DNA from: Pseudobdellovibrionaceae bacterium
GTDB lineage: Bacteria > Bdellovibrionota > Bdellovibrionia > Bdellovibrionales > UBA1609
Direction: 5' to 3'
DNA: 64,000 nucleotides
NCBI GenBank assembly: GCA_018663505.1
Contig: JABJQG010000048.1
Span: forward strand, 1 to 64,000
A model generated the notes under the pieces. The model ran no database searches, was not told the origin of the DNA, and was given only the letters and a program-made list of their open reading frames with translations. Of the stretch, positions 1 through 64,000 are shown piece after piece. The translations under genes were made by a program, and so were the position numbers. Within the stretch, counting starts at the first letter, position 1. Each line of letters starts with the position of its first letter.

Positions 1-175
1 GAATGTAGATCTGTGGTCTCATGCTGTGGCTCCTTGATGATTTAGTGTCGTAACCAAATCAAACCAAGAACTTCAGATCTTGGGGCCATTTTTATTTTTT
101 CGACTCGGTGCTTTCCCACAAATATGCACCTGAACCCACTTGCGAAGGTCTTTGTTGTTTCTCAGCGATAGTGTC
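1..175 (-). ncRNA. Candidate structured RNA, possibly 6S (ssrS)-like
   Basis: No reading frame explains this stretch. Read on the minus strand, it has a UUCGCAA internal-loop sequence followed by GUGGGUUC (about 131-147), which resembles the 5' side of proteobacterial 6S RNA (UUCGCAAGCGGGCC in E. coli). GUGGGUUC can pair with GGAGCCAC near 26-33 with one mismatch, enclosing about 100 nt. Two small hairpins lie inside: GGUGC/GCACC (about 107-130) and CCAAGA/UCUUGG (about 63-82). The outer closing stem is poor and the 3' end may lie outside the window. 6S RNA binds the sigma-70 holoenzyme in other bacteria. The assignment is tentative. Confidence 0.3.
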
Positions 176-232
176 CGGTTAATTTCGCAGCGAAAGCGTC
201 CTATGCCTTTTTTCTTAGTTTCAAGCTATATT

Positions 233-1069
233 CTAATGCAGCTTGGAGAGATCTAAGCTTTCTCCCATTCTTACGGAAACAGGATTAGAGGCATCAGCAA
301 TTTTTCCAGTAAAGCCTTTAGGGTAAACCATGATTACAGTGCTGCCCATTCTAAAAGCACCTAGATCCTGACCTTTAGCAATTTTAATTGATGGAGAATA
401 TTGTTTTTCTTGAACATCTTTTGCGAAATGATCTACTCGTAATTCCTTATCAAAACTAAAGTCTATTTGCCCCACATTTGTGGCTCCCACCATGACGAAG
501 TAAATTACTTGTTCGTCCATAGTTTTGATTTTGAATACTGCACGTTCATTCACAGCAAAAAGGCCATTAATGTTATTTGTGCTCCAGCTATTTACTGGCC
601 ATAGCTTTCCTGGAATAATTTTTACTTCCTCTATGTGGCCCTCTACAGGGCTGTGCACTCGATGATAATCGGTGGGACACAAATAATAAGTAATATAGCT
701 TCCGCCAACGAGTTTCGAATCTAACTCTTTTTGCTTTAAAAAATCATTTAACTGAAAGCTCATGTTTTTAGCGTAAACCACCTGATTTTCTTTAATTTCA
801 CCGCGAAATGTGATGTGTGAATCCGCCGGGTGTACCACGCCATCTAGAATGGGGCGCAAACCTGGTTTGAGGTGGCGAACAAATAAATCACCAATGCTTT
901 TGTATTGAGAAAAAGGCTTTTCCGCTTCCTCCATGTTTATATTAAAGTGCCCAGCAAACACCTTCATAGAAAACTGAGATAAAAATTGAGGCAGAGGCAT
1001 ATGCACTAATATACCAACAAAGTGGGAAAGCCATTTTTTGGGGAGAACCTTAATAAAAAATCCAAACAT
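233..1069 (-). CDS. psd: Phosphatidylserine decarboxylase
   Basis: Converts phosphatidylserine to phosphatidylethanolamine at the inner membrane. The 278-residue length suits the short bacterial proenzyme. The family His region DYHRVHSPVEG is present, and near the C terminus the self-cleavage motif reads MGST (Ser243) instead of the usual LGST; in this family cleavage before that Ser makes the pyruvoyl group. An N-terminal hydrophobic stretch fits membrane association. It starts at ATG and is divergent from the FAD dehydrogenase with about 90 bp between. The ribosome binding site is weak. The Met replacing Leu in LGST is a mild oddity; the catalytic Gly-Ser pair is intact. Confidence 0.93.
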   Translation of the reverse strand: MFGFFIKVLPKKWLSHFVGILVHMPLPQFLSQFSMKVFAGHFNINMEEAEKPFSQYKSIGDLFVRHLKPGLRPILDGVVHPADSHITFRGEIKENQVVYAKNMSFQLNDFLKQKELDSKLVGGSYITYYLCPTDYHRVHSPVEGHIEEVKIIPGKLWPVNSWSTNNINGLFAVNERAVFKIKTMDEQVIYFVMVGATNVGQIDFSFDKELRVDHFAKDVQEKQYSPSIKIAKGQDLGAFRMGSTVIMVYPKGFTGKIADASNPVSVRMGESLDLSKLH

Positions 1070-1159
1070 GGGCTCAAATTAACAGCGTCACACTTAAATG
1101 CCTATTTGCTTATTATATTAATGCGTTGGGTTGCAAAACATCTGCTATTACTTTAAATT

Positions 1160-2716
1160 TTGAGTGTGAAAAAAGAACTGCAAATTAAAATTCCTTTAGA
1201 TGATTCTATAGAAGACCATTTAAATAAACTGACGTCTGGCTGGACAGATTATTTGATTTTAAAAAAATCTGTGGACGCAAGAAACAAAAGCAAGATCTTG
1301 CTTGTTTATTTTTTAGAAGTCTATTTTAAGCAAGAAGTTCCGGAAAGAGAAATATTTGAGTTAAATAAAGTTCATTATGATGGTGACCCCATTATTGTCA
1401 TAGGGTCTGGCCCTGCGGGACTATTTGCTGCATTAAGGCTTTGTGAGCAAGGTGTGCCTGTAAAAGTCTTAGAACAGGGTTCTGAGACCAAAGAGCGCAT
1501 TTTAAAAATAAATAAGTTTTGGCGCTATGGCGAACTGGACGAGACCAATAACACTTGTTTTGGTGAGGGCGGAGCGGGACTCTTTTCTGATGGCAAGCTC
1601 ATTACACGTATCAAATCTCCATTTATTCCTTACGTCATGCGAAGGTTAGTTGAGATGGGTGCTCCTGAAGAGATTGAGTATTTAGCTAACCCTCATGTGG
1701 GGTCAGATAAAATTCGTCGCCTTATCCCCTATTTAAGGCAAAAGATAGAAGCTTTAGGTGGTGTGTTTTTATTTAAAACCCAAATGTTGGCGTTGCTTGT
1801 TGAGGGCAAAGAAGTGGTGGGTGTTGAAGCTAAAGACCTACAAAGTGGAAAAGTTGAAAAAATATACTCACCTGCAGTGATACTGGCTACAGGTCATTCT
1901 GCTAATTCTGTTTATGAGCATTTAAAGGAAATTTCAGTGGAAATCCAAGGTCAGTCCTTTGCTGTTGGTCTTCGAGTGGAGCATCCAAGAACAGCTATTA
2001 ACCTCATGCAGTATGGGGAGAAGTGGGATCATGAAAAATTAGAAACAGCAAACTACAAGTTAAGTTATAAAGACACCCTGAACCATGTGGGAGTGTACAG
2101 CTTTTGTATGTGCCCGGGTGGATATGTCCTGAATACCTCCACCCAAAAGGGACAGATGGTGTGTAATGGAATGAGTAATTATAAAAGAAACTCTGCTTTT
2201 TCTAATTCAGCGGTTGTGGTGAGTGTTGATTACGAAAAACATTTTGGAACAGACGCATTTGCTGGTTTACGATGGCGCACAGACCTTGAAGGGCGTTTTG
2301 AAAAAAGCATAACGGATCAGGGAGGCATTAAGGAACTCCCTGCTCAAAAACTCAATGACCTTATAGCTAATAGAACCAGTTTTACCTTGCCAAAAGGTTC
2401 TTCCCTTTCTGGAGCTTTGCCGGTAAACCTTGCGGAACTATTGCCAAAATTTATTTTAGATTCTTTTATAAAAGGTATGGAGAATTTTAATACAAAAATG
2501 AAGGGCTTTGCTTCTGAGGACTGCTTGCTTTATGGTATAGAATCTCGAACATCAGCACCTTTAAGAATTGTGAGAGATAAAGACTCCTTGCAGTCCACAT
2601 CCCACCCAGGCCTATATCCTGCCGGAGAAGGTGCAGGCTACGCAGGCGGCATAACTTCTTCTGCTTGTGATGGTGTAAGAATTGCTGATAAAATAGTGAG
2701 TCTATTGGAGAAATAA
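1160..2716 (+). CDS. FAD-dependent dehydrogenase (COG2509-type)
   Basis: Predicted cytosolic flavoprotein of 518 residues. An N-terminal portion of about 75 residues precedes a Rossmann dinucleotide-binding motif (IGSGPAGLFAALRL, about residues 80-95). Further FAD-family segments follow: GEGGAGLFSDGKL, ATGHSANSVYEHL, and the C-terminal GEGAGYAGGITSSACDG that closes the FAD site. This arrangement matches the uncharacterised FAD dehydrogenases of COG2509; the substrate is not known. The listed start is TTG at 1160, GTG at 1166 is equally possible, and no strong Shine-Dalgarno sequence decides between them. It converges with scpB, 34 bp away. Confidence 0.85.
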   Translation: MSVKKELQIKIPLDDSIEDHLNKLTSGWTDYLILKKSVDARNKSKILLVYFLEVYFKQEVPEREIFELNKVHYDGDPIIVIGSGPAGLFAALRLCEQGVPVKVLEQGSETKERILKINKFWRYGELDETNNTCFGEGGAGLFSDGKLITRIKSPFIPYVMRRLVEMGAPEEIEYLANPHVGSDKIRRLIPYLRQKIEALGGVFLFKTQMLALLVEGKEVVGVEAKDLQSGKVEKIYSPAVILATGHSANSVYEHLKEISVEIQGQSFAVGLRVEHPRTAINLMQYGEKWDHEKLETANYKLSYKDTLNHVGVYSFCMCPGGYVLNTSTQKGQMVCNGMSNYKRNSAFSNSAVVVSVDYEKHFGTDAFAGLRWRTDLEGRFEKSITDQGGIKELPAQKLNDLIANRTSFTLPKGSSLSGALPVNLAELLPKFILDSFIKGMENFNTKMKGFASEDCLLYGIESRTSAPLRIVRDKDSLQSTSHPGLYPAGEGAGYAGGITSSACDGVRIADKIVSLLEK

Positions 2717-2750
2717 GGCTGCTTGGTAGCTACTAAAGTATTGTGGACCT

Positions 2751-4256
2751 TTAAAGATCCACATCTTTGTCTGCAATTAATATAGGGCTTTCTTCCATCT
2801 CTAAATCCACATCATCAATAGTTTTTAAGGATTCAGTTTCATTGTTGTTTTCTTCGGAAGAATCATCCTTGTCAAACTGAGCCAAAGCATCAAGCAAGGC
2901 TGGGCTTGCTTCGGCTTCTTTAGGGTCATCTAAGTCTGTGGATTCCACTTCCAAAGGAGGCTCAGAGTCATCATCAAGAAGCTCAAGTGTGGAGTCATCT
3001 TCTTGAGCAACAGGCTCCATACTTAAATTTATGTCTTCAAGCGCTAAGCTAAGTTCGTCTGTTTCCTCAGTATTATCTTCAACTTTAACCACTTCTAAGA
3101 CTTCGTCCGAGATCTTAGCTTCTTCTAAGGTCAGAGCCTGCGCTTCGTCATATCTTTTCAGCCAATTAGTGTCCTTGGTTGGTATCTCCTCTTCAAGCAT
3201 CATGGCTTCGCGAATGTCCTGCGCTCTTTCTGCATCTCTTCGCTGTTTTTCTCTGCGCTTTTCTTGTTCGAAAAACTCTGATGAAATAGATATATTTGAA
3301 AGTTTATCTGTGATCTTTTCCAGCTCTTCTTCGCTTTCAGAAAACTTCTCAATAGGATCTTTGCCCATAGTATCAGAAACCATATCTAAGGTTTCTTTTT
3401 CAGGTTCTTCTTCGCCAATACCTTCAGGGATAAGTTCATCAATTTCAGTTAAGCTAGGAAGTTCTTTTATATTTCTTAAGCTAAATATTTCTAAGAATTT
3501 TTTTGATGTTTGATACAACATTGGTTTGCCCGGTAGCTCACTTTTTCCAGCAAAATGCACCAAGCCTTTTTCCATTAAAGCACGAACAAGATGACCCGAC
3601 TCTACTCCTCGAATTTCATCAACATGTAATTTTATGCAAGGCTGCTTGTAAGCTATAATAGAAAGCGTTTCTAAAGCTGGACCAGTTAACCTAAATGGAC
3701 GCCCTTTAATCAAACGCTTTAAGAAAGGTTGGTTGTCTACCTTAGTACGCAGTTGATAACCACCGTTTACAAACTCAAGCTCCACACCACGCACGGCACT
3801 AGCATACTCAATTTGTAGCAGCTCTAGGCACTGTTTTATTTTCTGAGTTTTGATATTCGTTCCTTTAAAGGGTTGCTTTAAAGTGTTTAAACTCTGTGGT
3901 TTTTCAGTGGCGAATAACATACTTTCTAAAATAGACATAACCTGTGAGTCCTCAAGAAATTCCACTTCTTCAATTTCGCCAGATTCATAGGAGTCAAGCT
4001 CTGTACCTGAGAGCTGAATCTCCACTTGGCTATCTTCAAATAACTCAACATGATTTTCAGATTCTTGCTCATCAGAGGCTAAGAGGCTTTCTTCTGATAG
4101 CTTTTGAAGCTCTACAGAGTCCTCCATATCAATGTTTTCTTCAAGCTCAAGGTCCTCTTCAATAGCAGTGGCCTCTAGCCCTGAGTCCTGTGAATCTTCT
4201 ACTTTAATATCTGATTCTTCTGCAACTAAATCATTATTTTCATTTTCTAAGTCCAT
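2751..4256 (-). CDS. scpB: Segregation and condensation protein ScpB with long acidic tails
   Basis: ScpB is the winged-helix dimer subunit of the SMC-ScpAB condensin that organises chromosomes. The conserved core spans about residues 104-275 (ILESMLFATEKP at its start, LTGPALETLSIIAYKQP and IRGVESGHLVRALMEKG inside). The usual protein is about 200 residues; this one has 501, because roughly 100 residues before the core and 225 after it are Glu/Asp/Ser-rich with little hydrophobic content. The second tail includes a basic, probably helical patch (EQEKRREKQRRDAERAQD). It starts at ATG with AAAGGA upstream and lies 12 bp after scpA, so the two are surely co-transcribed. The tails are probably disordered and their role is unknown. 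Confidence 0.9.
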   Translation of the reverse strand: MDLENENNDLVAEESDIKVEDSQDSGLEATAIEEDLELEENIDMEDSVELQKLSEESLLASDEQESENHVELFEDSQVEIQLSGTELDSYESGEIEEVEFLEDSQVMSILESMLFATEKPQSLNTLKQPFKGTNIKTQKIKQCLELLQIEYASAVRGVELEFVNGGYQLRTKVDNQPFLKRLIKGRPFRLTGPALETLSIIAYKQPCIKLHVDEIRGVESGHLVRALMEKGLVHFAGKSELPGKPMLYQTSKKFLEIFSLRNIKELPSLTEIDELIPEGIGEEEPEKETLDMVSDTMGKDPIEKFSESEEELEKITDKLSNISISSEFFEQEKRREKQRRDAERAQDIREAMMLEEEIPTKDTNWLKRYDEAQALTLEEAKISDEVLEVVKVEDNTEETDELSLALEDINLSMEPVAQEDDSTLELLDDDSEPPLEVESTDLDDPKEAEASPALLDALAQFDKDDSSEENNNETESLKTIDDVDLEMEESPILIADKDVDL

Positions 4257-4268
4257 TGAATTCCTTTA

Positions 4269-5243
4269 TTAAGCCTCAATTGGGCGCAAATTAAGTCGTT
4301 GTTCTTCAATTAAAATATCTTCATCTGTGGCTATTTCTTCTGGAGTCGGCTCTGTTACAGATTCTTCTGTGGCTGTAACCTCCATAAAAGTAGAAGGCAC
4401 GGTGCTGGCATGCCCGCTTTCGTCCTCACGAGTATCATTAATGCTGAAGTAATCATCTTGGTTTTCCATGGCTTCGTAATCTTCCACATGGTTTACTATA
4501 TCTCCATCAATTTCAGAGTTAGCTTTAATGTATATTTCGCCACAAGATTCTGTTTGAAAGAGAGATACTAGGCCAAGTTTGCCTAACTCCAAAAGAGAAA
4601 GAAAAGTGATTAAAACCTGATTTTGTTTGGTATTGTTCTTATTGGCAGACTTTTCATTTATTAAGGCATTAAACAAGACAGTTTGTCCAACCACTAGTAA
4701 ATTCTTGATTTCCAGTATTCTCTCGGCGATGGACTGAAGTTCTGTAACCACTCTATGAGTTTTCTTTTTCATAGTTGTAATGCAAAATCGATAAGCCTTA
4801 ATTAAGGAAAAAAGTGGATTATCTTCTACGACCACAGAATTATCTGCATCGGCTTCAATGTGTTCTCTTTTTCCACGAACCCATATGTCACGGCCTAAAA
4901 GGGGGCGGTCGTATAGATTTTTTGAAGCCTCTTGATACATTTGGTATTCAATCAGTTTTTGAACTAAGGACCTTCGAGGATCCACGTCCTCAATAACTTC
5001 TCCATCTTCGTCATACTGAGGCAGAAGCATTTTTGATTTAATTTGAATTAATGTGGCAGCCATAGCAATAAATTCACCTGCCATCTCTAAATCGAGCTTC
5101 TTCATTTTTTTAATATATTCTAAATACTGACGAGTAATTAAATGCACATCAATATTTAATATATCCATTTCGTCTTTACGTATAAGATAAAGTAATAGAG
5201 CTAACGGCCCTTCAAAACTCTGTAACTGAATATGAATACTCAA
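4269..5243 (-). CDS. scpA: Segregation and condensation protein ScpA
   Basis: Kleisin subunit of the SMC-ScpAB complex. The N-terminal hallmark FEGPLALLLYLIRKDEMDI is followed by the helical region DLEMAGEFIAMAATLIQIKSKMLLP, and a winged-helix segment lies near LSLLELGKLGLVSLFQTE. I chose the TTG at 5243 because AGGGGAG (5249-5255) lies at correct spacing before it; the frame is open to an ATG at 5276, but that start would put the ribosome binding site inside the gene. At 324 residues it exceeds the usual ~250, and the last ~75 residues form an acidic tail like those of ScpB. It is followed 12 bp later by scpB. Confidence 0.9.
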   Translation of the reverse strand: MSIHIQLQSFEGPLALLLYLIRKDEMDILNIDVHLITRQYLEYIKKMKKLDLEMAGEFIAMAATLIQIKSKMLLPQYDEDGEVIEDVDPRRSLVQKLIEYQMYQEASKNLYDRPLLGRDIWVRGKREHIEADADNSVVVEDNPLFSLIKAYRFCITTMKKKTHRVVTELQSIAERILEIKNLLVVGQTVLFNALINEKSANKNNTKQNQVLITFLSLLELGKLGLVSLFQTESCGEIYIKANSEIDGDIVNHVEDYEAMENQDDYFSINDTREDESGHASTVPSTFMEVTATEESVTEPTPEEIATDEDILIEEQRLNLRPIEA

Positions 5244-5452
5244 AAACACTCCCCTAGATGACACTTTACAGCACATATTAAACCCGGCCTAGACTAAAGT
5301 GGCAAGGGTTCTTTTGTGAAAAATTAATTATTTTTTTATTGATATGCCTCTGATTTGTTCAGTTAAATTCTTGGGATTTTTAGTTGAATGGGTGTGCAGC
5401 GATGGTTCGGTTCGTACGAGGGATATTTCCATCCCTGGGAAGATCCTATCCA

Positions 5453-5625
5453 TTAGGTGCCAGGTCCTGTTTCTTCTCACAGAACGTCATTAGCATCCAA
5501 ATGCCACAGCCCCTTAGGGCCGTAAATCATTCTCGCCTAACATGTTTAAAATATTTAGATTTAAATACTGATTTTTGTAAAGCTTCTATATTGCACTGTG
5601 AGAAGAAACAGGACCTGGCACCTAA
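5453..5625. repeat. MITE-like element with perfect 30-bp terminal inverted repeats
   Basis: The 30-base left arm (5453-5482) is the exact reverse complement of the right arm (5596-5625). The outer ends read TTAGGTGCCAGG. The 113-bp interior has no credible gene. The right arm overlaps the last codons of the M50 protease gene, and the TAG stop of that gene (5622-5624) is inside the repeat. The rest of the gap between the M50 gene and scpA (5244-5452) holds nothing else I can name. The outer end resembles the repeats at 13.8, 27.1 and 50.8 kb. Confidence 0.85.
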
Positions 5626-6272
5626 ACAAAGCTTAGCAACAAATCATTTATGGCATACACAGGAATAGCTAAATACCTAAGGCCACCAAAAATAAACAAT
5701 CCAATTAAAACCATGGATAATACATGCTGATTGTCCTCTAGCTTCTTGTTCCACTCGTAAGGTAAAAATCTAGCAAATACCTTGCCTCCGTCCAGAGGGT
5801 GAAACGGCAGCATATTGAAAAAGGCAAGAAACAAATTAATGATCAAAAATACCCGTAGAATACTTTCAGCTGCTATTGCAAAGCTGAACCCCGACAGAGC
5901 TCCGCGAAATAAGGAAATAGCCACCACAGCAACAATTGCTAATAGCACATTTGATAGAGGACCCGCTAAGGCCACCCAAAACATGTCATTTTTTATATCT
6001 TTAAAATTTTTAGGGTTAACTGGCACAGGTTTAGCCCAGCCAAAAAATGGAAGGCCCATGAATATAGCACCAAGTGGTAAAAGTAAAGTCCCCACCATGT
6101 CCATATGTACCAAGGGGTTCATTGATAAACGCCCCATCATTTCTGCCGTACGATCGCCGCGCAACTTTGCCACAAAGGCATGAGCGAACTCGTGAAAACA
6201 AAGTGCAAACAAAAAAGGCACAAAATAAAGTCCGACCTTAGCCCCAATTTCAATAATATTTAAACTTTCCAT
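5622..6272 (-). CDS. Site-2-type intramembrane zinc metalloprotease (peptidase M50)
   Basis: A 216-residue polytopic membrane protein. The zinc motif HEFAH lies at residues 27-31 in the first hydrophobic segment, and the third-ligand motif NMLPFHPLDGG is in a later segment; both are diagnostic of the M50B (SpoIVFB/YwhC-like) family. Several hydrophobic helices are evident. Such genes often precede trpS/scpA/scpB in other bacteria, and here it lies upstream of scpA in the same direction, although a 173-bp inverted-repeat element separates them and supplies its stop codon. The substrate is unknown. The ATG start almost abuts the divergent FadL-like gene. Confidence 0.88.
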   Translation of the reverse strand: MESLNIIEIGAKVGLYFVPFLFALCFHEFAHAFVAKLRGDRTAEMMGRLSMNPLVHMDMVGTLLLPLGAIFMGLPFFGWAKPVPVNPKNFKDIKNDMFWVALAGPLSNVLLAIVAVVAISLFRGALSGFSFAIAAESILRVFLIINLFLAFFNMLPFHPLDGGKVFARFLPYEWNKKLEDNQHVLSMVLIGLFIFGGLRYLAIPVYAINDLLLSFV

Positions 6273-6300
6273 GAAGTTAAGCTATACTACTTTCTATTGT

Positions 6301-7551
6301 ATGACAAAGCTCCTTTTCACCTTTTTACTGTGGCCTGCTGTCAGTTTTGCCGCATATAACAACTACAACTCCATTCTTATTGGAGAAAAAGCTGCTGGTA
6401 TGGGTGGAGCATACTCAGCCATAGCTAACGATCCAGCTGCCTCCTCTTTTTATAACCCAGCAACTCTCTCCAGAATGAAGGGCTCCTCCCTTTCCACAGC
6501 GGTAAGTGTGTATACAAAATCAGACATCCGTTTTGGAAATACGGGAGGATTCGAAAACGCTCCTTTTGAAATGAACCAAGGGACCTTTACGCCGATCCCT
6601 ACCGCCAGTGGCTCAGTTTATACTTTTGGAAATTTTGCTTTTGGAATCTCAATCGTCTCCCCAGACTATTATTCTTTTGATGGCGAGGTAGAAAGCACCA
6701 CTGAAAAAAGCAATTTTTTACACGAAAAAGATGAATCTCTATGGGTGGGTGGCACCTTGGCTTTAAACATTAGCCCCAAATCTTCTTTAGGTTTAACCAT
6801 GTATTACACCAGTAGGACCTTTCAAAGAATCAATACAGTGAAAGAAAAACTAAGTTCTGGCGATATTATTGTGACCAATGAAGAGAAAAATTTAACAAAT
6901 AACTCCATAATATATATACTGGGTTACTTCAAAGAATTATCGCCGCTGTGGAATTTAGGCATGAGTCTTCGACTTCCCTCACTAGAGATTAGTGGCAGAG
7001 GTGCTTATTCTCAGTTTCGTTTGAGCACAGTTGATGGGCTCGTCACGGATATTTTTGAATCTGAATTACTCTCAGACACTAATGTGCCTCAGCGTATTAA
7101 TATAGGCGTGAGTCATGAGTATTCACCAAGGCTTCTTCTGTCGGTGGAACTGCAACGTTTCGATTCTACTTCATATTATGATTTTGAAAACGAGAACTTA
7201 CCAAATACAATTCGAGATTTTGTAGAGCATGACCCATTAACCAATATTCACTTTGGAGCCGAATACAAGGTTAAATCGTGGCTTTTGTTTAGAGCAGGTT
7301 TGTATACCAATTTTAGTTCAGCTCCTGATATTCCAAACGCTCCAACTCGTCGATATCAGGACAAAATTAATATGTGGGGCTTTAGCGCCCACTACGCCTT
7401 TTTAACAAGCAAGCAGTCCTCTTTGACCTTAGGAGGGTTTTATAGTGGCGGGAAAGGTGAAAGTGTTCAATTTCTTGGCGACTCATATGCTAAAATAAAT
7501 AAAAGTATTCAGTACTTCACCTTTTTAGTTGGAACTGCATACGATTTTTAG
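6301..7551 (+). CDS. FadL/OMPP1-type outer-membrane channel
   Basis: Predicted 416-residue outer-membrane beta-barrel for hydrophobic compounds. An N-terminal signal peptide (MTKLLFTFLLWPAVSFA) is followed by the family signature KAAGMGGAYSAIANDPAASSFYNPATLSRM, then alternating barrel strands and a C terminus ending in Phe (GTAYDF), as expected for BAM substrates. I preferred the ATG at 6301, which opens directly on the signal peptide; the ATG at 6271 would add ten residues and overlap the divergent M50 gene. A TATACT box at 6283-6288 may be the -10, giving a very short leader. The exact ligand cannot be told. Confidence 0.85.
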   Translation: MTKLLFTFLLWPAVSFAAYNNYNSILIGEKAAGMGGAYSAIANDPAASSFYNPATLSRMKGSSLSTAVSVYTKSDIRFGNTGGFENAPFEMNQGTFTPIPTASGSVYTFGNFAFGISIVSPDYYSFDGEVESTTEKSNFLHEKDESLWVGGTLALNISPKSSLGLTMYYTSRTFQRINTVKEKLSSGDIIVTNEEKNLTNNSIIYILGYFKELSPLWNLGMSLRLPSLEISGRGAYSQFRLSTVDGLVTDIFESELLSDTNVPQRINIGVSHEYSPRLLLSVELQRFDSTSYYDFENENLPNTIRDFVEHDPLTNIHFGAEYKVKSWLLFRAGLYTNFSSAPDIPNAPTRRYQDKINMWGFSAHYAFLTSKQSSLTLGGFYSGGKGESVQFLGDSYAKINKSIQYFTFLVGTAYDF

Positions 7552-7693
7552 AGGTTTGCTTATTTTGATGGCACCGTTTAAGCACAGCCTGGCATTTTAA
7601 AAATGGGACTAGTAAAAAATAATACATTTGTGATATCTTTATGCACATAGAAGCCAACTGGAAACATGCTGCACTTTTTTAAAGGCCTATTTT

Positions 7694-8077
7694 ATGAATA
7701 AAGAGCAAATATGCATTCTTATTGTTGATGACGAAGAAGATATTCAGGAGCTAGTACAGTTTCAATTAGAAAATGAAGGTTATAAGGTTCTTACAGCCAG
7801 TTCTGGAAACGAAGGTTTTCAACTGTTTCAAAATAATGACATACAACTAATTGTTAGTGACGTTCGAATGCCAAATGGAGACGGGGTAGAATTTTTGGAT
7901 AAAGTTTCCAAAATAAAAATGGACCCCCCTTATTTTTACTTTATGACAGGTTTTGCAGATATATCTAAGGATGAAAGTCTTGCTAAAGGGGCTAGAGGAT
8001 TCTTTTCCAAGCCCTTTAACCTTGATGAATTTACAAAAGAGATTAATAATTGTGTAGAGGCTAATCTCTTAAAGTAA
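7694..8077 (+). CDS. Receiver-only response regulator (CheY-like)
   Basis: A 127-residue protein made of one receiver domain. The acidic pair is in VDDEED, the phosphoacceptor Asp in IVSDVRMPNGDG (about residue 56), the conserved Thr in FMTGF and the Lys in FSKPF. There is no output domain. The downstream HD phosphohydrolase lies in the same reading frame after a single TAA (8075-8077), with no recognised ATG/GTG/TTG before its conserved N terminus, so the two are probably translated together and may work together. No kinase is nearby. AAAGG eight bases before ATG serves as the ribosome binding site. Confidence 0.9.
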   Translation: MNKEQICILIVDDEEDIQELVQFQLENEGYKVLTASSGNEGFQLFQNNDIQLIVSDVRMPNGDGVEFLDKVSKIKMDPPYFYFMTGFADISKDESLAKGARGFFSKPFNLDEFTKEINNCVEANLLK

Positions 8078-8086
8078 GGATCAAAA

Positions 8087-9514
8087 ATTAAAGACAACAA
8101 GTCTACAAAAGTTATTTACGACAATATTCATGGTCATATCGTTTTAAATAGAGTGGAAGCTCGTGTCCTCGAGACGCCCTACTACCAACGGTTGCGCTGG
8201 GTGCGTCAACTTGGCTTCAGTTTTTATATTTTCCCAGGAGCCACGCACACTAGGCATGCTCATGCTTTAGGTGTTTTACATATAATGGACAAAGTCTTAA
8301 AAAGTTTAGGCCTAGCTGTTTCTGATGATAAACTTTTTAATGCAAATATTCGAGATGATAAGACTATTTTTCACCGCACCATGCGTTTAGCAGGAATGCT
8401 CCACGATGTAGGAACAATGCCTTTTTCCCACACCATTGAAATGGCCTACATGAGTCACTGGCGGCAACAACAAAACCATTCAAAAACAAAATACGTGGCC
8501 TCGCACGAAAACTTAGGGACGCATATAATTAAAAATACAAGTTTTAAAGGTGGCATCACTAAAATTCTTTTAGATGAAGGCATCGATCCAATTTTACTTT
8601 CAGAAATCATTGAGGGAAAATCCCCAATTACATTAGCTAACCAACTTATGCATTCAGATGTGGATGCTGATCGTATGGATTATTTGTTGCGAGATGCCTA
8701 CCACACAGGGGTTCAGCTTGGTGTTTACGACCACAACTTGTTAATCAGAAATCTAACGACTCATAATTATAAAGGTGAAGACATCTTGTGTGTTAAAGAG
8801 GACGCTATTAGTGTTGTGGAGTCATTTCTTACAAGTCGATACTTTTGGTACTCACAAATTATCAATGACGGAACAGGTTATAAATTTGATCTCATAGCTG
8901 CAAAAATATATGAATATTTTTTAGAAAATGGTATGGCTTATTCTTTTGATCACCTAATGGATAATGTGAGTCAAAATCCTAACGAATATTTTACCTTTAA
9001 TGATTCTTATTTTATGGCCAAAGTTCATGAATATCTAGCCGGTCGAATCACTCATCCCCTAATTCGTGAATTGAGCGAAATGCTAGCCCAAAGAATACCT
9101 CCAGCCCAAATTAAAATTTCCCCCATTCAACCCACCTTAGTTGAAAGTGAAGAACATAGAAACGAGCTTGTGGATCGAGTAAATACAGCTGTTTTGTGGC
9201 TAAAATCGGAACTCCATGAAGTATTACCTGATGCTTGGATGGTTCATGATATTCCTACTAAAGATGTGATTTTTACTAAAAGCAAAGAACGCCTAAAAAC
9301 ATCTAAAACTAAAGACTTGATTTTACATAGAGAAACCCTAAAGGTCTTATCTAGAGATGGGTCTTTAAACTTGCTAATAGACTCTTCCAATTCTCTTTTG
9401 AAAATTCTTAGTAATTATAGAAATTTTATACCTAGGGTTTATGTAAGCCCAAAAACTTATGAGGTTTTAAAGAAAAAAGGTATTTTAGACGCATTAAAAT
9501 TACAGAATTTTTAA
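8087..9514 (+). CDS. HD-domain phosphohydrolase (dGTPase/SAMHD1-like), probable ATT start
   Basis: Predicted metal-dependent nucleotide phosphohydrolase. The family N terminus (VIYDNIHGHI then ETPYYQRLRWVRQLG and PGATHTRHAHALGV) is followed by the HD motif LHDVGTMPFSH and the later DVDADRMDYLLRDAYHTG. The first conventional start is GTG at 8153, but the in-frame codons before it encode the conserved IYDNIHGHI segment, so the protein must begin upstream. Between the preceding TAA and GTG there is no ATG, GTG or TTG. ATT at 8087 sits six bases after AAGGA (8076-8080), making it the best candidate; stop readthrough from the receiver gene is the alternative. Predicted length is 475 residues. The substrate is unknown. 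Confidence 0.8.
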   Translation: MKDNKSTKVIYDNIHGHIVLNRVEARVLETPYYQRLRWVRQLGFSFYIFPGATHTRHAHALGVLHIMDKVLKSLGLAVSDDKLFNANIRDDKTIFHRTMRLAGMLHDVGTMPFSHTIEMAYMSHWRQQQNHSKTKYVASHENLGTHIIKNTSFKGGITKILLDEGIDPILLSEIIEGKSPITLANQLMHSDVDADRMDYLLRDAYHTGVQLGVYDHNLLIRNLTTHNYKGEDILCVKEDAISVVESFLTSRYFWYSQIINDGTGYKFDLIAAKIYEYFLENGMAYSFDHLMDNVSQNPNEYFTFNDSYFMAKVHEYLAGRITHPLIRELSEMLAQRIPPAQIKISPIQPTLVESEEHRNELVDRVNTAVLWLKSELHEVLPDAWMVHDIPTKDVIFTKSKERLKTSKTKDLILHRETLKVLSRDGSLNLLIDSSNSLLKILSNYRNFIPRVYVSPKTYEVLKKKGILDALKLQNF

Positions 9515-9602
9515 TTTTCGAAAGTCACTCGAATATCTTCAAAAATATTGGGCATATCCTTTAATGAAAACTATCAGACATTACTTTTTGTGAATTTTAT
9601 TT

Positions 9603-10592
9603 TTACATTTGAGCAAGTGCTTTAAAAAAGACATTTAATCGCCTCATGGCTGCTCGACGATATTTTAAATCAAGAACTTTGAGCTCAGATATAAGCTGCC
9701 CCCATTGAGATTTTTGTTTTAGCATTAGGGAGATGGCTTTGTTGAATTTAATTTCACCCGATGGGGACAATCCATACTTTAGCTCTGCGATTTTTTCATT
9801 AAATCTATCCAAATACACAGGGTAAAAGGGCATGGATACAAAAGCGGAGCGGTCAAAGTCATAAGGAACAGCAAAAAACTGATTTGTATGTTTAATAAAC
9901 TTTATATTTTGATAACCCCACAAGCTATAATCCCCATTACCTATATAGAGTTCAAAGAGTCGAACTAATTGACTGTTTTCTATAGAATCATAATCAATGG
10001 CTGAAATCATTTTGTGTTTTTTCAACAACATTGCATTATTTCTCGTCGCCATTTGTTTATTATTTTCAATGAGAAAGGCAAACTTTGTTTTCTTATCAAG
10101 TGTTTCACTGTCCAGATACTTAATTTTCGCTAGCCTTGCGTGGAAGCTTGATGGGGTTAGGGTTTTATAGAATCTATACAATAAATATTCCATAATAATA
10201 AGTTGTTCATGCTCATGTTCAGAGTGTTTGAAAAACTCACAATGAGTCACTAACTTAAAAGCCTTGGCATTTTTAAAAACAGTTTGTTCTTTTTCTAAAG
10301 AGGTAATTTTAAGTTTTAACGGGGGGAATTCACAGGCAGACCTCCTTACAGAGCCTCTAACTCTAAGGAGAACATCTAAATTCAGGCCATCAATAGCCAA
10401 ATGTGCTTTGGTATAAATTCTATATTGAGGTGTTTTTTTATTTTTGAATAAAGATTCAAAAGGAGCTTCTAGAGTAAACTCTATTATTGAATTATCAGAA
10501 AACAGGGGTACAGATGTGGACTCCTCCACCGCGTAGATTTTAAGAATAAACAAACAGATAAGTGCAATGAGTAGATTTCTTAAAATAAGCAT
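9603..10592 (-). CDS. Exported protein of unknown function (possibly CotH-related)
   Basis: A 329-residue protein with an N-terminal signal peptide (MLILRNLLIALICLFILKIYA). The body contains RVRGSVRRSACEFPPLKLKI, followed by KAFKLVTHCE and later YDFDRSAFVSMPFYP. An RG...R..C.FPPLKL pattern with a following KLVTHC segment loosely recalls CotH-type proteins, but I cannot confirm the family or any kinase residues. The ATG start has AAGGA six bases upstream. It stands alone between convergent and same-strand neighbours. Treat the function as unknown. Confidence 0.75.
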   Translation of the reverse strand: MLILRNLLIALICLFILKIYAVEESTSVPLFSDNSIIEFTLEAPFESLFKNKKTPQYRIYTKAHLAIDGLNLDVLLRVRGSVRRSACEFPPLKLKITSLEKEQTVFKNAKAFKLVTHCEFFKHSEHEHEQLIIMEYLLYRFYKTLTPSSFHARLAKIKYLDSETLDKKTKFAFLIENNKQMATRNNAMLLKKHKMISAIDYDSIENSQLVRLFELYIGNGDYSLWGYQNIKFIKHTNQFFAVPYDFDRSAFVSMPFYPVYLDRFNEKIAELKYGLSPSGEIKFNKAISLMLKQKSQWGQLISELKVLDLKYRRAAMRRLNVFFKALAQM

Positions 10593-10718
10593 TTTGTTCC
10601 TTATAAGTTATAAAAGCCATAGCATGAAATCCATAGGTAGAGCTCGAAACTTATATTTTAAGTAAAATATACACAAGGGATTACCCTAGATACTATTTAA
10701 TCTGAATTTTTTACGTCT

Positions 10719-11552
10719 CTACGAGAGTAATTTTAAAGCTAATGAAGGCGACTGATTCGCCTGTGCCTGCACTGACACAGCTGATTGCATTAGAATTTGC
10801 TTTTGAGACAATAGAGCTGAAGCTTCAGCTACATCGGTATCCATGATTCGGCTTTTAGCAGCCATTAGGTTTTCTAAATAGATTTCTTGGTTGGATATGC
10901 CATGGTGCAAACGATTTTCAATGGCACCAATATTTGAGCGCATACCATTGAGTTGAATCATAGCTTCATCTAATTTTGCTAAAGATTCCTGTGCATTTGA
11001 TTTATCGGAAAAATCCATACCTTCAAGGCCAAAAGACTCTAATGTGGAGTTATTCTGAGTGGCATCAAATACAATCCTATCTTCAAAGTCATTGTTCCTG
11101 ATACCCACCTGAAATTCAAAATCCTTACTCTCACCGTCTAATAATTTAGTCTTACCCCAAGTGGTTGTTGCAGAAATTCTATCCATTTCTAATTTTAGCA
11201 AATGAACTTCTTTTTGAACAAATCCACGTTCCACATCCCCAAGAGTATCTGAAGAAGCTTGCACTCCAAGCTCCCTCACTCGAGTTAAAATATTTCCCAC
11301 TTCATTTAAGCCACCTTCAGCCACTTGAAGCATTGAGACGCCATCCCTTGCATTTCGATTAGCTTGTTTAATGGACACAACAGCAGAGCCTAACATAGAG
11401 CCCATGGATAAACCTGCGGCATCATCAGCAGCTTTGTTAATTCGACTACCACTAGCCAATTGAGCAAAAGCTTTATCCAGCTTTAGCTTAGTTACAGATT
11501 GTTGTCTCCTGGCTTGAATTGCAGAAATATTTGTTGAAATTCTAAAACCCAT
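10719..11552 (-). CDS. fliC: Flagellin
   Basis: Structural subunit of the flagellar filament, 277 residues. The conserved N-terminal D0/D1 helices (ISTNISAIQARRQQ, LASGSRINKAADDAAGLSM, GVSMLQVAEGGLNEVGNILTRVRELGVQ) and the C-terminal helices (MRSNIGAIENRLHHGISN, LMAAKSRIMDTDVAEASALLSQKQIL) are present. The central variable region is very short, as in delta-type flagellins. There is no signal peptide, as expected for type III export. A sigma-28-type promoter lies about 110 bp upstream. Bdellovibrio-like bacteria carry several flagellin copies; only one is in this window. No other flagellar gene is adjacent. Confidence 0.95.
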   Translation of the reverse strand: MGFRISTNISAIQARRQQSVTKLKLDKAFAQLASGSRINKAADDAAGLSMGSMLGSAVVSIKQANRNARDGVSMLQVAEGGLNEVGNILTRVRELGVQASSDTLGDVERGFVQKEVHLLKLEMDRISATTTWGKTKLLDGESKDFEFQVGIRNNDFEDRIVFDATQNNSTLESFGLEGMDFSDKSNAQESLAKLDEAMIQLNGMRSNIGAIENRLHHGISNQEIYLENLMAAKSRIMDTDVAEASALLSQKQILMQSAVSVQAQANQSPSLALKLLS

Positions 11553-11570
11553 GATTCTCTCTTTCGCCTA

Positions 11571-11760
11571 GTCTGGCAAGGGCCAGTCCTGGATGCTTAT
11601 GTCTAGTTTATGCTGCTAAAGTCCTAAGTTGATCGTCCTGAAATACTTACCACAGTCCAGTTATCGACAAGCTCGTCTAGACCTTTATGATGGGGCCAGT
11701 GAATACAACATTGGTCCTGTGTTTTTTATATCAATGTCCAGTCTCGTCTGGGCCAGTCTA
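11571..11760. repeat. Repeated CCAGTC/GGCCAG motifs around the flagellin promoter
   Basis: CCAGTC or a close variant recurs on the plus strand at 11583, 11657 (CCAGTT), 11696 (CCAGTG), 11738 and 11753, often preceded by GG. CTGGC-AAGG-GCCAG at 11573-11586 forms a small hairpin in the flagellin leader just upstream of the start. The copies flank the sigma-28 box on both sides. They may bind a regulator or shape the leader RNA; this is inference. Confidence 0.45.
11661..11687 (-). promoter_or_regulatory. Sigma-28 (FliA) promoter of flagellin
   Basis: On the minus strand TAAA (11684-11687) is followed by exactly 15 bases and GTCGATAA (11661-11668). This matches the flagellar sigma-28 consensus TAAA-N15-GCCGATAA with one mismatch. 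The predicted transcript start is near 11654, giving a leader of about 100 nt before the flagellin ATG. Confidence 0.8.
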
Positions 11761-11836
11761 GCTAGACATTTGAAGTGAAAATAGGTAGTGTTTAACTAGA
11801 TATTTAGTTTACTCTTTAGAAATCACAGAGGCGTTT

Positions 11837-12136
11837 ATGCAAGATCCAAAATCAATAAAACAAAAGCTTAAAGAGGAAATTAATGAGGCTTCCTGGAACA
11901 TGATTTTGGATCATCAAAAAAACGAAGCTGTGATTTGGGCTTCACCAGAGCTTGATTTAGTAGAGGTGGGTTACTGTATAGCAGTAGATGACACGGACAC
12001 CATTAAATCCTGGATGAGCAAGGATCTAGTGCACAAACCCAACACTGAGCAAATAGACTTATGGCAAAAAACGGAAAAACGTTTTCAATTTTTAATCCTG
12101 CAACCTTTTGTGGTGATACAGGAAGTTCTACACTAG
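11837..12136 (+). CDS. DUF2288 family protein
   Basis: A small protein of 99 residues. It matches the pattern I recall for DUF2288: an N-terminal helix (IKQKLKEEINEASWNMI), the strand SPELDLVEVGYCIAVDDTD, a helix SWMSKDLVHKP and the C-terminal ILQPFVVIQE. No catalytic motif or signal peptide is visible, so it is probably cytosolic. The function of the family is not established. It starts at ATG and converges with the choloylglycine-hydrolase-like gene, 14 bp away. Confidence 0.8.
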   Translation: MQDPKSIKQKLKEEINEASWNMILDHQKNEAVIWASPELDLVEVGYCIAVDDTDTIKSWMSKDLVHKPNTEQIDLWQKTEKRFQFLILQPFVVIQEVLH

Positions 12137-12150
12137 GCTTTATTGTGCCA

Positions 12151-13230
12151 TCACAGAGATGATACACATCGCGTATTTGTTTCTGGATAAGCAATAATAG
12201 TATTAATCAGCCATCCAGGAAAGTCTCCTTGTAAGGATTTTTTTACAATACGAAAATTATCAGATCTACTATAACTCCTAAATTTACTTTGGATATCCCC
12301 AGAGTCAGTGGAGTCGATATCATGAACCAAAACATCCGTGCTACAAGAGTAATCAAAGTCCTGTGGTTTCATTTTCATTTTCGTACGTGCCCCAAATCGG
12401 TTTTTTAAAATAATACTGTTTTCTCTTTGGTTATAAACAATGTTCCATTTTGAGTAAGTTCCAGTGGCCACGCTATCTAGAACCTCAAGAGCATAGTCAG
12501 AGGCATTCATATTTTTTTGTGTTTCCCTATCAAAATTTTTAGCTAAAATAGACGCTCTCGAAAACCGATCTAAAGATCCAAAACCTGTGGGTAATGATTT
12601 ATTACCACCAAATCCTAAATACTTTTTTAAATAAGTTTCTGAGGCTGCATAAGTGTTATTTGTGATGGTTGGAGCTAGTATTCTAGGATAAGAGTTTACA
12701 ACGAGCTCTCCATTTAAGTATTCAAAAGTCCCGCATTTTTTTTGCTGATCACAGATCAGGTAATGAACAGCGGCATAAACTGCAGAAATCCGCACAGAAT
12801 TTGCTAGAGCTTTGGCCTCCGCTAAGTTTTCTGCATTATCTAAAATATACTGAACCCATTGTAGTTCATTGAGGGAAGCTTTTTCATTAGCCTCTGGATA
12901 GTCACTTTCATTCAGCCAAAGAACTTCAGCCATAAGACCTTTTTCATTCATTCCACCCAAAGGAAATTCTCGGCCATACTGGTTAAAAGAAACACTTCCC
13001 AATTTGGAAGTCCAGCTGAGCTGCTTATCTGTTGGCAGTATAGATAGGGATGTTTTTTCAACGCCTCTTTTATTTACCACAATCATGCCATGTGAAAGGT
13101 TCCAGTCGTAGCTTTTGGCCATTACAGCCCCTTGGGCGTTAGGTAGTAAAAAAGACGAGCAGGCGATGGCTGAGGACTGAGAAAAAGCTAATGAGCTTAA
13201 CAATATGAAATATGCAGCTTTTGAAAACAT
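12151..13230 (-). CDS. Secreted Ntn hydrolase, choloylglycine hydrolase/penicillin acylase-like
   Basis: A 359-residue linear amide C-N hydrolase. A signal peptide ends at SSAIA and the next residue is Cys24, so signal cleavage would expose the catalytic N-terminal Cys typical of this superfamily. Supporting motifs are MAKSYDWN, PLGGMNEKGLMAEVLWL and ILDNAENLAEAKALANSVRI. Likely periplasmic or exported. Substrates in the family include bile-salt amides, penicillin V and N-acyl homoserine lactones; none can be chosen here. A strong AAGGAAGGAG lies before the ATG. It stands alone. Confidence 0.85.
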   Translation of the reverse strand: MFSKAAYFILLSSLAFSQSSAIACSSFLLPNAQGAVMAKSYDWNLSHGMIVVNKRGVEKTSLSILPTDKQLSWTSKLGSVSFNQYGREFPLGGMNEKGLMAEVLWLNESDYPEANEKASLNELQWVQYILDNAENLAEAKALANSVRISAVYAAVHYLICDQQKKCGTFEYLNGELVVNSYPRILAPTITNNTYAASETYLKKYLGFGGNKSLPTGFGSLDRFSRASILAKNFDRETQKNMNASDYALEVLDSVATGTYSKWNIVYNQRENSIILKNRFGARTKMKMKPQDFDYSCSTDVLVHDIDSTDSGDIQSKFRSYSRSDNFRIVKKSLQGDFPGWLINTIIAYPETNTRCVSSL

Positions 13231-13405
13231 GAGCTCTCCTTCCTTGAAGAGTGATACGGTTAAAGGTATGAGATTTAATCATATGGGAAAGACTGCGGAT
13301 GGCAAAACCAGCCAGAAGGATCAGGGCCTTGGTCTAGGTCAAGGAAGACTGGTTTGTGTTGTTTTGTTTACGAAAGTTCCTTTTCACTGATATTATCTTT
13401 AGCTT

Positions 13406-13807
13406 ATGTCTATTGTTTTTGAACACAAAGTTATAATTAAAGAGCATCACTTGGACTTTATAGGTCATGTGAACCACGCCACTTATTTACAAATTTTAGA
13501 ACAAGTACGTTGGGACCTCATTACGGAACGCAATTATGGAATTGATCATATAAAAAAAATGGGCATTAGTCCTATTGTTCTGGAAGTAAATATAAAATAC
13601 AGGAAAGAATTATTATTAAGAGATGTGGTGACCATAAAGACCGAAACCCAGCTGTCAAAAAGCAAAACACATTATATTCAACAAATCATGTATAAAGATG
13701 ATGGCGAAGTCGCTTGCAGTGCCAAAATTAAGTTTGGGCTTTTTGATATGAATCTAAGAGCTCTAGTAGATGCCGATGAAGAGTGGAAATTTGCCATCGG
13801 CGTTTAG
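13406..13807 (+). CDS. Acyl-CoA thioesterase, 4HBT hot-dog fold
   Basis: A 133-residue single hot-dog domain. The family motif DFIGHVNHATYLQILEQVRWD is at the N terminus, with the helix and following strands (VLEVNIKYRKELLLRDVVTI) as in YbgC/FadM-type thioesterases. Probably cytosolic, hydrolysing acyl-CoA; chain-length preference cannot be read. No strong Shine-Dalgarno precedes the ATG. A TTTACG/TATTAT pair about 18 bases apart just upstream could be its promoter. Convergent with the ChaN-like gene. Confidence 0.85.
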   Translation: MSIVFEHKVIIKEHHLDFIGHVNHATYLQILEQVRWDLITERNYGIDHIKKMGISPIVLEVNIKYRKELLLRDVVTIKTETQLSKSKTHYIQQIMYKDDGEVACSAKIKFGLFDMNLRALVDADEEWKFAIGV

Positions 13808-13840
13808 ATTTTATCTATTATGAAAGCATACTCAATTTAA

Positions 13841-13876
13841 TGCCTCGCATCCGCAAAAGATGCCTGGCACTTTTTT
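13841..13876. terminator. Repeat-derived terminator hairpin
   Basis: TGCC-TC-GCATC-loop-GATGC-CT-GGCA followed by CTTTTTT forms an intrinsic-terminator shape at the end of the thioesterase gene. The stem core GCATCCGCAAAAGATGCC TGGCAC (13847-13870) is the same repeat as both arms of the element at 50.8 kb and the single arm at 27.1 kb. Confidence 0.6.
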
Positions 13877-13879
13877 GAT

Positions 13880-14833
13880 TTAGTTCACAAACAAGGCGTC
13901 TAGGCTGTATAAATTTTGTCCGAAGTTCATTGCCTGAGCTTCTTCTTTGTCTAGACCGTCGTAGCTGGTCCATACATAGTCGGCGCGTGCCCCCCATTTT
14001 GGGTGATTCACAGCCTCATCATAGAGCTCTTGTTCTGTTAAGCCGTCTATTGCTAATTGTGAAATTGTAAGTACGTTTTCATGGCCTCTCGCTTTAATGC
14101 GGTGAGGAAGTCCTCCTCCGAAAATATTATGGAAATCCCCCACTATAATAACTAAGATGTCTTCGGGGTGTTCTTTCATAAATTCTACGGTGGTCCATGC
14201 CATGGTGTCGTCCCATAAGGACTGAGCGCCAAAGTAATTTAAAACTAATTCTTCGGGGAGCTTGTGCCCATGACTCATACTCTCTTTAAATCGTTCATAA
14301 TAAATATCACGACCTAAAGAAAAATTAGGCGGCAACATATTTCTGTCTTTGTCATTTAAAGAATCCCAGCCGTTTTTGGCAATTTTCGAAGATAATTTAC
14401 GAGAAGCATTAAGTGCTAATGTGGTTTCGCCCAGGCTTACTTGAGGAAAAGTAACCAGTGGGCGATACTGATTATAATCATTTTCCCCCCAGCCAATTTG
14501 CTTAAGAAAATCAACTTCATCCATTTTTAAATTTAAATAGTCATCCACAATATTTTGTTTAGAGTATTCGAAAAATTCCATGCCCACATTGATTTTAAGG
14601 TCTGGACGCTTAGCTCTCATTGTATTTAGAAACTCAAGTTGATGGTCATGATGTGATTGCCAGGTGTGTAACTCACTAAGGATAATTACCGTTCCAGGCT
14701 TTACATCCTGAATCACTCTCTTCATTGAAACTTGTCTGCCATCTTTATATAACTTATCCCCTTCAAATTTTGGATACGCAGATGCTACGTTCCACGAAAG
14801 TACTAATACACTTAAAAATAAGACCAACTTCAT
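13880..14833 (-). CDS. ChaN-like (Cofac_haem_bdg, PF04187) exported protein
   Basis: A 317-residue protein with a signal peptide (MKLVLFLSVLVLSWNVASA). The family pattern is clear: VIILSELHTWQSHHDHQLEFL, then VGMEFFEYSKQNIVDDYL, a Trp-rich QIGWGENDYNQYRPL and IIVGDFHNIFGGGLPHRI near the end. ChaN-type proteins bind haem or related cofactors and are often iron-regulated. A very strong GGGGAGGGG precedes ATG. It lacks an evident lipobox, unlike some homologues. No Fur box was identified by eye. Function beyond cofactor binding is not established. Confidence 0.82.
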   Translation of the reverse strand: MKLVLFLSVLVLSWNVASAYPKFEGDKLYKDGRQVSMKRVIQDVKPGTVIILSELHTWQSHHDHQLEFLNTMRAKRPDLKINVGMEFFEYSKQNIVDDYLNLKMDEVDFLKQIGWGENDYNQYRPLVTFPQVSLGETTLALNASRKLSSKIAKNGWDSLNDKDRNMLPPNFSLGRDIYYERFKESMSHGHKLPEELVLNYFGAQSLWDDTMAWTTVEFMKEHPEDILVIIVGDFHNIFGGGLPHRIKARGHENVLTISQLAIDGLTEQELYDEAVNHPKWGARADYVWTSYDGLDKEEAQAMNFGQNLYSLDALFVN

Positions 14834-15059
14834 TTACCCCTCCCCTTTTTTTGAAAAAAATACCATTAATTTTGAAAAAATTATAGTGAATACATGAATT
14901 CTATTGAATTAAATTCCACATATCTCAAAACATGCTGCATTAACAGTATGTTAGGAACACTAGTTTATTACCTTTTTTCAAAATGAAGTTAGAAATTAGG
15001 TACTGGTGTAATCCTCTGATAGGTTTGAAAAAAATTTTAAATTAAAAAGGGTGGTTTAG

Positions 15060-15911
15060 ATGAAGATGGTTCTGGGTATATGCATTGTGCTTACTTTTTT
15101 AGCGCAAAATCAAAAGGCAAAGGCAGGCGAGTCGCTGTATTGCACGCCAGATGTAGGGCAAGAGCACATCAGTGAATTTTGGATTACTGGAAAAAAAGAA
15201 GCTGTGGGCTCTGAGTATGTGTGGGTTAAAATCCATTATAGAACAAAAAAAGGCGCAAACACCGAACATTCCTTAAAGGTGCTTCAACACAGAAGCCTTA
15301 TGGAGAAATTCTATAAAGGACAAGCTGTGAGCAAAACTATAAAAGTTCCTGGAACAGATTCTGAGGAAGGTTATAGTGTGAGATTGGAGTTTCCAGAGGC
15401 TGCTGCAAAGACTGAAGTTAAAAAAGGTAACATTAGTATTGAGAATCTAGATGTAGCTATTGATTCCCCTGAGCGCAAAATTAGCTTACCGGTAAGTTGT
15501 CACCAACCAAAATCTTTAAACTGTGCAATTATGAGTAAAGACCCAAAATATAGCTCTTTGAACTTAACGGTCCTTAGCCCTAAAAAAGACTCTTATCGAT
15601 TAGAAGCTCAGTTCTACGGTCTATCTGAAGAGAACACAGCTAATTATAGTTTTCCTGTTTCTAAGGAACAATTAGAACATTTTAAAGCTGGCAAGCTTGT
15701 AAGAACCATGAGTGTTAATAAGGCCACCACATTTGCTGAACTTCAAACAGGAAACAAATGGATGAATATTATTTTTAATCAAACCTCTGCTAGCGGTGAC
15801 AAAGCTGTTGAAGGCTTAAAGCTGGGTGAAGTACTGCTTATGAATAATAGAAAAATTGCTAAAAGATTTAAAGTGGGCTGTGCCCCTTCTGACGACGTAT
15901 TTAAGAAATAA
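15060..15911 (+). CDS. Secreted protein with two tandem Cys-bounded domains, unknown function
   Basis: A 283-residue exported protein with a signal peptide ending near AKAGES. The mature part appears to be two homologous halves: each opens with a Cys (LYC, LNC), contains a segment of the type LE-F-x-x-G-x-x-V-x-T (MEKFYKGQAVSKT and LEHFKAGKLVRT) and closes with a Cys (PVSC, KVGC). Predicted beta-rich, with a disulfide per domain. GGGTGG precedes the ATG. It is 11 bp upstream of the next gene and begins a co-directional cluster of exported proteins. I do not recognise the family. Confidence 0.75.
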   Translation: MKMVLGICIVLTFLAQNQKAKAGESLYCTPDVGQEHISEFWITGKKEAVGSEYVWVKIHYRTKKGANTEHSLKVLQHRSLMEKFYKGQAVSKTIKVPGTDSEEGYSVRLEFPEAAAKTEVKKGNISIENLDVAIDSPERKISLPVSCHQPKSLNCAIMSKDPKYSSLNLTVLSPKKDSYRLEAQFYGLSEENTANYSFPVSKEQLEHFKAGKLVRTMSVNKATTFAELQTGNKWMNIIFNQTSASGDKAVEGLKLGEVLLMNNRKIAKRFKVGCAPSDDVFKK

Positions 15912-15922
15912 GGGGTGATGTT

Positions 15923-17773
15923 ATGAATAATTATAAACTATACACATTGATTTTAGTAATTTTAGGATCCTCTGTTTTAAAAGCTGATAAGTTTGACGGC
16001 AGAGATCATACAAAAACAAACACTTATATTAACGACGTTATACTTGAAGACCTGCCTTATCTATTCACAGTGCCTTTAAATGCATATGCAAAGGACACCG
16101 TGAACCCAGACAAAGATGTTTTGTTTCAGTATATACATGAAAATTCTGGTAAAAAAGAAAATCAAAAAATTGGCTTAAAACTGTATTTTGTAAATAAAAA
16201 ACTGGAACAAAGAAAAGACGTGGCGGCTAAGTTACATAAATCCAATTTTGTAAAAGATGGTGATGTTCTACTTACTTATCACCCTGAATGGGGTTTTACA
16301 GGCCCTTATACCAGTGTGATGACAGGAATAAGCCACGCAGGTATGGCTTATGTCTCCGATGGAAAAATTGCAAACATTGATATGCCACTGAATGAGTCTA
16401 TGAATTTAGACATTAGATCTTCTTTCTCTGGCAGCACTCCGCCAAAAAGTTATTTAAGTAGTGATCACTATGTGAAACATACTGCTTTTGTACATGTTGT
16501 ACGTCCTCGCTTTAAAGACACCACAAATTTAAAAAAATGGGCTGAAGTTTTTGAGAAACAAGTACGAGGCGTAAATCCAAGAAGCATTTATGGAAGTAAA
16601 ACAACTTTCAACTCCTCTTACTTGGCCCCAGCCTATATGCTACATGGCCTTAAAGACCCTGCGAGCAATGAACCCTTATACACACCTCATGTGTATGATT
16701 TGGCTCGAATTGGTCTGGGCGGAAATTTAAAAGAAAATTATAAAAACCCAAAAAATGGTAGTGTAGGCAAGTTGTTACCTCTATTTTGTTCGGATTATAT
16801 TTGGGCTCTGCATGCGCTTAAAAACTGTGATCCTCAGGTGAACTTAAACCAATGTACAGCCAAAGAAAGTTTCAAACCTTTGCCTTTAATTGGTTCCATA
16901 GAAACAGTAGAGGGAGTAAGAACATATTCGCCTGGATTAACCGATGCTGCTTACCTAGTTCTACAGGCCATGAATTTAAGTAGCGAAAGCCTCATCTCTA
17001 AAAAAGTAAAGGAAATATTTGGTGGACCAAATGGGTCTGCGGCACGACCAATGCGAAATGTCTCATCAGGGCATAAAGCCGCGGCAAAGGCCATTCCGCA
17101 GGAGACATACAATGGACTATCAAAATATTTAAATGCTCAACTCACTGGTGAACTTAGAGTGAGACAAGCACAAAAAGCTAAAGCATCAGGTGACGACCAG
17201 AAAGCTCTGGCTCTAAGTGCTGAATCTAAAACTTATTTTAAGGCGGCAGGAGATGTGAAATATTTTTTAAATAACAGTGATATGCCAGCAAACTATTCGC
17301 CAACTACTTTTCTTATTCAGTCCATGTTACCTAATTTGGTCAATGGTCAGATTAACCCAAAAAAGGTATATGATTATGTTGGAACTATAGCCTATGTTTC
17401 GGACCAACAAATGCGGCATTTGGTTAAAAATTTAAAAAAAGATGTAGCTGAGGCCAAAGCAAGAAGACGTTCTGGATCAACTGAAAATCAAGAAGAAGCC
17501 CCTCAAGCCATAACACCTGCTCCAGAGCAAAGTACAGCTGGCTTTAAGGAGTTTCGTGATGTTGATGGGCTAAATGCCTTGCTTGCTAGAAATGGTATGA
17601 ATGAAAGAAACATTAAATATATGAATGGTCAGTGTAGCAAACGTCATAAGGTGAACAAAGACTATGGTCTGATGCACCCAACTTGGGGCTATGGCGACTG
17701 TCAGCCCATGCGAAAAGCCTTAAAATATTTAGGGCATGACTGGAGATCATTTACTGTGGGTGGAAGTTTATAA
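15923..17773 (+). CDS. Exported protein with permuted NlpC/P60 (YiiX/YaeF-like) fold, tentative
   Basis: A 616-residue protein with a signal peptide (MNNYKLYTLILVILGSSVLKA). A GDVLLTYHPEW...SHAGMAYVSDGKIANIDMP segment followed much later by PLFCSDYIWALHAL suggests the permuted papain-like arrangement, with His before Cys, seen in YiiX/YaeF proteins. The central region is Lys/Ala-rich and the C terminus holds CSKRHKVNKDYGLMHPTWGYGDCQ. If right, it would act on peptidoglycan or lipid-linked amides in the envelope. AGGGGTGAT gives a good ribosome site. It is followed after 3 bp by the M28 peptidase. The assignment rests on motif order only. Confidence 0.55.
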   Translation: MNNYKLYTLILVILGSSVLKADKFDGRDHTKTNTYINDVILEDLPYLFTVPLNAYAKDTVNPDKDVLFQYIHENSGKKENQKIGLKLYFVNKKLEQRKDVAAKLHKSNFVKDGDVLLTYHPEWGFTGPYTSVMTGISHAGMAYVSDGKIANIDMPLNESMNLDIRSSFSGSTPPKSYLSSDHYVKHTAFVHVVRPRFKDTTNLKKWAEVFEKQVRGVNPRSIYGSKTTFNSSYLAPAYMLHGLKDPASNEPLYTPHVYDLARIGLGGNLKENYKNPKNGSVGKLLPLFCSDYIWALHALKNCDPQVNLNQCTAKESFKPLPLIGSIETVEGVRTYSPGLTDAAYLVLQAMNLSSESLISKKVKEIFGGPNGSAARPMRNVSSGHKAAAKAIPQETYNGLSKYLNAQLTGELRVRQAQKAKASGDDQKALALSAESKTYFKAAGDVKYFLNNSDMPANYSPTTFLIQSMLPNLVNGQINPKKVYDYVGTIAYVSDQQMRHLVKNLKKDVAEAKARRRSGSTENQEEAPQAITPAPEQSTAGFKEFRDVDGLNALLARNGMNERNIKYMNGQCSKRHKVNKDYGLMHPTWGYGDCQPMRKALKYLGHDWRSFTVGGSL

Positions 17774-17776
17774 TTA

Positions 17777-18820
17777 ATGATTAAAAAAATTCTAATCTCA
17801 ATATTTTTTATAAGCGCGCTTTTATATAGCGCGCTTTATTTCTTTTTACTTAATCCAGTTTTGACAAAAAAAGCTCCACTGTTTACTCGAGCTTCATGGG
17901 AACTTTTAAAACGAGATGTGGTTGAAATATCAGGAATTCAACCAGCAAGAATGTTTTTGAATATCCACAGCCTTAATAAAACGGCGTCCTTGATAGAAGA
18001 TCGTTTTATAATGTTGGGATACAACACAAAAATACAAAAATTTCGTGTGAAAGATAACATCGCTGAGCGGTACCAAAAGTACCCTTTTTATAAAAAGTAT
18101 TCGCAGCAAAAAGAGCTTATAAAAACAACGGAATACAAAAATGTCATAGCTAGAATTGGGCCTGAGGATTCGCCTATTATAATCATTGGAGCACATTACG
18201 ATGTTTGTATGAATCTGCCAGGAGCTGATGATAATGCCAGTGGTGTGGCAGCTCTTTTGGAACTTGCACGTTTACTGAAGCTTAATGAGAGTAAACTGAC
18301 TCAACAAGTGGAATTAGTAGCCTATTCCTTAGAAGAGCCCCCTTATTTTCGCAGTGAAAACATGGGGAGCTATCATCATGCGCAATCTATGAAAAATAAA
18401 AACATTGAGCTTATGATTAGCTTAGAAACCATAGGCTATTTTACAGACCAAGAAAACTCCCAAGACTACCCTGCTGGGATTTTAAAACATTTCTTTGGTT
18501 CACAAGGAAACTTTATAACACTTATTGGAAATGTATCGGGTTGGTTTAAAGTTCGCCAAATGAAAGCCTATTTTAAGGCTAATAGTGAGCTTAAGATCTA
18601 TAGTTTAGCTGCTCCTGCACGCATCCCTGGCATAGATTTTTCAGACCACCTAAATTACGGACCTTTAGGGATCCCCGCATTTATGGTCACGGACACGGCA
18701 TTTTACCGTAATAAGGAATACCATGAGTCCGGAGACACAGCAGATCGGCTGGATTATGTTAAAATAGCTCAAGTGGTGGATGGTTTATTGTCTATAGTTT
18801 TGACAGTTAAGTCCCCGTAA
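17777..18820 (+). CDS. Membrane-anchored M28-family zinc aminopeptidase
   Basis: A 347-residue peptidase. An N-terminal hydrophobic anchor or signal (ILISIFFISALLYSALYFFLL) precedes the catalytic domain. M28 metal ligands are visible in order: His-Asp in GAHYDV, Asp in GADDNASGVAALLELARLL, the Glu pair in AYSLEEPPYF, the Glu in ISLETIGYF and the last His in DFSDHLNYGPLGIPAF. The catalytic set is complete. Probably acts in the periplasm, trimming peptides. It starts 3 bp after the preceding stop, so it is co-transcribed with it. Confidence 0.87.
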   Translation: MIKKILISIFFISALLYSALYFFLLNPVLTKKAPLFTRASWELLKRDVVEISGIQPARMFLNIHSLNKTASLIEDRFIMLGYNTKIQKFRVKDNIAERYQKYPFYKKYSQQKELIKTTEYKNVIARIGPEDSPIIIIGAHYDVCMNLPGADDNASGVAALLELARLLKLNESKLTQQVELVAYSLEEPPYFRSENMGSYHHAQSMKNKNIELMISLETIGYFTDQENSQDYPAGILKHFFGSQGNFITLIGNVSGWFKVRQMKAYFKANSELKIYSLAAPARIPGIDFSDHLNYGPLGIPAFMVTDTAFYRNKEYHESGDTADRLDYVKIAQVVDGLLSIVLTVKSP

Positions 18821-18869
18821 TTGTAGTCTTTTCAACCTAATCTGATACAATATTAATTCCCATATGAAT

Positions 18870-18899
18870 TTGTTACAATGAAACTCACAAAACTATAAA
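18870..18899 (+). promoter_or_regulatory. Candidate sigma-70 promoter
   Basis: TTGTTA (18870-18875), an 18-base spacer and TATAAA (18894-18899). The predicted start site near 18906 would leave a leader of about 13 nt before the ATG at 18919. Confidence 0.4.
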
Positions 18900-18918
18900 A
18901 TACTGTGTGAAAGTTTCT

Positions 18919-21900
18919 ATGAAAATTAAGTGCTTTGTCTTCCTCTTTATAATGCTATTTAGCAATATGGCATTTGCCGATTTAGACTCTTTTTTATTTC
19001 AACAGTACCTAAAAATTGATGCCGATATTGGTTCCTATTGTACACCTGAATTAGACCTTGAGAAGTTACTTGCATCTTATAAAACTGATGGCTTCCTTCC
19101 TACGAATATTGAAGAAACTAAAGGGAAGATAGAAGCTCTTCAAGTGAGCCTTTTATTAAAAAATGTTAAAACGGTACAAAAAAAGCTAGCTTTTAAAATA
19201 AACAATCAAAATAAAATTTTGCAAGAATTGAATATTTCATATAGAGATCACCTTACCGGCGTGAGACACTCTGTAACTAATTCGTTTATAAGTGACTTAG
19301 TTAGTGAAACTCCAGACTGCAACGCTCTTAAAGATACTAATATAACAGCAACCTATGAATTTTGTAAGTTTGTAACATCTAATAACTTTCTCGCTGATCA
19401 ATACTGTGAATTCAGAACACAGTTACATAAAACTAACCCTGTAATACAAAACAAAAAATTGACATATTTTAATTGCTCAACTTTATCTGTAGATTTATTT
19501 AATTCAGAACAAGTTGCTCATAGATTAAAAATAAATTCTAAAAAAAATATAGCAGAAATTGAGGAAGATCATGAGAAAAACAAAGCAGTAAACGCTATAA
19601 CTGGAAAACAGTATGAAATATCAAAGCACAGTAAAATTGCTCTAGGTGGGCCTTACTCTAATAAACCACTGTGGGACAAATATGGTAAAAAACAAATTGA
19701 TCTAACAAATAATATAGCCGTAGAAAATATGAGAAAGGTTTTCAAACAAGCATTGAGTGAAGAGACTCACAAGCTAGAAAATCTTTATGACAAATATGCA
19801 GCAGCCTTAATTACTCTTAAGTATTATGATCCAGAAAACACACAACACCAAAAACGTGTACAAGATCTTCTAATAGATCCACATTTTATTGGAGAAATGC
19901 TGGTACTGACTCCAGTTATTTTATCCAATTTTAAAACCACCTTTGAGTATAAATCCATCTGCGAGCTCTCTCATAGGGTTAAATTATATGATTCCTATAC
20001 TGTTGCAAAAGATATTGCTCTTCTTCTCGCTCCCATAGGTGGATTACCTCTTGTTAAAGCTATAAGTAAACTTAAAAAAATGTTTTTAAGGGCCAAAGAC
20101 TTTCACAATCATGTAGTTATGCATCGGATGATTCAAAGTCCTTACATGGAGTTGTTAACCTTTACCAGCGGGGCAACTGTTGCATATGATGAAATAGCTC
20201 TTGCTGAGAACAGATGCATTCACCTAGACCGTAAGTTTACTATTGATCCCTCTAATACAAAAAAGTCGCTAAAAGAAATTCAATCTTGCTATGAAAGCTT
20301 ATCACAACAAAAAATCCTTGCGGGTTTAATATATGCTCCCAGTGCATTTATGGTTTATCGTTTTAATTCAGAAGTAAACTATATGGCTCAGAGAGCTAAG
20401 GCACTTAAAAAACAAGATCATCTAAACGATAAATTCACTTCTCATAAAGATACTCAAAGACTGAAGGATAAACACCAGGAAACAAAGGTGTCTTCAGATC
20501 AAGAAATTAAAAACTATGTGGAAGTAGCTGAGGACGTTGAAGTTCAAATGGAGAAGGAAATGTTGGGACACATTTCAAGAAATCACAGAAATCGTCCACA
20601 AGTATTCGTTTTAGAAAACATTTTTCAAAAAAACATGAATGATATCGATAAGTTTTTTGTGGACTCAATAAACAACAGTATGTTCTCAAAACTGAAAAAA
20701 GCTGTGGAACAAAGTGAGTTGAAAACGCTGGTTAAGGCAAACGGAACAAGCTTTAAAAGCTTTTCTTTAATTTTCTCGCGCACACTGAACAAAAGAGAAG
20801 AACGATTATTTAATGAAATTTACCAAGTAGCACTTAATAAAAGTGTCAAAAAAGTGAAATCACTTAAAAAATTCGATAAAACCTTTACTCAGGGAGTTCA
20901 TCAGAGATCGCCCATGAGTGAACCACGATGTTGGTTTTCTGCCGGACTGGGTGCAAATTTTGATCGAGCTGGACAGGAATCTAGAGAAGCCAGGGGACGT
21001 TCAGCAAAATGCAACGCAGCTCAATTTAATAGAAGAAAGACTGACGGAGGCAAAACCACTCAAAACCTTAACAAAACACAAGACAGACCTGCAATCCAAG
21101 CTTATGAAAAAAACTCTAAAAAATATGAAAATACAAGACTAAAGAAGTTTCAAAATCTGCATCGTCAATTAGATCAGCAAAACCTGGATGCTAAAATATG
21201 GAAAGCCCCTGATAAGGATATGCCGGCTTCTTTAAGCAGTAAAGCTGCCGGTATAATAAGAAAATCTGGTTTCCCTCGAACGCGCAGAGACGGGGGTGAG
21301 GATATTAATTATTACATAAATTTAAAAAAGAAGTTTAAAAAAGAAAATGTAGATTTAAATTATAATCAAATCCGGCAATTAGCACACTACTATCATTTAG
21401 GTGATGGCCTTTCTGCCCCCATAGGAATTCAAATCAAACAGGTCTCACATATTCCCCTACACGGGCAAGTTGTCTTGGATATAGAGAATTTGGGGGGATT
21501 AAATTCAGCCTATACAACCAGTTCCCTAGTGAACGCTCGAAACATGGATGAAGCATTATTCTTACGAAGGAAAGCCTTCGTAGAAGTTACAAATAAAATA
21601 AAAATAATGAAAAAAGATCTCATAAAAGAGGCTGACGAGGTGTTTGGCGAGAACAATTACCTCTTAGTGCGCTCTGGTGATGACTTAAAAATATCATTTC
21701 ATAAATACGTGGCACCGCACACAATCAAAAGGTTTTTCAATCGTATTAGAAACTTCCCCCTAAGGATGGTCAGTCTATTACCAAATAGAGGTGGGAATAT
21801 AGATTTCATGACAAAAATCCGAAATAAAGATCTAGGAACAAGAGCCGAACTTTTAGAAAAAACATTTGTGAAGGCCTGCCCAAAATGTAAGACATCTAAA

Positions 21901-22062
21901 GTGAGCGTTCATCTTCGAGAGGGCAACGATCCTGAAACAGCAAACATCGAATACATGTTACATCACGAAGACCACGCAACTTATTTAGACAAAATAAGAG
22001 CCGAACTAACAATAAAAAATCTCAAAAAAAACTACGGCATAACCATGAGCCTAGGCGATTAG
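18919..22062 (+). CDS. Large exported protein of unknown function
   Basis: About 1047 residues with a signal peptide (MKIKCFVFLFIMLFSNMAFA). The N-terminal third holds paired Cys residues (DCNAL, YEFC, QYC) and helical segments; a hydrophobic stretch (YTVAKDIALLLAPIGGLPLVKAI) lies near one third; the middle is Lys/Gln-rich. The C-terminal third (from about GDGLSAPIGIQIKQ) looks globular and has an ACPKCK pair. No enzyme motif recognised. I chose ATG 18919 over GTG 18907 because it opens on the signal peptide. The TAG stop (22060-22062) overlaps the left end of an inverted-repeat element. It ends the exported cluster at 15-22 kb. Confidence 0.75.
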   Translation: MKIKCFVFLFIMLFSNMAFADLDSFLFQQYLKIDADIGSYCTPELDLEKLLASYKTDGFLPTNIEETKGKIEALQVSLLLKNVKTVQKKLAFKINNQNKILQELNISYRDHLTGVRHSVTNSFISDLVSETPDCNALKDTNITATYEFCKFVTSNNFLADQYCEFRTQLHKTNPVIQNKKLTYFNCSTLSVDLFNSEQVAHRLKINSKKNIAEIEEDHEKNKAVNAITGKQYEISKHSKIALGGPYSNKPLWDKYGKKQIDLTNNIAVENMRKVFKQALSEETHKLENLYDKYAAALITLKYYDPENTQHQKRVQDLLIDPHFIGEMLVLTPVILSNFKTTFEYKSICELSHRVKLYDSYTVAKDIALLLAPIGGLPLVKAISKLKKMFLRAKDFHNHVVMHRMIQSPYMELLTFTSGATVAYDEIALAENRCIHLDRKFTIDPSNTKKSLKEIQSCYESLSQQKILAGLIYAPSAFMVYRFNSEVNYMAQRAKALKKQDHLNDKFTSHKDTQRLKDKHQETKVSSDQEIKNYVEVAEDVEVQMEKEMLGHISRNHRNRPQVFVLENIFQKNMNDIDKFFVDSINNSMFSKLKKAVEQSELKTLVKANGTSFKSFSLIFSRTLNKREERLFNEIYQVALNKSVKKVKSLKKFDKTFTQGVHQRSPMSEPRCWFSAGLGANFDRAGQESREARGRSAKCNAAQFNRRKTDGGKTTQNLNKTQDRPAIQAYEKNSKKYENTRLKKFQNLHRQLDQQNLDAKIWKAPDKDMPASLSSKAAGIIRKSGFPRTRRDGGEDINYYINLKKKFKKENVDLNYNQIRQLAHYYHLGDGLSAPIGIQIKQVSHIPLHGQVVLDIENLGGLNSAYTTSSLVNARNMDEALFLRRKAFVEVTNKIKIMKKDLIKEADEVFGENNYLLVRSGDDLKISFHKYVAPHTIKRFFNRIRNFPLRMVSLLPNRGGNIDFMTKIRNKDLGTRAELLEKTFVKACPKCKTSKVSVHLREGNDPETANIEYMLHHEDHATYLDKIRAELTIKNLKKNYGITMSLGD

Positions 22063-22194
22063 GTACGCCGTACCTTTTGGTTTAGCAAAGCGTCATCGTA
22101 GCAAGTAAAAACCATACGTTTACAGGACCCTTACAAGTTGCAAAAAAAACTGAGAAAAATAACGCAAAGTTGAACCAAAAGGTACGGCGTACCT
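22061..22194. repeat. Inverted-repeat element with 22-bp GGTACGCCGTACC-type ends
   Basis: The left arm 22061-22082 and right arm 22173-22194 are perfect 22-base inverse complements, and each arm itself contains a near-palindrome GGTACGCCGTACC. The 90-bp interior has no gene. It fills the whole gap between two convergent genes: the TAG stop of the left gene overlaps the left arm, and the TAA of pyk starts 2 bp beyond the right arm. It may act as a bidirectional terminator. Confidence 0.85.
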
Positions 22195-22195
22195 T

Positions 22196-23662
22196 TTACC
22201 TGCATCTGAGAGGGAGTTTTTCTTTGGGTAGCTTTTTAACTTTTGGGTTGTCGATACTGATTACTCTTAGGGAGTTGGTTTTAGCACCCGCAGATACTGG
22301 TAAACCTAGCGTGAAGACAATGTTATCTCCGTTTTTTACTAAACCGTATGTTAATAACAGCTCCTCGATGCGTTTCATAGCCTCGCTGGAGGAAGTGTAG
22401 TGATCAATGTTAAAGGTTTGTATACCCCAGGTAAGAGCCAATTGGTTGAGGGTGCCATCTAAATGAGTTACTGCGATAATTTGTGCCTTGGGTCTATATG
22501 CGGAAATCATTGTAGCTGTTTTGCCCGAAGTAGTTAGGCAGATGATAGCTGAAGCATTTAGTTTTAAAGCAGTGAGGCAAGCACTTGCGGCTATGGAGTC
22601 AGCTACAGTTAAGAATTCTTTTTCTAAGTCTAAATGATAATAATCATTTGTTTTCTCTACTTCAGAGATGATTTCACCCATAGTATGAATACATGCAAAG
22701 GGAAAATTTCCACTAGCTGATTCCGCAGAAAGCATTAATGCATCAGAGCCATCTAGAACAGCGTTTGCCACGTCTGTAATCTCTGCTCTTGTTGGCCTTG
22801 GGTTATCTACCATGGAGTCTAACATTTGAGTGGCTGTAATAACAGGTTTACCTAAATCGTTGCATAGGTTGATGATTTGTTTTTGTAAAAAAGGGAGCCG
22901 AGTTTGCCCTACCTCCACAGCTAGATCACCCCTTGCTACCATTACAGCGTCGCTTAGCTCCACTATTTCATCCAAATTATCAATGGCTTCTGACATTTCA
23001 ATTTTTGCAATAATTTTAGTTTTAGATTCTTTATTGTTAATGAGTTTTCGAAGTTCTTTGATATCGTTACCAGTACGCACAAAACTTAAAGCCACATAAT
23101 CTACATTATTAGATAATCCGAATTCTAAATCTTCATGGTCTTTATCTGTCATACATGCAATGGGTAATGACGCCCCTGGGATATTCATACCTTTTCTATT
23201 TTTTAATAGCCCCCCAAAGATTACCTCACAAAGTACTTTACTGCCATCAATTCTAAGTACTTTTAACTCTATCAAACCATCATCTAACAATATCTTCGTT
23301 CCAATTGTACAGACACCAGGAAGCTCTTTAAAATCTGTTGGAATTTCATTGCCTTTGCCTATTTCAAAATCCGGGGACACAACGACTTCATTACCTTTTT
23401 CCAAATGCAAGCCATCATTTTCAAAATGCCCCACTCTGATTTTTGGGCCCTGAAGATCTTGAAGAATTGTTACAGGCGCTTCAAGCTCGGTAATACACTC
23501 TCTAAGGCGTTCTATAACAGAAAAATGATCCTCATGAGTGCCGTGAGAAAAATTCAGCCTGGCTACATTCATGCCAGACTGAATACACTGAGTTAATTGT
23601 TCTTTTTTATTTGTGGCTGGACCAATAGTGGCTACTATTTTAACTCTACGATGTGATAACAA
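22196..23662 (-). CDS. pyk: Pyruvate kinase
   Basis: Transfers phosphate from phosphoenolpyruvate to ADP in the last step of glycolysis. At 488 residues it has the normal length. Motifs run in order: ATIGPAT, GMNVARLNFSHGTHEDH, the active-site Lys signature TKIIAKIEMSEAID, VARGDLAVEVG, KPVITATQMLDSM with RPTRAEITDVANAVLDG, and a C-terminal domain with TTSGKTATMISAYRPKA. The start is TTG at 23662 with GAGG six bases upstream. The last residues (LPLRCR) and stop abut the GGTACG inverted-repeat element, so the very C terminus may have been altered by it. Confidence 0.95.
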   Translation of the reverse strand: MLSHRRVKIVATIGPATNKKEQLTQCIQSGMNVARLNFSHGTHEDHFSVIERLRECITELEAPVTILQDLQGPKIRVGHFENDGLHLEKGNEVVVSPDFEIGKGNEIPTDFKELPGVCTIGTKILLDDGLIELKVLRIDGSKVLCEVIFGGLLKNRKGMNIPGASLPIACMTDKDHEDLEFGLSNNVDYVALSFVRTGNDIKELRKLINNKESKTKIIAKIEMSEAIDNLDEIVELSDAVMVARGDLAVEVGQTRLPFLQKQIINLCNDLGKPVITATQMLDSMVDNPRPTRAEITDVANAVLDGSDALMLSAESASGNFPFACIHTMGEIISEVEKTNDYYHLDLEKEFLTVADSIAASACLTALKLNASAIICLTTSGKTATMISAYRPKAQIIAVTHLDGTLNQLALTWGIQTFNIDHYTSSSEAMKRIEELLLTYGLVKNGDNIVFTLGLPVSAGAKTNSLRVISIDNPKVKKLPKEKLPLRCR

Positions 23663-23725
23663 TGCTGACCTCGACTAACGTAACATAATACTCATTGAAT
23701 TATTTATTTTTTATTATGACAAACT

Positions 23726-25375
23726 TTATGTCTTTTTCATAGATCCAAGTAAATTATGCATTTGTTCTCTATTTCTACGATTAAGGGTATTTATTTCGCG
23801 ATCATGTTTATCATTTATCTCTGTGAGCCTTTGTTCGTACTGCTCTTTAACAGATTCTACTTCTTTTTGATGCGTTGTATTTAAATTATGAAGCGTTCGC
23901 TTTGATTTAACTTCTTCTTTATGACTTTTAGTCATAGATTCATCTCGCACTCGAGCCACTTCCTCTGTAAACTTGCTTACTGTACGAGCATGTCTATCTT
24001 CCGCCTTAAGTTCAAATTCATGAAACTGTTCTTTAATCCGCTTAATTGTCTCATCTTTTTCCTTAACAACCGCCGCACGTACCTCTTCTTTTTCTTGCCG
24101 ACCAGATTCTTTTAATAACTCTATATTGTTTATCTGCTGTTCACCCATTCTTTGAATTTCTTTCTCGCGAGCCTGTTTAAAGCTATCAAAGCGTAGGTCT
24201 CTTTGTTTGTTTTGTTGTACGTTTCTGGAGTTTATATCCTGAAGCGAGGACTCCAAAGTATACTTGCTTTGAACCTCCATTTTTTCAACTTTTTCTAGGT
24301 GATCTCGATTCATGTCTTTAACTAACTTCTGATTGCCTTTTTGAAGGTCACTGATATTTCTCACCGCTTGCTTATTATAATCTTCTTTTAGGCGACTATT
24401 TACATCTAATAGACTGTCTACATTATCCTGAAACGAAGACTTGGCATTATTTTCCACGGCTTTGTGCTCTCTTTCCATATTTACACGTTCCGTTATGTTT
24501 TTATGTTTTAAATTTTCAACCTTTTGCTCCAAGCTACGAACCTGATTATTCACACGCTTGTGTACTGACGCTTTAGTTCCATCGAAAGCCTCTTTTAAGT
24601 CTTTACGATCTTTGGCAAAGGCATCTTCATAACGATCACGCATTTTATCCAACCCAGATCTAAAGCCGTCTCTAAGAGCAACTTCACTAGTTTCTCTCGA
24701 TTTTCGCTCACGGTTGACTTGCTCTATAAAGTTATCGGCCATGGTAGACTTAACATGTAAATTAGTTAAACGTTCTGAATCTATTTTATCTTTTGATGTT
24801 CTTCTTAAACTCGTCAGATCTTTTTGTAATTTAGAGACTGTTCGATTTCTTTCTTCAACAAGGTTATTCTTGTCGTTCACATGAGCCAGTTCTAATTTAT
24901 GTCGACTTTCATCAATGGTTTGTTTTTGTTGTTCCCTAATGCGCCCCATATCTTCCAAAGTATTGGAGCTCATTTTTTTCATATCCACTTCATATTTTGT
25001 ATTTAAATTCTCAATTCGGGTGTTGTGTGCGTTTTTTACCCTAGAAATTTCAGCTTTATTGTTTTCACGTGCAATTTCCATTCGCCCTTCATAATCTCGG
25101 GCAAATTTCTGTAGTTTTTGTTGTTGCATTTTTTTTAAACTATTAATGTCACTATTGTGGCTTGTGGATCTTTTTGCTTCTTTACTTCTCACATAGCCAC
25201 GATACTCATTCATCTGAGCTTCATGATTTTTCTTAATTTGCTTTACATCATCTTGATGTTTTTCAGTAAGATCTCGTATGGTTTTATTGTGCTTTTTTAC
25301 AAGTTGAGATTCATTACTTCTGTATTCTTCTCTTTGTCTTCTAAGGGCTTCATCTCCCCTATTTACTGAAGTCAT
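23726..25375 (-). CDS. Long coiled-coil protein, unknown function
   Basis: A 549-residue protein that looks coiled coil from end to end: rich in Lys, Glu, Arg, Asn, Gln and Asp with regular hydrophobic spacing, and containing no Pro, Cys or Trp that I can find. There is no signal peptide or membrane segment, so it is probably cytosolic. Such composition is typical of filament- or scaffold-forming proteins; Bdellovibrio is known to have an intermediate-filament-like coiled-coil protein (Ccrp), but I cannot claim homology. Strong AAGGAAGGAAAGGG before ATG and an extended -10 promoter suggest good expression. It is a single gene between pyk and a FecR-like gene. Confidence 0.8.
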   Translation of the reverse strand: MTSVNRGDEALRRQREEYRSNESQLVKKHNKTIRDLTEKHQDDVKQIKKNHEAQMNEYRGYVRSKEAKRSTSHNSDINSLKKMQQQKLQKFARDYEGRMEIARENNKAEISRVKNAHNTRIENLNTKYEVDMKKMSSNTLEDMGRIREQQKQTIDESRHKLELAHVNDKNNLVEERNRTVSKLQKDLTSLRRTSKDKIDSERLTNLHVKSTMADNFIEQVNRERKSRETSEVALRDGFRSGLDKMRDRYEDAFAKDRKDLKEAFDGTKASVHKRVNNQVRSLEQKVENLKHKNITERVNMEREHKAVENNAKSSFQDNVDSLLDVNSRLKEDYNKQAVRNISDLQKGNQKLVKDMNRDHLEKVEKMEVQSKYTLESSLQDINSRNVQQNKQRDLRFDSFKQAREKEIQRMGEQQINNIELLKESGRQEKEEVRAAVVKEKDETIKRIKEQFHEFELKAEDRHARTVSKFTEEVARVRDESMTKSHKEEVKSKRTLHNLNTTHQKEVESVKEQYEQRLTEINDKHDREINTLNRRNREQMHNLLGSMKKT

Positions 25376-25414
25376 AGACCCTTTCCTTCCTTGAAAAAGT
25401 TAATTTATACTTGA

Positions 25415-25428
25415 TATATTATAGCATT
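25415..25428 (-). promoter_or_regulatory. Extended -10 promoter of the coiled-coil gene
   Basis: On the minus strand TGCTATAAT (TATAAT at 25418-25423 with TG one base before) fits an extended -10 element. No good -35 is present, which is usual for such promoters. The leader would be about 35-40 nt and includes the strong Shine-Dalgarno. Confidence 0.5.
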
Positions 25429-25558
25429 TTTTTATAAAGAAGCCCTGTGTTTTCCGGGTTTCGGGACAAACAGCCAGAGGATATATTATGTTTCATTCGG
25501 ACTCAAGTCCTGCTAATCAATTGTGTGTCACACGGTAATGCAACTCATTAATCGTAAG

Positions 25559-26323
25559 TTACTTAATATAATTTTTCTGGCGAAACAAATCCACTAAGCC
25601 TTGATTTGTTTTTAGAAGCCACTCTTTTGATTGCTTTCGTTTCAAATCTGCAGCTTTTTGTTGGGCGATAAGTAGATCAGCATTGTCTTTATAGAGCTTG
25701 CCCAATTTTTCTCCAGACACTTTCCAGTTATTTCTATAAACATGCATCTGGGCAAGGAAGTCTTGCTTAGTGCTCGGATAGAGTTGAGAGTATTTTTGTA
25801 TAAGTTTTCTATAAGTTGTTAGTAATGGAAAGTCTGTAATATAACCTTTTGGTCCTACCTTGCCAATAACCAGAGAAGTTGCTGGAAGTAGCATAAGCTT
25901 TTCTAAATCACCTTTGGTTTGCAAGTAGACGTGATCATTAATTGCATAAACCGTAGAGTTCTCTTCGCTAATCTCATAAAGCAGCTCTCCATGTGTGCTT
26001 AAGCTTTTTAATTTTCTTGTACTCAAACTGTAGCCACTATTTTCCATAACTAAAAAGTGACCCTTAATCAGCTTTATCTGTTTTTGATTAATTTCCACCA
26101 CTGAGTTTGATCCAAGAACTAAATGGAGCCCATTTTTTTTAATGGATTTTTTAGTTCCAGTGTGTGACTTTACCGCACATATAGCACTTTGCTTCTCTAA
26201 ACAATTTTCTGGTAACTCAATAGCATTTAAGTCATTAGGATACGTGGCAAGTTGCTGAGCCTTCACGCGTACTTCTAAGGTAAAGAAAAGAAAAAATAAA
26301 AACACTCGTAAAGACGTTTTCAT
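25559..26323 (-). CDS. Exported FecR-like domain protein
   Basis: A 254-residue protein with a signal peptide (MKTSLRVFLFFLFFTLEVRVKA). The region LVLGSNSVVEINQKQIKLIKGHFLVMENSGYSL resembles the FecR beta-domain pattern (G-S-x-V-E-I followed by a glycine-bounded strand), here probably periplasmic. The C terminus is helical and charged. Its ATG overlaps the TAA of the preceding TPR gene (TAATG), so the pair is translationally coupled. No sigma factor is nearby, so this is not a standard FecIR regulator. Function unknown. Confidence 0.65.
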   Translation of the reverse strand: MKTSLRVFLFFLFFTLEVRVKAQQLATYPNDLNAIELPENCLEKQSAICAVKSHTGTKKSIKKNGLHLVLGSNSVVEINQKQIKLIKGHFLVMENSGYSLSTRKLKSLSTHGELLYEISEENSTVYAINDHVYLQTKGDLEKLMLLPATSLVIGKVGPKGYITDFPLLTTYRKLIQKYSQLYPSTKQDFLAQMHVYRNNWKVSGEKLGKLYKDNADLLIAQQKAADLKRKQSKEWLLKTNQGLVDLFRQKNYIK

Positions 26324-27078
26324 TATATCTGAATAGCCCTTAATGAAATGCGCGCTTGGCGCACAACATCGTGTTCCTTAAAGCTCTGCATAATAGTTTT
26401 GTATAAGCCACTGGCCTCTTCTTGGCGATCTTGGTATTCAAATATTTTACCAAGTCGTAACATGGAATACCCAGTAAGTTCACTTTCTGGATAGAGAGAA
26501 ACCATTTTATCCACATGACCAATAAGTTCTTCATAACGATGGCTTTGGTAAAGCCCTTCTATTAATAAAAAATACGACTCAGTTACATGCACAGAATAAG
26601 AATATTCCTTTATGACTTTGGTGAACTCTATGTTTGCCTCATCATATCGCTTAGCTCTAAATAATTTTTTTCCTTTTAGAAAATGCCTTTTAGCCAATTG
26701 CATAAGGTAACCAGGGCTTAGACTAGTCTGAGTGACACTTGCTAATCGTCTTAGTGGGTATTTTTGATCGCTTTTAATGTCTTTTTTAGGGATCAAATTC
26801 ATTGCCAAAGCCACGTCATTTTGCATTTCTAACAATTTATAGCTAGCTAATTCATATTGAAGTTCCTTATGCTCTATATGAGCTTGTAGAATACTTTTTT
26901 CGCGCTTTAATTCATTGAGCCCAGAAAAATGAGTTTCAAAAACCTTAAAGGCCTGAAATGTACCAACGGCAATAGTCAGACAAAAAACAATAAACACTTG
27001 GCTCTTCATGTATGGTTTATCGGCAAGTTGCTGGAATATTTTAATATTTTTAGGCTTTATAGGTCTCTTTTTACGCAA
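26323..27078 (-). CDS. Membrane-anchored TPR protein
   Basis: About 251 residues: a short basic cytosolic end (RKKRPIKPKNIKIF), one membrane helix (VFIVFCLTIAVGTFQAF), a coiled segment, then tetratricopeptide-type repeats (LAKRHFLKGKKLFRAKRYDEANIEFTKVI and the following two). The frame is open further upstream to a TTG at 27171, but that part is translated repeat DNA (a 42-bp hairpin arm and a GTGCCAGG repeat). I therefore list TTG 27078, itself just inside the repeat; the true start is uncertain. Coupled by TAATG overlap to the FecR-like gene. Probably a scaffold for an envelope complex. Confidence 0.65.
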   Translation of the reverse strand: MRKKRPIKPKNIKIFQQLADKPYMKSQVFIVFCLTIAVGTFQAFKVFETHFSGLNELKREKSILQAHIEHKELQYELASYKLLEMQNDVALAMNLIPKKDIKSDQKYPLRRLASVTQTSLSPGYLMQLAKRHFLKGKKLFRAKRYDEANIEFTKVIKEYSYSVHVTESYFLLIEGLYQSHRYEELIGHVDKMVSLYPESELTGYSMLRLGKIFEYQDRQEEASGLYKTIMQSFKEHDVVRQARISLRAIQI

Positions 27079-27104
27079 TGCATCCGCAAAATATGCCTGG
27101 CACC
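27074..27104. repeat. Single arm of the GTGCCAGG repeat
   Basis: The stretch holds GCATCCGCAAAATATGCC followed by TGGCACC, matching the arm at 13.8 kb and both arms at 50.8 kb with one change (ATAT for AGAT). It lies directly beside the long hairpin and inside the upstream frame of the TPR gene. Confidence 0.75.
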
Positions 27105-27105
27105 T

Positions 27106-27192
27106 ATTCAAAGGTACGGACACACTTTGGTGTCTACCACGCGTCATACAATGACGCGTGGTAGACACCAAAGTGTGTCCGTACCTTTGAAT
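27106..27192. repeat. Perfect 42-bp inverted repeat with 3-base loop
   Basis: 27106-27147 and 27151-27192 are exact reverse complements separated by ACA. The hairpin contains GGTACGGACACAC and ACCACGCGTCAT in each arm. It lies between the divergent TPR/FecR-like pair and the peptide transporter operon. A perfect hairpin of this length is unusual and could be a recent insertion or a transcription barrier. Confidence 0.9.
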
Positions 27193-27318
27193 TGTTCAGA
27201 ATAGCGACAAAAAACCTAAAATTATAAGGGTTTAAGCGCGCATCCCTAGATTTTCACTGGAAAGTTCGGTATATAAACCACTGATTTCGTGACTTGGATA
27301 GCTACCGGGGGGCATTTA

Positions 27319-28299
27319 TTGAGTGAAACGATTCTTGAAGTTAAAAATCTTCGCACTACTTTTCGTACTAAAGCCGGAGACGTTCATGCTGTGGATGGTA
27401 TCTCATATTCCATAACTAAAGGTCGAACCCTAGGTATTGTTGGCGAAAGTGGTTGTGGAAAATCTGTGACCTCATTTTCTATTATGGGTTTATTAGAAAA
27501 CCCTGGAGAAATTACAGGGGGAGAGATTCTCTTTAAAGGTGAAAAAATTTCTCACCTTAAAGATGAACAGTTATTAAAATATCGTGGCCAACATATGGCA
27601 ATGATCTTTCAAGAACCCATGACCGCCTTAAACCCTGTGATTCGCATTGGTGAGCAAATCAATGAGCAATTCATTAAACATCGGCCACATCTTTCTAGCA
27701 AAGAAGTAAAAGAACACTCCATTGAAATGTTAAATCTGGTGGGCATCCCTTCTCCGGAAGAACGATATAAATCCTACCCGCATCAACTTTCTGGCGGTAT
27801 GCGCCAGAGGGCCCTCATAGCCATGGCCTTATCTTGTGATCCAGAATTTTTAATTGCTGATGAGCCAACCACTGCTTTAGATGTAACAATTCAAGCTCAA
27901 ATATTAGATTTGATCCAAGATTTGCAAAACCGTTTAGGCATGGCTGTACAGTTTATTACTCACGATCTCGGTGTGATTTCGGAAGTGGCTGATGATATTT
28001 TAGTTATGTATGCCGGAAGAGTCTGCGAGCAAGGCAGTGCTGATGAAATATTTAAAAAGCCATCCCACCCTTATACACATGCACTACTCAACTCCATTCC
28101 AAAACTGGGCCATAAGGTACATCGCTTACCCACTATTGAGGGCACTGTTCCATCTATCGCCAATAGACCTTCTGGTTGTCAGTTTAAAAATAGATGTGAG
28201 TTTGCCACTGATATATGTGGGGAAAAACAACCTGAATTTACTGAGATTTCTTCAACCCATAAGTGGCTTGCCACCACCCTCGGAGCTAGAGATAGATAA
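27319..28299 (+). CDS. dppD: Peptide ABC transporter ATPase (OppD/DppD type)
   Basis: First ATPase of a di/oligopeptide importer, 326 residues. Walker A is GESGCGKS, the signature [15 protein letters not shown], Walker [13 protein letters not shown], switch His in ITHDLGV; the C-terminal oligopeptide-transport extension carries the usual Cys-rich segment ([14 protein letters not shown]). TTG at 27319 is preferred because CCGGGGGG lies just before it and the family N terminus ([14 protein letters not shown]) begins there; GTG 27289 is the alternative. Its TAA overlaps the ATG of the next gene. Confidence 0.93.
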
Positions 28300-29294
28300 T
28301 GAGTGAAATTATTTTAGAAGTAAAAAACTTAAAAAAACATTTCCCCATTCACTCGGGTCTGCTACTGCGTGAAACAGGCCAAGTAAAAGCTGTGGATGAT
28401 ATAACCTTAAAAGTAAAAAAAGGATCCACTTATGGTCTGGTTGGTGAGAGCGGTTGCGGAAAATCTACCTTAGGTCGAACCATCTCTCAGCTTTATAAGG
28501 CCACAGCCGGAGATATTTTCTTTAAAGGCAAAGACATCACAAAGCTGTCGGGAGCTGATTTAAAGACTTATCGCAAAGAAGTACAAATGATCTTTCAAGA
28601 TCCCTATGCCTCTTTGGACCCTAGAATGACAGTGAGTCGCATTGTGGCTCAACCTTTACATATTCATAATGATGGAAAGTCAGCAAAACAAATTCAAGAA
28701 CGAGTGGTTGAATTGCTAGAAGTAGTTGGTCTTAAGGCAGCTCATGTAAACCGTTATCCTCATGAGTTTTCAGGTGGACAACGCCAACGTATAGGTATTG
28801 CCAGGGCCATAGCTCTTAACCCGGAACTCATAATATGTGATGAGCCTGTTAGTGCCTTGGATGTATCCATTCAAGCTCAGGTTTTAAATCTGCTGCAGGA
28901 CTTACAAGAAAAACTCAATTTAACTTACTTATTTATCTCTCATGACCTATCTGTGGTTGAGCATATTTGTGATGAGGTAATGGTTATGTATTTGGGCCGT
29001 ACAGTGGAATCTGCCCCAGCAGATGTTTTATTTAAAAACCCATCCCACCCATATACAAAAGCCCTTCTCAATGCCATCCCAATAGCAGGACATGGGCGAA
29101 AAAAGAATCATGAAAACTTAACTGGGGACATACCAAGCCCTATTAACCCACCTAGCGGTTGTTATTTTCACCCACGTTGTCCAGAAGTTATGGACGAATG
29201 CAAAACCAAGGCTCCAAAAATTCTTAACCTTGGTCATGATGCGCACTTTGCTTCATGTTTAAATTTAGAAATTAAACAGGAGGATAATAAATGA
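28299..29294 (+). CDS. dppF: Peptide ABC transporter ATPase (OppF/DppF type)
   Basis: Second ATPase, 331 residues. Walker [13 protein letters not shown]-loop MIFQDPYASLDPRMTV, signature FSGGQRQRIGIARAIA, Walker B LIICDEPVSALD, His switch in FISHDLSV, and a C-terminal Cys cluster (CYFHPRCPEVMDEC) as usual for this family. The ATG overlaps the preceding stop (TAATG). It forms a heterodimer with the upstream ATPase. The 3' end overlaps the start of the binding-protein gene by four bases, so translation is coupled. Confidence 0.93.
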   Translation: MSEIILEVKNLKKHFPIHSGLLLRETGQVKAVDDITLKVKKGSTYGLVGESGCGKSTLGRTISQLYKATAGDIFFKGKDITKLSGADLKTYRKEVQMIFQDPYASLDPRMTVSRIVAQPLHIHNDGKSAKQIQERVVELLEVVGLKAAHVNRYPHEFSGGQRQRIGIARAIALNPELIICDEPVSALDVSIQAQVLNLLQDLQEKLNLTYLFISHDLSVVEHICDEVMVMYLGRTVESAPADVLFKNPSHPYTKALLNAIPIAGHGRKKNHENLTGDIPSPINPPSGCYFHPRCPEVMDECKTKAPKILNLGHDAHFASCLNLEIKQEDNK

Positions 29295-31000
29295 GAAAGT
29301 TAATACTATTAATACAGGCTGTGTTCTTAATGCAGCTGTCAATGAACACGGCCATGGCCAAATCTACGAACAAACCAACAAACAAAATATTAAAAATAGG
29401 CGTGGCACAGGAGTTTGAAAACTTAAACCCCTTAATTATGACCATGTTGACCACAACATATTTGTACAAAATGGCTAATAGAACTTTAGTATCTATGGAC
29501 CATAAAGGAAACTGGGTTCCTCAAATTGTAAAAGAACTCCCCTCTTTAAAAAACAAAAAGGCGGTTTTAAAAAAAGGCGGTAAACACGGAAAATATATTG
29601 TCGCTCATTGGGAAATATTAGAAAATGCAAAATGGGGGGACGGCACGCCAGTAACAGGGCATGATGTAAAGTTCGCTTGGGAAACAGCTATGCTTGACAC
29701 TGTTACTATTGGTGAAAAAGAAGTTTACACTCAAATCACTAAAATTGATATAGATGAAAAGAACCCTAAAAAGTTTAGTTTTACCTATGAAAAAGCAAAA
29801 TGGGATTTCTCTCAACTGGGTACTTTTTATATTTTACCAAAACATCTAGAAGCTTCTGTTGTTAAAAAACACGGCAAAGAACCTTCGGGTTATGAAAAAA
29901 ACTCTAAGTATACAACAGATGCCACAAATCCTGGTCTATATAATGGACCCTACAGAATAAAAGAAATAAAACTAGGGTCTCATGTAGAACTGGTGCCAAA
30001 TAAATATTTCTATGGCGAAAAACCAAAAATTCAAAAAATTATTTTAAGACTTATTTCTGATACCGGCACCATGGAAGCCAACTTAAGATCTGGAGAGATT
30101 GATATGATCTCCAAAATTGGTCTTACTTTTGACCAAGCTTTAGTGTTTGAGAAAAAAGCAAAAAAGAACAACTGGCCCTACCTGGCTAAATTCAAACCTG
30201 GTCTGGTTTACGAACATATTGATTTCAACTTAAGAAATGAATTCTTAAAAGATATTAATGTACGTAAAGCTTTAGCTCTTTCTGTGGACAGAGATAAGCT
30301 CACACAAGCGTTATTTTCTGGTCGTCAACAAAAAGCCATTCATAATGTGGCTCCCATTGACCCTTGGTATACAGATAACCCAAAAGAAATTGTTTTATAT
30401 AAACACTCAAAAAGAAAAGCCAGAAAACTACTTAAAGCTGCTGGATGGAAGATCAATAAAGAAGATGGTTTTCGTTACAAAAATGGCAAACGCTTAAGCT
30501 TTCAACTTATGACCACTTCTGGTAACAGAACTCGAGAACAAGTACAAAGTTATCTGCAAAATCAGTGGAAAAAAATTGGCGTAGAAATTACTATTAAAAA
30601 TGAGCCAGCTCGTGTTTATTTTGGCGAAACTGTACATAAAGCAAAATACCCCGCAATGGCTATGTATGCTTGGATTTCTTCTCCAGAGAACACACCAAGA
30701 GCTACTTTTCATTCCAAAAGCATTCCATCTAAGAAAAACAACTATTCTGGTCAAAACTCTGGTGGTTGGAAAAACAAAACTGTGGATGATCTAATAGACA
30801 AAATGGACTTAGAATTTAACGCCAAACGACGCGCTGAAATTGCTTCAAAAATTCTTTACCACTACACAAATGAAGTGCCCGTTTACCCACTATATTATCG
30901 TTCTGACATAAGCATTATTCCTAAAAACTTAAAGGGACATAAAATGACTGGAACACAATTTTCTGCTACAAACACTGTGGAAGATTGGGATTTACAATAA
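29291..31000 (+). CDS. dppA: Peptide-binding protein (SBP_bac_5, OppA/DppA type)
   Basis: Periplasmic binding protein of 569 residues with a signal peptide (MRKLILLIQAVFLMQLSMNTAMA). The family pattern is present: ENLNPLIMT near the start of the mature protein, WEILENAKWGDGTPVTGHDVKFAWE, GLYNGPYRIKE, LRSGEIDMI, and VRKALALSVDRDKL. No lipobox Cys, so it is soluble in the periplasm. AGGAGG precedes the ATG. Its position between the ATPases and the permeases is unusual; the binding protein more often comes first. Confidence 0.92.
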   Translation: MRKLILLIQAVFLMQLSMNTAMAKSTNKPTNKILKIGVAQEFENLNPLIMTMLTTTYLYKMANRTLVSMDHKGNWVPQIVKELPSLKNKKAVLKKGGKHGKYIVAHWEILENAKWGDGTPVTGHDVKFAWETAMLDTVTIGEKEVYTQITKIDIDEKNPKKFSFTYEKAKWDFSQLGTFYILPKHLEASVVKKHGKEPSGYEKNSKYTTDATNPGLYNGPYRIKEIKLGSHVELVPNKYFYGEKPKIQKIILRLISDTGTMEANLRSGEIDMISKIGLTFDQALVFEKKAKKNNWPYLAKFKPGLVYEHIDFNLRNEFLKDINVRKALALSVDRDKLTQALFSGRQQKAIHNVAPIDPWYTDNPKEIVLYKHSKRKARKLLKAAGWKINKEDGFRYKNGKRLSFQLMTTSGNRTREQVQSYLQNQWKKIGVEITIKNEPARVYFGETVHKAKYPAMAMYAWISSPENTPRATFHSKSIPSKKNNYSGQNSGGWKNKTVDDLIDKMDLEFNAKRRAEIASKILYHYTNEVPVYPLYYRSDISIIPKNLKGHKMTGTQFSATNTVEDWDLQ

Positions 31001-31015
31001 ATAAGGATAACTCAA

Positions 31016-31984
31016 TTGACGAATTTTATAATTAGGCGATTAATTCAAAATTTTATAACACTAATAGCTCTTTCATTTATTTGCTTTAGTATTTTAGCTC
31101 TTATGCCAGGGGATCCTGTGGATCTAATGATGAGTGCTAACCCAAAAATTACCACAGATGATGTGGCGCGATTAAAAGCCCTTTATGGATTAGATCAACC
31201 TATTTATATGAGATATTACAACTGGATGGCTCAGGTGGTTCAAGGCGACCTGGGTTATTCTAGAACTTATAAAGTACCCGTTACTGAAATCATCGGACCG
31301 CGATTATTAAATACATTTTTTCTCCTTACAGGAGCTCTGCTTTTAGCAATTATTGTGGCTATTCCATTAGGAGTAGTTGCTGCTGTTAAAAGTGGTTCAA
31401 AACTAGATTATTATATAAATTTAATGGCCTTTGCGGGTATCTCTATACCCTCATTTTGGTTAGCTCTTATTTTAATTATCGTATTTTCTCTAAATTTAGG
31501 TTGGTTTCCCGCAGGCGGCACAGAAACCATTGGTGTAAATCTCACTGGTTTTGAATATTTTTTAGATCGTCTTAAATATATGATGTTACCCATTTTATCC
31601 TTAACCATCATTCAGATGGGTATTTTTGCTCGGTATGCTCGTTCTGCCATGTTAGAAACTTTAAAGGCGGACTATGTAAGGACCGCAAGGTCTAAGGGCA
31701 TCTCTCGCATACCAGTAATAATGAAACATGCATTTAGAAATGCACTGATTCCCATAGTTACGGTGATTGCCATTAATTTTTCTTTTATATTTTCTGGAGC
31801 TATTATCACAGAAACGATTTTTTCGTACCAAGGTGTAGGGAAATTAGTATATGACGCCATTTTAGCTAATGACTTTAACGTAGCCATGGTTAGCTTTATG
31901 ATTTCTGTGGGCATGGTTTTATTTATGAGTTTAGTAGCAGATTTATTATATGGATTTTTAGACCCTCGTATTTCTTATAATTAA
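31016..31984 (+). CDS. dppB: Peptide ABC transporter permease (DppB/OppB type)
   Basis: Inner-membrane permease of 322 residues. The N terminus (FIIRRLIQNFITLIALSFICF) and MPGDPVD motif are typical; five or six further membrane segments follow, with the EAA-type loop YVRTARSKGISRIPVIMKHAFRNALIPIVT. It starts at TTG with AAGGA upstream. It sits 15 bp after the binding-protein gene and 11 bp before the partner permease. Confidence 0.93.
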   Translation: MTNFIIRRLIQNFITLIALSFICFSILALMPGDPVDLMMSANPKITTDDVARLKALYGLDQPIYMRYYNWMAQVVQGDLGYSRTYKVPVTEIIGPRLLNTFFLLTGALLLAIIVAIPLGVVAAVKSGSKLDYYINLMAFAGISIPSFWLALILIIVFSLNLGWFPAGGTETIGVNLTGFEYFLDRLKYMMLPILSLTIIQMGIFARYARSAMLETLKADYVRTARSKGISRIPVIMKHAFRNALIPIVTVIAINFSFIFSGAIITETIFSYQGVGKLVYDAILANDFNVAMVSFMISVGMVLFMSLVADLLYGFLDPRISYN

Positions 31985-31995
31985 GGTTGATGTTG

Positions 31996-33195
31996 ATGAG
32001 TAAAGATAAAAATAAAAATTCTAATGAGGATATTGAAGTTTCAAAAACGCTGTTTCAGTTAATGCGTGAACAGTTTATGGAGCACACTGCTGCTAAATAC
32101 AGTTTGCTAATTATTGTATTTTTAATGGTGGCAGCGCTTTGTGCCCCCCTTATCTCAAAAGTGACGGGTATTTCTCCAGATGCACAGAATATTTTTAACC
32201 GCTACGCTTCACCTATGACAACCAATACACTTTCTGAAGACGAAGAGGAAAGCCGAGTTGAGGAGTTTATAGATTCTTACCCAGAAGAAGTGCGAAAAAT
32301 TATTGCACAGATCAAATCAGATGACCTAGCTATGAGTACCTTAGAAGACTCAACAGATGACGATCTTATTTTTGATTTTATGGCTACTCTCAAGGACCCT
32401 GTGAGCAAACAAAGCTGGATAACGAAGGATAATTTTTCTATTAATTACCTGCTGGACATTAAAGAGTCATTAACCACTTTTCATCTTTTAGGTACTGATG
32501 AATTGGGCCGAGATGTGGCCATGCGCTTATTATTTGGAGCTAGAATATCCATAGGTGTCGGCCTATTAGTTTCTTTTGCCTCTGCAATCATTGGTTTACT
32601 CATTGGTGCATGTGCAGGTTATTTTGGTGGTATTCTAGATTCCATGCTTATGCGTATTACAGATTCCTTATTGTCCCTCCCGCAGTTACCACTGATGATT
32701 GTATTTGCCGCCGTTGACCTTGGCAAAATCCCCTACTTAAATCACTTTGTGGGGAGTGAAAACGAAAGTGTTATTAAGCTCATCACTATATTATGCTTAT
32801 TTTCCTGGATGACTGTTGCTCGTTTAGTAAGAAGCTCCGTGCTTGTTCTTAAAGAGCAGGAATTTATTTTAGCAGCCAAAAATCTGGGAGCCTCAAGTTA
32901 CAAAATTATCATGACGCATATGGTGCCTAATGCTCTGGGGACTTTACTTGTGGCAGTAACAATCAATGTTGGTTCGGCTATTTTATCAGAAGCCGCCCTG
33001 AGCTTCTTAGGCTTGGGTATTCAACCACCAATTCCCAGTTGGGGAAATATGCTACTGAATGCTAAAGAGGTCATCTACGAATCCCCTGCTTTAACCTTCT
33101 TCCCCGGCTTATTGATCTTCATTGTAGTCATCAGTTTTAACTTTATCGGTGATGGTCTTCAGAACTCTGTAAATCCTAAGTCTATTAAGCGTTAA
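31996..33195 (+). CDS. dppC: Peptide ABC transporter permease (DppC/OppC type) with periplasmic insertion
   Basis: Second permease, 399 residues from ATG 31996 (AAGG nine bases upstream; TTG 31987 and ATG 31990 also in frame). After the first membrane helix (YSLLIIVFLMVAALCAPLI), the standard family passes from NRxAxP to HLLGTDELGRDV within a few residues; here about 85 extra, mostly acidic residues (roughly 76-162) lie between. The rest is normal: GARISIGVGLLVS, the EAA loop EFILAAKNLGASSYKIIMTHMVPNALG and SEAALSFLGLGIQPPIPSWGNML. The insertion should form a periplasmic loop domain. Confidence 0.92.
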   Translation: MSKDKNKNSNEDIEVSKTLFQLMREQFMEHTAAKYSLLIIVFLMVAALCAPLISKVTGISPDAQNIFNRYASPMTTNTLSEDEEESRVEEFIDSYPEEVRKIIAQIKSDDLAMSTLEDSTDDDLIFDFMATLKDPVSKQSWITKDNFSINYLLDIKESLTTFHLLGTDELGRDVAMRLLFGARISIGVGLLVSFASAIIGLLIGACAGYFGGILDSMLMRITDSLLSLPQLPLMIVFAAVDLGKIPYLNHFVGSENESVIKLITILCLFSWMTVARLVRSSVLVLKEQEFILAAKNLGASSYKIIMTHMVPNALGTLLVAVTINVGSAILSEAALSFLGLGIQPPIPSWGNMLLNAKEVIYESPALTFFPGLLIFIVVISFNFIGDGLQNSVNPKSIKR

Positions 33196-33331
33196 AACTA
33201 GAGTCTCTCAATCGGGCTCTATCTAGAAAATGTTGTCAAAATGTGGATAAATGGTTCACTTTAATTTTATAGAATTACAGACTCAGACAAAAAATATACT
33301 TAATTCGCGGTGACCCCTCGTGGGTCTAACA

Positions 33332-33385
33332 TTTTTAAAACAGCCGCTAGGTAGCTGCCCAAATAGGCGCTGCGCGTTTTAAAAA
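33332..33385. repeat. REP-like palindrome 1
   Basis: TTTTTAAAAC (33332-33341) and GTTTTAAAAA (33376-33385) are perfect inverse complements around a GC-richer core (AGCCGCTAGG...GGCGCTGCGC). Confidence 0.65.
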
Positions 33386-33420
33386 GTCCAAAATAAAAAA
33401 AACTTGTGGAATTTACTAGG

Positions 33421-33476
33421 TTTCTTTGAAGCTTGGCCCGTAGGGCTGTGAGCGTGACGCGAACACTTCAAAGAAA
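33421..33476. repeat. REP-like palindrome 2
   Basis: TTTCTTTGAAG (33421-33431) and CTTCAAAGAAA (33466-33476) enclose a GC-rich core with CTTGGCCCGTAGGGCTG and GTGACGCGAAC. Confidence 0.65.
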
Positions 33477-33530
33477 TAACAACCAGGATGGGCGTTAGGC
33501 GAATTCGAAATTTACTTCATTTATATTCTC

Positions 33531-33588
33531 ACTCTTTAAAACTCGTGCTCCTGCACTCGCCCTGCGGGCGCTTCGCGTTTTAAAGAGT
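33531..33588. repeat. REP-like palindrome 3
   Basis: ACTCTTTAAAAC (33531-33542) and GTTTTAAAGAGT (33577-33588) enclose a GC-rich core with GCCCTGCGGGC and GCTTCGC. Confidence 0.7.
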
Positions 33589-33749
33589 CTAATAAAATTA
33601 TAAGCTTATGACAGAGTTTTAGCAGAAAACTCAATAAAAGACCTCTCTACAACTTTACATCCACCAATCAGTGCTCATACTCTCTTAGTACGTTTTAATA
33701 TTTTGCTAAATACTTGTTATTTCAGCAGTTTACCTAAGGAGACCTTACA

Positions 33750-35657
33750 ATGGCCAAGCAACAACATGTTTTTCAGACGGAAGTAAAAGAAATTCTCGAC
33801 CTAATGATTCATTCCCTATACTCGCAACGTGAAATTTTCATGAGAGAATTAGTTTCTAACGCATCTGATGCCTTAGATAAATTGCGTTATGAGGCCCTTA
33901 CAAATACGGATTGGAAGCTCAATGGTGCAGAAATCCGCATTAATACGGATAAGGATCAAAAAACCATTTCTATCTCAGATACTGGTATTGGAATGAGCTT
34001 TGATGAGGTTCAGGAGAATATTGGGACTATCGCCCATTCTGGCACAAAAGACTTTTTAAAAAATGCTAAAAACATTAAGGAATCACCAGAACTCATTGGC
34101 CAATTTGGTGTTGGTTTTTACTCTAGCTTTATGGTGGCTGACAAAGTTACCTTACACACTCAAAAAGCAGGAACATCTGAAGGGGTTTTATGGGAATCAA
34201 CTGGTGATGGTAATTACTCCATAGACTCTGTACCTAGAGCTCAGGGCCATGGAACAACCATCACGCTCCACCTTAAGGAGACAAATACCACTGAAGATAA
34301 ACCTCAGGATTTCACTGATGAGTGGACTATTAAGTCTTTAATCAAAAAGTATTCTGATTTTATTGAGTTCCCAGTAAAAATGAAAACGGTAAATGAAGTA
34401 CCAGAACTAGATGATGAAGGAAAACCCATTGAAGGCAAAACTAAAAAAGAAGAGTCTGATGATACGTTAAACTCTCAAAAAGCCCTATGGCTTAAGTCCC
34501 CTTCTGAAATTACACCAGAAGAGCATAAGGAATTTTATTCTCACGTTGCTCATGACTGGGCCGAACCTTTAAAAACCATTCATTTTAAAGCTGAAGGTAT
34601 GCAAGAATTCACATCTCTACTTTATATCCCTTCAAATGTGCCTTTTAACTACTTTCATCGCGGCTCTGAGTTTGGACCGGAACTCTATGTAAAACGTGTC
34701 TTTATTATGAAGGATTGTCAGGATCTTATTGCACCCTACTTAAGATTTGTAAAAGGTGTGGTTGATAGCTCTGACCTTTCATTAAATGTATCACGTGAGA
34801 TTTTACAACAAGATCATCAAGCTCAAGGTATTAAAAAAGCTTTAGTAAATAAGATTCTAAAAGAATTAAAAACCACTCTAGAAAAAGACAGAGAGTCATA
34901 TGTAAAATTTTGGAATAATTTTGGTAGCACTTTTAAAGAAGGTATCGCCACCGACTCTGAAAATAAAGAAAAAATCGAAAAAATCTCTATGTTTTACTCT
35001 ACAAACTCTGATGAGTTAACTACTTTACAAGAATATGTAGACCGAATGAAAGAGGGGCAAAAAGACATTTACATGCTCACTGGGGATGACCTGGATCATC
35101 TTAAAACCTCCCCTTATTTGGAAAAATTAAAAGAAAAAGGTTATGAAGTCCTTCTTCTTACTGATCATGTTGATGAATGGGTAGCTGAATCTTTAACAAA
35201 ATTTGCTGATAAAAATATTGTCTCTATCACTAAAGAAAATTTAGATTTAGATACAGAAGAAGATAAGAAAAAAAGTGAAGAAGAACTTAAAGAAAATGAA
35301 ACAAAGTATTCTGCACTTAAAGATATCATTAAAAAGGCTCTCGACAGCGACGTACAGGATGTTAAGCTTTCTAATCGTTTAACAAATACACCCGTATGTT
35401 TGGTACAAGCCAGTAATGCCCCATCTGCAAGGATGGAGAAACTTATGGAGTCCATGGGACAAAAGCCACCTAAGTCTAAACGTATTTTAGAGATTAACCC
35501 TAAACATCCTGTCATCGAAAAAATGTTAGCCTCAGAAAAGGAAACACAAAGTGACTGGGCAGAGATTTTGTACAATCAAGCCTTATTAAATGAAGGTTCA
35601 CCTCTAAAAAATCCTCATGAATTTAGTGAAAAAATATCTAAATTAATGATGAACTAG
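33750..35657 (+). CDS. htpG: Chaperone HtpG (Hsp90)
   Basis: ATP-dependent cytosolic chaperone, 635 residues, normal for the family. The GHKL ATPase N terminus shows [33 protein letters not shown], the ATP-lid motifs ISDTGIGMS and [15 protein letters not shown], and GTTITLHLK. The middle domain has [19 protein letters not shown] and the catalytic-loop region [18 protein letters not shown]; the C-terminal dimerisation domain ends without the eukaryotic MEEVD. AAGGAG precedes the ATG. A perfect terminator follows. Single-gene transcript. Confidence 0.97.
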
Positions 35658-35691
35658 AGTTTAGCAGCTAAGATTTGGTATTTATCTGACT

Positions 35692-35722
35692 AAGCCAACT
35701 ATGAAAATAGTTGGCTTTTTTT
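35692..35722 (+). terminator. Intrinsic terminator of htpG
   Basis: An 11-bp perfect stem AAGCCAACTAT / ATAGTTGGCTT with a GAAA loop, followed by a T tract. Confidence 0.9.
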
Positions 35723-35752
35723 ATTGGGAAATATACTAAAAACAAACTCCAC

Positions 35753-36142
35753 TTAAGCAGCATGTGCGTATTCGTCATCTTGTTTTAATATATCAAGCAG
35801 TATTCCCATATCAAATGGCTTGGTAATGGTATAATCAGCTCCTAGTAAGTCTGCGGCACCCAACATACCTAAGTCATCGCCATCAGTAGGCTCGCCTGAC
35901 ATAGCAATAAACACCACATATGGAGGAGCAATATCTTTAAGTTCTAAAATTACATCAAGACCATCTTTGTCTGGCATTCTCATATCTACTAAAACATATT
36001 CTGCTGCAATCTCTTTGTAGAGATGCACACCTTCATCAGCTGATGAAGCACACTGCACATTATAGCCATTAATTTCCAAAAACTCAGTTAATACAACTTG
36101 AATATCTTCATCATCTTCTATTATCAGTACATTTTTATTCAT
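35753..36142 (-). CDS. Receiver-only response regulator
   Basis: A 129-residue single receiver domain. The acidic pair is in IIEDDEDI, the phosphoacceptor Asp in YVLVDMRMPDKDGLD, the Ser/Thr position in IAMSGEP and the Lys in ITKPFDMG. No output domain. It resembles the receiver protein at 7.7 kb in architecture, but the two are only distantly similar. GAGGG precedes the ATG. No histidine kinase is nearby, so the partner is unknown. Confidence 0.9.
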   Translation of the reverse strand: MNKNVLIIEDDEDIQVVLTEFLEINGYNVQCASSADEGVHLYKEIAAEYVLVDMRMPDKDGLDVILELKDIAPPYVVFIAMSGEPTDGDDLGMLGAADLLGADYTITKPFDMGILLDILKQDDEYAHAA

Positions 36143-36302
36143 AGATCCCTCTTATACGTTCTCACTAAACAAGTGTCCTTACTTAAGATTATATAGTGAC
36201 CTCATAGATGACTCATAATTAATAATTTTTAATTCTCAAACTAAGACAGCAGCCATGTTCAGTTGCCACTCTCTCCCTACACTATAGCCTAAATTCGTTT
36301 AT

Positions 36303-38126
36303 CTATTTAGCATACTGGTTAACGCCATTAGCATCATATTTATGAATTCGACTATTATAAGTATCAGTAACATAAATATATCCTGCAGGGCCTATACTAA
36401 CACCCTCGGGATATAAAAGCCTTTGAAGCTCTGGTCCAGAGTTTCCAAAGCTTAGAAGGTGCGCTCCAGTTGCATCGAATTTTTGAATTCTATTATTATA
36501 AATATCTGAAACATATATATTTCCAGCACTATCAACAGCTACCCCTGAAGGGCTTCTGAACTCAAGGTCCAATGATCCAAAAGAACCAAAAGAAAGTAAG
36601 TGGTTCCATTGTTTATCAAACTTTTGTATTCTATGATTTCCAGTATCAGCGATATAGATATTCCCAGCGGCATCAATTTCTATGCCCTGAGGGTCATCGA
36701 ATTGAGAGTCACCAATGCCAAGTGCCCCAAAATTTGAAATATGATTACCCAGTTTATCTAGCTTTTGAATACGATCGTTCTTTTTATCAACAATAAATAT
36801 ATTCCCTAAAGAATCAACTTTAATACCATGAGGCTGATCAAACTGTAAGTCGCCAGAACCACCTGTGCCTGCGCTAAACAAATGTTGCCCCAGTTTATCG
36901 AACTTTTGAATACGGTCGTTCCAGTTGTCAGTAATATAAATATTTCCAGAGGCATCTGAGGTCACTCCATTTGGAAAATTGAAAAGCCCATCTGTTAAAC
37001 CTCTGCTGCCTATGCTAAAGATATGTGTGCCAAATTTATCGAATTTTTGAATGCGATAATTATTTGAGTCAGTGACTATAACATTGCCTTCAAAATCAAC
37101 TGTAGCTCCTTTTGGCCCAGAAAATTGGCCGTCAAGTTGGCCTTTAGATCTGTATTCAGCAATTATATTTTCAGAAGTATTATAAACTAATATTCTACTG
37201 TTTGGTGGATCCCCAACAATGAGCTGATCCAGACTATTAATAGCTAAACCAGATGGTAGACTGTCTTTCCATATCCTGGGTACATCAATTACGGAGACAG
37301 ATGCGCCAGTGCTGTCAAATTTATCCACACGGTGGCTCCAAAAATTTGCCACATAAACATTTCCTAAACTATCCAATCCCACCTGTTCAGGAGAGTTTAG
37401 GCCTGTTGTGAAATTTAATAAATGTTTAAAGTTACTATCAAATTTTTGAATACGATCGTTGCCAGAATCAGAAGCATAAATGTTCCCAGAACTATCAATT
37501 GTTATGCCATTAAGTTGATTAAAATCACCATTTTCAGTGAGTCCATATTTTCCAAAAGTTAAAATATGAACGCCCAGCTTACTAAACTTTTGAATCCGAT
37601 TATTATTGCTCTCCGAAATAAAAATATTCCCAGTGCTATCAACAGCTATGCCGGAAAGACCTGAAAAAGGATAACTAGCATCCTCTGTGATTGTTAATAA
37701 ATGACCTCCACTTTTATCAAACTTTTGAATGCGGTCATTTAATGAGTCAGCCACATATATATTTCCATTGCTATCGATGGCTATGCCTCGAGGTCTACTA
37801 AATTCACCATCTTCAGTTCCTTCAGAACCAAAACTTAAAACTAATTCGCCACTGCTATTATATTTTTGTATACGATGAAGCCATGTATCAGCAAAATATA
37901 TATTATTTTTACTGTCTGTAACTATTCTATCTGCAGAAATCATATACCATTTGTTTATCCCAAGAGGAAAAATAGAGTCAAAGGTAGGCTCTTTACCAGT
38001 ATCAGTTCCGTTACTTGTATCAGCTGGCGAAGAGTTTGAGCCGCTGGATGAGCTGCAGTTTTGATAAAACACCATTGTTATTAATATTGAAAAGAGGATA
38101 GTAATTTTTTTGAATATATTAACCAC
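36303..38126 (-). CDS. NHL-repeat lipoprotein with 12 repeats
   Basis: A 607-residue lipoprotein. The signal peptide ends in a lipobox-like MVFYQNC with Asn at -1, as often noted in Bdellovibrio lipoproteins. I count 12 NHL repeats of the form GIAVDSxGNIYVxD...RIQKFDKxGxHL; 12 would make two six-bladed propellers or one large one. A Ser-rich linker follows the lipid-anchored Cys. The likely place is the outer membrane or cell surface, with a binding role (protein, carbohydrate or RNA in other NHL proteins). It starts at GTG with AAGGA seven bases upstream. Confidence 0.9.
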   Translation of the reverse strand: MVNIFKKITILFSILITMVFYQNCSSSSGSNSSPADTSNGTDTGKEPTFDSIFPLGINKWYMISADRIVTDSKNNIYFADTWLHRIQKYNSSGELVLSFGSEGTEDGEFSRPRGIAIDSNGNIYVADSLNDRIQKFDKSGGHLLTITEDASYPFSGLSGIAVDSTGNIFISESNNNRIQKFSKLGVHILTFGKYGLTENGDFNQLNGITIDSSGNIYASDSGNDRIQKFDSNFKHLLNFTTGLNSPEQVGLDSLGNVYVANFWSHRVDKFDSTGASVSVIDVPRIWKDSLPSGLAINSLDQLIVGDPPNSRILVYNTSENIIAEYRSKGQLDGQFSGPKGATVDFEGNVIVTDSNNYRIQKFDKFGTHIFSIGSRGLTDGLFNFPNGVTSDASGNIYITDNWNDRIQKFDKLGQHLFSAGTGGSGDLQFDQPHGIKVDSLGNIFIVDKKNDRIQKLDKLGNHISNFGALGIGDSQFDDPQGIEIDAAGNIYIADTGNHRIQKFDKQWNHLLSFGSFGSLDLEFRSPSGVAVDSAGNIYVSDIYNNRIQKFDATGAHLLSFGNSGPELQRLLYPEGVSIGPAGYIYVTDTYNSRIHKYDANGVNQYAK

Positions 38127-38633
38127 AGAACATCCTTTGTTAACTTACAAGCTTAGTATGGGAAAGACGTGCAGCATATCTAATTATATATATGTCGCTT
38201 TAGTAGGTAAACATGAGGTTTAGTTAATATCAAATTGAGACACTTGCAGAGTACTCGAAATGGTATTTGGTACTGATTAACACATCTTGGGGTTCTCAAA
38301 AATACATCAAGATGTGAAATACTATTTTCTTTAGCCTAAATTTCTCACTGAAAGCCTACTCTCGAATAAATATACTTTATGCCATAACTGTTAGACGAAA
38401 GAAGTACCAGATCTGGTACCTGGATAAAGCTATCTTGAAGAGCTGCACAAACTGTGAGCTGCTCAAAACCTGCTCACAGAAAGGGTTTGGGACTTAGTGC
38501 GTCACCTCACTGTGCTGTAAGAATGGCGTAAAATCCCACCTCATTGTAATTATTACATGATTCGCTACCCAAATTGTAAAATTTATAGTATTGATTTAGA
38601 AAATTTTACAAAAACATACACCGGGGGTAATTC
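38127..38633. other. Intergenic region with a 16-bp palindrome
   Basis: A 507-bp gap between divergent lipoprotein genes without a credible reading frame. It holds GTACCAGATCTGGTAC, a perfect 16-bp palindrome (38404-38419), and a smaller hairpin CTGTGAGC/GCTCACAG (38452-38459, 38472-38479). Promoters for both flanking genes must lie here; none is clear. Confidence 0.6.
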
Positions 38634-41264
38634 TTGCTAGCAAAAACTAAAACGATACTCAGCTTAAGCTTAATTGTTTCACTGGCCTTTATTGGCTGTA
38701 CAAATGACACCACTGAGCGCCAAGCTCCTATCAATAATTACTTTAATTTCGACAAAGTACCTAGTGAAAAACAGGATATTACAGTCAAAGCACCTCCTGT
38801 AAAAGAAGAAGTCAGTAAAGATCCTATTGTTATTGAAGATTCCCCCACACAACAGGACCCTTTATATGGCTCAGATGTAGCTAAGGTTAAACTTCACAAA
38901 TCAGCTCTAAACACTGAGTTTTTACTGCAAGGTCAAATTGTTCGCCAAGCACAAATTCCAATGTTTAGTAATATGAAAAGTCGTATTGTTTACTTCCTTC
39001 AAAGCCATAATCAGATACTTATGCTTGAAGCCAGCGAAGGTCACTTGGTCACTAAGGATCTACCTCAGTCACTCATTATTGCAAGCTTTGATATCATCAG
39101 TGATAATGGAGAATTTGTTAGCTTTGATTTTAATCAAGGCATGAACAAAGTATTTCATGTTAGCGACTGGAGAGGTAACGAAGGCGCTCCTGATTATAAC
39201 AAAGAGTTTAAAACTGCTGAAGTTAAAAATAGTTTTATTGATAAAGCCTACTTTTCTAACAATGATGAATTTGTCATTAAACAGGTGGCATTAGTTGCTG
39301 ACAGTGGATTCAATACACCTTATGTGCTTAAATATTACCTCAGTTTGCACAAAGAAAATTTGAGTTTTAAGCCAACTAAAGCTCCTGCAAATTATGATAA
39401 ATTTGCATTTTTCCAAATAGCTCCTCAGTATTTGTTAGATGGCAATACCGTTTCTTATGCTTCAAAACATGATGTAAGCAAGGCCGTTACATATGCCGTT
39501 AGCGCAAATACACCCAAAGAATTTAAACAGGCTGTAAAAGATGGTGTGCTCTACTGGAATAAAGCTCTGGGCAGAGATGTGTTTAAAGCTATTGATGCTC
39601 CAGAAGGAGTTTCTGCACCTAACCCTAATTATAATGTTGTTCAGTGGGTGAACTGGGATCAAGCTGGATTTGCTTATGCAGATGCACAGATGAACCCAAG
39701 AACTGGCGAAATCACACATGCACAAGTATTTATGACTAGTGTTTTTGCTGTAAGCTCTCTTGCTCGAGCAAAAAGTTATTTAGAAAAATTAAAAAAGCAA
39801 AAACCAGAACAAAGACTATTTGTTGCAGGTTTAGAGCAAAAGCCCTTATGTAATGCTTTTGCAAAATCAGAACCTTACCAAAATGCCTTAAGACAATTGG
39901 TAGAAATGGAGGCTTCTGATTTACAAGTTCTTGAAGTGTCTAGAGATTATATTCGTGAAGTTATGGCTCATGAAATTGGCCATACAATGGGGTTAAGACA
40001 TAACTTTGCTGCCTCCATGGCCACTAATATTAAAGAATCTGAAAGAGAATCTACTTTTAAAAAGTATATAGTTTCTATGGATGCTCCAGAAGGCGTTATT
40101 CCTTCTAATAGTGTTATGGAATATAATAATTTTTATGAAGCATCTCTTATGGGTGACATCATTGAAAAAAATGCTGAAGCTCTAGATTATGACACTAAAG
40201 TGATTCAGTATTTATACGATGGAAAGGTACCTGCTAGCTGGCCTTTATATTGTACAGATGACCACACTGCGGCTTATTCCGATTGTAATCGTTTTGACAC
40301 AGGAAGTAACTTAGCTGAACATATTAAACTTGCTGACCAAAATACGATTCAAGGATTACCCTTGAGATTAATAAACAACTTTGGGCGCGCCAAGGCTGAA
40401 AAAAAAGATTTAGAATTAATAAGCATTTCACCAAAAAGCATGGTGGACAGGATTAAAACGGATCAACAGTTACTTTATAAGCTACTTAGTCAACAAGCCT
40501 TACATCTAAAATCCTTTAGAAGTTATAAACTTGTAGATAGTTTAAATATTAAGAACGTTCAAAAAACTCAACAACTTGCTGTAATAGAAATGATAAAAGT
40601 AGCTGGTGGATCTGACAATTTTACTGAAGCCCTACTCAATGTATTTCCTGTGATAGAGAGCCATATGCACGGCCCTCTATACCATGGAATGGTTGATATG
40701 CTAGACAGTGGAAAATACGACACTTGGACCAGTAAAAATGGTGACGTTGTGAACTTCACAGAAGAAGATAAAAATATCATGAAAACTAAAGCTCATGCTT
40801 ACTTTGAAGCTTTAGAAAAACAGCTGGTTCTTCTGGATATAGCCAATGTGACTTCATTGACTTTTGAAGACAATATGCTCACTGAAAATATGATTGAGTT
40901 TTTAAATCATAAGTTACAGAAATACGTATTAGAACTTAAAGGCGATGAACATCTTGCCGAACCAGAAACTAGTAATAAATATAGTTTTCAAATCGATGAA
41001 GTTTTATACGAAGGCGAGCTTAAAGTATTTGCAAGAGATACTGAAATACGCAAAGCGGCTTCTCAGTTACTAGCAAGTACTCGTGCAAAAATTCCAGGAT
41101 GGGCACAGGCTGAGCGATTTATAAATGCAAAAAAATACAATGAACTTTTTAAATCTTCATTTAAAGATAGCAAAATTCCTGACTTAAACCGTCCAGAAGT
41201 ACCTCAAAGTGTACGTCGTTGGATTTTAGAAAATACAGGTATCGGCGCTGGCTTAGCTATGTAA
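38634..41264 (+). CDS. Zinc-dependent metalloprotease lipoprotein (metzincin type)
   Basis: An 876-residue lipoprotein: the signal peptide ends LSLAFIGC-like (LAFIGC), then a linker. The catalytic motif HEIGHTMGLRH (His446, Glu447, His450, His456) fits HExxHxxGxxH, and NSVMEYNN about 45 residues later is a good Met-turn. The layout fits the family of bacterial zinc-dependent metalloproteases with a large C-terminal helical domain (DUF4953-like). It should degrade proteins at the cell surface, a plausible role in a predatory or scavenging lifestyle. It starts at TTG after GGGGGT. A strong terminator follows. Confidence 0.88.
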   Translation: MLAKTKTILSLSLIVSLAFIGCTNDTTERQAPINNYFNFDKVPSEKQDITVKAPPVKEEVSKDPIVIEDSPTQQDPLYGSDVAKVKLHKSALNTEFLLQGQIVRQAQIPMFSNMKSRIVYFLQSHNQILMLEASEGHLVTKDLPQSLIIASFDIISDNGEFVSFDFNQGMNKVFHVSDWRGNEGAPDYNKEFKTAEVKNSFIDKAYFSNNDEFVIKQVALVADSGFNTPYVLKYYLSLHKENLSFKPTKAPANYDKFAFFQIAPQYLLDGNTVSYASKHDVSKAVTYAVSANTPKEFKQAVKDGVLYWNKALGRDVFKAIDAPEGVSAPNPNYNVVQWVNWDQAGFAYADAQMNPRTGEITHAQVFMTSVFAVSSLARAKSYLEKLKKQKPEQRLFVAGLEQKPLCNAFAKSEPYQNALRQLVEMEASDLQVLEVSRDYIREVMAHEIGHTMGLRHNFAASMATNIKESERESTFKKYIVSMDAPEGVIPSNSVMEYNNFYEASLMGDIIEKNAEALDYDTKVIQYLYDGKVPASWPLYCTDDHTAAYSDCNRFDTGSNLAEHIKLADQNTIQGLPLRLINNFGRAKAEKKDLELISISPKSMVDRIKTDQQLLYKLLSQQALHLKSFRSYKLVDSLNIKNVQKTQQLAVIEMIKVAGGSDNFTEALLNVFPVIESHMHGPLYHGMVDMLDSGKYDTWTSKNGDVVNFTEEDKNIMKTKAHAYFEALEKQLVLLDIANVTSLTFEDNMLTENMIEFLNHKLQKYVLELKGDEHLAEPETSNKYSFQIDEVLYEGELKVFARDTEIRKAASQLLASTRAKIPGWAQAERFINAKKYNELFKSSFKDSKIPDLNRPEVPQSVRRWILENTGIGAGLAM

Positions 41265-41318
41265 TTTGCTGACAAAACCGTCAAATAAAATCGTACTAAC
41301 CATGAAACAGTAAATGAA

Positions 41319-41349
41319 AAGCCCTAAAGGAACACTTTAGGGCTTTTTT
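41319..41349 (+). terminator. Intrinsic terminator of the metalloprotease gene
   Basis: An 11-bp perfect stem AAGCCCTAAAG / CTTTAGGGCTT with a GAACA loop, followed by a T tract. Confidence 0.9.
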
Positions 41350-41441
41350 GTTTGATAACGCAGTAAGTCCCATAAGTCAGCAGGCACCTTTTAGCCTGAA
41401 TTTCTGTTAATGTAACTTTATACAAATTCAGAGAGTTTATA

Positions 41442-42452
41442 TTGAAAGCATTGGTTGTACGATTTTCTAGTTTTGGTGATATCTTTCATGGTCTTGAAGG
41501 GGCCTGTAGGCTTAAGGACTCTGGCTTTGAAGTTCATTGGGTCACTCGATCTGACTATGCTGATCTGTTAGAGACAGTGCCTGAAATTCAACAGATATGG
41601 TCCCTGGAACGAAAACAAGGTGTCTTTGGTTTAATTCAATTAGCCCTAAAACTTCGCTCACAAAAGTTTACTCATATTTATGATGCTCATAACAATTTAA
41701 GATCGTCTATTTTAAGCCTCATCATAAAAATCCCCCTTTTAGATCGTAAGATTAAATTTGTTCGCAGATCAAAAGAGCGCATAAAACGCCTGCTTTTGTT
41801 TAAATTAGGTATCAATAAGCTACCGAACCCCTACTTTTCTTCACAATCATTTATAAAACCAATTGAAACTTGGATAAAAAATCACAAAAGGAACCTTCAA
41901 AGGCAACTCAATACCGAACATGTGGATTTGCCTGCGGGGGTCTTAAATCAACTTACTCAATTAAATACTATTGTCATTGCCCCCTCAGCTGCTTGGGAAA
42001 TGAAACGATGGCCTGTGGATTATTGGAAACAATTAATCACACAATGTAATGAAAATAATTTTTTGATTTTAGGTGGACCTGAAGATGACTTTTGTGAAGA
42101 AATTGCCCGCGTTGCCCCAGAACGAGTTACAAATCTTGCAGGTGAACTTTCATTATTAGAAAGTTCAAAAGTCATATCTAAAAGTAAAATTTTAATTTCT
42201 GGTGATACTGGGCTAATGCATTTAGCCGACTTTTTAAATATACCACTCATAAGTTTCATCGGTCCGTCCGCTTTTGGTTTCCCGAGTAATAAGAACTCCA
42301 AATATATATTTAAAAACTTAGAATGCCAGCCTTGCTCCAAAGATGGTAGAGGTGCGTGCCATAATAAAATTTATAAAAACTGTTTAATACAAATTAAGCC
42401 CACTGAGGTTATTGAGGAAATAAAAAAAATTAGTAATATGGGGCTATTGTGA
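41442..42452 (+). CDS. Glycosyltransferase family 9 (heptosyltransferase type)
   Basis: A 336-residue GT-B enzyme that should add heptose or a related sugar to the LPS core from an ADP-sugar on the cytosolic face. The N-terminal RFSSFGDIFHGLEGACRLK and the C-terminal LISGDTGLMHLADFLNIPLISFIGPS are family hallmarks; a Cys cluster (CQPCSKDGRGACH) is also seen in many heptosyltransferases. It starts at TTG with GAGAG upstream. It is followed 120 bp later by KdtA in the same direction, fitting an LPS core locus. Confidence 0.88.
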   Translation: MKALVVRFSSFGDIFHGLEGACRLKDSGFEVHWVTRSDYADLLETVPEIQQIWSLERKQGVFGLIQLALKLRSQKFTHIYDAHNNLRSSILSLIIKIPLLDRKIKFVRRSKERIKRLLLFKLGINKLPNPYFSSQSFIKPIETWIKNHKRNLQRQLNTEHVDLPAGVLNQLTQLNTIVIAPSAAWEMKRWPVDYWKQLITQCNENNFLILGGPEDDFCEEIARVAPERVTNLAGELSLLESSKVISKSKILISGDTGLMHLADFLNIPLISFIGPSAFGFPSNKNSKYIFKNLECQPCSKDGRGACHNKIYKNCLIQIKPTEVIEEIKKISNMGLL

Positions 42453-42572
42453 TTTTTTACAAACTCCTTTTAAAACTCATATGCCAATGCCTACTCCTGA
42501 AATATTATGTTTCACAAGGCTGTGCCTTTTTGCATGCTTATAGTTTTATACAACCGAACAGAGGTTATTGAT

Positions 42573-43838
42573 AAAATGTTTTTCCTATTTCGATTTTTTT
42601 ATTTGTTTATGATATTACCTTTTGTTTTTTTTATAAGCTTAATCTTGTATATATTTGGCCATAGAAAAATCACTCAAGGTTTAAAAATGAGATGGCCTAT
42701 TGATGGCAAACTGCCTTGGCAAAAACACCCAAAGCAAACAAAACCCATTTGGTTTCATTGCTCTTCTGGAGAATTTGAGTATGCCAAACCTGTCATTACT
42801 GGAATCAAAAAAAGAAATCCTAATACAAAAATTCTTGTTACTTATTTTACTCCTACTTATAAAAAGAACATAGAGGCATTCCCTTTAGTGGATTACTCCT
42901 GTCCTTTACCATGGGATCTTCCAGGACCTATGAGGCAGTTTGTCCACTATCATCAACCTGAGTGTTTATATATCTCTAGGACCGATCTTTGGCCTGAAAT
43001 GCTTAACCAGACAAAACTTGCAAACATCCCCACATACTTATTTTCAGTTACAGCTCAAAAAACGAATATAAAAAACATTATTGCCCAGTGGCTGAAAAAA
43101 ATATTATTAACAAAAGTGGATCGCATTTTTTGTGTTTCTAAAAGTGACGCCATTAATCTAAATTCACTTACTGATAAAAATAAAGTCATAGTTGTTGGCG
43201 ACACAAGATATGACCAAGTTTTTGTGCGTCTAAGTCAACCAAAGCCCTTAGATGTTAATCTAAAACCTAATAAATTATGTTTCATTATGGGTTCCACTTG
43301 GCCACAAGATGAGAAAGTTTTATTCATATCTCTTGCTAAGGTAATAAAAGATAACGATATGCAGGCCATTATCGCTCCTCACGAGCCCACAGAGGAACAT
43401 TTAAAACAACTGTCACAATATGCAAATAAATCAAATCTAAGCTTTAGACTTTATTCTGAAGCCAAAGACAATGACTATGATCTCTTAATCATTGATAAGG
43501 TAGGTATACTCGCTGAACTTTATGAGTGGGCAGATATTGCATTTATTGGAGGTTCATTTAAAAAGTCAGTACATAGTGTGATGGAGGCCTTAGCTTCGGG
43601 ATGTTACTGTATAGTTGGGCCTTGTCATAAAAACAACAGGGAGGCCATTGAATTTCAAAACCAGCAGTTACATGACTCTTCTCTAGTGACATGTGTGAAT
43701 AATGCCCAAGAGCTCACGGATACCATTCATCAATTAGCCAGCAATTGTATAAGACCAAATAGTAAAGCAGATATTGTTAAACTAATAAAATCCAAAACTG
43801 GGGCTACAGAAAAATTACTTCAGGAAATACCTAGATAG
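42573..43838 (+). CDS. waaA: Kdo transferase (3-deoxy-D-manno-octulosonic acid transferase)
   Basis: Adds Kdo from CMP-Kdo to lipid A precursor at the inner membrane. The N-terminal anchor (FFLFRFFYLFMILPFVFFISLILYI) precedes the family motifs IWFHCSSGEFEYAKPVI, ILVTYFTPT, YISRTDLWPEML, FCVSKSDAINL, GDTRYDQV, FIMGSTWPQDEKVL, IIAPHEPTEEHL and AFIGGSFKKSVHSVMEAL. I chose ATG 42573 because homologues begin with the anchor; the frame is open to ATG 42507. The ordinary GGHN-type motif reads GGSFKKSVHS. At 421 residues it has normal length. Confidence 0.92.
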   Translation, partial: KMFFLFRFFYLFMILPFVFFISLILYIFGHRKITQGLKMRWPIDGKLPWQKHPKQTKPIWFHCSSGEFEYAKPVITGIKKRNPNTKILVTYFTPTYKKNIEAFPLVDYSCPLPWDLPGPMRQFVHYHQPECLYISRTDLWPEMLNQTKLANIPTYLFSVTAQKTNIKNIIAQWLKKILLTKVDRIFCVSKSDAINLNSLTDKNKVIVVGDTRYDQVFVRLSQPKPLDVNLKPNKLCFIMGSTWPQDEKVLFISLAKVIKDNDMQAIIAPHEPTEEHLKQLSQYANKSNLSFRLYSEAKDNDYDLLIIDKVGILAELYEWADIAFIGGSFKKSVHSVMEALASGCYCIVGPCHKNNREAIEFQNQQLHDSSLVTCVNNAQELTDTIHQLASNCIRPNSKADIVKLIKSKTGATEKLLQEIPR

Positions 43839-43943
43839 TTTGTGTTTTTATTGACCGAGGTTGAAGAACACTTGGTTCTTTAGGTTGTTAGCTTATTTGG
43901 AGTTAAGAATCTTAGTCGAACAGTGAGCCTTCCTGGCTCTAAG

Positions 43944-46900
43944 TTAGGGAGTGTAATCGCGTTGCTGCTGTAATGCGTTCGTACTTTTCACAGAGTAAGC
44001 TGGTTTAAATTTACCTTTGAATTTTTCAATTTCTTCATTCGTCTCACCATAAATAATATCATACAGGTCACTTGATGGGGGAAATTGCACTTCGTCTTTT
44101 AATGGTGTGTATACACCATAATATGATGGCACAAAGTTAAGGTACACATCTGTTAGCCTATCCATTGGGAATTTTAGCTTTTCTGCGGCCCATTGATCTA
44201 CAGATTTATTAAACATATCATCGTAGGTAAAGGGTGCTGGGTCAGCTTGCATGGCCGTTAAAAACCTTACAAAGTCTGCATCACCACGAATCCTTAATAA
44301 CCATGGATGATTGTATATATCTCCTGGATCTAAGATGTCACCTTCAGTGAAATGTTGAGTAAAGTAGTAATAACGTTCATCAAAACGATAAAGCTCATTT
44401 GTAGCATCTTTGTTAATATGTCGCTCGCCATCACATAATAAAAAGCCTCTATCAAGGGCAGTATTCCAAGCCTCTTTTTCCCAACTTTCCATAGCTAGGA
44501 CTTGTGACAAGCTTTTCATTAATAGAGAGTTCAGAGTGAGCCTACGTTCCTTAAGCCGATTAAAAGAATCTTCACCAAACACACTAAATAGCTCATCCAT
44601 AAATGCAGGGTTCCATTTTAAAATCATACATTGGTCAAACTCTTTTATTGAAAAGTTAACTGTAGCTTGTTGCATTGCTAAATAAGTCCCTTGACTAATA
44701 TTAGCACCAGAAGACTTTGTAGTTCCTTTATCGTCACTGACTCGAATATTAAAACCAGTAAAGTTAAACAAAGCTGACACTCCTGGAATCATACCGAACA
44801 AGGATTTCATTGTTTCTGTGGGAGAAACAGACTTACTCATACCAATTTTCATGGACTTGCCGATACCAACATGAGAACCCACATTAATGTTCATGGATTT
44901 TCCACCTTTATAGATCACTCCAGGGTGAATGTTTTTAACAAAAAGCTTCGTTTCTGTGTGAAATGGTGAGGTTCTTCTTTTTTCCCTACCTGTAAGTTGC
45001 TCATTTTTTTCTAAACCTAAAATACAGGCATTATATACAAAACTAAAGGAGCCAAATTTTGCAAAAGAGTCCATGGTGCTGCCACGCTTGGCTATCAAGT
45101 TATATTGGTCGAAAATGTTATGCGTGAGTTTATTACATAAGATTGACTTGTAGTCATTGTGGTTAGCGTGCTCTGTATCCATTTCATGATTAGCAATATA
45201 GTACTTAAGCCAATCATAAAAGCCTGACTTCATTTTAGCTGCATCCGCTTCAGGCTGATCATAATCTTTAAACTGATATATATATGACAGACCTTTACCT
45301 AAGTCTTTTTTATAAAAATCCTCGGCAAGTTGACTGTACTGGTCTGTGGGGAAACACTCTACATTTTCGTCAGGGTGACCCGAGTTATTACTTTCAGAGG
45401 TTAAGGCCGACACACTGGTTTTTCTTTTCATTTTTACACATTCTTCTAACTTTCTGTCTTTTAGATCCACATGTGTAACATTCATTGAACGAACAAATAA
45501 AGCTGATGAACTTTTTGCTTTCATGGTTCCAAGTTCTTCTTGATCTCTCTCTTGTTTTTTCATAATCAAGTGATCCACTTGGATGTTTTCTAAATAAGAG
45601 ATATCCCCATAGTACTGAGAGCTTTTCTTTTGCTTAGCCTTATTTTTATCATACTCCATGGCATCTTCGCGCTCATCACGTAGTTTTGCTAAATTCTTCT
45701 GGTCTTCATCTTTATTCAGGAGTTTTGAAAAATACATATCAAATGCACTTTCTTTTTCTTTACCTGAAAATGTTTCCCCTTTACCAGAGGGAGTCTGGTA
45801 AACATGCATACGATCGTTAGCTTTAATTTGCCCACAATCAATTTCTGTACAAAAACTTTCATCTAAATTGTCGGTGGGTCTTACTGAGGAGTGGTTACCA
45901 TTTAATAAAAATGTCACTGGGCCAACAAATGTTCTGGCGCTAAGTCCCGAATTGGTATCTATAAGTGTACTTAAATCCACATTCGGTGCCGCTGAATTTA
46001 AAGTAAAATCGTAGTTATTTCTTTCCAGTTTTGCACGATCAATAATTTTATTATCAAAACCATAGATAACATCATGGACTTTTTCTCCATTACTGGTTGT
46101 CCTCTCTACTTCAAGCCCTTTAATATCGATATATGGAGCTTCTTTTCTTAAATCATTTACCTCTAAAGTGCGCAGCTGCTCATGAAGTTGATTTAACCCC
46201 ATACTTTTTGCATTTTTAATATCTTTTAACTGTTTCTGTAATACTTTTTGGTCCGCAATGAACTCACTTGTGTCTGCTCTACGCATAAGATGGTTTAAAA
46301 AATATCGTCTTTCTTTTTCTGTAAACAAATACTTAAACTCATTATCATTTCTTGTATCATCATCTGTAAGCACTCTTTCTCGATTTTCAGTGAACTCATT
46401 AATCATTTTTTCTACTGTTTCTGAGGAATACCCCATTTTAAACTTTCTAAATACTTCTACTTGGTTTTCATTTAGTGATTTTTCTAAAACGTTAGCCTTA
46501 AATAGTTCTTCTTCATTAATGGTTTCCAGTTGAATTAACATTTGAGACCGTATTCTCATGAGTCGTAAATCAGTCATGGATAATTCTACTGGGGTAATAA
46601 TGTGTCCAGCATTTACTCGAACTAATTTCTGTTCCACAGTAATAAACTGTTTCGGCTCAATGGTTTTTAATGCCTCTTTTGATGTATCAATTTTAAATAC
46701 ACCCCCGTCACTCTTTTTCAAAACGCCTATATGTGCTGCGGAATTGGCTCCTGAGGGCATATCCTTATGATCACTAGTAATAGCTATGCCTTTTGAGGTG
46801 GGATCCAGGTAATCCTTTAAAATTCCTATTTTCATTAGATAAATACCATCTCGCAAACGCTCTATGGCTCGACGACCATACTTTAGAGAAGAATAGCGTA

Positions 46901-48755
46901 ACACAAAAGGGTTGGTTCTTAATAAAACAGTTTTAAATACCTTCAACTGTAAGAATCGATCGATTTCGTACCTGAACTGCTGGGTCACATACGAAAAATT
47001 ATTAAGAAAGAATCTTGATGGGGGTTTACTATCTAACACAGCTTGAATTTTTGAAAGTTGATGATTGGTAATTTTACTCCCATCTTGTCCAAAGACACCA
47101 TAAGAATCAGCCCAGGGATTAACCCGAGCCACCAGGGTTCTTTTATATTTTTTGCCAGAGCTTTTCATGTACACATGCGCCTTTGGAAAATAGAACCTTT
47201 CTACTTCATAGTATTTATGAAGTACGCTGTGATAAATCGTACCACAACCATCCTTATCCACATCTAATTTCCGCCACTCACCCCACTCACTTTCCGACTC
47301 CGGCTTGCTTCGATCAGTGCTGGCATCACTTGTTTCCAATTGATAGTCAAAGTCTGTATAACCTAGCTTTGTTCCAGTAAACGGATCACTGAAACATGTT
47401 TTCATGGTAAAACTAATGCTTCTTTTAGTGGCTGTCTCACCTTCTCCTACATAAGAGTATTGAACACTCAACTCGGTCATTTCAAAGGATTCTACTCCTG
47501 AAGTGTCTGTAATTTTTCCACCAACAGCCTCTAAAGATTTGTTCACATATTTATCATAATCAAATCTATCTTCATCCAAGTACTTTTTAGGGTCCAATGG
47601 AAGACTGCCCTTGCCAATTAGTCTTTCAAATCGGCCCAGCTGGAATAACCCATCATAAGCTTTCATGTCTTTTCCTGGACCAAGAGGGACCATTCGCAAA
47701 ACAAGTTTCAACTCTTTGTTTGTAGCTCTTAAAACTAGATTAGTTTGAACATTCACATTTAAAATTCCGCTATCATCTCGGATTTCGGCAATACCCGGTC
47801 TAAAGTTACCCGAGATCATCATGCTCTGAGAGCCCTTAGCCCCCACGCCCTCTGCAACAATATGTGCGTATACTTTAAAACGACCTGAATCAACTGGGAT
47901 TTGAATGTTTTTACCATTCACAGAAACCACTTCCGCTTTAGGACGCAAACTTAAATCAATACTCATACGATGGTTAGCTGCGTTTAATCCCTCCATTTCT
48001 ATACCATTGATCTTTTCTTGAAAGTTGGTATATACGGAATCATTTGTCACATTATCACTGTCTCTTAGGGTATCTACTGAAACTTTGTAGGAATCTACTT
48101 TCTCTAATCTGATTTTTGCTGTTTCGGTCTGGGCATCTAATTGAGCTTGGTTATAAACTAAATTTGCCTTTTCTTTGTGGTTTAAATCTAGTTGATGAAG
48201 GGGTTTTCCTGGGGATATGCCTTTGCCCTTGGAACGCAGTTCGGACCAAGGATTAAAGGCAAACTGCACATTCCACCAACCTTTATGAGTGCCTTTACCT
48301 GAGATGCGATATGTTTTTAGTATGTATCTGGCTTGATAAGCAAAATGGTCAAAGTTTACAGAATCGTTCCACTCAAAACAGCCACTATCATCTGTTTTCA
48401 CCTCTATCACTTCCCCACTTACATCTACATAAAATGGAAAGCCTTCTGGAATTGATTTTTTTGTGTTTTGATCTTGAACACATATTTTAGGAATATAGTG
48501 TTTTGTTTTTGCGTATTGCCAACCATCTTTAGTTACATAAATTAACTTTTTTCCCCGGGCTGACATTTTGACTACTTGAAAAGTGTATTGATTGGAATGA
48601 ATAGGAAGTTGTTCTTCACCTTCAATATTAAATGTTTTATTTTGTGAATCCCCTTGCACTTTTGTATCCTTGGGCACACTGGGCTTAAAGCAAGCTGTGA
48701 GCAGCAAGGATATAAAAATAATTAAGCTTACGTCTATTCTTTTAGAAACTAGCAT
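43944..48755 (-). CDS. Giant lipoprotein with duplicated Ig-like Cys domains, unknown function
   Basis: About 1603 residues. The signal peptide ends in LLLTAC, so it is a lipoprotein. Two homologous beta-domains are visible: each has a Cys pair (92/126 and 454/504), a D-x-x-G-C turn and ends in NPW (169-171 and 546-548). The middle is helical and charged; the C-terminal third contains Gly-rich and amphipathic segments. ATG 48755 is preferred because GGAG sits seven bases upstream; the frame is open to ATG 48779. It overlaps the end of the upstream outer-membrane barrel gene by 14 bases, so the two are coupled. I recognise no family. Confidence 0.8.
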   Translation of the reverse strand: MLVSKRIDVSLIIFISLLLTACFKPSVPKDTKVQGDSQNKTFNIEGEEQLPIHSNQYTFQVVKMSARGKKLIYVTKDGWQYAKTKHYIPKICVQDQNTKKSIPEGFPFYVDVSGEVIEVKTDDSGCFEWNDSVNFDHFAYQARYILKTYRISGKGTHKGWWNVQFAFNPWSELRSKGKGISPGKPLHQLDLNHKEKANLVYNQAQLDAQTETAKIRLEKVDSYKVSVDTLRDSDNVTNDSVYTNFQEKINGIEMEGLNAANHRMSIDLSLRPKAEVVSVNGKNIQIPVDSGRFKVYAHIVAEGVGAKGSQSMMISGNFRPGIAEIRDDSGILNVNVQTNLVLRATNKELKLVLRMVPLGPGKDMKAYDGLFQLGRFERLIGKGSLPLDPKKYLDEDRFDYDKYVNKSLEAVGGKITDTSGVESFEMTELSVQYSYVGEGETATKRSISFTMKTCFSDPFTGTKLGYTDFDYQLETSDASTDRSKPESESEWGEWRKLDVDKDGCGTIYHSVLHKYYEVERFYFPKAHVYMKSSGKKYKRTLVARVNPWADSYGVFGQDGSKITNHQLSKIQAVLDSKPPSRFFLNNFSYVTQQFRYEIDRFLQLKVFKTVLLRTNPFVLRYSSLKYGRRAIERLRDGIYLMKIGILKDYLDPTSKGIAITSDHKDMPSGANSAAHIGVLKKSDGGVFKIDTSKEALKTIEPKQFITVEQKLVRVNAGHIITPVELSMTDLRLMRIRSQMLIQLETINEEELFKANVLEKSLNENQVEVFRKFKMGYSSETVEKMINEFTENRERVLTDDDTRNDNEFKYLFTEKERRYFLNHLMRRADTSEFIADQKVLQKQLKDIKNAKSMGLNQLHEQLRTLEVNDLRKEAPYIDIKGLEVERTTSNGEKVHDVIYGFDNKIIDRAKLERNNYDFTLNSAAPNVDLSTLIDTNSGLSARTFVGPVTFLLNGNHSSVRPTDNLDESFCTEIDCGQIKANDRMHVYQTPSGKGETFSGKEKESAFDMYFSKLLNKDEDQKNLAKLRDEREDAMEYDKNKAKQKKSSQYYGDISYLENIQVDHLIMKKQERDQEELGTMKAKSSSALFVRSMNVTHVDLKDRKLEECVKMKRKTSVSALTSESNNSGHPDENVECFPTDQYSQLAEDFYKKDLGKGLSYIYQFKDYDQPEADAAKMKSGFYDWLKYYIANHEMDTEHANHNDYKSILCNKLTHNIFDQYNLIAKRGSTMDSFAKFGSFSFVYNACILGLEKNEQLTGREKRRTSPFHTETKLFVKNIHPGVIYKGGKSMNINVGSHVGIGKSMKIGMSKSVSPTETMKSLFGMIPGVSALFNFTGFNIRVSDDKGTTKSSGANISQGTYLAMQQATVNFSIKEFDQCMILKWNPAFMDELFSVFGEDSFNRLKERRLTLNSLLMKSLSQVLAMESWEKEAWNTALDRGFLLCDGERHINKDATNELYRFDERYYYFTQHFTEGDILDPGDIYNHPWLLRIRGDADFVRFLTAMQADPAPFTYDDMFNKSVDQWAAEKLKFPMDRLTDVYLNFVPSYYGVYTPLKDEVQFPPSSDLYDIIYGETNEEIEKFKGKFKPAYSVKSTNALQQQRDYTP

Positions 48756-50079
48756 AATCGGTCTCCAATTGAATTTCATAAAGCTCGTAGGAACTATCTT
48801 GTATGTTAGTTTTTATAAGAGGGTCTGCTTGTTTATATAAAAAGTTAAGGTTAAAACCATTTTTCTTGAATTTCCACTTAAGAGCAGCGGTTTTTATTTC
48901 ATAATTTGTGCCTAACATTTGCCATGATAAATATTTTGCTGGCACAGCGTCTGACTCTATAAAGGAGTATCTAAACTCTGGTTGAATTACGTAATCCTTT
49001 AAGCGAAAACCCATTCCTAGATTCACATGTTGAGCTTTAGAGCGATCAAAAACTGCTTTTTCATTTTTTAACATGCCCGCTCTGAGGTAAGGGCCATTTT
49101 CAGTACCACCAAATGTAGTGACTACAATACCAGAAGCCCAGCCTTGAAAGTCATAAGCAAATTCACTTTGTGCTCCTGAGCCTAAGCCTGTATTGCCCAT
49201 AAGCCGGGAGCTCTCGGCAACCACTGAGGGTAAGTCAGAATACTTAAATAAAGCGCCATAGCCTTCTACGGTTATATTTTTGTGAAGTGCATATTGCAGA
49301 GTGAGGGTCTCAGTTTGTAAGCTAGGTTGCACTTCTTTTTCAATACGCTCTGAAGAAAAACTACTAGAAGTGGGTACCACCTGTTGTGCTGATAAATTTG
49401 CACGAATTTTTTTACCCCAGTTAATATCGGCGCACTCCATTAAACCTGGAAAAGCTCTTGAACCAGATATGAATAAACTTGATGGTACTATCCCTTGGTT
49501 AATTGCTCCAATACCAAAACAGGCCTGTTTAATAGGGCGGTATACAACCACAGCTTCTTTTAGGCTTAAAAAATTACCAATGCTTCTTTGAAATGTTTCT
49601 TGTAGATAAGTGGACTGGAAACCAGCGCCAAGGTGCATGAAAAATGAGATATCTGAATTAAAATTATAAAGTGATTTAAAATTACCTAGGGCAAAGGCAG
49701 ATGTGGCCATTTGGTCATCACCTTGGGCTGAGCCACTCCCTGTTTTGAACTTCCACCAACCTTTAAACTTACTTTTAAAGCTTTGATCTTTATCATCTAA
49801 AAGTTTAAAATTTTCTGTACGTTCAATGAGAGGCTTGGATAATTTGTATTTGGAATAAAAAGTTTCAGCCTGGGATGGAGAGAAAAAAAGAAGTATTAAA
49901 ATAAAAGTAGCGCAAGTGGTCAGCAAGTTTCTCAAGAAAGAAAAACTCATCCCTAAAGTAACAGCCTGCATAGACCGTCTCATAACCGAGGACTCACGTT
50001 TTTTGATTTCATGCTCCTTAAACAATTTGGCTGTTTCCATGGGTATATCATATACAATACTCATGCAACAGCTAAACAT
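48742..50079 (-). CDS. Outer-membrane beta-barrel protein coupled to the giant lipoprotein
   Basis: Up to 445 residues. A signal peptide (LLTTCATFILILLFFSPSQA) precedes ETFYSKY, then alternating strands typical of a porin-like barrel with a C terminus ending in an aromatic (TDYASF). The protein has only a few Cys residues (CFGIGA, MECADIN). The start is uncertain: ATGs at 50079, 50064, 50040, 49983 and 49950 are in frame and none has a strong ribosome site; 49983 or 49950 would place the signal peptide near the N terminus. The 3' end overlaps the giant lipoprotein gene. The two probably form one surface complex. Confidence 0.75.
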   Translation of the reverse strand: MFSCCMSIVYDIPMETAKLFKEHEIKKRESSVMRRSMQAVTLGMSFSFLRNLLTTCATFILILLFFSPSQAETFYSKYKLSKPLIERTENFKLLDDKDQSFKSKFKGWWKFKTGSGSAQGDDQMATSAFALGNFKSLYNFNSDISFFMHLGAGFQSTYLQETFQRSIGNFLSLKEAVVVYRPIKQACFGIGAINQGIVPSSLFISGSRAFPGLMECADINWGKKIRANLSAQQVVPTSSSFSSERIEKEVQPSLQTETLTLQYALHKNITVEGYGALFKYSDLPSVVAESSRLMGNTGLGSGAQSEFAYDFQGWASGIVVTTFGGTENGPYLRAGMLKNEKAVFDRSKAQHVNLGMGFRLKDYVIQPEFRYSFIESDAVPAKYLSWQMLGTNYEIKTAALKWKFKKNGFNLNFLYKQADPLIKTNIQDSSYELYEIQLETDYASF

Positions 50080-50397
50080 ATGAATTTAGGGCGAATTATA
50101 AAATCTATCTGTCTACTTTTTTTACACTTCGACATTTTAGGCAGTTAAGGGCATCAACTGTGCAAGCTTTGAAAATTATTCATGATTTTTGATGTAAAGA
50201 TTACAAATCGTGCTCATTTAAAAACAGTCAAAATGCGTTATTAGATTTTTGTAATAATATACATAAGTTAGGCAGTTCGCCTGGTATTTAAGAGAATGCT
50301 ACATAAGTATTCAGTGACCTCAAGAAAAATGTTGAATTGATATTCGCTTTATAACGAAAACTGAATAACTCTCTTAGAAGTTTACTTTTTTTGCCAT
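50080..50397. other. Intergenic region, nothing recognised
   Basis: About 318 bp upstream of the barrel gene. A minus-strand TATAAT (50095-50100) could be a -10 for the barrel gene, without a good -35. A short open frame across 50288-50473 overlaps the small secreted protein gene and lacks support. Confidence 0.4.
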
Positions 50398-50670
50398 TTA
50401 CTTTCTTAATTGGGCCAAAGCGTTTTCTAGCTCTGCCATTGGGTCTATGTTTTCTAATACAAGACTTTGACATTGGCGGGATAGCTGCTCAATCTGATTT
50501 TTCAAACAAGTCGTTTGTGCATCATTACTTTTTAATTCCAAACAAACTTTTTCATTAGCCTTAGTACAAATGGATTGCATATTTTCATGAGAACTTAACT
50601 CTGAAGCATTTAGAGTTAAAAAACTGGCTATAAAAAATGTAATTCCTAACATTACTTTTAGAATTCTCAT
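50398..50670 (-). CDS. Small secreted protein, unknown function
   Basis: About 90 residues from ATG 50670: a clear signal peptide (MRILKVMLGITFFIASFLTLNA) followed by a short mature part with three or four Cys (SICTKANEKVCLEL, TTCLKN, RQCQ) and a helical C terminus (MAELENALAQLRK). The frame is open to ATG 50754. No Shine-Dalgarno is evident for either. Spaced Cys residues suggest disulfides in the periplasm. It lies between the barrel gene and an inverted-repeat element. Confidence 0.6.
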   Translation of the reverse strand: MRILKVMLGITFFIASFLTLNASELSSHENMQSICTKANEKVCLELKSNDAQTTCLKNQIEQLSRQCQSLVLENIDPMAELENALAQLRK

Positions 50671-50821
50671 ATTAATTTTTATTGCAATTTCTGCGCCAAA
50701 GCAAAGGCTGTAACCTACTGATAGTATACATAAATAATAAATATTATGTTTCATTATGAGATGCTGTTGTTTAAGTAATTTACAGTTGATTTAATATCAA
50801 CAAATTATAAGGTCTTTCGCT

Positions 50822-50930
50822 AGTGCCAGGCATCTTTTGCGGATGCGTTCCGTCAATAAGGAAAACGACCACCTAAATATGATCAATTTGATTATTTGAC
50901 AGAACGCATCCGCAAAAGATGCCTGGCACT
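50822..50930. repeat. MITE-like element with perfect 29-bp inverted repeats
   Basis: 50822-50850 and 50902-50930 are exact inverse complements; allowing one mismatch the match extends six bases further inward. Outer ends read AGTGCCAGGCATC. The arm sequence recurs singly at 13.8 and 27.1 kb. The element is 109 bp with a 51-bp interior and lies 27 bp from the stop of the pseudopilin gene. Confidence 0.88.
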
Positions 50931-50956
50931 TATTTTAGCACTTATTTTGTTGGTAT

Positions 50957-52942
50957 TTAAAAGCCATGAAGAGCTTCAAAAGTTGCTTGGGGCACCATCT
51001 GGCAGCATCGTACTGTGGCGGTCTGTGTGCCTGATTTATCTCCACCAGTACAATAATAATTTGAATTATAACTCCAGATATAAGCGTTGGTACTGCCCCC
51101 CATGTAGTGACAAGAATCACTAACCAAAAACCAGCTCGGTTTACACCCAATTGCTGTTGCAACAGAACCTCCTGGGTTATGGTGTCCGGTCCAACGAACA
51201 AAAACACTGTCTGTTGCAGGCCGGCTATCACTAGTAATCGTTTGATAACCTGAAGCTATAACTGTTGTATCATCATCATTGGATGTCCCCGTGAGGCATG
51301 TCCAGGTTTTGCTTGTTGGTTTGCCCTTTAACAAAGCTTGGCCCCCAGGAAGATTTGAAAATGAGGCTATCATTTTTTTATTAGCTACAGCATACAAGTA
51401 ATCTTTTTTAGCTAAATCAGTTGTTGGGGAAATGTTAACACACTCAGGAACTCCCGCTGTAGAAAACCCCACTAATACCTGCCCTGCGAGAGGACACCTT
51501 GCAGAGTTAGCTGCATCAGAATATACTTGGGTGACTTTTCCAGAATAAGCCCCTGAACTTGGAACACCAGTTATTGAGTTACGAACATCGCTACTTGTCC
51601 TAATAGTATCTGTGACATTAGAGATAGATACATCACAGTTGTTAGTTACGCCATTCCAAACAGCGGTAATATGGGTTTCGTAGCCAGCATCTGCATTATG
51701 ATTAAACGCATTACACATACTCTGTAATTTTGTATGTAAATAGCTCTTGTTCCAAATACACACTCGTCCGCCAATACTGTTAGAGTCGCCTCTAGGAAGT
51801 CCGCCGTTAGTGGTACATAGCGTATCAAATTTTGCTCCTAAAACCGCAGTTAGGTTACAGGAGGCCGCTGAAGAGGCATCTCCACTAAATGTTCCACCGA
51901 GTTTTGTGCACAAATTAGTTATAGTTCCATTGGTGCCACCTGTAGATGTAATGTTATCGCACTGAAACGAGCCAGCATGCTGAGGGCTACCCCCAAGCTC
52001 ACGACAGGCGGAAATTAAACCTGGGAAGTAACACAGGGTTCCGGTAACGGCGTCTGGTGTGTATATGCCAGCCGCAAAAGTCCCCCAAACACCACCTACA
52101 CCACTGCAAGATGCCGCCGCCACGGTACCTGTATTACTGGTTGTGGTGCAGACCCCATTATCCGTAACAACGTTGGCTAACCCAGTGAGGTCTTCACAAA
52201 TTTTATCAGTATCTAAAGCACAGATGCTGGTGAGAGAGTTCCATGTGCCTTTAATATTATCTCGACAAAACTGCTCAGGAAAGCTTGTGGTAATGGATGC
52301 TCCACGAGTAAAATTAAAAGAGTACATGTCGCTATTAAAAGGTATTTTGAGTCTTTCAGAATTTGGATAATAATTAAGTCTTCCTGAAACTCTTAAGCTA
52401 GAATTGGCTGAAGAACAATTACCAGTACATTGTGGAACATGGTAAAGCTCTAAAACAAAGGGACACTTATCGTCACCATCAGGAACATTGTCCGCATTAG
52501 TATCTGCAATACCTGCATCAGTGACCCTGCAAGGCACTCCAGCAAGAGTATATCCTCTCCTATTGAAATCAGCATCATTTGGAGTAAGAGCAATAGCCGC
52601 AGATCTATAAACAGCAAAATGATTTAACACAGGAACAGCTAGGGCTTCATTATTTTCTGTAACAACGGTTGTGCCACAAAAAGGGTTTGCACCGTCAAGG
52701 CAGGCAAATGAGGTATTTGCAACATGACTTCTGGTAATGAGCCAAAGAGTATCGTTTTGAACCAATGATTGAACTTCATTTTTTAATGACGTAGCTACCA
52801 TGCGTATTTGATTTTTTTTATTATCCATATTCATATTGACGATCATTCTGGCCATACCAGCACTGATGACGGCCATGATGCCAGTGGTGACCATGACTTC
52901 CATCAATGAAAAACCTTTTGAATTTCTAAACATTTTTTTCAT
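50957..52942 (-). CDS. Large pseudopilin-like protein with tandem Cys-loop modules
   Basis: A 661-residue protein. The N terminus has a class III prepilin signal: SKG10-F11SLMEVMVTTGIMAV with Glu at +5, followed by the usual long hydrophobic helix; a prepilin peptidase should cut after Gly10. The C-terminal part is far larger than in ordinary pilins and holds about seven modules of the form C-x(2-3)-GG-x(8-20)-C (for example ACRELGGSPQHAGSFQC and LCTKLGGTFSGDASSAASC). The end has a domain with WTGHHNPGG and YYCTGG. It may be a minor pilin with an exposed adhesin-like tip. AAGGTG precedes the ATG. Confidence 0.82.
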   Translation of the reverse strand: MKKMFRNSKGFSLMEVMVTTGIMAVISAGMARMIVNMNMDNKKNQIRMVATSLKNEVQSLVQNDTLWLITRSHVANTSFACLDGANPFCGTTVVTENNEALAVPVLNHFAVYRSAAIALTPNDADFNRRGYTLAGVPCRVTDAGIADTNADNVPDGDDKCPFVLELYHVPQCTGNCSSANSSLRVSGRLNYYPNSERLKIPFNSDMYSFNFTRGASITTSFPEQFCRDNIKGTWNSLTSICALDTDKICEDLTGLANVVTDNGVCTTTSNTGTVAAASCSGVGGVWGTFAAGIYTPDAVTGTLCYFPGLISACRELGGSPQHAGSFQCDNITSTGGTNGTITNLCTKLGGTFSGDASSAASCNLTAVLGAKFDTLCTTNGGLPRGDSNSIGGRVCIWNKSYLHTKLQSMCNAFNHNADAGYETHITAVWNGVTNNCDVSISNVTDTIRTSSDVRNSITGVPSSGAYSGKVTQVYSDAANSARCPLAGQVLVGFSTAGVPECVNISPTTDLAKKDYLYAVANKKMIASFSNLPGGQALLKGKPTSKTWTCLTGTSNDDDTTVIASGYQTITSDSRPATDSVFVRWTGHHNPGGSVATAIGCKPSWFLVSDSCHYMGGSTNAYIWSYNSNYYCTGGDKSGTQTATVRCCQMVPQATFEALHGF

Positions 52943-53190
52943 AATACACCTTTACGTTCGTATCCAGGACTAGTCGGTAGTTTGAACTAAAAACTTGAGG
53001 AGTATCAAGCGTAGCTATAAATTTAAGTGCCTATATCTAAATAGTTAGCACAAAATAATTGAAAAATAATCAATTTGCTTTAACAAAATCTCAAAAAAAT
53101 ACATATACTTAAAACCTAACATATAATGCAAAAACTATAGCTGTTGGATTATCTGTTTTCACTCTATAGTTTATTAAACAAAGTAGAATA

Positions 53191-54636
53191 TTAAAAATTT
53201 AAACCCATTGTTAAACCAGAAATAGTGGAGTCGATCGTAGATAAGTCAGAACTATTTTCTAAGCTTAAGGAGTTGAAGTCTAAACCCACAAAAAACTTTT
53301 GCGACCACAGAGTAAAATCTTGCATAAATTGAAATTGAATTTCACTACCCGTAATTATTTCGCCAGCAACACTGGTTGCCATAAGGTTAATATAAGTTTT
53401 ATTTTTAGCTGAAAATAACGGAGATTCAAAAGCAATACCCATAGAAGGAGCTTGAATATTTGCTCCAAAATTATTTCCAGTGGATCTCATGTCCAACCAT
53501 CTCATTCCCACCAATGGTCCAAGAGTGGAGTTGCCTAAATAAAACCAATAAGCGCCTAGTACGGATAAACTAGAATAATCCACATTTGCCGTCTCATCTG
53601 TTACCATTGTTAAAATAGAAGCCGTAACAAAATAACCAAATTTTGTACTGCCCAATACTCCAGAAGATTCTGCATTGAGAAAAACCCCCTGATTATCAAC
53701 AACCTTTAGATCCTTAGTTAAGTTAATAGTGCTTACCCCTATACCAACATGGCGATTGTCATGAAAGGAATTCAACTCTTTGCTTTTTTTCTTTAAAAAA
53801 TATTTAAAGTTATTTACTAACCCCACCGTGTTCATTTTTCCCACTTTACCCCAAGAAAAAGTACCTAACTTACCATTAATAGCAACTACTCCATGCAAAG
53901 CTTGAAACTCATAAATACGTGTATTTTCACCCTTCCCTTCTACTTCGAAAATACTACTTTCTAAATTGGCATCCAAAAATGTTGACAACACAAGTCTCAC
54001 TTTTTGAATGTCATTTGATTTTTTCTTTTTATTTTTGGCTTTATTTTTCTTTTTAGTGCTTTTCTTGCTTATTTTTTTATTACCCTTACGTACTTTCTTT
54101 TTTGTCTTTTCTTTTTTTACATCAATAGGCTTATTATTACTGTCTACTAGACTGCAGCTCATGCCGGCAAAATAACCAGACTGAATTTTCTTAGTCGGCA
54201 AAAACAACAAAGAGTATTTAATGCAATTATTAGCAATAAAATAGTTTTTCTCACTGGCTTGCACTTCAACAACAAGAGTAAACTTCTTTCCATTAGTTAA
54301 AAACACTTTTAATTTTGATTTTTTATGCCTCAAACTAATAATCGCCTGATTGCCTTTAATTTTAGCGGCACGTATCACACTTAAATCTTTTGAAAAATTA
54401 ATAATAGCTTTTACTTTGTATTTTGCCGGCCAAATCAACTTTGTTTTTAAACTAAAATGAAGTTTTTTATCTTTACTCTTATTTTGCCAGTATGGCTTAG
54501 CTTTTGCCACAAACCCCTTGTACGCCAGTTTAGATGTGGAGGCTTTTAATGAGATATTTTTAGCCGCAACAGAGAAAGACCAAACAAAAATAATTGCTCC
54601 ACAGATGATTTTTAACAAACTCCCCTTACTTAACAT
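53191..54636 (-). CDS. Secreted protein with Lys-rich linker and outer-membrane barrel, unknown function
   Basis: A 481-residue protein with a signal peptide (LKIICGAIIFVWSFSVAA). The first ~180 mature residues are beta-rich and basic, followed by a highly Lys-rich linker (about residues 175-210), then a C-terminal half of alternating strands that ends GLTMGLNF, a typical terminal barrel strand. Probably an outer-membrane barrel with an N-terminal periplasmic domain that could bind acidic polymers through the linker. GGAG precedes the ATG. A single gene between the pseudopilin and an inverted-repeat element. No family recognised. Confidence 0.75.
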   Translation of the reverse strand: MLSKGSLLKIICGAIIFVWSFSVAAKNISLKASTSKLAYKGFVAKAKPYWQNKSKDKKLHFSLKTKLIWPAKYKVKAIINFSKDLSVIRAAKIKGNQAIISLRHKKSKLKVFLTNGKKFTLVVEVQASEKNYFIANNCIKYSLLFLPTKKIQSGYFAGMSCSLVDSNNKPIDVKKEKTKKKVRKGNKKISKKSTKKKNKAKNKKKKSNDIQKVRLVLSTFLDANLESSIFEVEGKGENTRIYEFQALHGVVAINGKLGTFSWGKVGKMNTVGLVNNFKYFLKKKSKELNSFHDNRHVGIGVSTINLTKDLKVVDNQGVFLNAESSGVLGSTKFGYFVTASILTMVTDETANVDYSSLSVLGAYWFYLGNSTLGPLVGMRWLDMRSTGNNFGANIQAPSMGIAFESPLFSAKNKTYINLMATSVAGEIITGSEIQFQFMQDFTLWSQKFFVGLDFNSLSLENSSDLSTIDSTISGLTMGLNF

Positions 54637-54974
54637 TCCATCTCCAAAACAAAAAATTTATAGTACTCCACGCTTAAGTTTAAATTCTAAGCCGCCATTG
54701 ATCCAGTAGTAATATTTAGTATAAACCCCTAATACAGAGGTCGAACACCACTAAAGCCAAACCTGTAGCTAGAACAAAAGACTCTGGTAGTTATTTAATC
54801 TTAAAAACAGGAGCTACTCTTTGGTCTAGGAAATCTCGATCTATCAGATCCTATTTCTCCTTACAGCAAGTGGTTTAAGCTTTGGTACATTTGTTAAACC
54901 GATAATGACTAACTGTAAGAAGAAGACTGACCACAGCTAAAGCTGGAACCTAATCCCATTTTACGCGAACAAAA

Positions 54975-55109
54975 CATTTCACTCACTCAACTCCGCGTTT
55001 GGAGATCTAGCACAAAAAGCGAGTTCAGCGCGGAGGCCAAAGGCCGAGCACTGCATGTCTGAGCATTTTTGGGTAAGATCTCCAAACGCGGAGTTGAGTG
55101 AGTGAAATG
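54975..55109. repeat. Inverted-repeat element with perfect 34-bp arms
   Basis: 54975-55008 and 55076-55109 are exact inverse complements (outer part CATTTCACTCACTC, inner part TTTGGAGATCT). The interior contains GGCC-AAA-GGCC, a small GC-rich hairpin. It lies in the 541-bp gap between the barrel gene and the heme-motif lipoprotein gene; the rest of that gap (54637-54974 and 55110-55177) holds no feature I can support. Confidence 0.88.
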
Positions 55110-55177
55110 GTTTGACCAATATTCAGGCCATAAGCTTTAAAACTTAACGCTAAGCTTCGAATGAAAAGACCCCAAAA

Positions 55178-57007
55178 TTACTTAGAAAACTTTAATATAA
55201 ATTCCAAGTCTAAAAGAGGCAAAATGGGCACTCGATTAAAAACAGGGTCACTGATAATTTGCATTTTGCTCATGGACCACATAATATTGTCGGCAATAAC
55301 TATTCCTGCATACAGGTTGTCATAACGGCCTTGAACAAGAGGTGCGTTGATCAATAAAGATTTGTAAACAATTGCATTTTTAGAACTGGCATTACTGAGA
55401 CATGTAAAGTCTTTGATCACACCACCCTGCTCACTTACCTGGTCTGCCTGATCTGAGTCCCTCATGACCTCTGTAAGGTAGCTTTTAACTTGAGGGGCAC
55501 TCAAGCCTCCCATTTTAAAATAATTCGCCTGAGGCTGCCACTGAGCTAATAAAGCTTGTCCTTCTGCAGAATTTAATTGTGGAGTCACCTTGCACGCCGA
55601 GGCATCCTTCTCCCCTGTGAACGTATTTTTTTGTTCAAAGAAACCGAATCTGGCTTTTAGTACATTTGTGGCCTTAACTGGAGCGCTTGGTTTAAGTGCA
55701 TTGGCGTTTTCGCAGTATTGAGCATTAAATGAAGTGGGCGTACCAGCAGCGCAAGAGCGTTTTGAGTTTGCCACAGTTTTAATGGACCCAGCACCAAGAA
55801 TCACCGCTCTAGCGCTAGCTAATTGCAAATGCGCATTCAGTGCATTTGCAACCGTATAGTCCACAGAACCCTCTAGAAAAATACTTTTTGTGGAGTACAC
55901 ACGACAGCCTTCTTGTGTCTGAAGCTTTAGGTTGGTTAATCTAATCACGTCTGTGACTAAAATATCGCCATCACAAACTAAAGGCTTTGTGGGATCGTTA
56001 TAAAATGTTCCATTAGCATGTTTAACAACGCCCGCTAGGTCCACTTTGGCTGTAACATCATTAGGGAAATAAAGTAATCCCTCTAAACCTGGAACTAGGT
56101 AAATATCTTTTTCTACTAACTCAAGGACTGATGCTCTTAATGAAGTGAGTTGACTTACTGTGGGAGCGCCAATATTTATCTGATTTGAAAGTTGAAAAGC
56201 ATCTGCATTCGTATTGGTGATATTAAAATTACACTTTACATAATCAATAAGCTTTCCCTCACCAGGTGTTGTACAACCTTGCATAGCAAGGGTATTGACC
56301 GTTTTATCTGGAATTAGAAATTTAGTATTCACATCCAATTTTGCAGAAGAAAAAGACTTAAAATGATTTTTTGATTGCCCGTGGTATGATAAATCATTCT
56401 CTGCAGCACCTTCAGTCCATAAAAAGGCTGAAGTATCCAGTGAAAAATCACTCACAATGTACGAACTTCCTAAAAATTTTGCGTGACACATAATGCAACC
56501 TAAGTTTTTTGCCACCACAGATAAGGGTTTAGGCTCGGGATCTCTGCTTTTAACAGAGGCTAGCACATTGAGCTCTCCAGGAGAAAACTCATCAGAAACT
56601 ATATATAGTTTTCCTGATACATCAATACCTCTGTAACCAGGATTTGGTGTGTATTTAAAAATTAACTTTGTATCATCAACCACTGTTAATGTTCCAAACT
56701 GGGTCTTTCTTTCTTTGCTAAGGGTGATGGGCAGAGTAGATAATTTAATTTTTCCAATCAAGCTGGCATAAGAGCCCAGAGCCTCGGGCGAGAGAGTTAC
56801 TTCTTTAGACGGAACATGCATTTTGGTAAAAATTTGTAAAGGCTCAATCTCTGTAGTTTCTGTATCTAAAATCTCTTGATCTTCTGCAGATAACTCGGCA
56901 CCTTGTTCTTCTGGTATGGGCTCGTTATCGAAAGTGCTCACCTTGGTGCAACCCACAGACAAAGCAAAGGTAAATAACAATAAAGACATTAACATAAGTA
57001 ATTTCAT
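55178..57007 (-). CDS. Lipoprotein with a CxxCH heme-binding motif
   Basis: About 609 residues from ATG 57007 (GAGG nine bases upstream; TTG 57022 also in frame). A lipobox LSVGC anchors it. After an acidic linker comes a beta-domain containing TPNPGYRGID, then NLGCIMCHAKF, a c-type heme-binding CxxCH (residues 171-175). The remainder has a segment LVCDGDILVTDVIRLTNL...GCRVYSTKSIFLEGSV that is closely matched in the upstream paralogue. It would need the cytochrome c maturation system. It follows the paralogue by one base and so is in one operon with it and the giant RCC1 protein. Confidence 0.85.
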   Translation of the reverse strand: MKLLMLMSLLLFTFALSVGCTKVSTFDNEPIPEEQGAELSAEDQEILDTETTEIEPLQIFTKMHVPSKEVTLSPEALGSYASLIGKIKLSTLPITLSKERKTQFGTLTVVDDTKLIFKYTPNPGYRGIDVSGKLYIVSDEFSPGELNVLASVKSRDPEPKPLSVVAKNLGCIMCHAKFLGSSYIVSDFSLDTSAFLWTEGAAENDLSYHGQSKNHFKSFSSAKLDVNTKFLIPDKTVNTLAMQGCTTPGEGKLIDYVKCNFNITNTNADAFQLSNQINIGAPTVSQLTSLRASVLELVEKDIYLVPGLEGLLYFPNDVTAKVDLAGVVKHANGTFYNDPTKPLVCDGDILVTDVIRLTNLKLQTQEGCRVYSTKSIFLEGSVDYTVANALNAHLQLASARAVILGAGSIKTVANSKRSCAAGTPTSFNAQYCENANALKPSAPVKATNVLKARFGFFEQKNTFTGEKDASACKVTPQLNSAEGQALLAQWQPQANYFKMGGLSAPQVKSYLTEVMRDSDQADQVSEQGGVIKDFTCLSNASSKNAIVYKSLLINAPLVQGRYDNLYAGIVIADNIMWSMSKMQIISDPVFNRVPILPLLDLEFILKFSK

Positions 57008-57008
57008 C

Positions 57009-59471
57009 TTAATTTTCCTCAACTTTTAAAATCTCTTCTGTAAAATCAAGAAGAGGCAACAAAGAAACCACAGAAAAAATAGGATCTTCTTCAAAATTAA
57101 ATTTAGAATCATCTTCTTCCCAGGACAGATTCTCACCCACAATCATCCCCTTAAAATAAGCCCCAGTACGTGACCTAATTATTGGTGCATTTAAAAACAC
57201 ATGTTCAAACACATCGTGACCAGCAACACCATTATTCACATCGCCTGTGGACACTCTGTTGCAAGTTGTATCTAATACAGGATAATAAACTTCCGCACCT
57301 GCCACCTCATTAAATTCTTTAGCTGCTAAGTCTAAGGTGTCGGCATCATTCACTATTTTATGCACAATATCAGATGTTGATATGCGATTAGGGTTATCGG
57401 CTGATGACAAGCTAGTAAAAAGCGATTCATTAAATGCAAACTCATGAGTTTCGTTTAAAATATATGCACTTAAGGGTAGTGAATTTGCTGTAAAATATTC
57501 ATCTCCATCAACGCTGCCATTAGCATTAGGGTCCTCAATAAGGTCTAAGCCTGCCACTGTATTTTCTGGCTGAGGACCTTCTGTAATTTGTTGATCAGTA
57601 AAACCAGTAAAATGACAATAGTTAAAAGCTCTAAAATAATCAAAATAACGATTAGTGGCCTGAGTACCCACCACGCCACTATTATCAGTATTTTGATACC
57701 ATGGATAGTCAATACCATTAATATCTGATCCCACATGAAACACCCTTGGATCTCTATATGTTTTCACAGTGGTTTCCGCGGAAGTTGTTTGATAATTCAC
57801 CCCCGTACCAGCGTCCAAATCAACGCGTACACCGGTGTGTCGATCATCGATAATACCTGCGTCCTTGTTTAGATATATGGAGCCCGCAGGGATACTTGTA
57901 GTTTGATCAATATCTCCTTCATCATAAAAAAAATGGCGGCGAGCATACTGAGAGTAACCGATAAAGTGTTTTAAAGTATTGGTGCCTTCACACATTCTCC
58001 GGTGTCGGTTATAATCTGTGGAAACACTGCAAGCTCTGCTATCAATAACTCCCATGCCTACACTAATGGCCAGTGCACTTGAAAACTGGATATTGCTTGG
58101 GATATTTACTGGGGCGCTTAAAGTAATTAAACCCGTAACATAAATACGGCAACCATCTTTAGATACTAAATTAATATTTGCAAACCTGGCTGGGCCTAAT
58201 ATAAGTAAATCCCCTTCACAAACAAAATCCACATTAGCCTGAGAAGGTAAAACAGAATCATTATAAACTGAACCGTTTAGCGCTTGAGAAATTCCACTTA
58301 TAGGCAAACTTACTCCTATTTCCTCAGGCACAAACAGCACATTATTAAAAGTTTTACCATCAATGGTAACCCTATAGTCATTCACATTACTTGCACCTTC
58401 CAATTGAGCATAGATCTCGCGTAATCGTAATTCAGTAGGTGCTGCAATTTTTATTTTCGTCACCTCTTTAACATTTAGACCTGTGGTAAAATCAAAAAAC
58501 TCTTTTAAACTGTAGTTTTGTAAAAAATCAAAATAATTATAACCTTTAGCATCTAAATTCCTTGTATTCACTTCCCGGTTCCAATTGTACCCAGCTCTAT
58601 AGGTAGCTGCTAAATCTGCCGGAGCTCCATTACCTGTAGCTAATAAAGCAGCATCACCAGGGCTTAATACAGGTCCCACAGGTTCAGCCGTGCCTGTGTG
58701 TAAATAAACTTGAGGCACCACTAAATTTGGCCCGCCAGAAGTTACCGTTTTAAAGATCGTTTCTTCTAAAAATTCAAATCCAACGTTATCAATGGTTAAA
58801 CTGTAATTTGTATTATCAAAAGGATATTCCAAACTTGCAGAGTTCCTATTGCCCATAAAATAGGGGTCGTAATCTGTAAGATTTGGTCCCACAAACTTTT
58901 TTAAGCCTAAGCCGAAATCAGATACAATGGTCCCGTTAAATTGACCACCATTAGAAATATTACGTGTAGCCCTTACTGCTAATCCATAATGAGATTGAGC
59001 ATTCGATGGGTTATACACACTTACATTGATGATAACTTCACCTGTGAGTAGCTCTGATCCCCCATGCAAGAACACAGGGATTTCCTCAACCCCTCTAAAT
59101 CCTGGGTTTGGGAGATACTCTACACTCATAGGTTCTGTTCTACTTACAAATATTTTTCCATATTTAGAATCTGAGCTTAACTTTATGGAGTCTTTGTCCA
59201 AGGAAAGTTTAACATCTACATGAGAAAATGCGGGATCAATTTCCATGCTTCCTTGAACCTCTTTCCCAAGTATAGTGTAGAGCTTTAGTTTGGGAGTCTT
59301 TGCTAAAAGCGTAGGAATAGGCTCCTCACTAGAAGTTTGTGTGGACTCCAATTCGTAAACAGAGACCTCTCCACAGTTCCCATAAAGGATGAGCGTACTC
59401 AATAAACTCACAGCTATTAGGCTGATGATGGATCTGGGTGGCTGGGCAAACCATACAATCAATTTCTTCAT
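57009..59471 (-). CDS. Paralogous lipoprotein lacking the heme motif
   Basis: About 820 residues from ATG 59471, which overlaps the stop of the giant upstream gene (ATGA). The signal peptide ends LYGNC, a lipobox with Asn at -1. It shares with the downstream gene the N-terminal beta-domain (LPNPGFRGVEEIPVF), the FVCEGDLLILGPARFANINL...GCRIYVTGLITL segment and a similar C-terminal end (PLLDF). At the place of CIMCH in the paralogue there is only ATRNISNGGQF, so the heme site is absent. It is longer by about 200 residues in the middle. Function unknown. Confidence 0.83.
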   Translation of the reverse strand: MKKLIVWFAQPPRSIISLIAVSLLSTLILYGNCGEVSVYELESTQTSSEEPIPTLLAKTPKLKLYTILGKEVQGSMEIDPAFSHVDVKLSLDKDSIKLSSDSKYGKIFVSRTEPMSVEYLPNPGFRGVEEIPVFLHGGSELLTGEVIINVSVYNPSNAQSHYGLAVRATRNISNGGQFNGTIVSDFGLGLKKFVGPNLTDYDPYFMGNRNSASLEYPFDNTNYSLTIDNVGFEFLEETIFKTVTSGGPNLVVPQVYLHTGTAEPVGPVLSPGDAALLATGNGAPADLAATYRAGYNWNREVNTRNLDAKGYNYFDFLQNYSLKEFFDFTTGLNVKEVTKIKIAAPTELRLREIYAQLEGASNVNDYRVTIDGKTFNNVLFVPEEIGVSLPISGISQALNGSVYNDSVLPSQANVDFVCEGDLLILGPARFANINLVSKDGCRIYVTGLITLSAPVNIPSNIQFSSALAISVGMGVIDSRACSVSTDYNRHRRMCEGTNTLKHFIGYSQYARRHFFYDEGDIDQTTSIPAGSIYLNKDAGIIDDRHTGVRVDLDAGTGVNYQTTSAETTVKTYRDPRVFHVGSDINGIDYPWYQNTDNSGVVGTQATNRYFDYFRAFNYCHFTGFTDQQITEGPQPENTVAGLDLIEDPNANGSVDGDEYFTANSLPLSAYILNETHEFAFNESLFTSLSSADNPNRISTSDIVHKIVNDADTLDLAAKEFNEVAGAEVYYPVLDTTCNRVSTGDVNNGVAGHDVFEHVFLNAPIIRSRTGAYFKGMIVGENLSWEEDDSKFNFEEDPIFSVVSLLPLLDFTEEILKVEEN

Positions 59472-62400
59472 TGCGCTTCCCCCTCTACAGGTTCCGCTTG
59501 AAAAAGCTGAGACCTTCCAACGCAAGCAACGCTCTTCCCATCTCTAATAATAGCACAAACTTGGTTTTTTGCTGCAGATAGTGATGTAGCTCCGGTGAGT
59601 TTAAGTACTTTTTTAGGTTCTTGATATTTATAACCATAAGTAGAGTCATTCACTGTTTCATCAAATACTGATCCCCAACACCATACAAAGGTATGATCAG
59701 CCACTAATTCTCCTTGAGGTACGATGCCTGGCTCACCAATAGCGCAAGCATAGGATGAACTTTGTGTACCAGCTGTCACTATATGATTGCTATTCGGACT
59801 AAATAATTTCAACTTTTTAAAACTGGTCCCTTCGGGCAAGCTTATGGCTATTTTTGTGTCTACCCCATTATAGCTTCTGTGACTTTCCTGAACATAAGAT
59901 TGGGCGATATTGTTCCCCCAGCATTGCGCTGTAACAGTTTGACCGGCAATGGCTTCTCCATTAATTAATGCTCCACTACTCACTAAGGCGCAAGCACTAA
60001 AACCATTATATGAAATATCCAAAGCATTTGAAATCCCAGCCATATCATCTGCTCTACTGTATTTTTCAACCTGATTATTTTGTAAAAGTCTATATTTATT
60101 ACTTCCCCAACAATAAACTTTATTGTCATTGGCTAATGAACAGGCCGCTGGTGCGCCAATGCCAGATATATCATTGCCACCAGTGACCACCTTTGTGGAC
60201 CCCGCTGAAAATAAAGTGGAGAAATCCTGTGCTGATCCAGACAGGGATCTGTGTTCAGGCCACCCATGATGCGCAATTCGTGGTGTGGTAAAATCCACAT
60301 AAGTTCCATTCCCTAGTTGTCCTTGTGAATTAGAACCGTAACAATAAACCTGGTCGTCTGTTGCTATAACACACAAAAAACCAACTGAACTGGAGATCTG
60401 CGTGATCTTAGTATCCACATCAATAGGGTCATTTCTATATACCGGATTGGAGTTCACATCATAATGATCAAGCACCCTAACGTAATGTTTTTTTCTTAAA
60501 ATAAATTTATTATTAAAAGAATTTGAAGCGGTAAAAGTATTGTCTCCAAAGCCTTTAATTTTTACGTTCCCATCACCAATACTGTCATAAGCAACTACAG
60601 TGGAAGCCAAAAGTGACTTGCCATCATACTCCCCTAGTTCGGAGCGACTACCTGAAAACACACCTGATACCGATATACTGGAAGGAAATGTTCCTGCAAT
60701 GGGAGGCAGTACACCTGCGTAAACACTGGGAAACCCTTTTTGACTAGCATCTCCAGTAACATCATCACACACACCCTCATAGCCAGGGTAACCGTTATCG
60801 AAAATGGCCACTGAGTTTTCAAAATTAATGGGTGTGCTTGGAGCTTTTGTATTTGGAGCATCACCACATTCACCACCTGCAGCAAAATCATTAGGGTTAG
60901 TTCCAAGTTGGTAGCTATCGTTAGTGCCCCAGCAGTGAATAGTTGAATCTGAAATTAAAATGCAGTTGTGAGAATCCGAGGTGACTAACTGTTTAATAAA
61001 AACATTTCCCGTACTACTATTATCAAGACAGTCCGCAGGATCACTACTAAAACACAAACCGCCTCCATCACCTGAAGGTTCATCTAATGTTTCCACATCT
61101 ATATGCTCAACAATACAAGTGCCTCCATCTGCAGGACAGTTTGTAATGGTTCCTGAAATGGCATTTACCGCACTACACTTTGAAACTTGACCAGGGCAAA
61201 CAAAGGTTTCTGTTTTCACAACTTCAGGTTCCCCACTCACTGTGACGATTGTCACTTCAGTGGTTTCCTTTCCCTCTGGGCTTATGTTTGTGTCTGTAGT
61301 TTGAGACTTAGTAGCCGTATCATTAGTGCAATCTTCTGTTGGGCAACTTCTCCAATAAAATGTGAAACCACCGTTACCATTCACACTCAAAATACTAATT
61401 TCAACAGGGGCTCCCACAAGGCAGTATTCAAGACCTGTGGCAGGATCTTTACAATGACGTGATGTTACTTGCTGCCCCTCTAGCGTAGAGGAAAGCTCCG
61501 AAGAAGTCACCATAGTTAAATACTCTGAGTCTTGATCGCAGGTTTCTATAACAGTATCACTCTCACATAAAAACACCGTCTGGTACATTTTATCTTCAGG
61601 AGATACTCGTAAAGCACTAATCACTTGATTTTTGCCAGTATCAGGGTTTGAGGATATTTCTACAAAATGAATGAGCTGAGTGCCTAAACCATCTGTTCTA
61701 GGATCAATTCTCGCAACGTTTTTCGCCACATCCATGATTGGGTAGTCTGCCGTTGAAATCATTTCGATCTCTTTGCTTTGAGCTTCTGCAGCTGTGCAAA
61801 ATTCAACTCCAATACCACAAATTAATGTAATAGTAGCTGGTGAGCCTTGGTAAGTGTTTTCACTGCTCAAAACTCTATAACTATGAGCTGAAATATCATT
61901 ACAAGTCTTCACAGAGGCATCACAAACATAAGTCACTGTTTGTTCATCACCTGAACTACTGGTGCGAGTGGTTGGGTCCGTACTTTGCTCAAAAGCATTA
62001 CCTTCTGTACATATCTCAAAACTAGCGTCGCAGGTATAAGAACCACTAGGGGTAGAATCAAATTCAATAGGTTCAGAATCAGCAATGGCATTAAAATAAT
62101 TTGTGGTCATCTCTAAGCTGCCGTCAATGTTTATAATAATATCTGACGTAAATCTTTCACTGGCGTCTTCTGGTTCGCAGCTAGCCAATGCAGCTAAAGC
62201 TAAATTATCATTTGGGTCTCCACCCGAATCTTTACATATGTATCCTGTAGAACCTGTGATGGATCCCTTGTGATCTAGTCCAACAACTTCACTAGTGGAT
62301 GTTGAATCTCCGTTAGAATGCATGCTCACAGTATTTTTGCTAATTTCAGTTTGGGTAATAACAATATCCGTGATTTCATTTAACACCACTACCCCATTTT

Positions 62401-64000
62401 CTCGAAGTACGGTGTGGTTTGTAATTGACCCATCAACATTGATTATTTTGCTAGTAAAGGAATCGGCATTGGTTTCATTACACGTGCTTTGCATAGTTAT
62501 GGATGACCCAGAACAGCGAGCGTTTATGTCAAATAAAGTATCTCCGCCTGCAGATATTAACATGGATGACCTTAATAATTGGTTGCCGCTGCCCCCGTTA
62601 ATACCAATTGTTAAATCAAAAATATCGATTTGTTGTTCTCCGCCAGGGAGAATCTCCACAATTTTTTCAATCACTTGATTTGGTGGCACAGAGACATCAC
62701 ATACTTCAAAGGATGTCATTTTTTCTAAACACTTACTGGTAACAGAACTCCCGTTTAACTGAGTAACCACTGTTGTTATATCATAAACTGTATTGCCTCC
62801 TTCAACTAAGGCATATGGGTGGATTTCTGTGCGCATTAAACTGCCGTCCAGGAATTTTTTTGATTTCACTTCATATGTATCTACCGGAGGGGTCTCAACG
62901 CTACATAAATTTTCTACTACGTTATCCAGTAATTCCACTCCGCCGCTGCCTGAGCTTATGGGTGATGCCGATTGAGTGAGATCTACATTACATTGCATCA
63001 CTAGTTCATCCGTAGTCTGCAAATCTGGGTCTTTATCAATGGTACTTAGAACCATGCTTGCTGGCCCACCTGATAAGTAACTTATATCCACTTGAACCCC
63101 TGCGTTCTCGTCACTCCCATCACCAGCTAAGCCAACATAGGATTCACTGGTGATAAACTCGCCTTCACAAGCTGTGTCTTTAGGAATATTTAAACAGCGC
63201 ACAATATGTACCTGACTTAGGTTTTCATCTTTAATAGTTATAATAATGTTCTCATTATTTTCATCATGAGCCGAAACAACTCTTTGGGTTTCTTGAGTTA
63301 CGCCAGCACCAATAGTAATAAGTTCTGTACTCCCTGTAGTTTCACCATTAGTGCTATTACAAATATCCTCAGCTGCTTTTGTTTCTATTTCAGAGCCATT
63401 GAGCATTAGATCTGCCGCCAAAACTAAACATTGATACTTTACTGTGGACGTTAAACCATTGCTACCTGTGACTTCAAATACTGAGGTCACTATAAAACCA
63501 CCATCCCCATTAGAGATGCCATCAACTTTTACATTCATATTGCCTGAGCCAGATGAGTTGCCAGCCTTATCCTCTAACTCAAACCTAAAAGAATCTTTAA
63601 TATTACAACTACTTGCTGCAATAAGACCATAAGCCTGAGCCGAGTCCGCTGAAAGATTATCGGCCAAATCAACAGGGTCAATGGGCTCAGATGCTGAGGT
63701 ATTATTTACTGAGTCCATAGGTACACTGGATAAATCTACGTCTGCAACAGGAGAACAACTAAAGCTTTCTGAGTCCAGTGTTTCTGTTACAGTATTCTCA
63801 ACAGAACTCCCCATAGTCACTTCAAATGTTCCATCTCCGTTTTCTTTAAAAACAAATTCAGTACCCGCTTGAGCATCTGCAATACCGTCACCATCCAGGT
63901 CGCCTGATGCATCTACTGGAGCACTCACTGAGCCCTCTATATTGGTAACAAACTCACTACCTTGTTTACAGTCCTCAAGATTCTCAACTGCAGAACATTT
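59468..64000 (-). CDS. Giant secreted protein with Cys modules and RCC1 repeats (5' end outside window)
   Basis: At least 1510 residues; the frame is open to the right edge, so the N terminus is missing. The visible N-terminal ~1000 residues contain repeated beta-modules of about 50-60 residues with paired Cys (for example YTCDASFEICTEGNAF, YVCDASVKTCNDISAHS, LICGIGVEFCTAAEAQS). The last ~500 residues hold RCC1 propeller repeats, each with a Cys in the first strand and a VYCWGSN- or CWG-type strand (HCWGTNDSYQLG, VYCYGSNSQGQLGNG, VYCWGSNKYRLL). Probably a secreted or surface-bound adhesin- or scaffold-like protein. It is coupled by ATGA to the two lipoproteins downstream. Confidence 0.85.
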   Translation of the reverse strand, partial: KCSAVENLEDCKQGSEFVTNIEGSVSAPVDASGDLDGDGIADAQAGTEFVFKENGDGTFEVTMGSSVENTVTETLDSESFSCSPVADVDLSSVPMDSVNNTSASEPIDPVDLADNLSADSAQAYGLIAASSCNIKDSFRFELEDKAGNSSGSGNMNVKVDGISNGDGGFIVTSVFEVTGSNGLTSTVKYQCLVLAADLMLNGSEIETKAAEDICNSTNGETTGSTELITIGAGVTQETQRVVSAHDENNENIIITIKDENLSQVHIVRCLNIPKDTACEGEFITSESYVGLAGDGSDENAGVQVDISYLSGGPASMVLSTIDKDPDLQTTDELVMQCNVDLTQSASPISSGSGGVELLDNVVENLCSVETPPVDTYEVKSKKFLDGSLMRTEIHPYALVEGGNTVYDITTVVTQLNGSSVTSKCLEKMTSFEVCDVSVPPNQVIEKIVEILPGGEQQIDIFDLTIGINGGSGNQLLRSSMLISAGGDTLFDINARCSGSSITMQSTCNETNADSFTSKIINVDGSITNHTVLRENGVVVLNEITDIVITQTEISKNTVSMHSNGDSTSTSEVVGLDHKGSITGSTGYICKDSGGDPNDNLALAALASCEPEDASERFTSDIIINIDGSLEMTTNYFNAIADSEPIEFDSTPSGSYTCDASFEICTEGNAFEQSTDPTTRTSSSGDEQTVTYVCDASVKTCNDISAHSYRVLSSENTYQGSPATITLICGIGVEFCTAAEAQSKEIEMISTADYPIMDVAKNVARIDPRTDGLGTQLIHFVEISSNPDTGKNQVISALRVSPEDKMYQTVFLCESDTVIETCDQDSEYLTMVTSSELSSTLEGQQVTSRHCKDPATGLEYCLVGAPVEISILSVNGNGGFTFYWRSCPTEDCTNDTATKSQTTDTNISPEGKETTEVTIVTVSGEPEVVKTETFVCPGQVSKCSAVNAISGTITNCPADGGTCIVEHIDVETLDEPSGDGGGLCFSSDPADCLDNSSTGNVFIKQLVTSDSHNCILISDSTIHCWGTNDSYQLGTNPNDFAAGGECGDAPNTKAPSTPINFENSVAIFDNGYPGYEGVCDDVTGDASQKGFPSVYAGVLPPIAGTFPSSISVSGVFSGSRSELGEYDGKSLLASTVVAYDSIGDGNVKIKGFGDNTFTASNSFNNKFILRKKHYVRVLDHYDVNSNPVYRNDPIDVDTKITQISSSVGFLCVIATDDQVYCYGSNSQGQLGNGTYVDFTTPRIAHHGWPEHRSLSGSAQDFSTLFSAGSTKVVTGGNDISGIGAPAACSLANDNKVYCWGSNKYRLLQNNQVEKYSRADDMAGISNALDISYNGFSACALVSSGALINGEAIAGQTVTAQCWGNNIAQSYVQESHRSYNGVDTKIAISLPEGTSFKKLKLFSPNSNHIVTAGTQSSSYACAIGEPGIVPQGELVADHTFVWCWGSVFDETVNDSTYGYKYQEPKKVLKLTGATSLSAAKNQVCAIIRDGKSVACVGRSQLFQAEPVEGEAQ

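What the first reader, a model, noticed from the sequence alone, without database searches (positions are those of the whole stretch)
43944..50079. Translationally coupled outer-membrane barrel and ~1600-residue lipoprotein with duplicated Ig-like domains
The barrel gene and giant lipoprotein gene overlap by 14 bases. The lipoprotein holds two copies of a Cys-paired domain ending in NPW that I cannot assign. Barrel plus lipoprotein pairs often form surface import, export or adhesion machines, so this could be an undescribed envelope complex.
Basis: partly seen in the sequence, partly recalled or inferred. Interest (0 to 1): 0.62.

Follow-up and report, generated by a model that had tools for sequence, protein, structure and literature searches.

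The report
Coupled outer-membrane barrel and giant lipoprotein
Bacteria related to the predator Bdellovibrio carry a conserved pair of overlapping genes that encode a pore-like outer-membrane barrel and a very large membrane-anchored partner protein, very probably the two halves of a cell-surface machine that I found no description of.

Summary
A 16-stranded porin-like barrel gene (48742-50079, minus strand) overlaps by 14 nt a lipoprotein gene (43944-48755, 1603 aa, lipobox LLTAC). The lipoprotein has two homologous Cys-paired domains ending in NPW (profile-profile E 4e-17) seen in no other protein family of 40 related genomes. Neither protein has a Pfam or NCBIfam match.

The pair is an ancient unit. 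Across 369 Bdellovibrionota genomes both genes occur in 143, the barrel alone in 21, the lipoprotein alone in 9; several barrel-only genomes prove to hold a shorter lipoprotein directly downstream. The overlap is exactly 14 nt in 38 of 47 pairs; the lipoprotein's Shine-Dalgarno lies in the barrel's last codons, GAG kept over GAA (30/32 against 38% background). Duplicated pairs stay together in both trees. The locus is tied to Kdo transferase, heptosyltransferase and FabMG genes. The barrel's predicted extracellular loops are more conserved than its strands, unlike ordinary porins.

Best reading: a fixed-ratio, two-component outer-membrane complex in which the lipoprotein caps or gates the barrel. 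The complex is inferred, not shown; substrate unknown. A second, sequence-unrelated family of overlapping barrel+lipoprotein pairs exists in the same phylum. New variant of a known kind.

The parts
48742..50079 (-). Outer-membrane beta-barrel gene, 445 aa from the first ATG (the true start may be a later ATG); signal peptide, then a mature region taken as 48745-49866
   Evidence: ORF; 16-strand AF2 model, pLDDT 78.7, pTM 0.75; porin fold, VIA Z 25.3 to OmpM1
43944..48755 (-). Giant lipoprotein gene, 1603 aa, lipobox LLTAC
   Evidence: homologues in 152/369 genomes of the phylum
48742..48755 (-). 14-nt overlap of the two genes
   Evidence: exactly 14 nt in 38/47 pairs
48763..48766 (-). GGAG Shine-Dalgarno of the lipoprotein, inside the barrel codons for Leu-Glu-Thr, 7 nt before the ATG
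   Evidence: codon bias of the conserved Glu p=4e-11
48195..48596 (-). NPW domain 1 (Cys-paired beta sandwich)
   Evidence: model region D1
47598..48107 (-). beta-rich domain 2
   Evidence: AF2 of homologue L082, mapped
47097..47504 (-). NPW domain 2 (Cys-paired beta sandwich)
46506..47027 (-). beta-rich domain 4 (most conserved central block)
44982..45602 (-). helical region
44607..44981 (-). two long predicted strands around a low-charge, Gly-rich tip (candidate membrane-contacting hairpin)
   Evidence: the tip itself is low confidence in the model
44103..44447 (-). C-terminal region with YYYFTQHFTxGDxLD...NHPWLLxxRG motif
42507..43838 (+). Kdo transferase WaaA, conserved convergent neighbour
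   Evidence: PF04413 E 2.4e-32; synteny
41442..42452 (+). heptosyltransferase (GT9), conserved neighbour
   Evidence: PF01075 E 2.4e-26; synteny

Best explanation
The two genes encode a dedicated two-component outer-membrane complex. The lipoprotein's ribosome-binding site and start codon lie inside the barrel's last codons, so both are made from one mRNA at a linked ratio (overlap and its conservation shown; coupling itself inferred). The barrel folds as a 16-stranded porin-like channel (predicted). Its long extracellular loops L4, L5 and L7 carry most of its most conserved residues and form the docking site or gate (inferred). The giant lipoprotein is anchored by its lipid and docks with its string of beta-sandwich domains, including the two NPW repeats, against the barrel; its C-terminal long-stranded hairpin may touch the membrane (inferred, weak). 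It most likely acts as a cap or gate that makes the channel selective. The standing link to Kdo transferase, heptosyltransferase and FabMG points to work at the LPS-bearing envelope rather than an accessory role.
For: Co-occurrence: both 143, barrel only 21, lipoprotein only 9, neither 196; Fisher p 1.5e-66, inflated by shared ancestry. Several barrel-only genomes hold a divergent shorter lipoprotein directly downstream with a 14- or 17-nt overlap (L090-L092, L097), and the short forms of three of four groups tested are homologous by profile (99.4-100%). Overlap exactly 14 nt in 38/47; conserved Glu GAG 30/32 vs 38% background, p 4e-11. Mirror-tree r 0.76 vs permutation maximum 0.32; second-copy pairs L038, L040, L054 cluster together in both trees. 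Barrel: 16 strands, OmpM1 Z 25.3. Long loops more conserved than strands, JS 0.414 vs 0.330, p 2e-5. Synteny across several families and gene orientations.
Against: No physical interaction was or could be tested. Lone barrels (L093, L094, L096, L109; L098 lost the lipoprotein) and lone lipoproteins (L061, L067) exist. In L099 and L100 the two are about 5 kb apart. The lipoprotein model is only moderate (pLDDT 68.5, pTM 0.49), so domain contacts are unknown. Conserved loops could be an internal plug rather than a docking site. Mirror-tree correlation is raised by shared species history. Linkage to LPS genes may be inherited gene order only.
Confidence: 0.55

Rival explanations
1. The barrel is the export and display device for the lipoprotein: the lipoprotein passes through or is flipped by its cognate barrel and then stands on the surface as a large adhesin or binding protein, for example for prey contact.
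For: Near-strict 1:1 pairing with overlap; beta-sandwich string resembling adhesin and macroglobulin-type domains, weakly; large size variation of the lipoprotein, about 700-1940 aa, fits a surface protein.
Against: A 16-stranded porin-size lumen is small for a folded giant protein. No similarity to Slam, secretion or autotransporter families in Pfam. The barrel loops, not the strands, are the most conserved part.
Confidence: 0.2
2. The pair works in outer-membrane lipid or LPS homeostasis, like MlaA with OmpC: the lipoprotein's hairpin sits in the membrane beside the porin and moves or senses lipids.
For: Neighbourhood of Kdo transferase, heptosyltransferase and FabMG kept in different orientations; the most hydrophobic stretch of the lipoprotein falls in the hairpin tip in 14 of 33 members where about 1 is expected from length; low-charge alternating segment.
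Against: No MlaA match. The tip is not more hydrophobic than shuffled sequence in most members and is modelled with low confidence. Gene order may be conserved by descent.
Confidence: 0.15
3. The two proteins are unrelated in function and merely share an operon for expression reasons.
For: Lone barrels and a few lone lipoproteins exist.
Against: Pair kept through duplication and across families, with the same 14-nt dual-coding overlap and concordant trees.
Confidence: 0.1

Closest known systems
16-stranded general and specific porins (OmpM1, OprB, OprP, OmpF/OmpC)
   Same: Strand number, size and fold: VIA Z 25.3 (OmpM1, rmsd 3.8, 299 aligned), 22 (OprB), 21.5 (OprP)
   Different: About 7-12% identity, no Pfam match for the window barrel; near-constant lipoprotein partner; conserved rather than variable long loops
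MlaA-OmpC/F complex
   Same: Lipoprotein working with a 16-stranded porin
   Different: MlaA is a small protein of another family (no match here); here the partner is about 700-1940 aa and encoded next door
SusCD / TbpAB barrel-lipoprotein pairs
   Same: Co-encoded barrel and large lipoprotein, lipoprotein as possible lid
   Different: 16 predicted strands and no TonB-dependent receptor signature or plug domain; no SusD or TbpB match
PopA (Bd0427), major OMP of Bdellovibrio bacteriovorus (PMC12228718)
   Same: 16-stranded barrel in the same phylum
   Different: PopA is pentameric with an alpha-helical plug; the model here shows no such plug, and the passages of the paper found by search name no lipoprotein partner
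Alpha-2-macroglobulin / TEP1 / C3 MG-domain strings
   Same: String of beta sandwiches; weak fold resemblance over model residues 22-479
   Different: Z at most 7.7 with rmsd about 24 over several domains: not evidence of membership

Membership tests
16-stranded porin fold | 16 antiparallel strands closing a barrel, short turns on one side and long loops on the other | tested here: met
   16 strands in AF2 model, turns 2-6 residues, loops up to 29; OmpM1 Z 25.3
16-stranded porin fold | Trimer and open channel | not testable with these tools
   single-chain model only
SusC / TonB-dependent receptor | 22-stranded barrel with N-terminal plug and TonB signature | tested here: not met
   16 strands; no Pfam match
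MlaA-OmpC | Lipoprotein of the MlaA family | tested here: not met
   no MlaA match in Pfam for any of 33 members
[quoted passage not shown]
   no helical plug in the monomer model; oligomer not tested; not listed by fold search, which does not exclude it
Bacterial lipoprotein | Signal peptide with lipobox and Cys +1 | tested here: met
   LLTAC in window; lipobox found by pattern in most members with an intact 5' end; Cys22 invariant
Alpha-2-macroglobulin / MG-domain proteins | MG domain array with sequence or strong fold match | tested here: inconclusive
   weak Foldseek and VIA matches only; no Pfam match
Translationally coupled gene pair | Overlapping start/stop with ribosome-binding site inside the upstream gene, conserved in relatives | tested here: met
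   coupling in vivo not tested

The most novel reading that the evidence does not exclude
A lipoprotein-gated porin of a new kind: a giant lipoprotein docks on the conserved outer loops of its cognate 16-stranded barrel and also inserts its own long beta hairpin in the outer membrane, forming a shared machine used by Bdellovibrionota at the LPS-bearing surface. The second, sequence-unrelated barrel-lipoprotein family in the same phylum would be an independent invention of the same plan.
Probability: 0.15. Interest if true: 0.75.

Novelty: new variant of a known kind. Interest (0 to 1): 0.52.

Why it matters
Barrel-lipoprotein pairs such as SusCD, LptDE and BAM are central outer-membrane machines, yet this phylum-wide pair has no family name and I found no publication on it in the library searched. 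A genome whose size matches B. bacteriovorus Tiberius exactly carries an intact pair, so it can be tested in the standard predator. If it is an envelope complex, it bears on how predatory bacteria build or use their surface. The dual-coding overlap is also a clean natural case of a Shine-Dalgarno conserved inside a protein's C-terminal beta signal.

Tried and rejected
Pfam and NCBIfam scans of both window proteins, and Pfam scans of 33 homologues each, gave no credible family; one barrel member matched Porin_5 at E 1.5e-4. Sequence search of solved structures with both profiles gave nothing credible. The first genome-contig scan with the single protein found nothing; the scan with a conserved subset found 19 loci, all titled Bdellovibrionota MAGs. 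SusCD and MlaA membership rejected on signatures. A transmembrane-helix or glycine-zipper reading of the hairpin tip was considered: the tip is positionally favoured but mostly not more hydrophobic than shuffles, so it is left as a lead. D2/D4 as a second duplicated pair: hhalign only 4.6%, not claimed. The idea that the pair is missing from the epibiotic P. exovorus and so marks prey invasion was weighed: the genome matching its size (G042, by my memory) lacks type I but has an unrelated type II pair at the same locus, and type II also coexists with type I elsewhere, so no lifestyle claim is made. PopA paper searched for a link: none found. The lipoprotein-barrel complex could not be modelled (size cap). 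PopA did not appear in the fold-search tables.

Full report
Observation. On the minus strand of the window, a barrel gene (48742-50079, 445 aa from the first ATG) is followed by a lipoprotein gene (43944-48755, 1603 aa) with a 14-nt overlap. The lipoprotein has a lipobox (LLTAC). It is a single copy in this genome. Neither protein matches Pfam or NCBIfam at a credible level.

The repeated domain. Profile-profile comparison of the first and third domains gives 98.8% probability and E 4e-17. In 20 copies the two Cys and the terminal Asn-Pro-Trp are invariant. A search of 40 related genomes with a profile of the domain gave matches in long frames of this lipoprotein family (and fragments of it), typically two per protein. 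In the AlphaFold2 model of homologue L082 these domains are beta sandwiches with good local confidence. Fold searches give only weak matches to adhesin and macroglobulin-type domain strings (best Z 7.7 at rmsd 24), too weak to name the fold.

Distribution and pairing. Among 59 close relatives 42 have the lipoprotein. Across 369 genomes of the phylum the barrel profile matches 164 and the lipoprotein profile 152; 143 have both, 21 the barrel only, 9 the lipoprotein only, 196 neither. Fisher p is 1.5e-66, but genomes are related, so this overstates independence. Fetched neighbourhoods show the barrel directly upstream of the lipoprotein in nearly all complete loci. Some barrel-only genomes hold a shorter lipoprotein directly downstream that the profile missed: L090, L091, L092 (14-nt overlap) and L097 (17 nt). 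Profile comparison shows three of four groups of short forms are homologous (99.4-100%); the fourth is uncertain (64.6%). True exceptions: lone barrels L093, L094, L096, L109; L098, where a Bdellovibrio-genus genome has lost the lipoprotein; L099 and L100, where lone barrel and lone lipoprotein are about 5 kb apart; lone lipoproteins L061 (first copy) and L067.

Coupling. In 47 pairs the overlap is exactly 14 nt in 38, 17 nt in 3, and 1, 4 or 8 nt in 6. The lipoprotein's GGAG lies within the codons of the barrel's C-terminal Leu-Glu-Thr. The Glu is GAG in 30 of 32 barrels, against 38% GAG elsewhere in the same genes (p 4e-11; related sequences, so the p value is optimistic). The barrel's C-terminal motif ETx(Y/N)(V/A/D/E)xF thus serves the beta signal and the next gene's start at once. 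The conservation is shown; translational coupling is inferred from it.

Co-inheritance. Barrel and lipoprotein trees of 30 pairs correlate at r 0.76; the best of 2000 permutations reaches 0.32. Shared species history contributes. The stronger point is that in three genomes with two pairs each, the second pairs (L038, L040, L054) form one clade in both trees, so pairs duplicate and persist as pairs.

Barrel. AlphaFold2 gives 16 strands, pLDDT 78.7, pTM 0.75. VIA-align places it with OmpM1 (Z 25.3), OprB (22) and OprP (21.5), at about 9-12% identity. By usual outer-membrane topology the turns of 2-6 residues are periplasmic and the long loops extracellular. Long loops are more conserved than strands (mean JS 0.414 vs 0.330, p 2e-5) and than turns (p 3e-4), mostly in L4, L5 and L7. 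General porins usually show the opposite (established knowledge, no control run here). A docking site, gate or folded-in plug would explain it.

Lipoprotein C-terminal part. A helical region is followed by two long predicted strands around a low-confidence, Gly-rich, low-charge tip. The most hydrophobic 19-residue stretch lies in that tip in 14 of 33 members, where about one is expected by length, though it seldom exceeds shuffled sequence. I treat a membrane-contacting hairpin as a lead.

Neighbourhood. The pair sits beside Kdo transferase WaaA, a GT9 heptosyltransferase and, in many relatives, the divergent enoyl reductase gene FabMG. Of 40 loci fetched, 22 show WaaA, 23 FabMG and 12 GT9 although many contigs are cut. 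The link survives different orientations: convergent in the window, codirectional in L102. It may reflect function at the LPS-bearing envelope or inherited order.

A second family. Genomes lacking this pair (L110-L117, L119, L121) have another overlapping barrel+lipoprotein pair, in many with an 11-nt overlap, beside or near the same LPS genes. Its barrel and lipoprotein are unrelated by profile to the first (hhalign 1.2% and 0.1%). This barrel occurs in 289 of 369 genomes and often coexists with the first type.

Which organisms. The 19 loci from the named collection are Bdellovibrio, Bdellovibrionales, Bdellovibrionaceae, Pseudobdellovibrionaceae, Bdellovibrionia and Bacteriovoracaceae MAGs. 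G048 has one contig of 3,988,594 bp, exactly the size given for B. bacteriovorus Tiberius in PMC3539863; it carries the pair (L049). G042's length, 2,657,893 bp, matches Pseudobdellovibrio exovorus JSS by memory only.

Reading. I commit to a fixed-ratio two-component outer-membrane complex in which the lipoprotein caps or gates the barrel (0.55 for the complex; the gating role is less certain). Rivals: the barrel displays or exports the lipoprotein; lipid or LPS homeostasis as in MlaA-OmpC; mere operon sharing. What is shown is the conserved pair, the overlap, the repeat and the predicted barrel fold; association, location and substrate are inferred. The library searches gave no description of this pair; the library lacks most subscription papers and no supplements could be read.

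Noticed in passing
L110:10828-14533, L111:10629-14307, L112:3482-7163, L113:3479-7199, L116:3741-7524, L119:11529-15462, L121:11092-15082: A second, sequence-unrelated family of overlapping barrel plus lipoprotein pairs beside or near WaaA/GT9; its barrel is found in 289 of 369 genomes of the phylum, with a weak EF-hand-like hint in one lipoprotein.
   Followed up: partly
L110:1-3575, L112:12601-17134, L113:13925-17999: A further copy of that second pair type (lipoprotein about 1000 aa, 11-nt overlap) in the same neighbourhood.
   Followed up: partly
L065:7578-8639: A lipoprotein of the first family preceded, with 4-nt overlap, by a beta-rich 353-aa protein that does not match the barrel profile: a possible swapped or very divergent barrel.
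   Followed up: partly
L098:11115-12251: A Bdellovibrio-genus genome (G196) keeps the barrel with an altered C-terminus but has lost the lipoprotein gene at this locus.
   Followed up: partly
L069:5198-6418: A second barrel homologue, divergent from the first pair and next to FabMG, without its own lipoprotein.
   Followed up: no
L069:3155-3279: A lipoprotein split by an in-frame TGA in a MAG (G023): pseudogene, frameshift or assembly error.
   Followed up: no
window 38634-41264: Putative lipoprotein with a met-zincin (DUF4953) protease domain, next to the LPS genes.
   Followed up: no
window 50957-52942: 661-aa protein with a pilin-type N-terminal methylation motif and many Cys, upstream of the barrel.
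   Followed up: no
window 36303-38126: 607-aa putative lipoprotein made of repeats of the form GxxxDSxGNIYVxDxxNxRIQKFD (beta-propeller-like).
   Followed up: no
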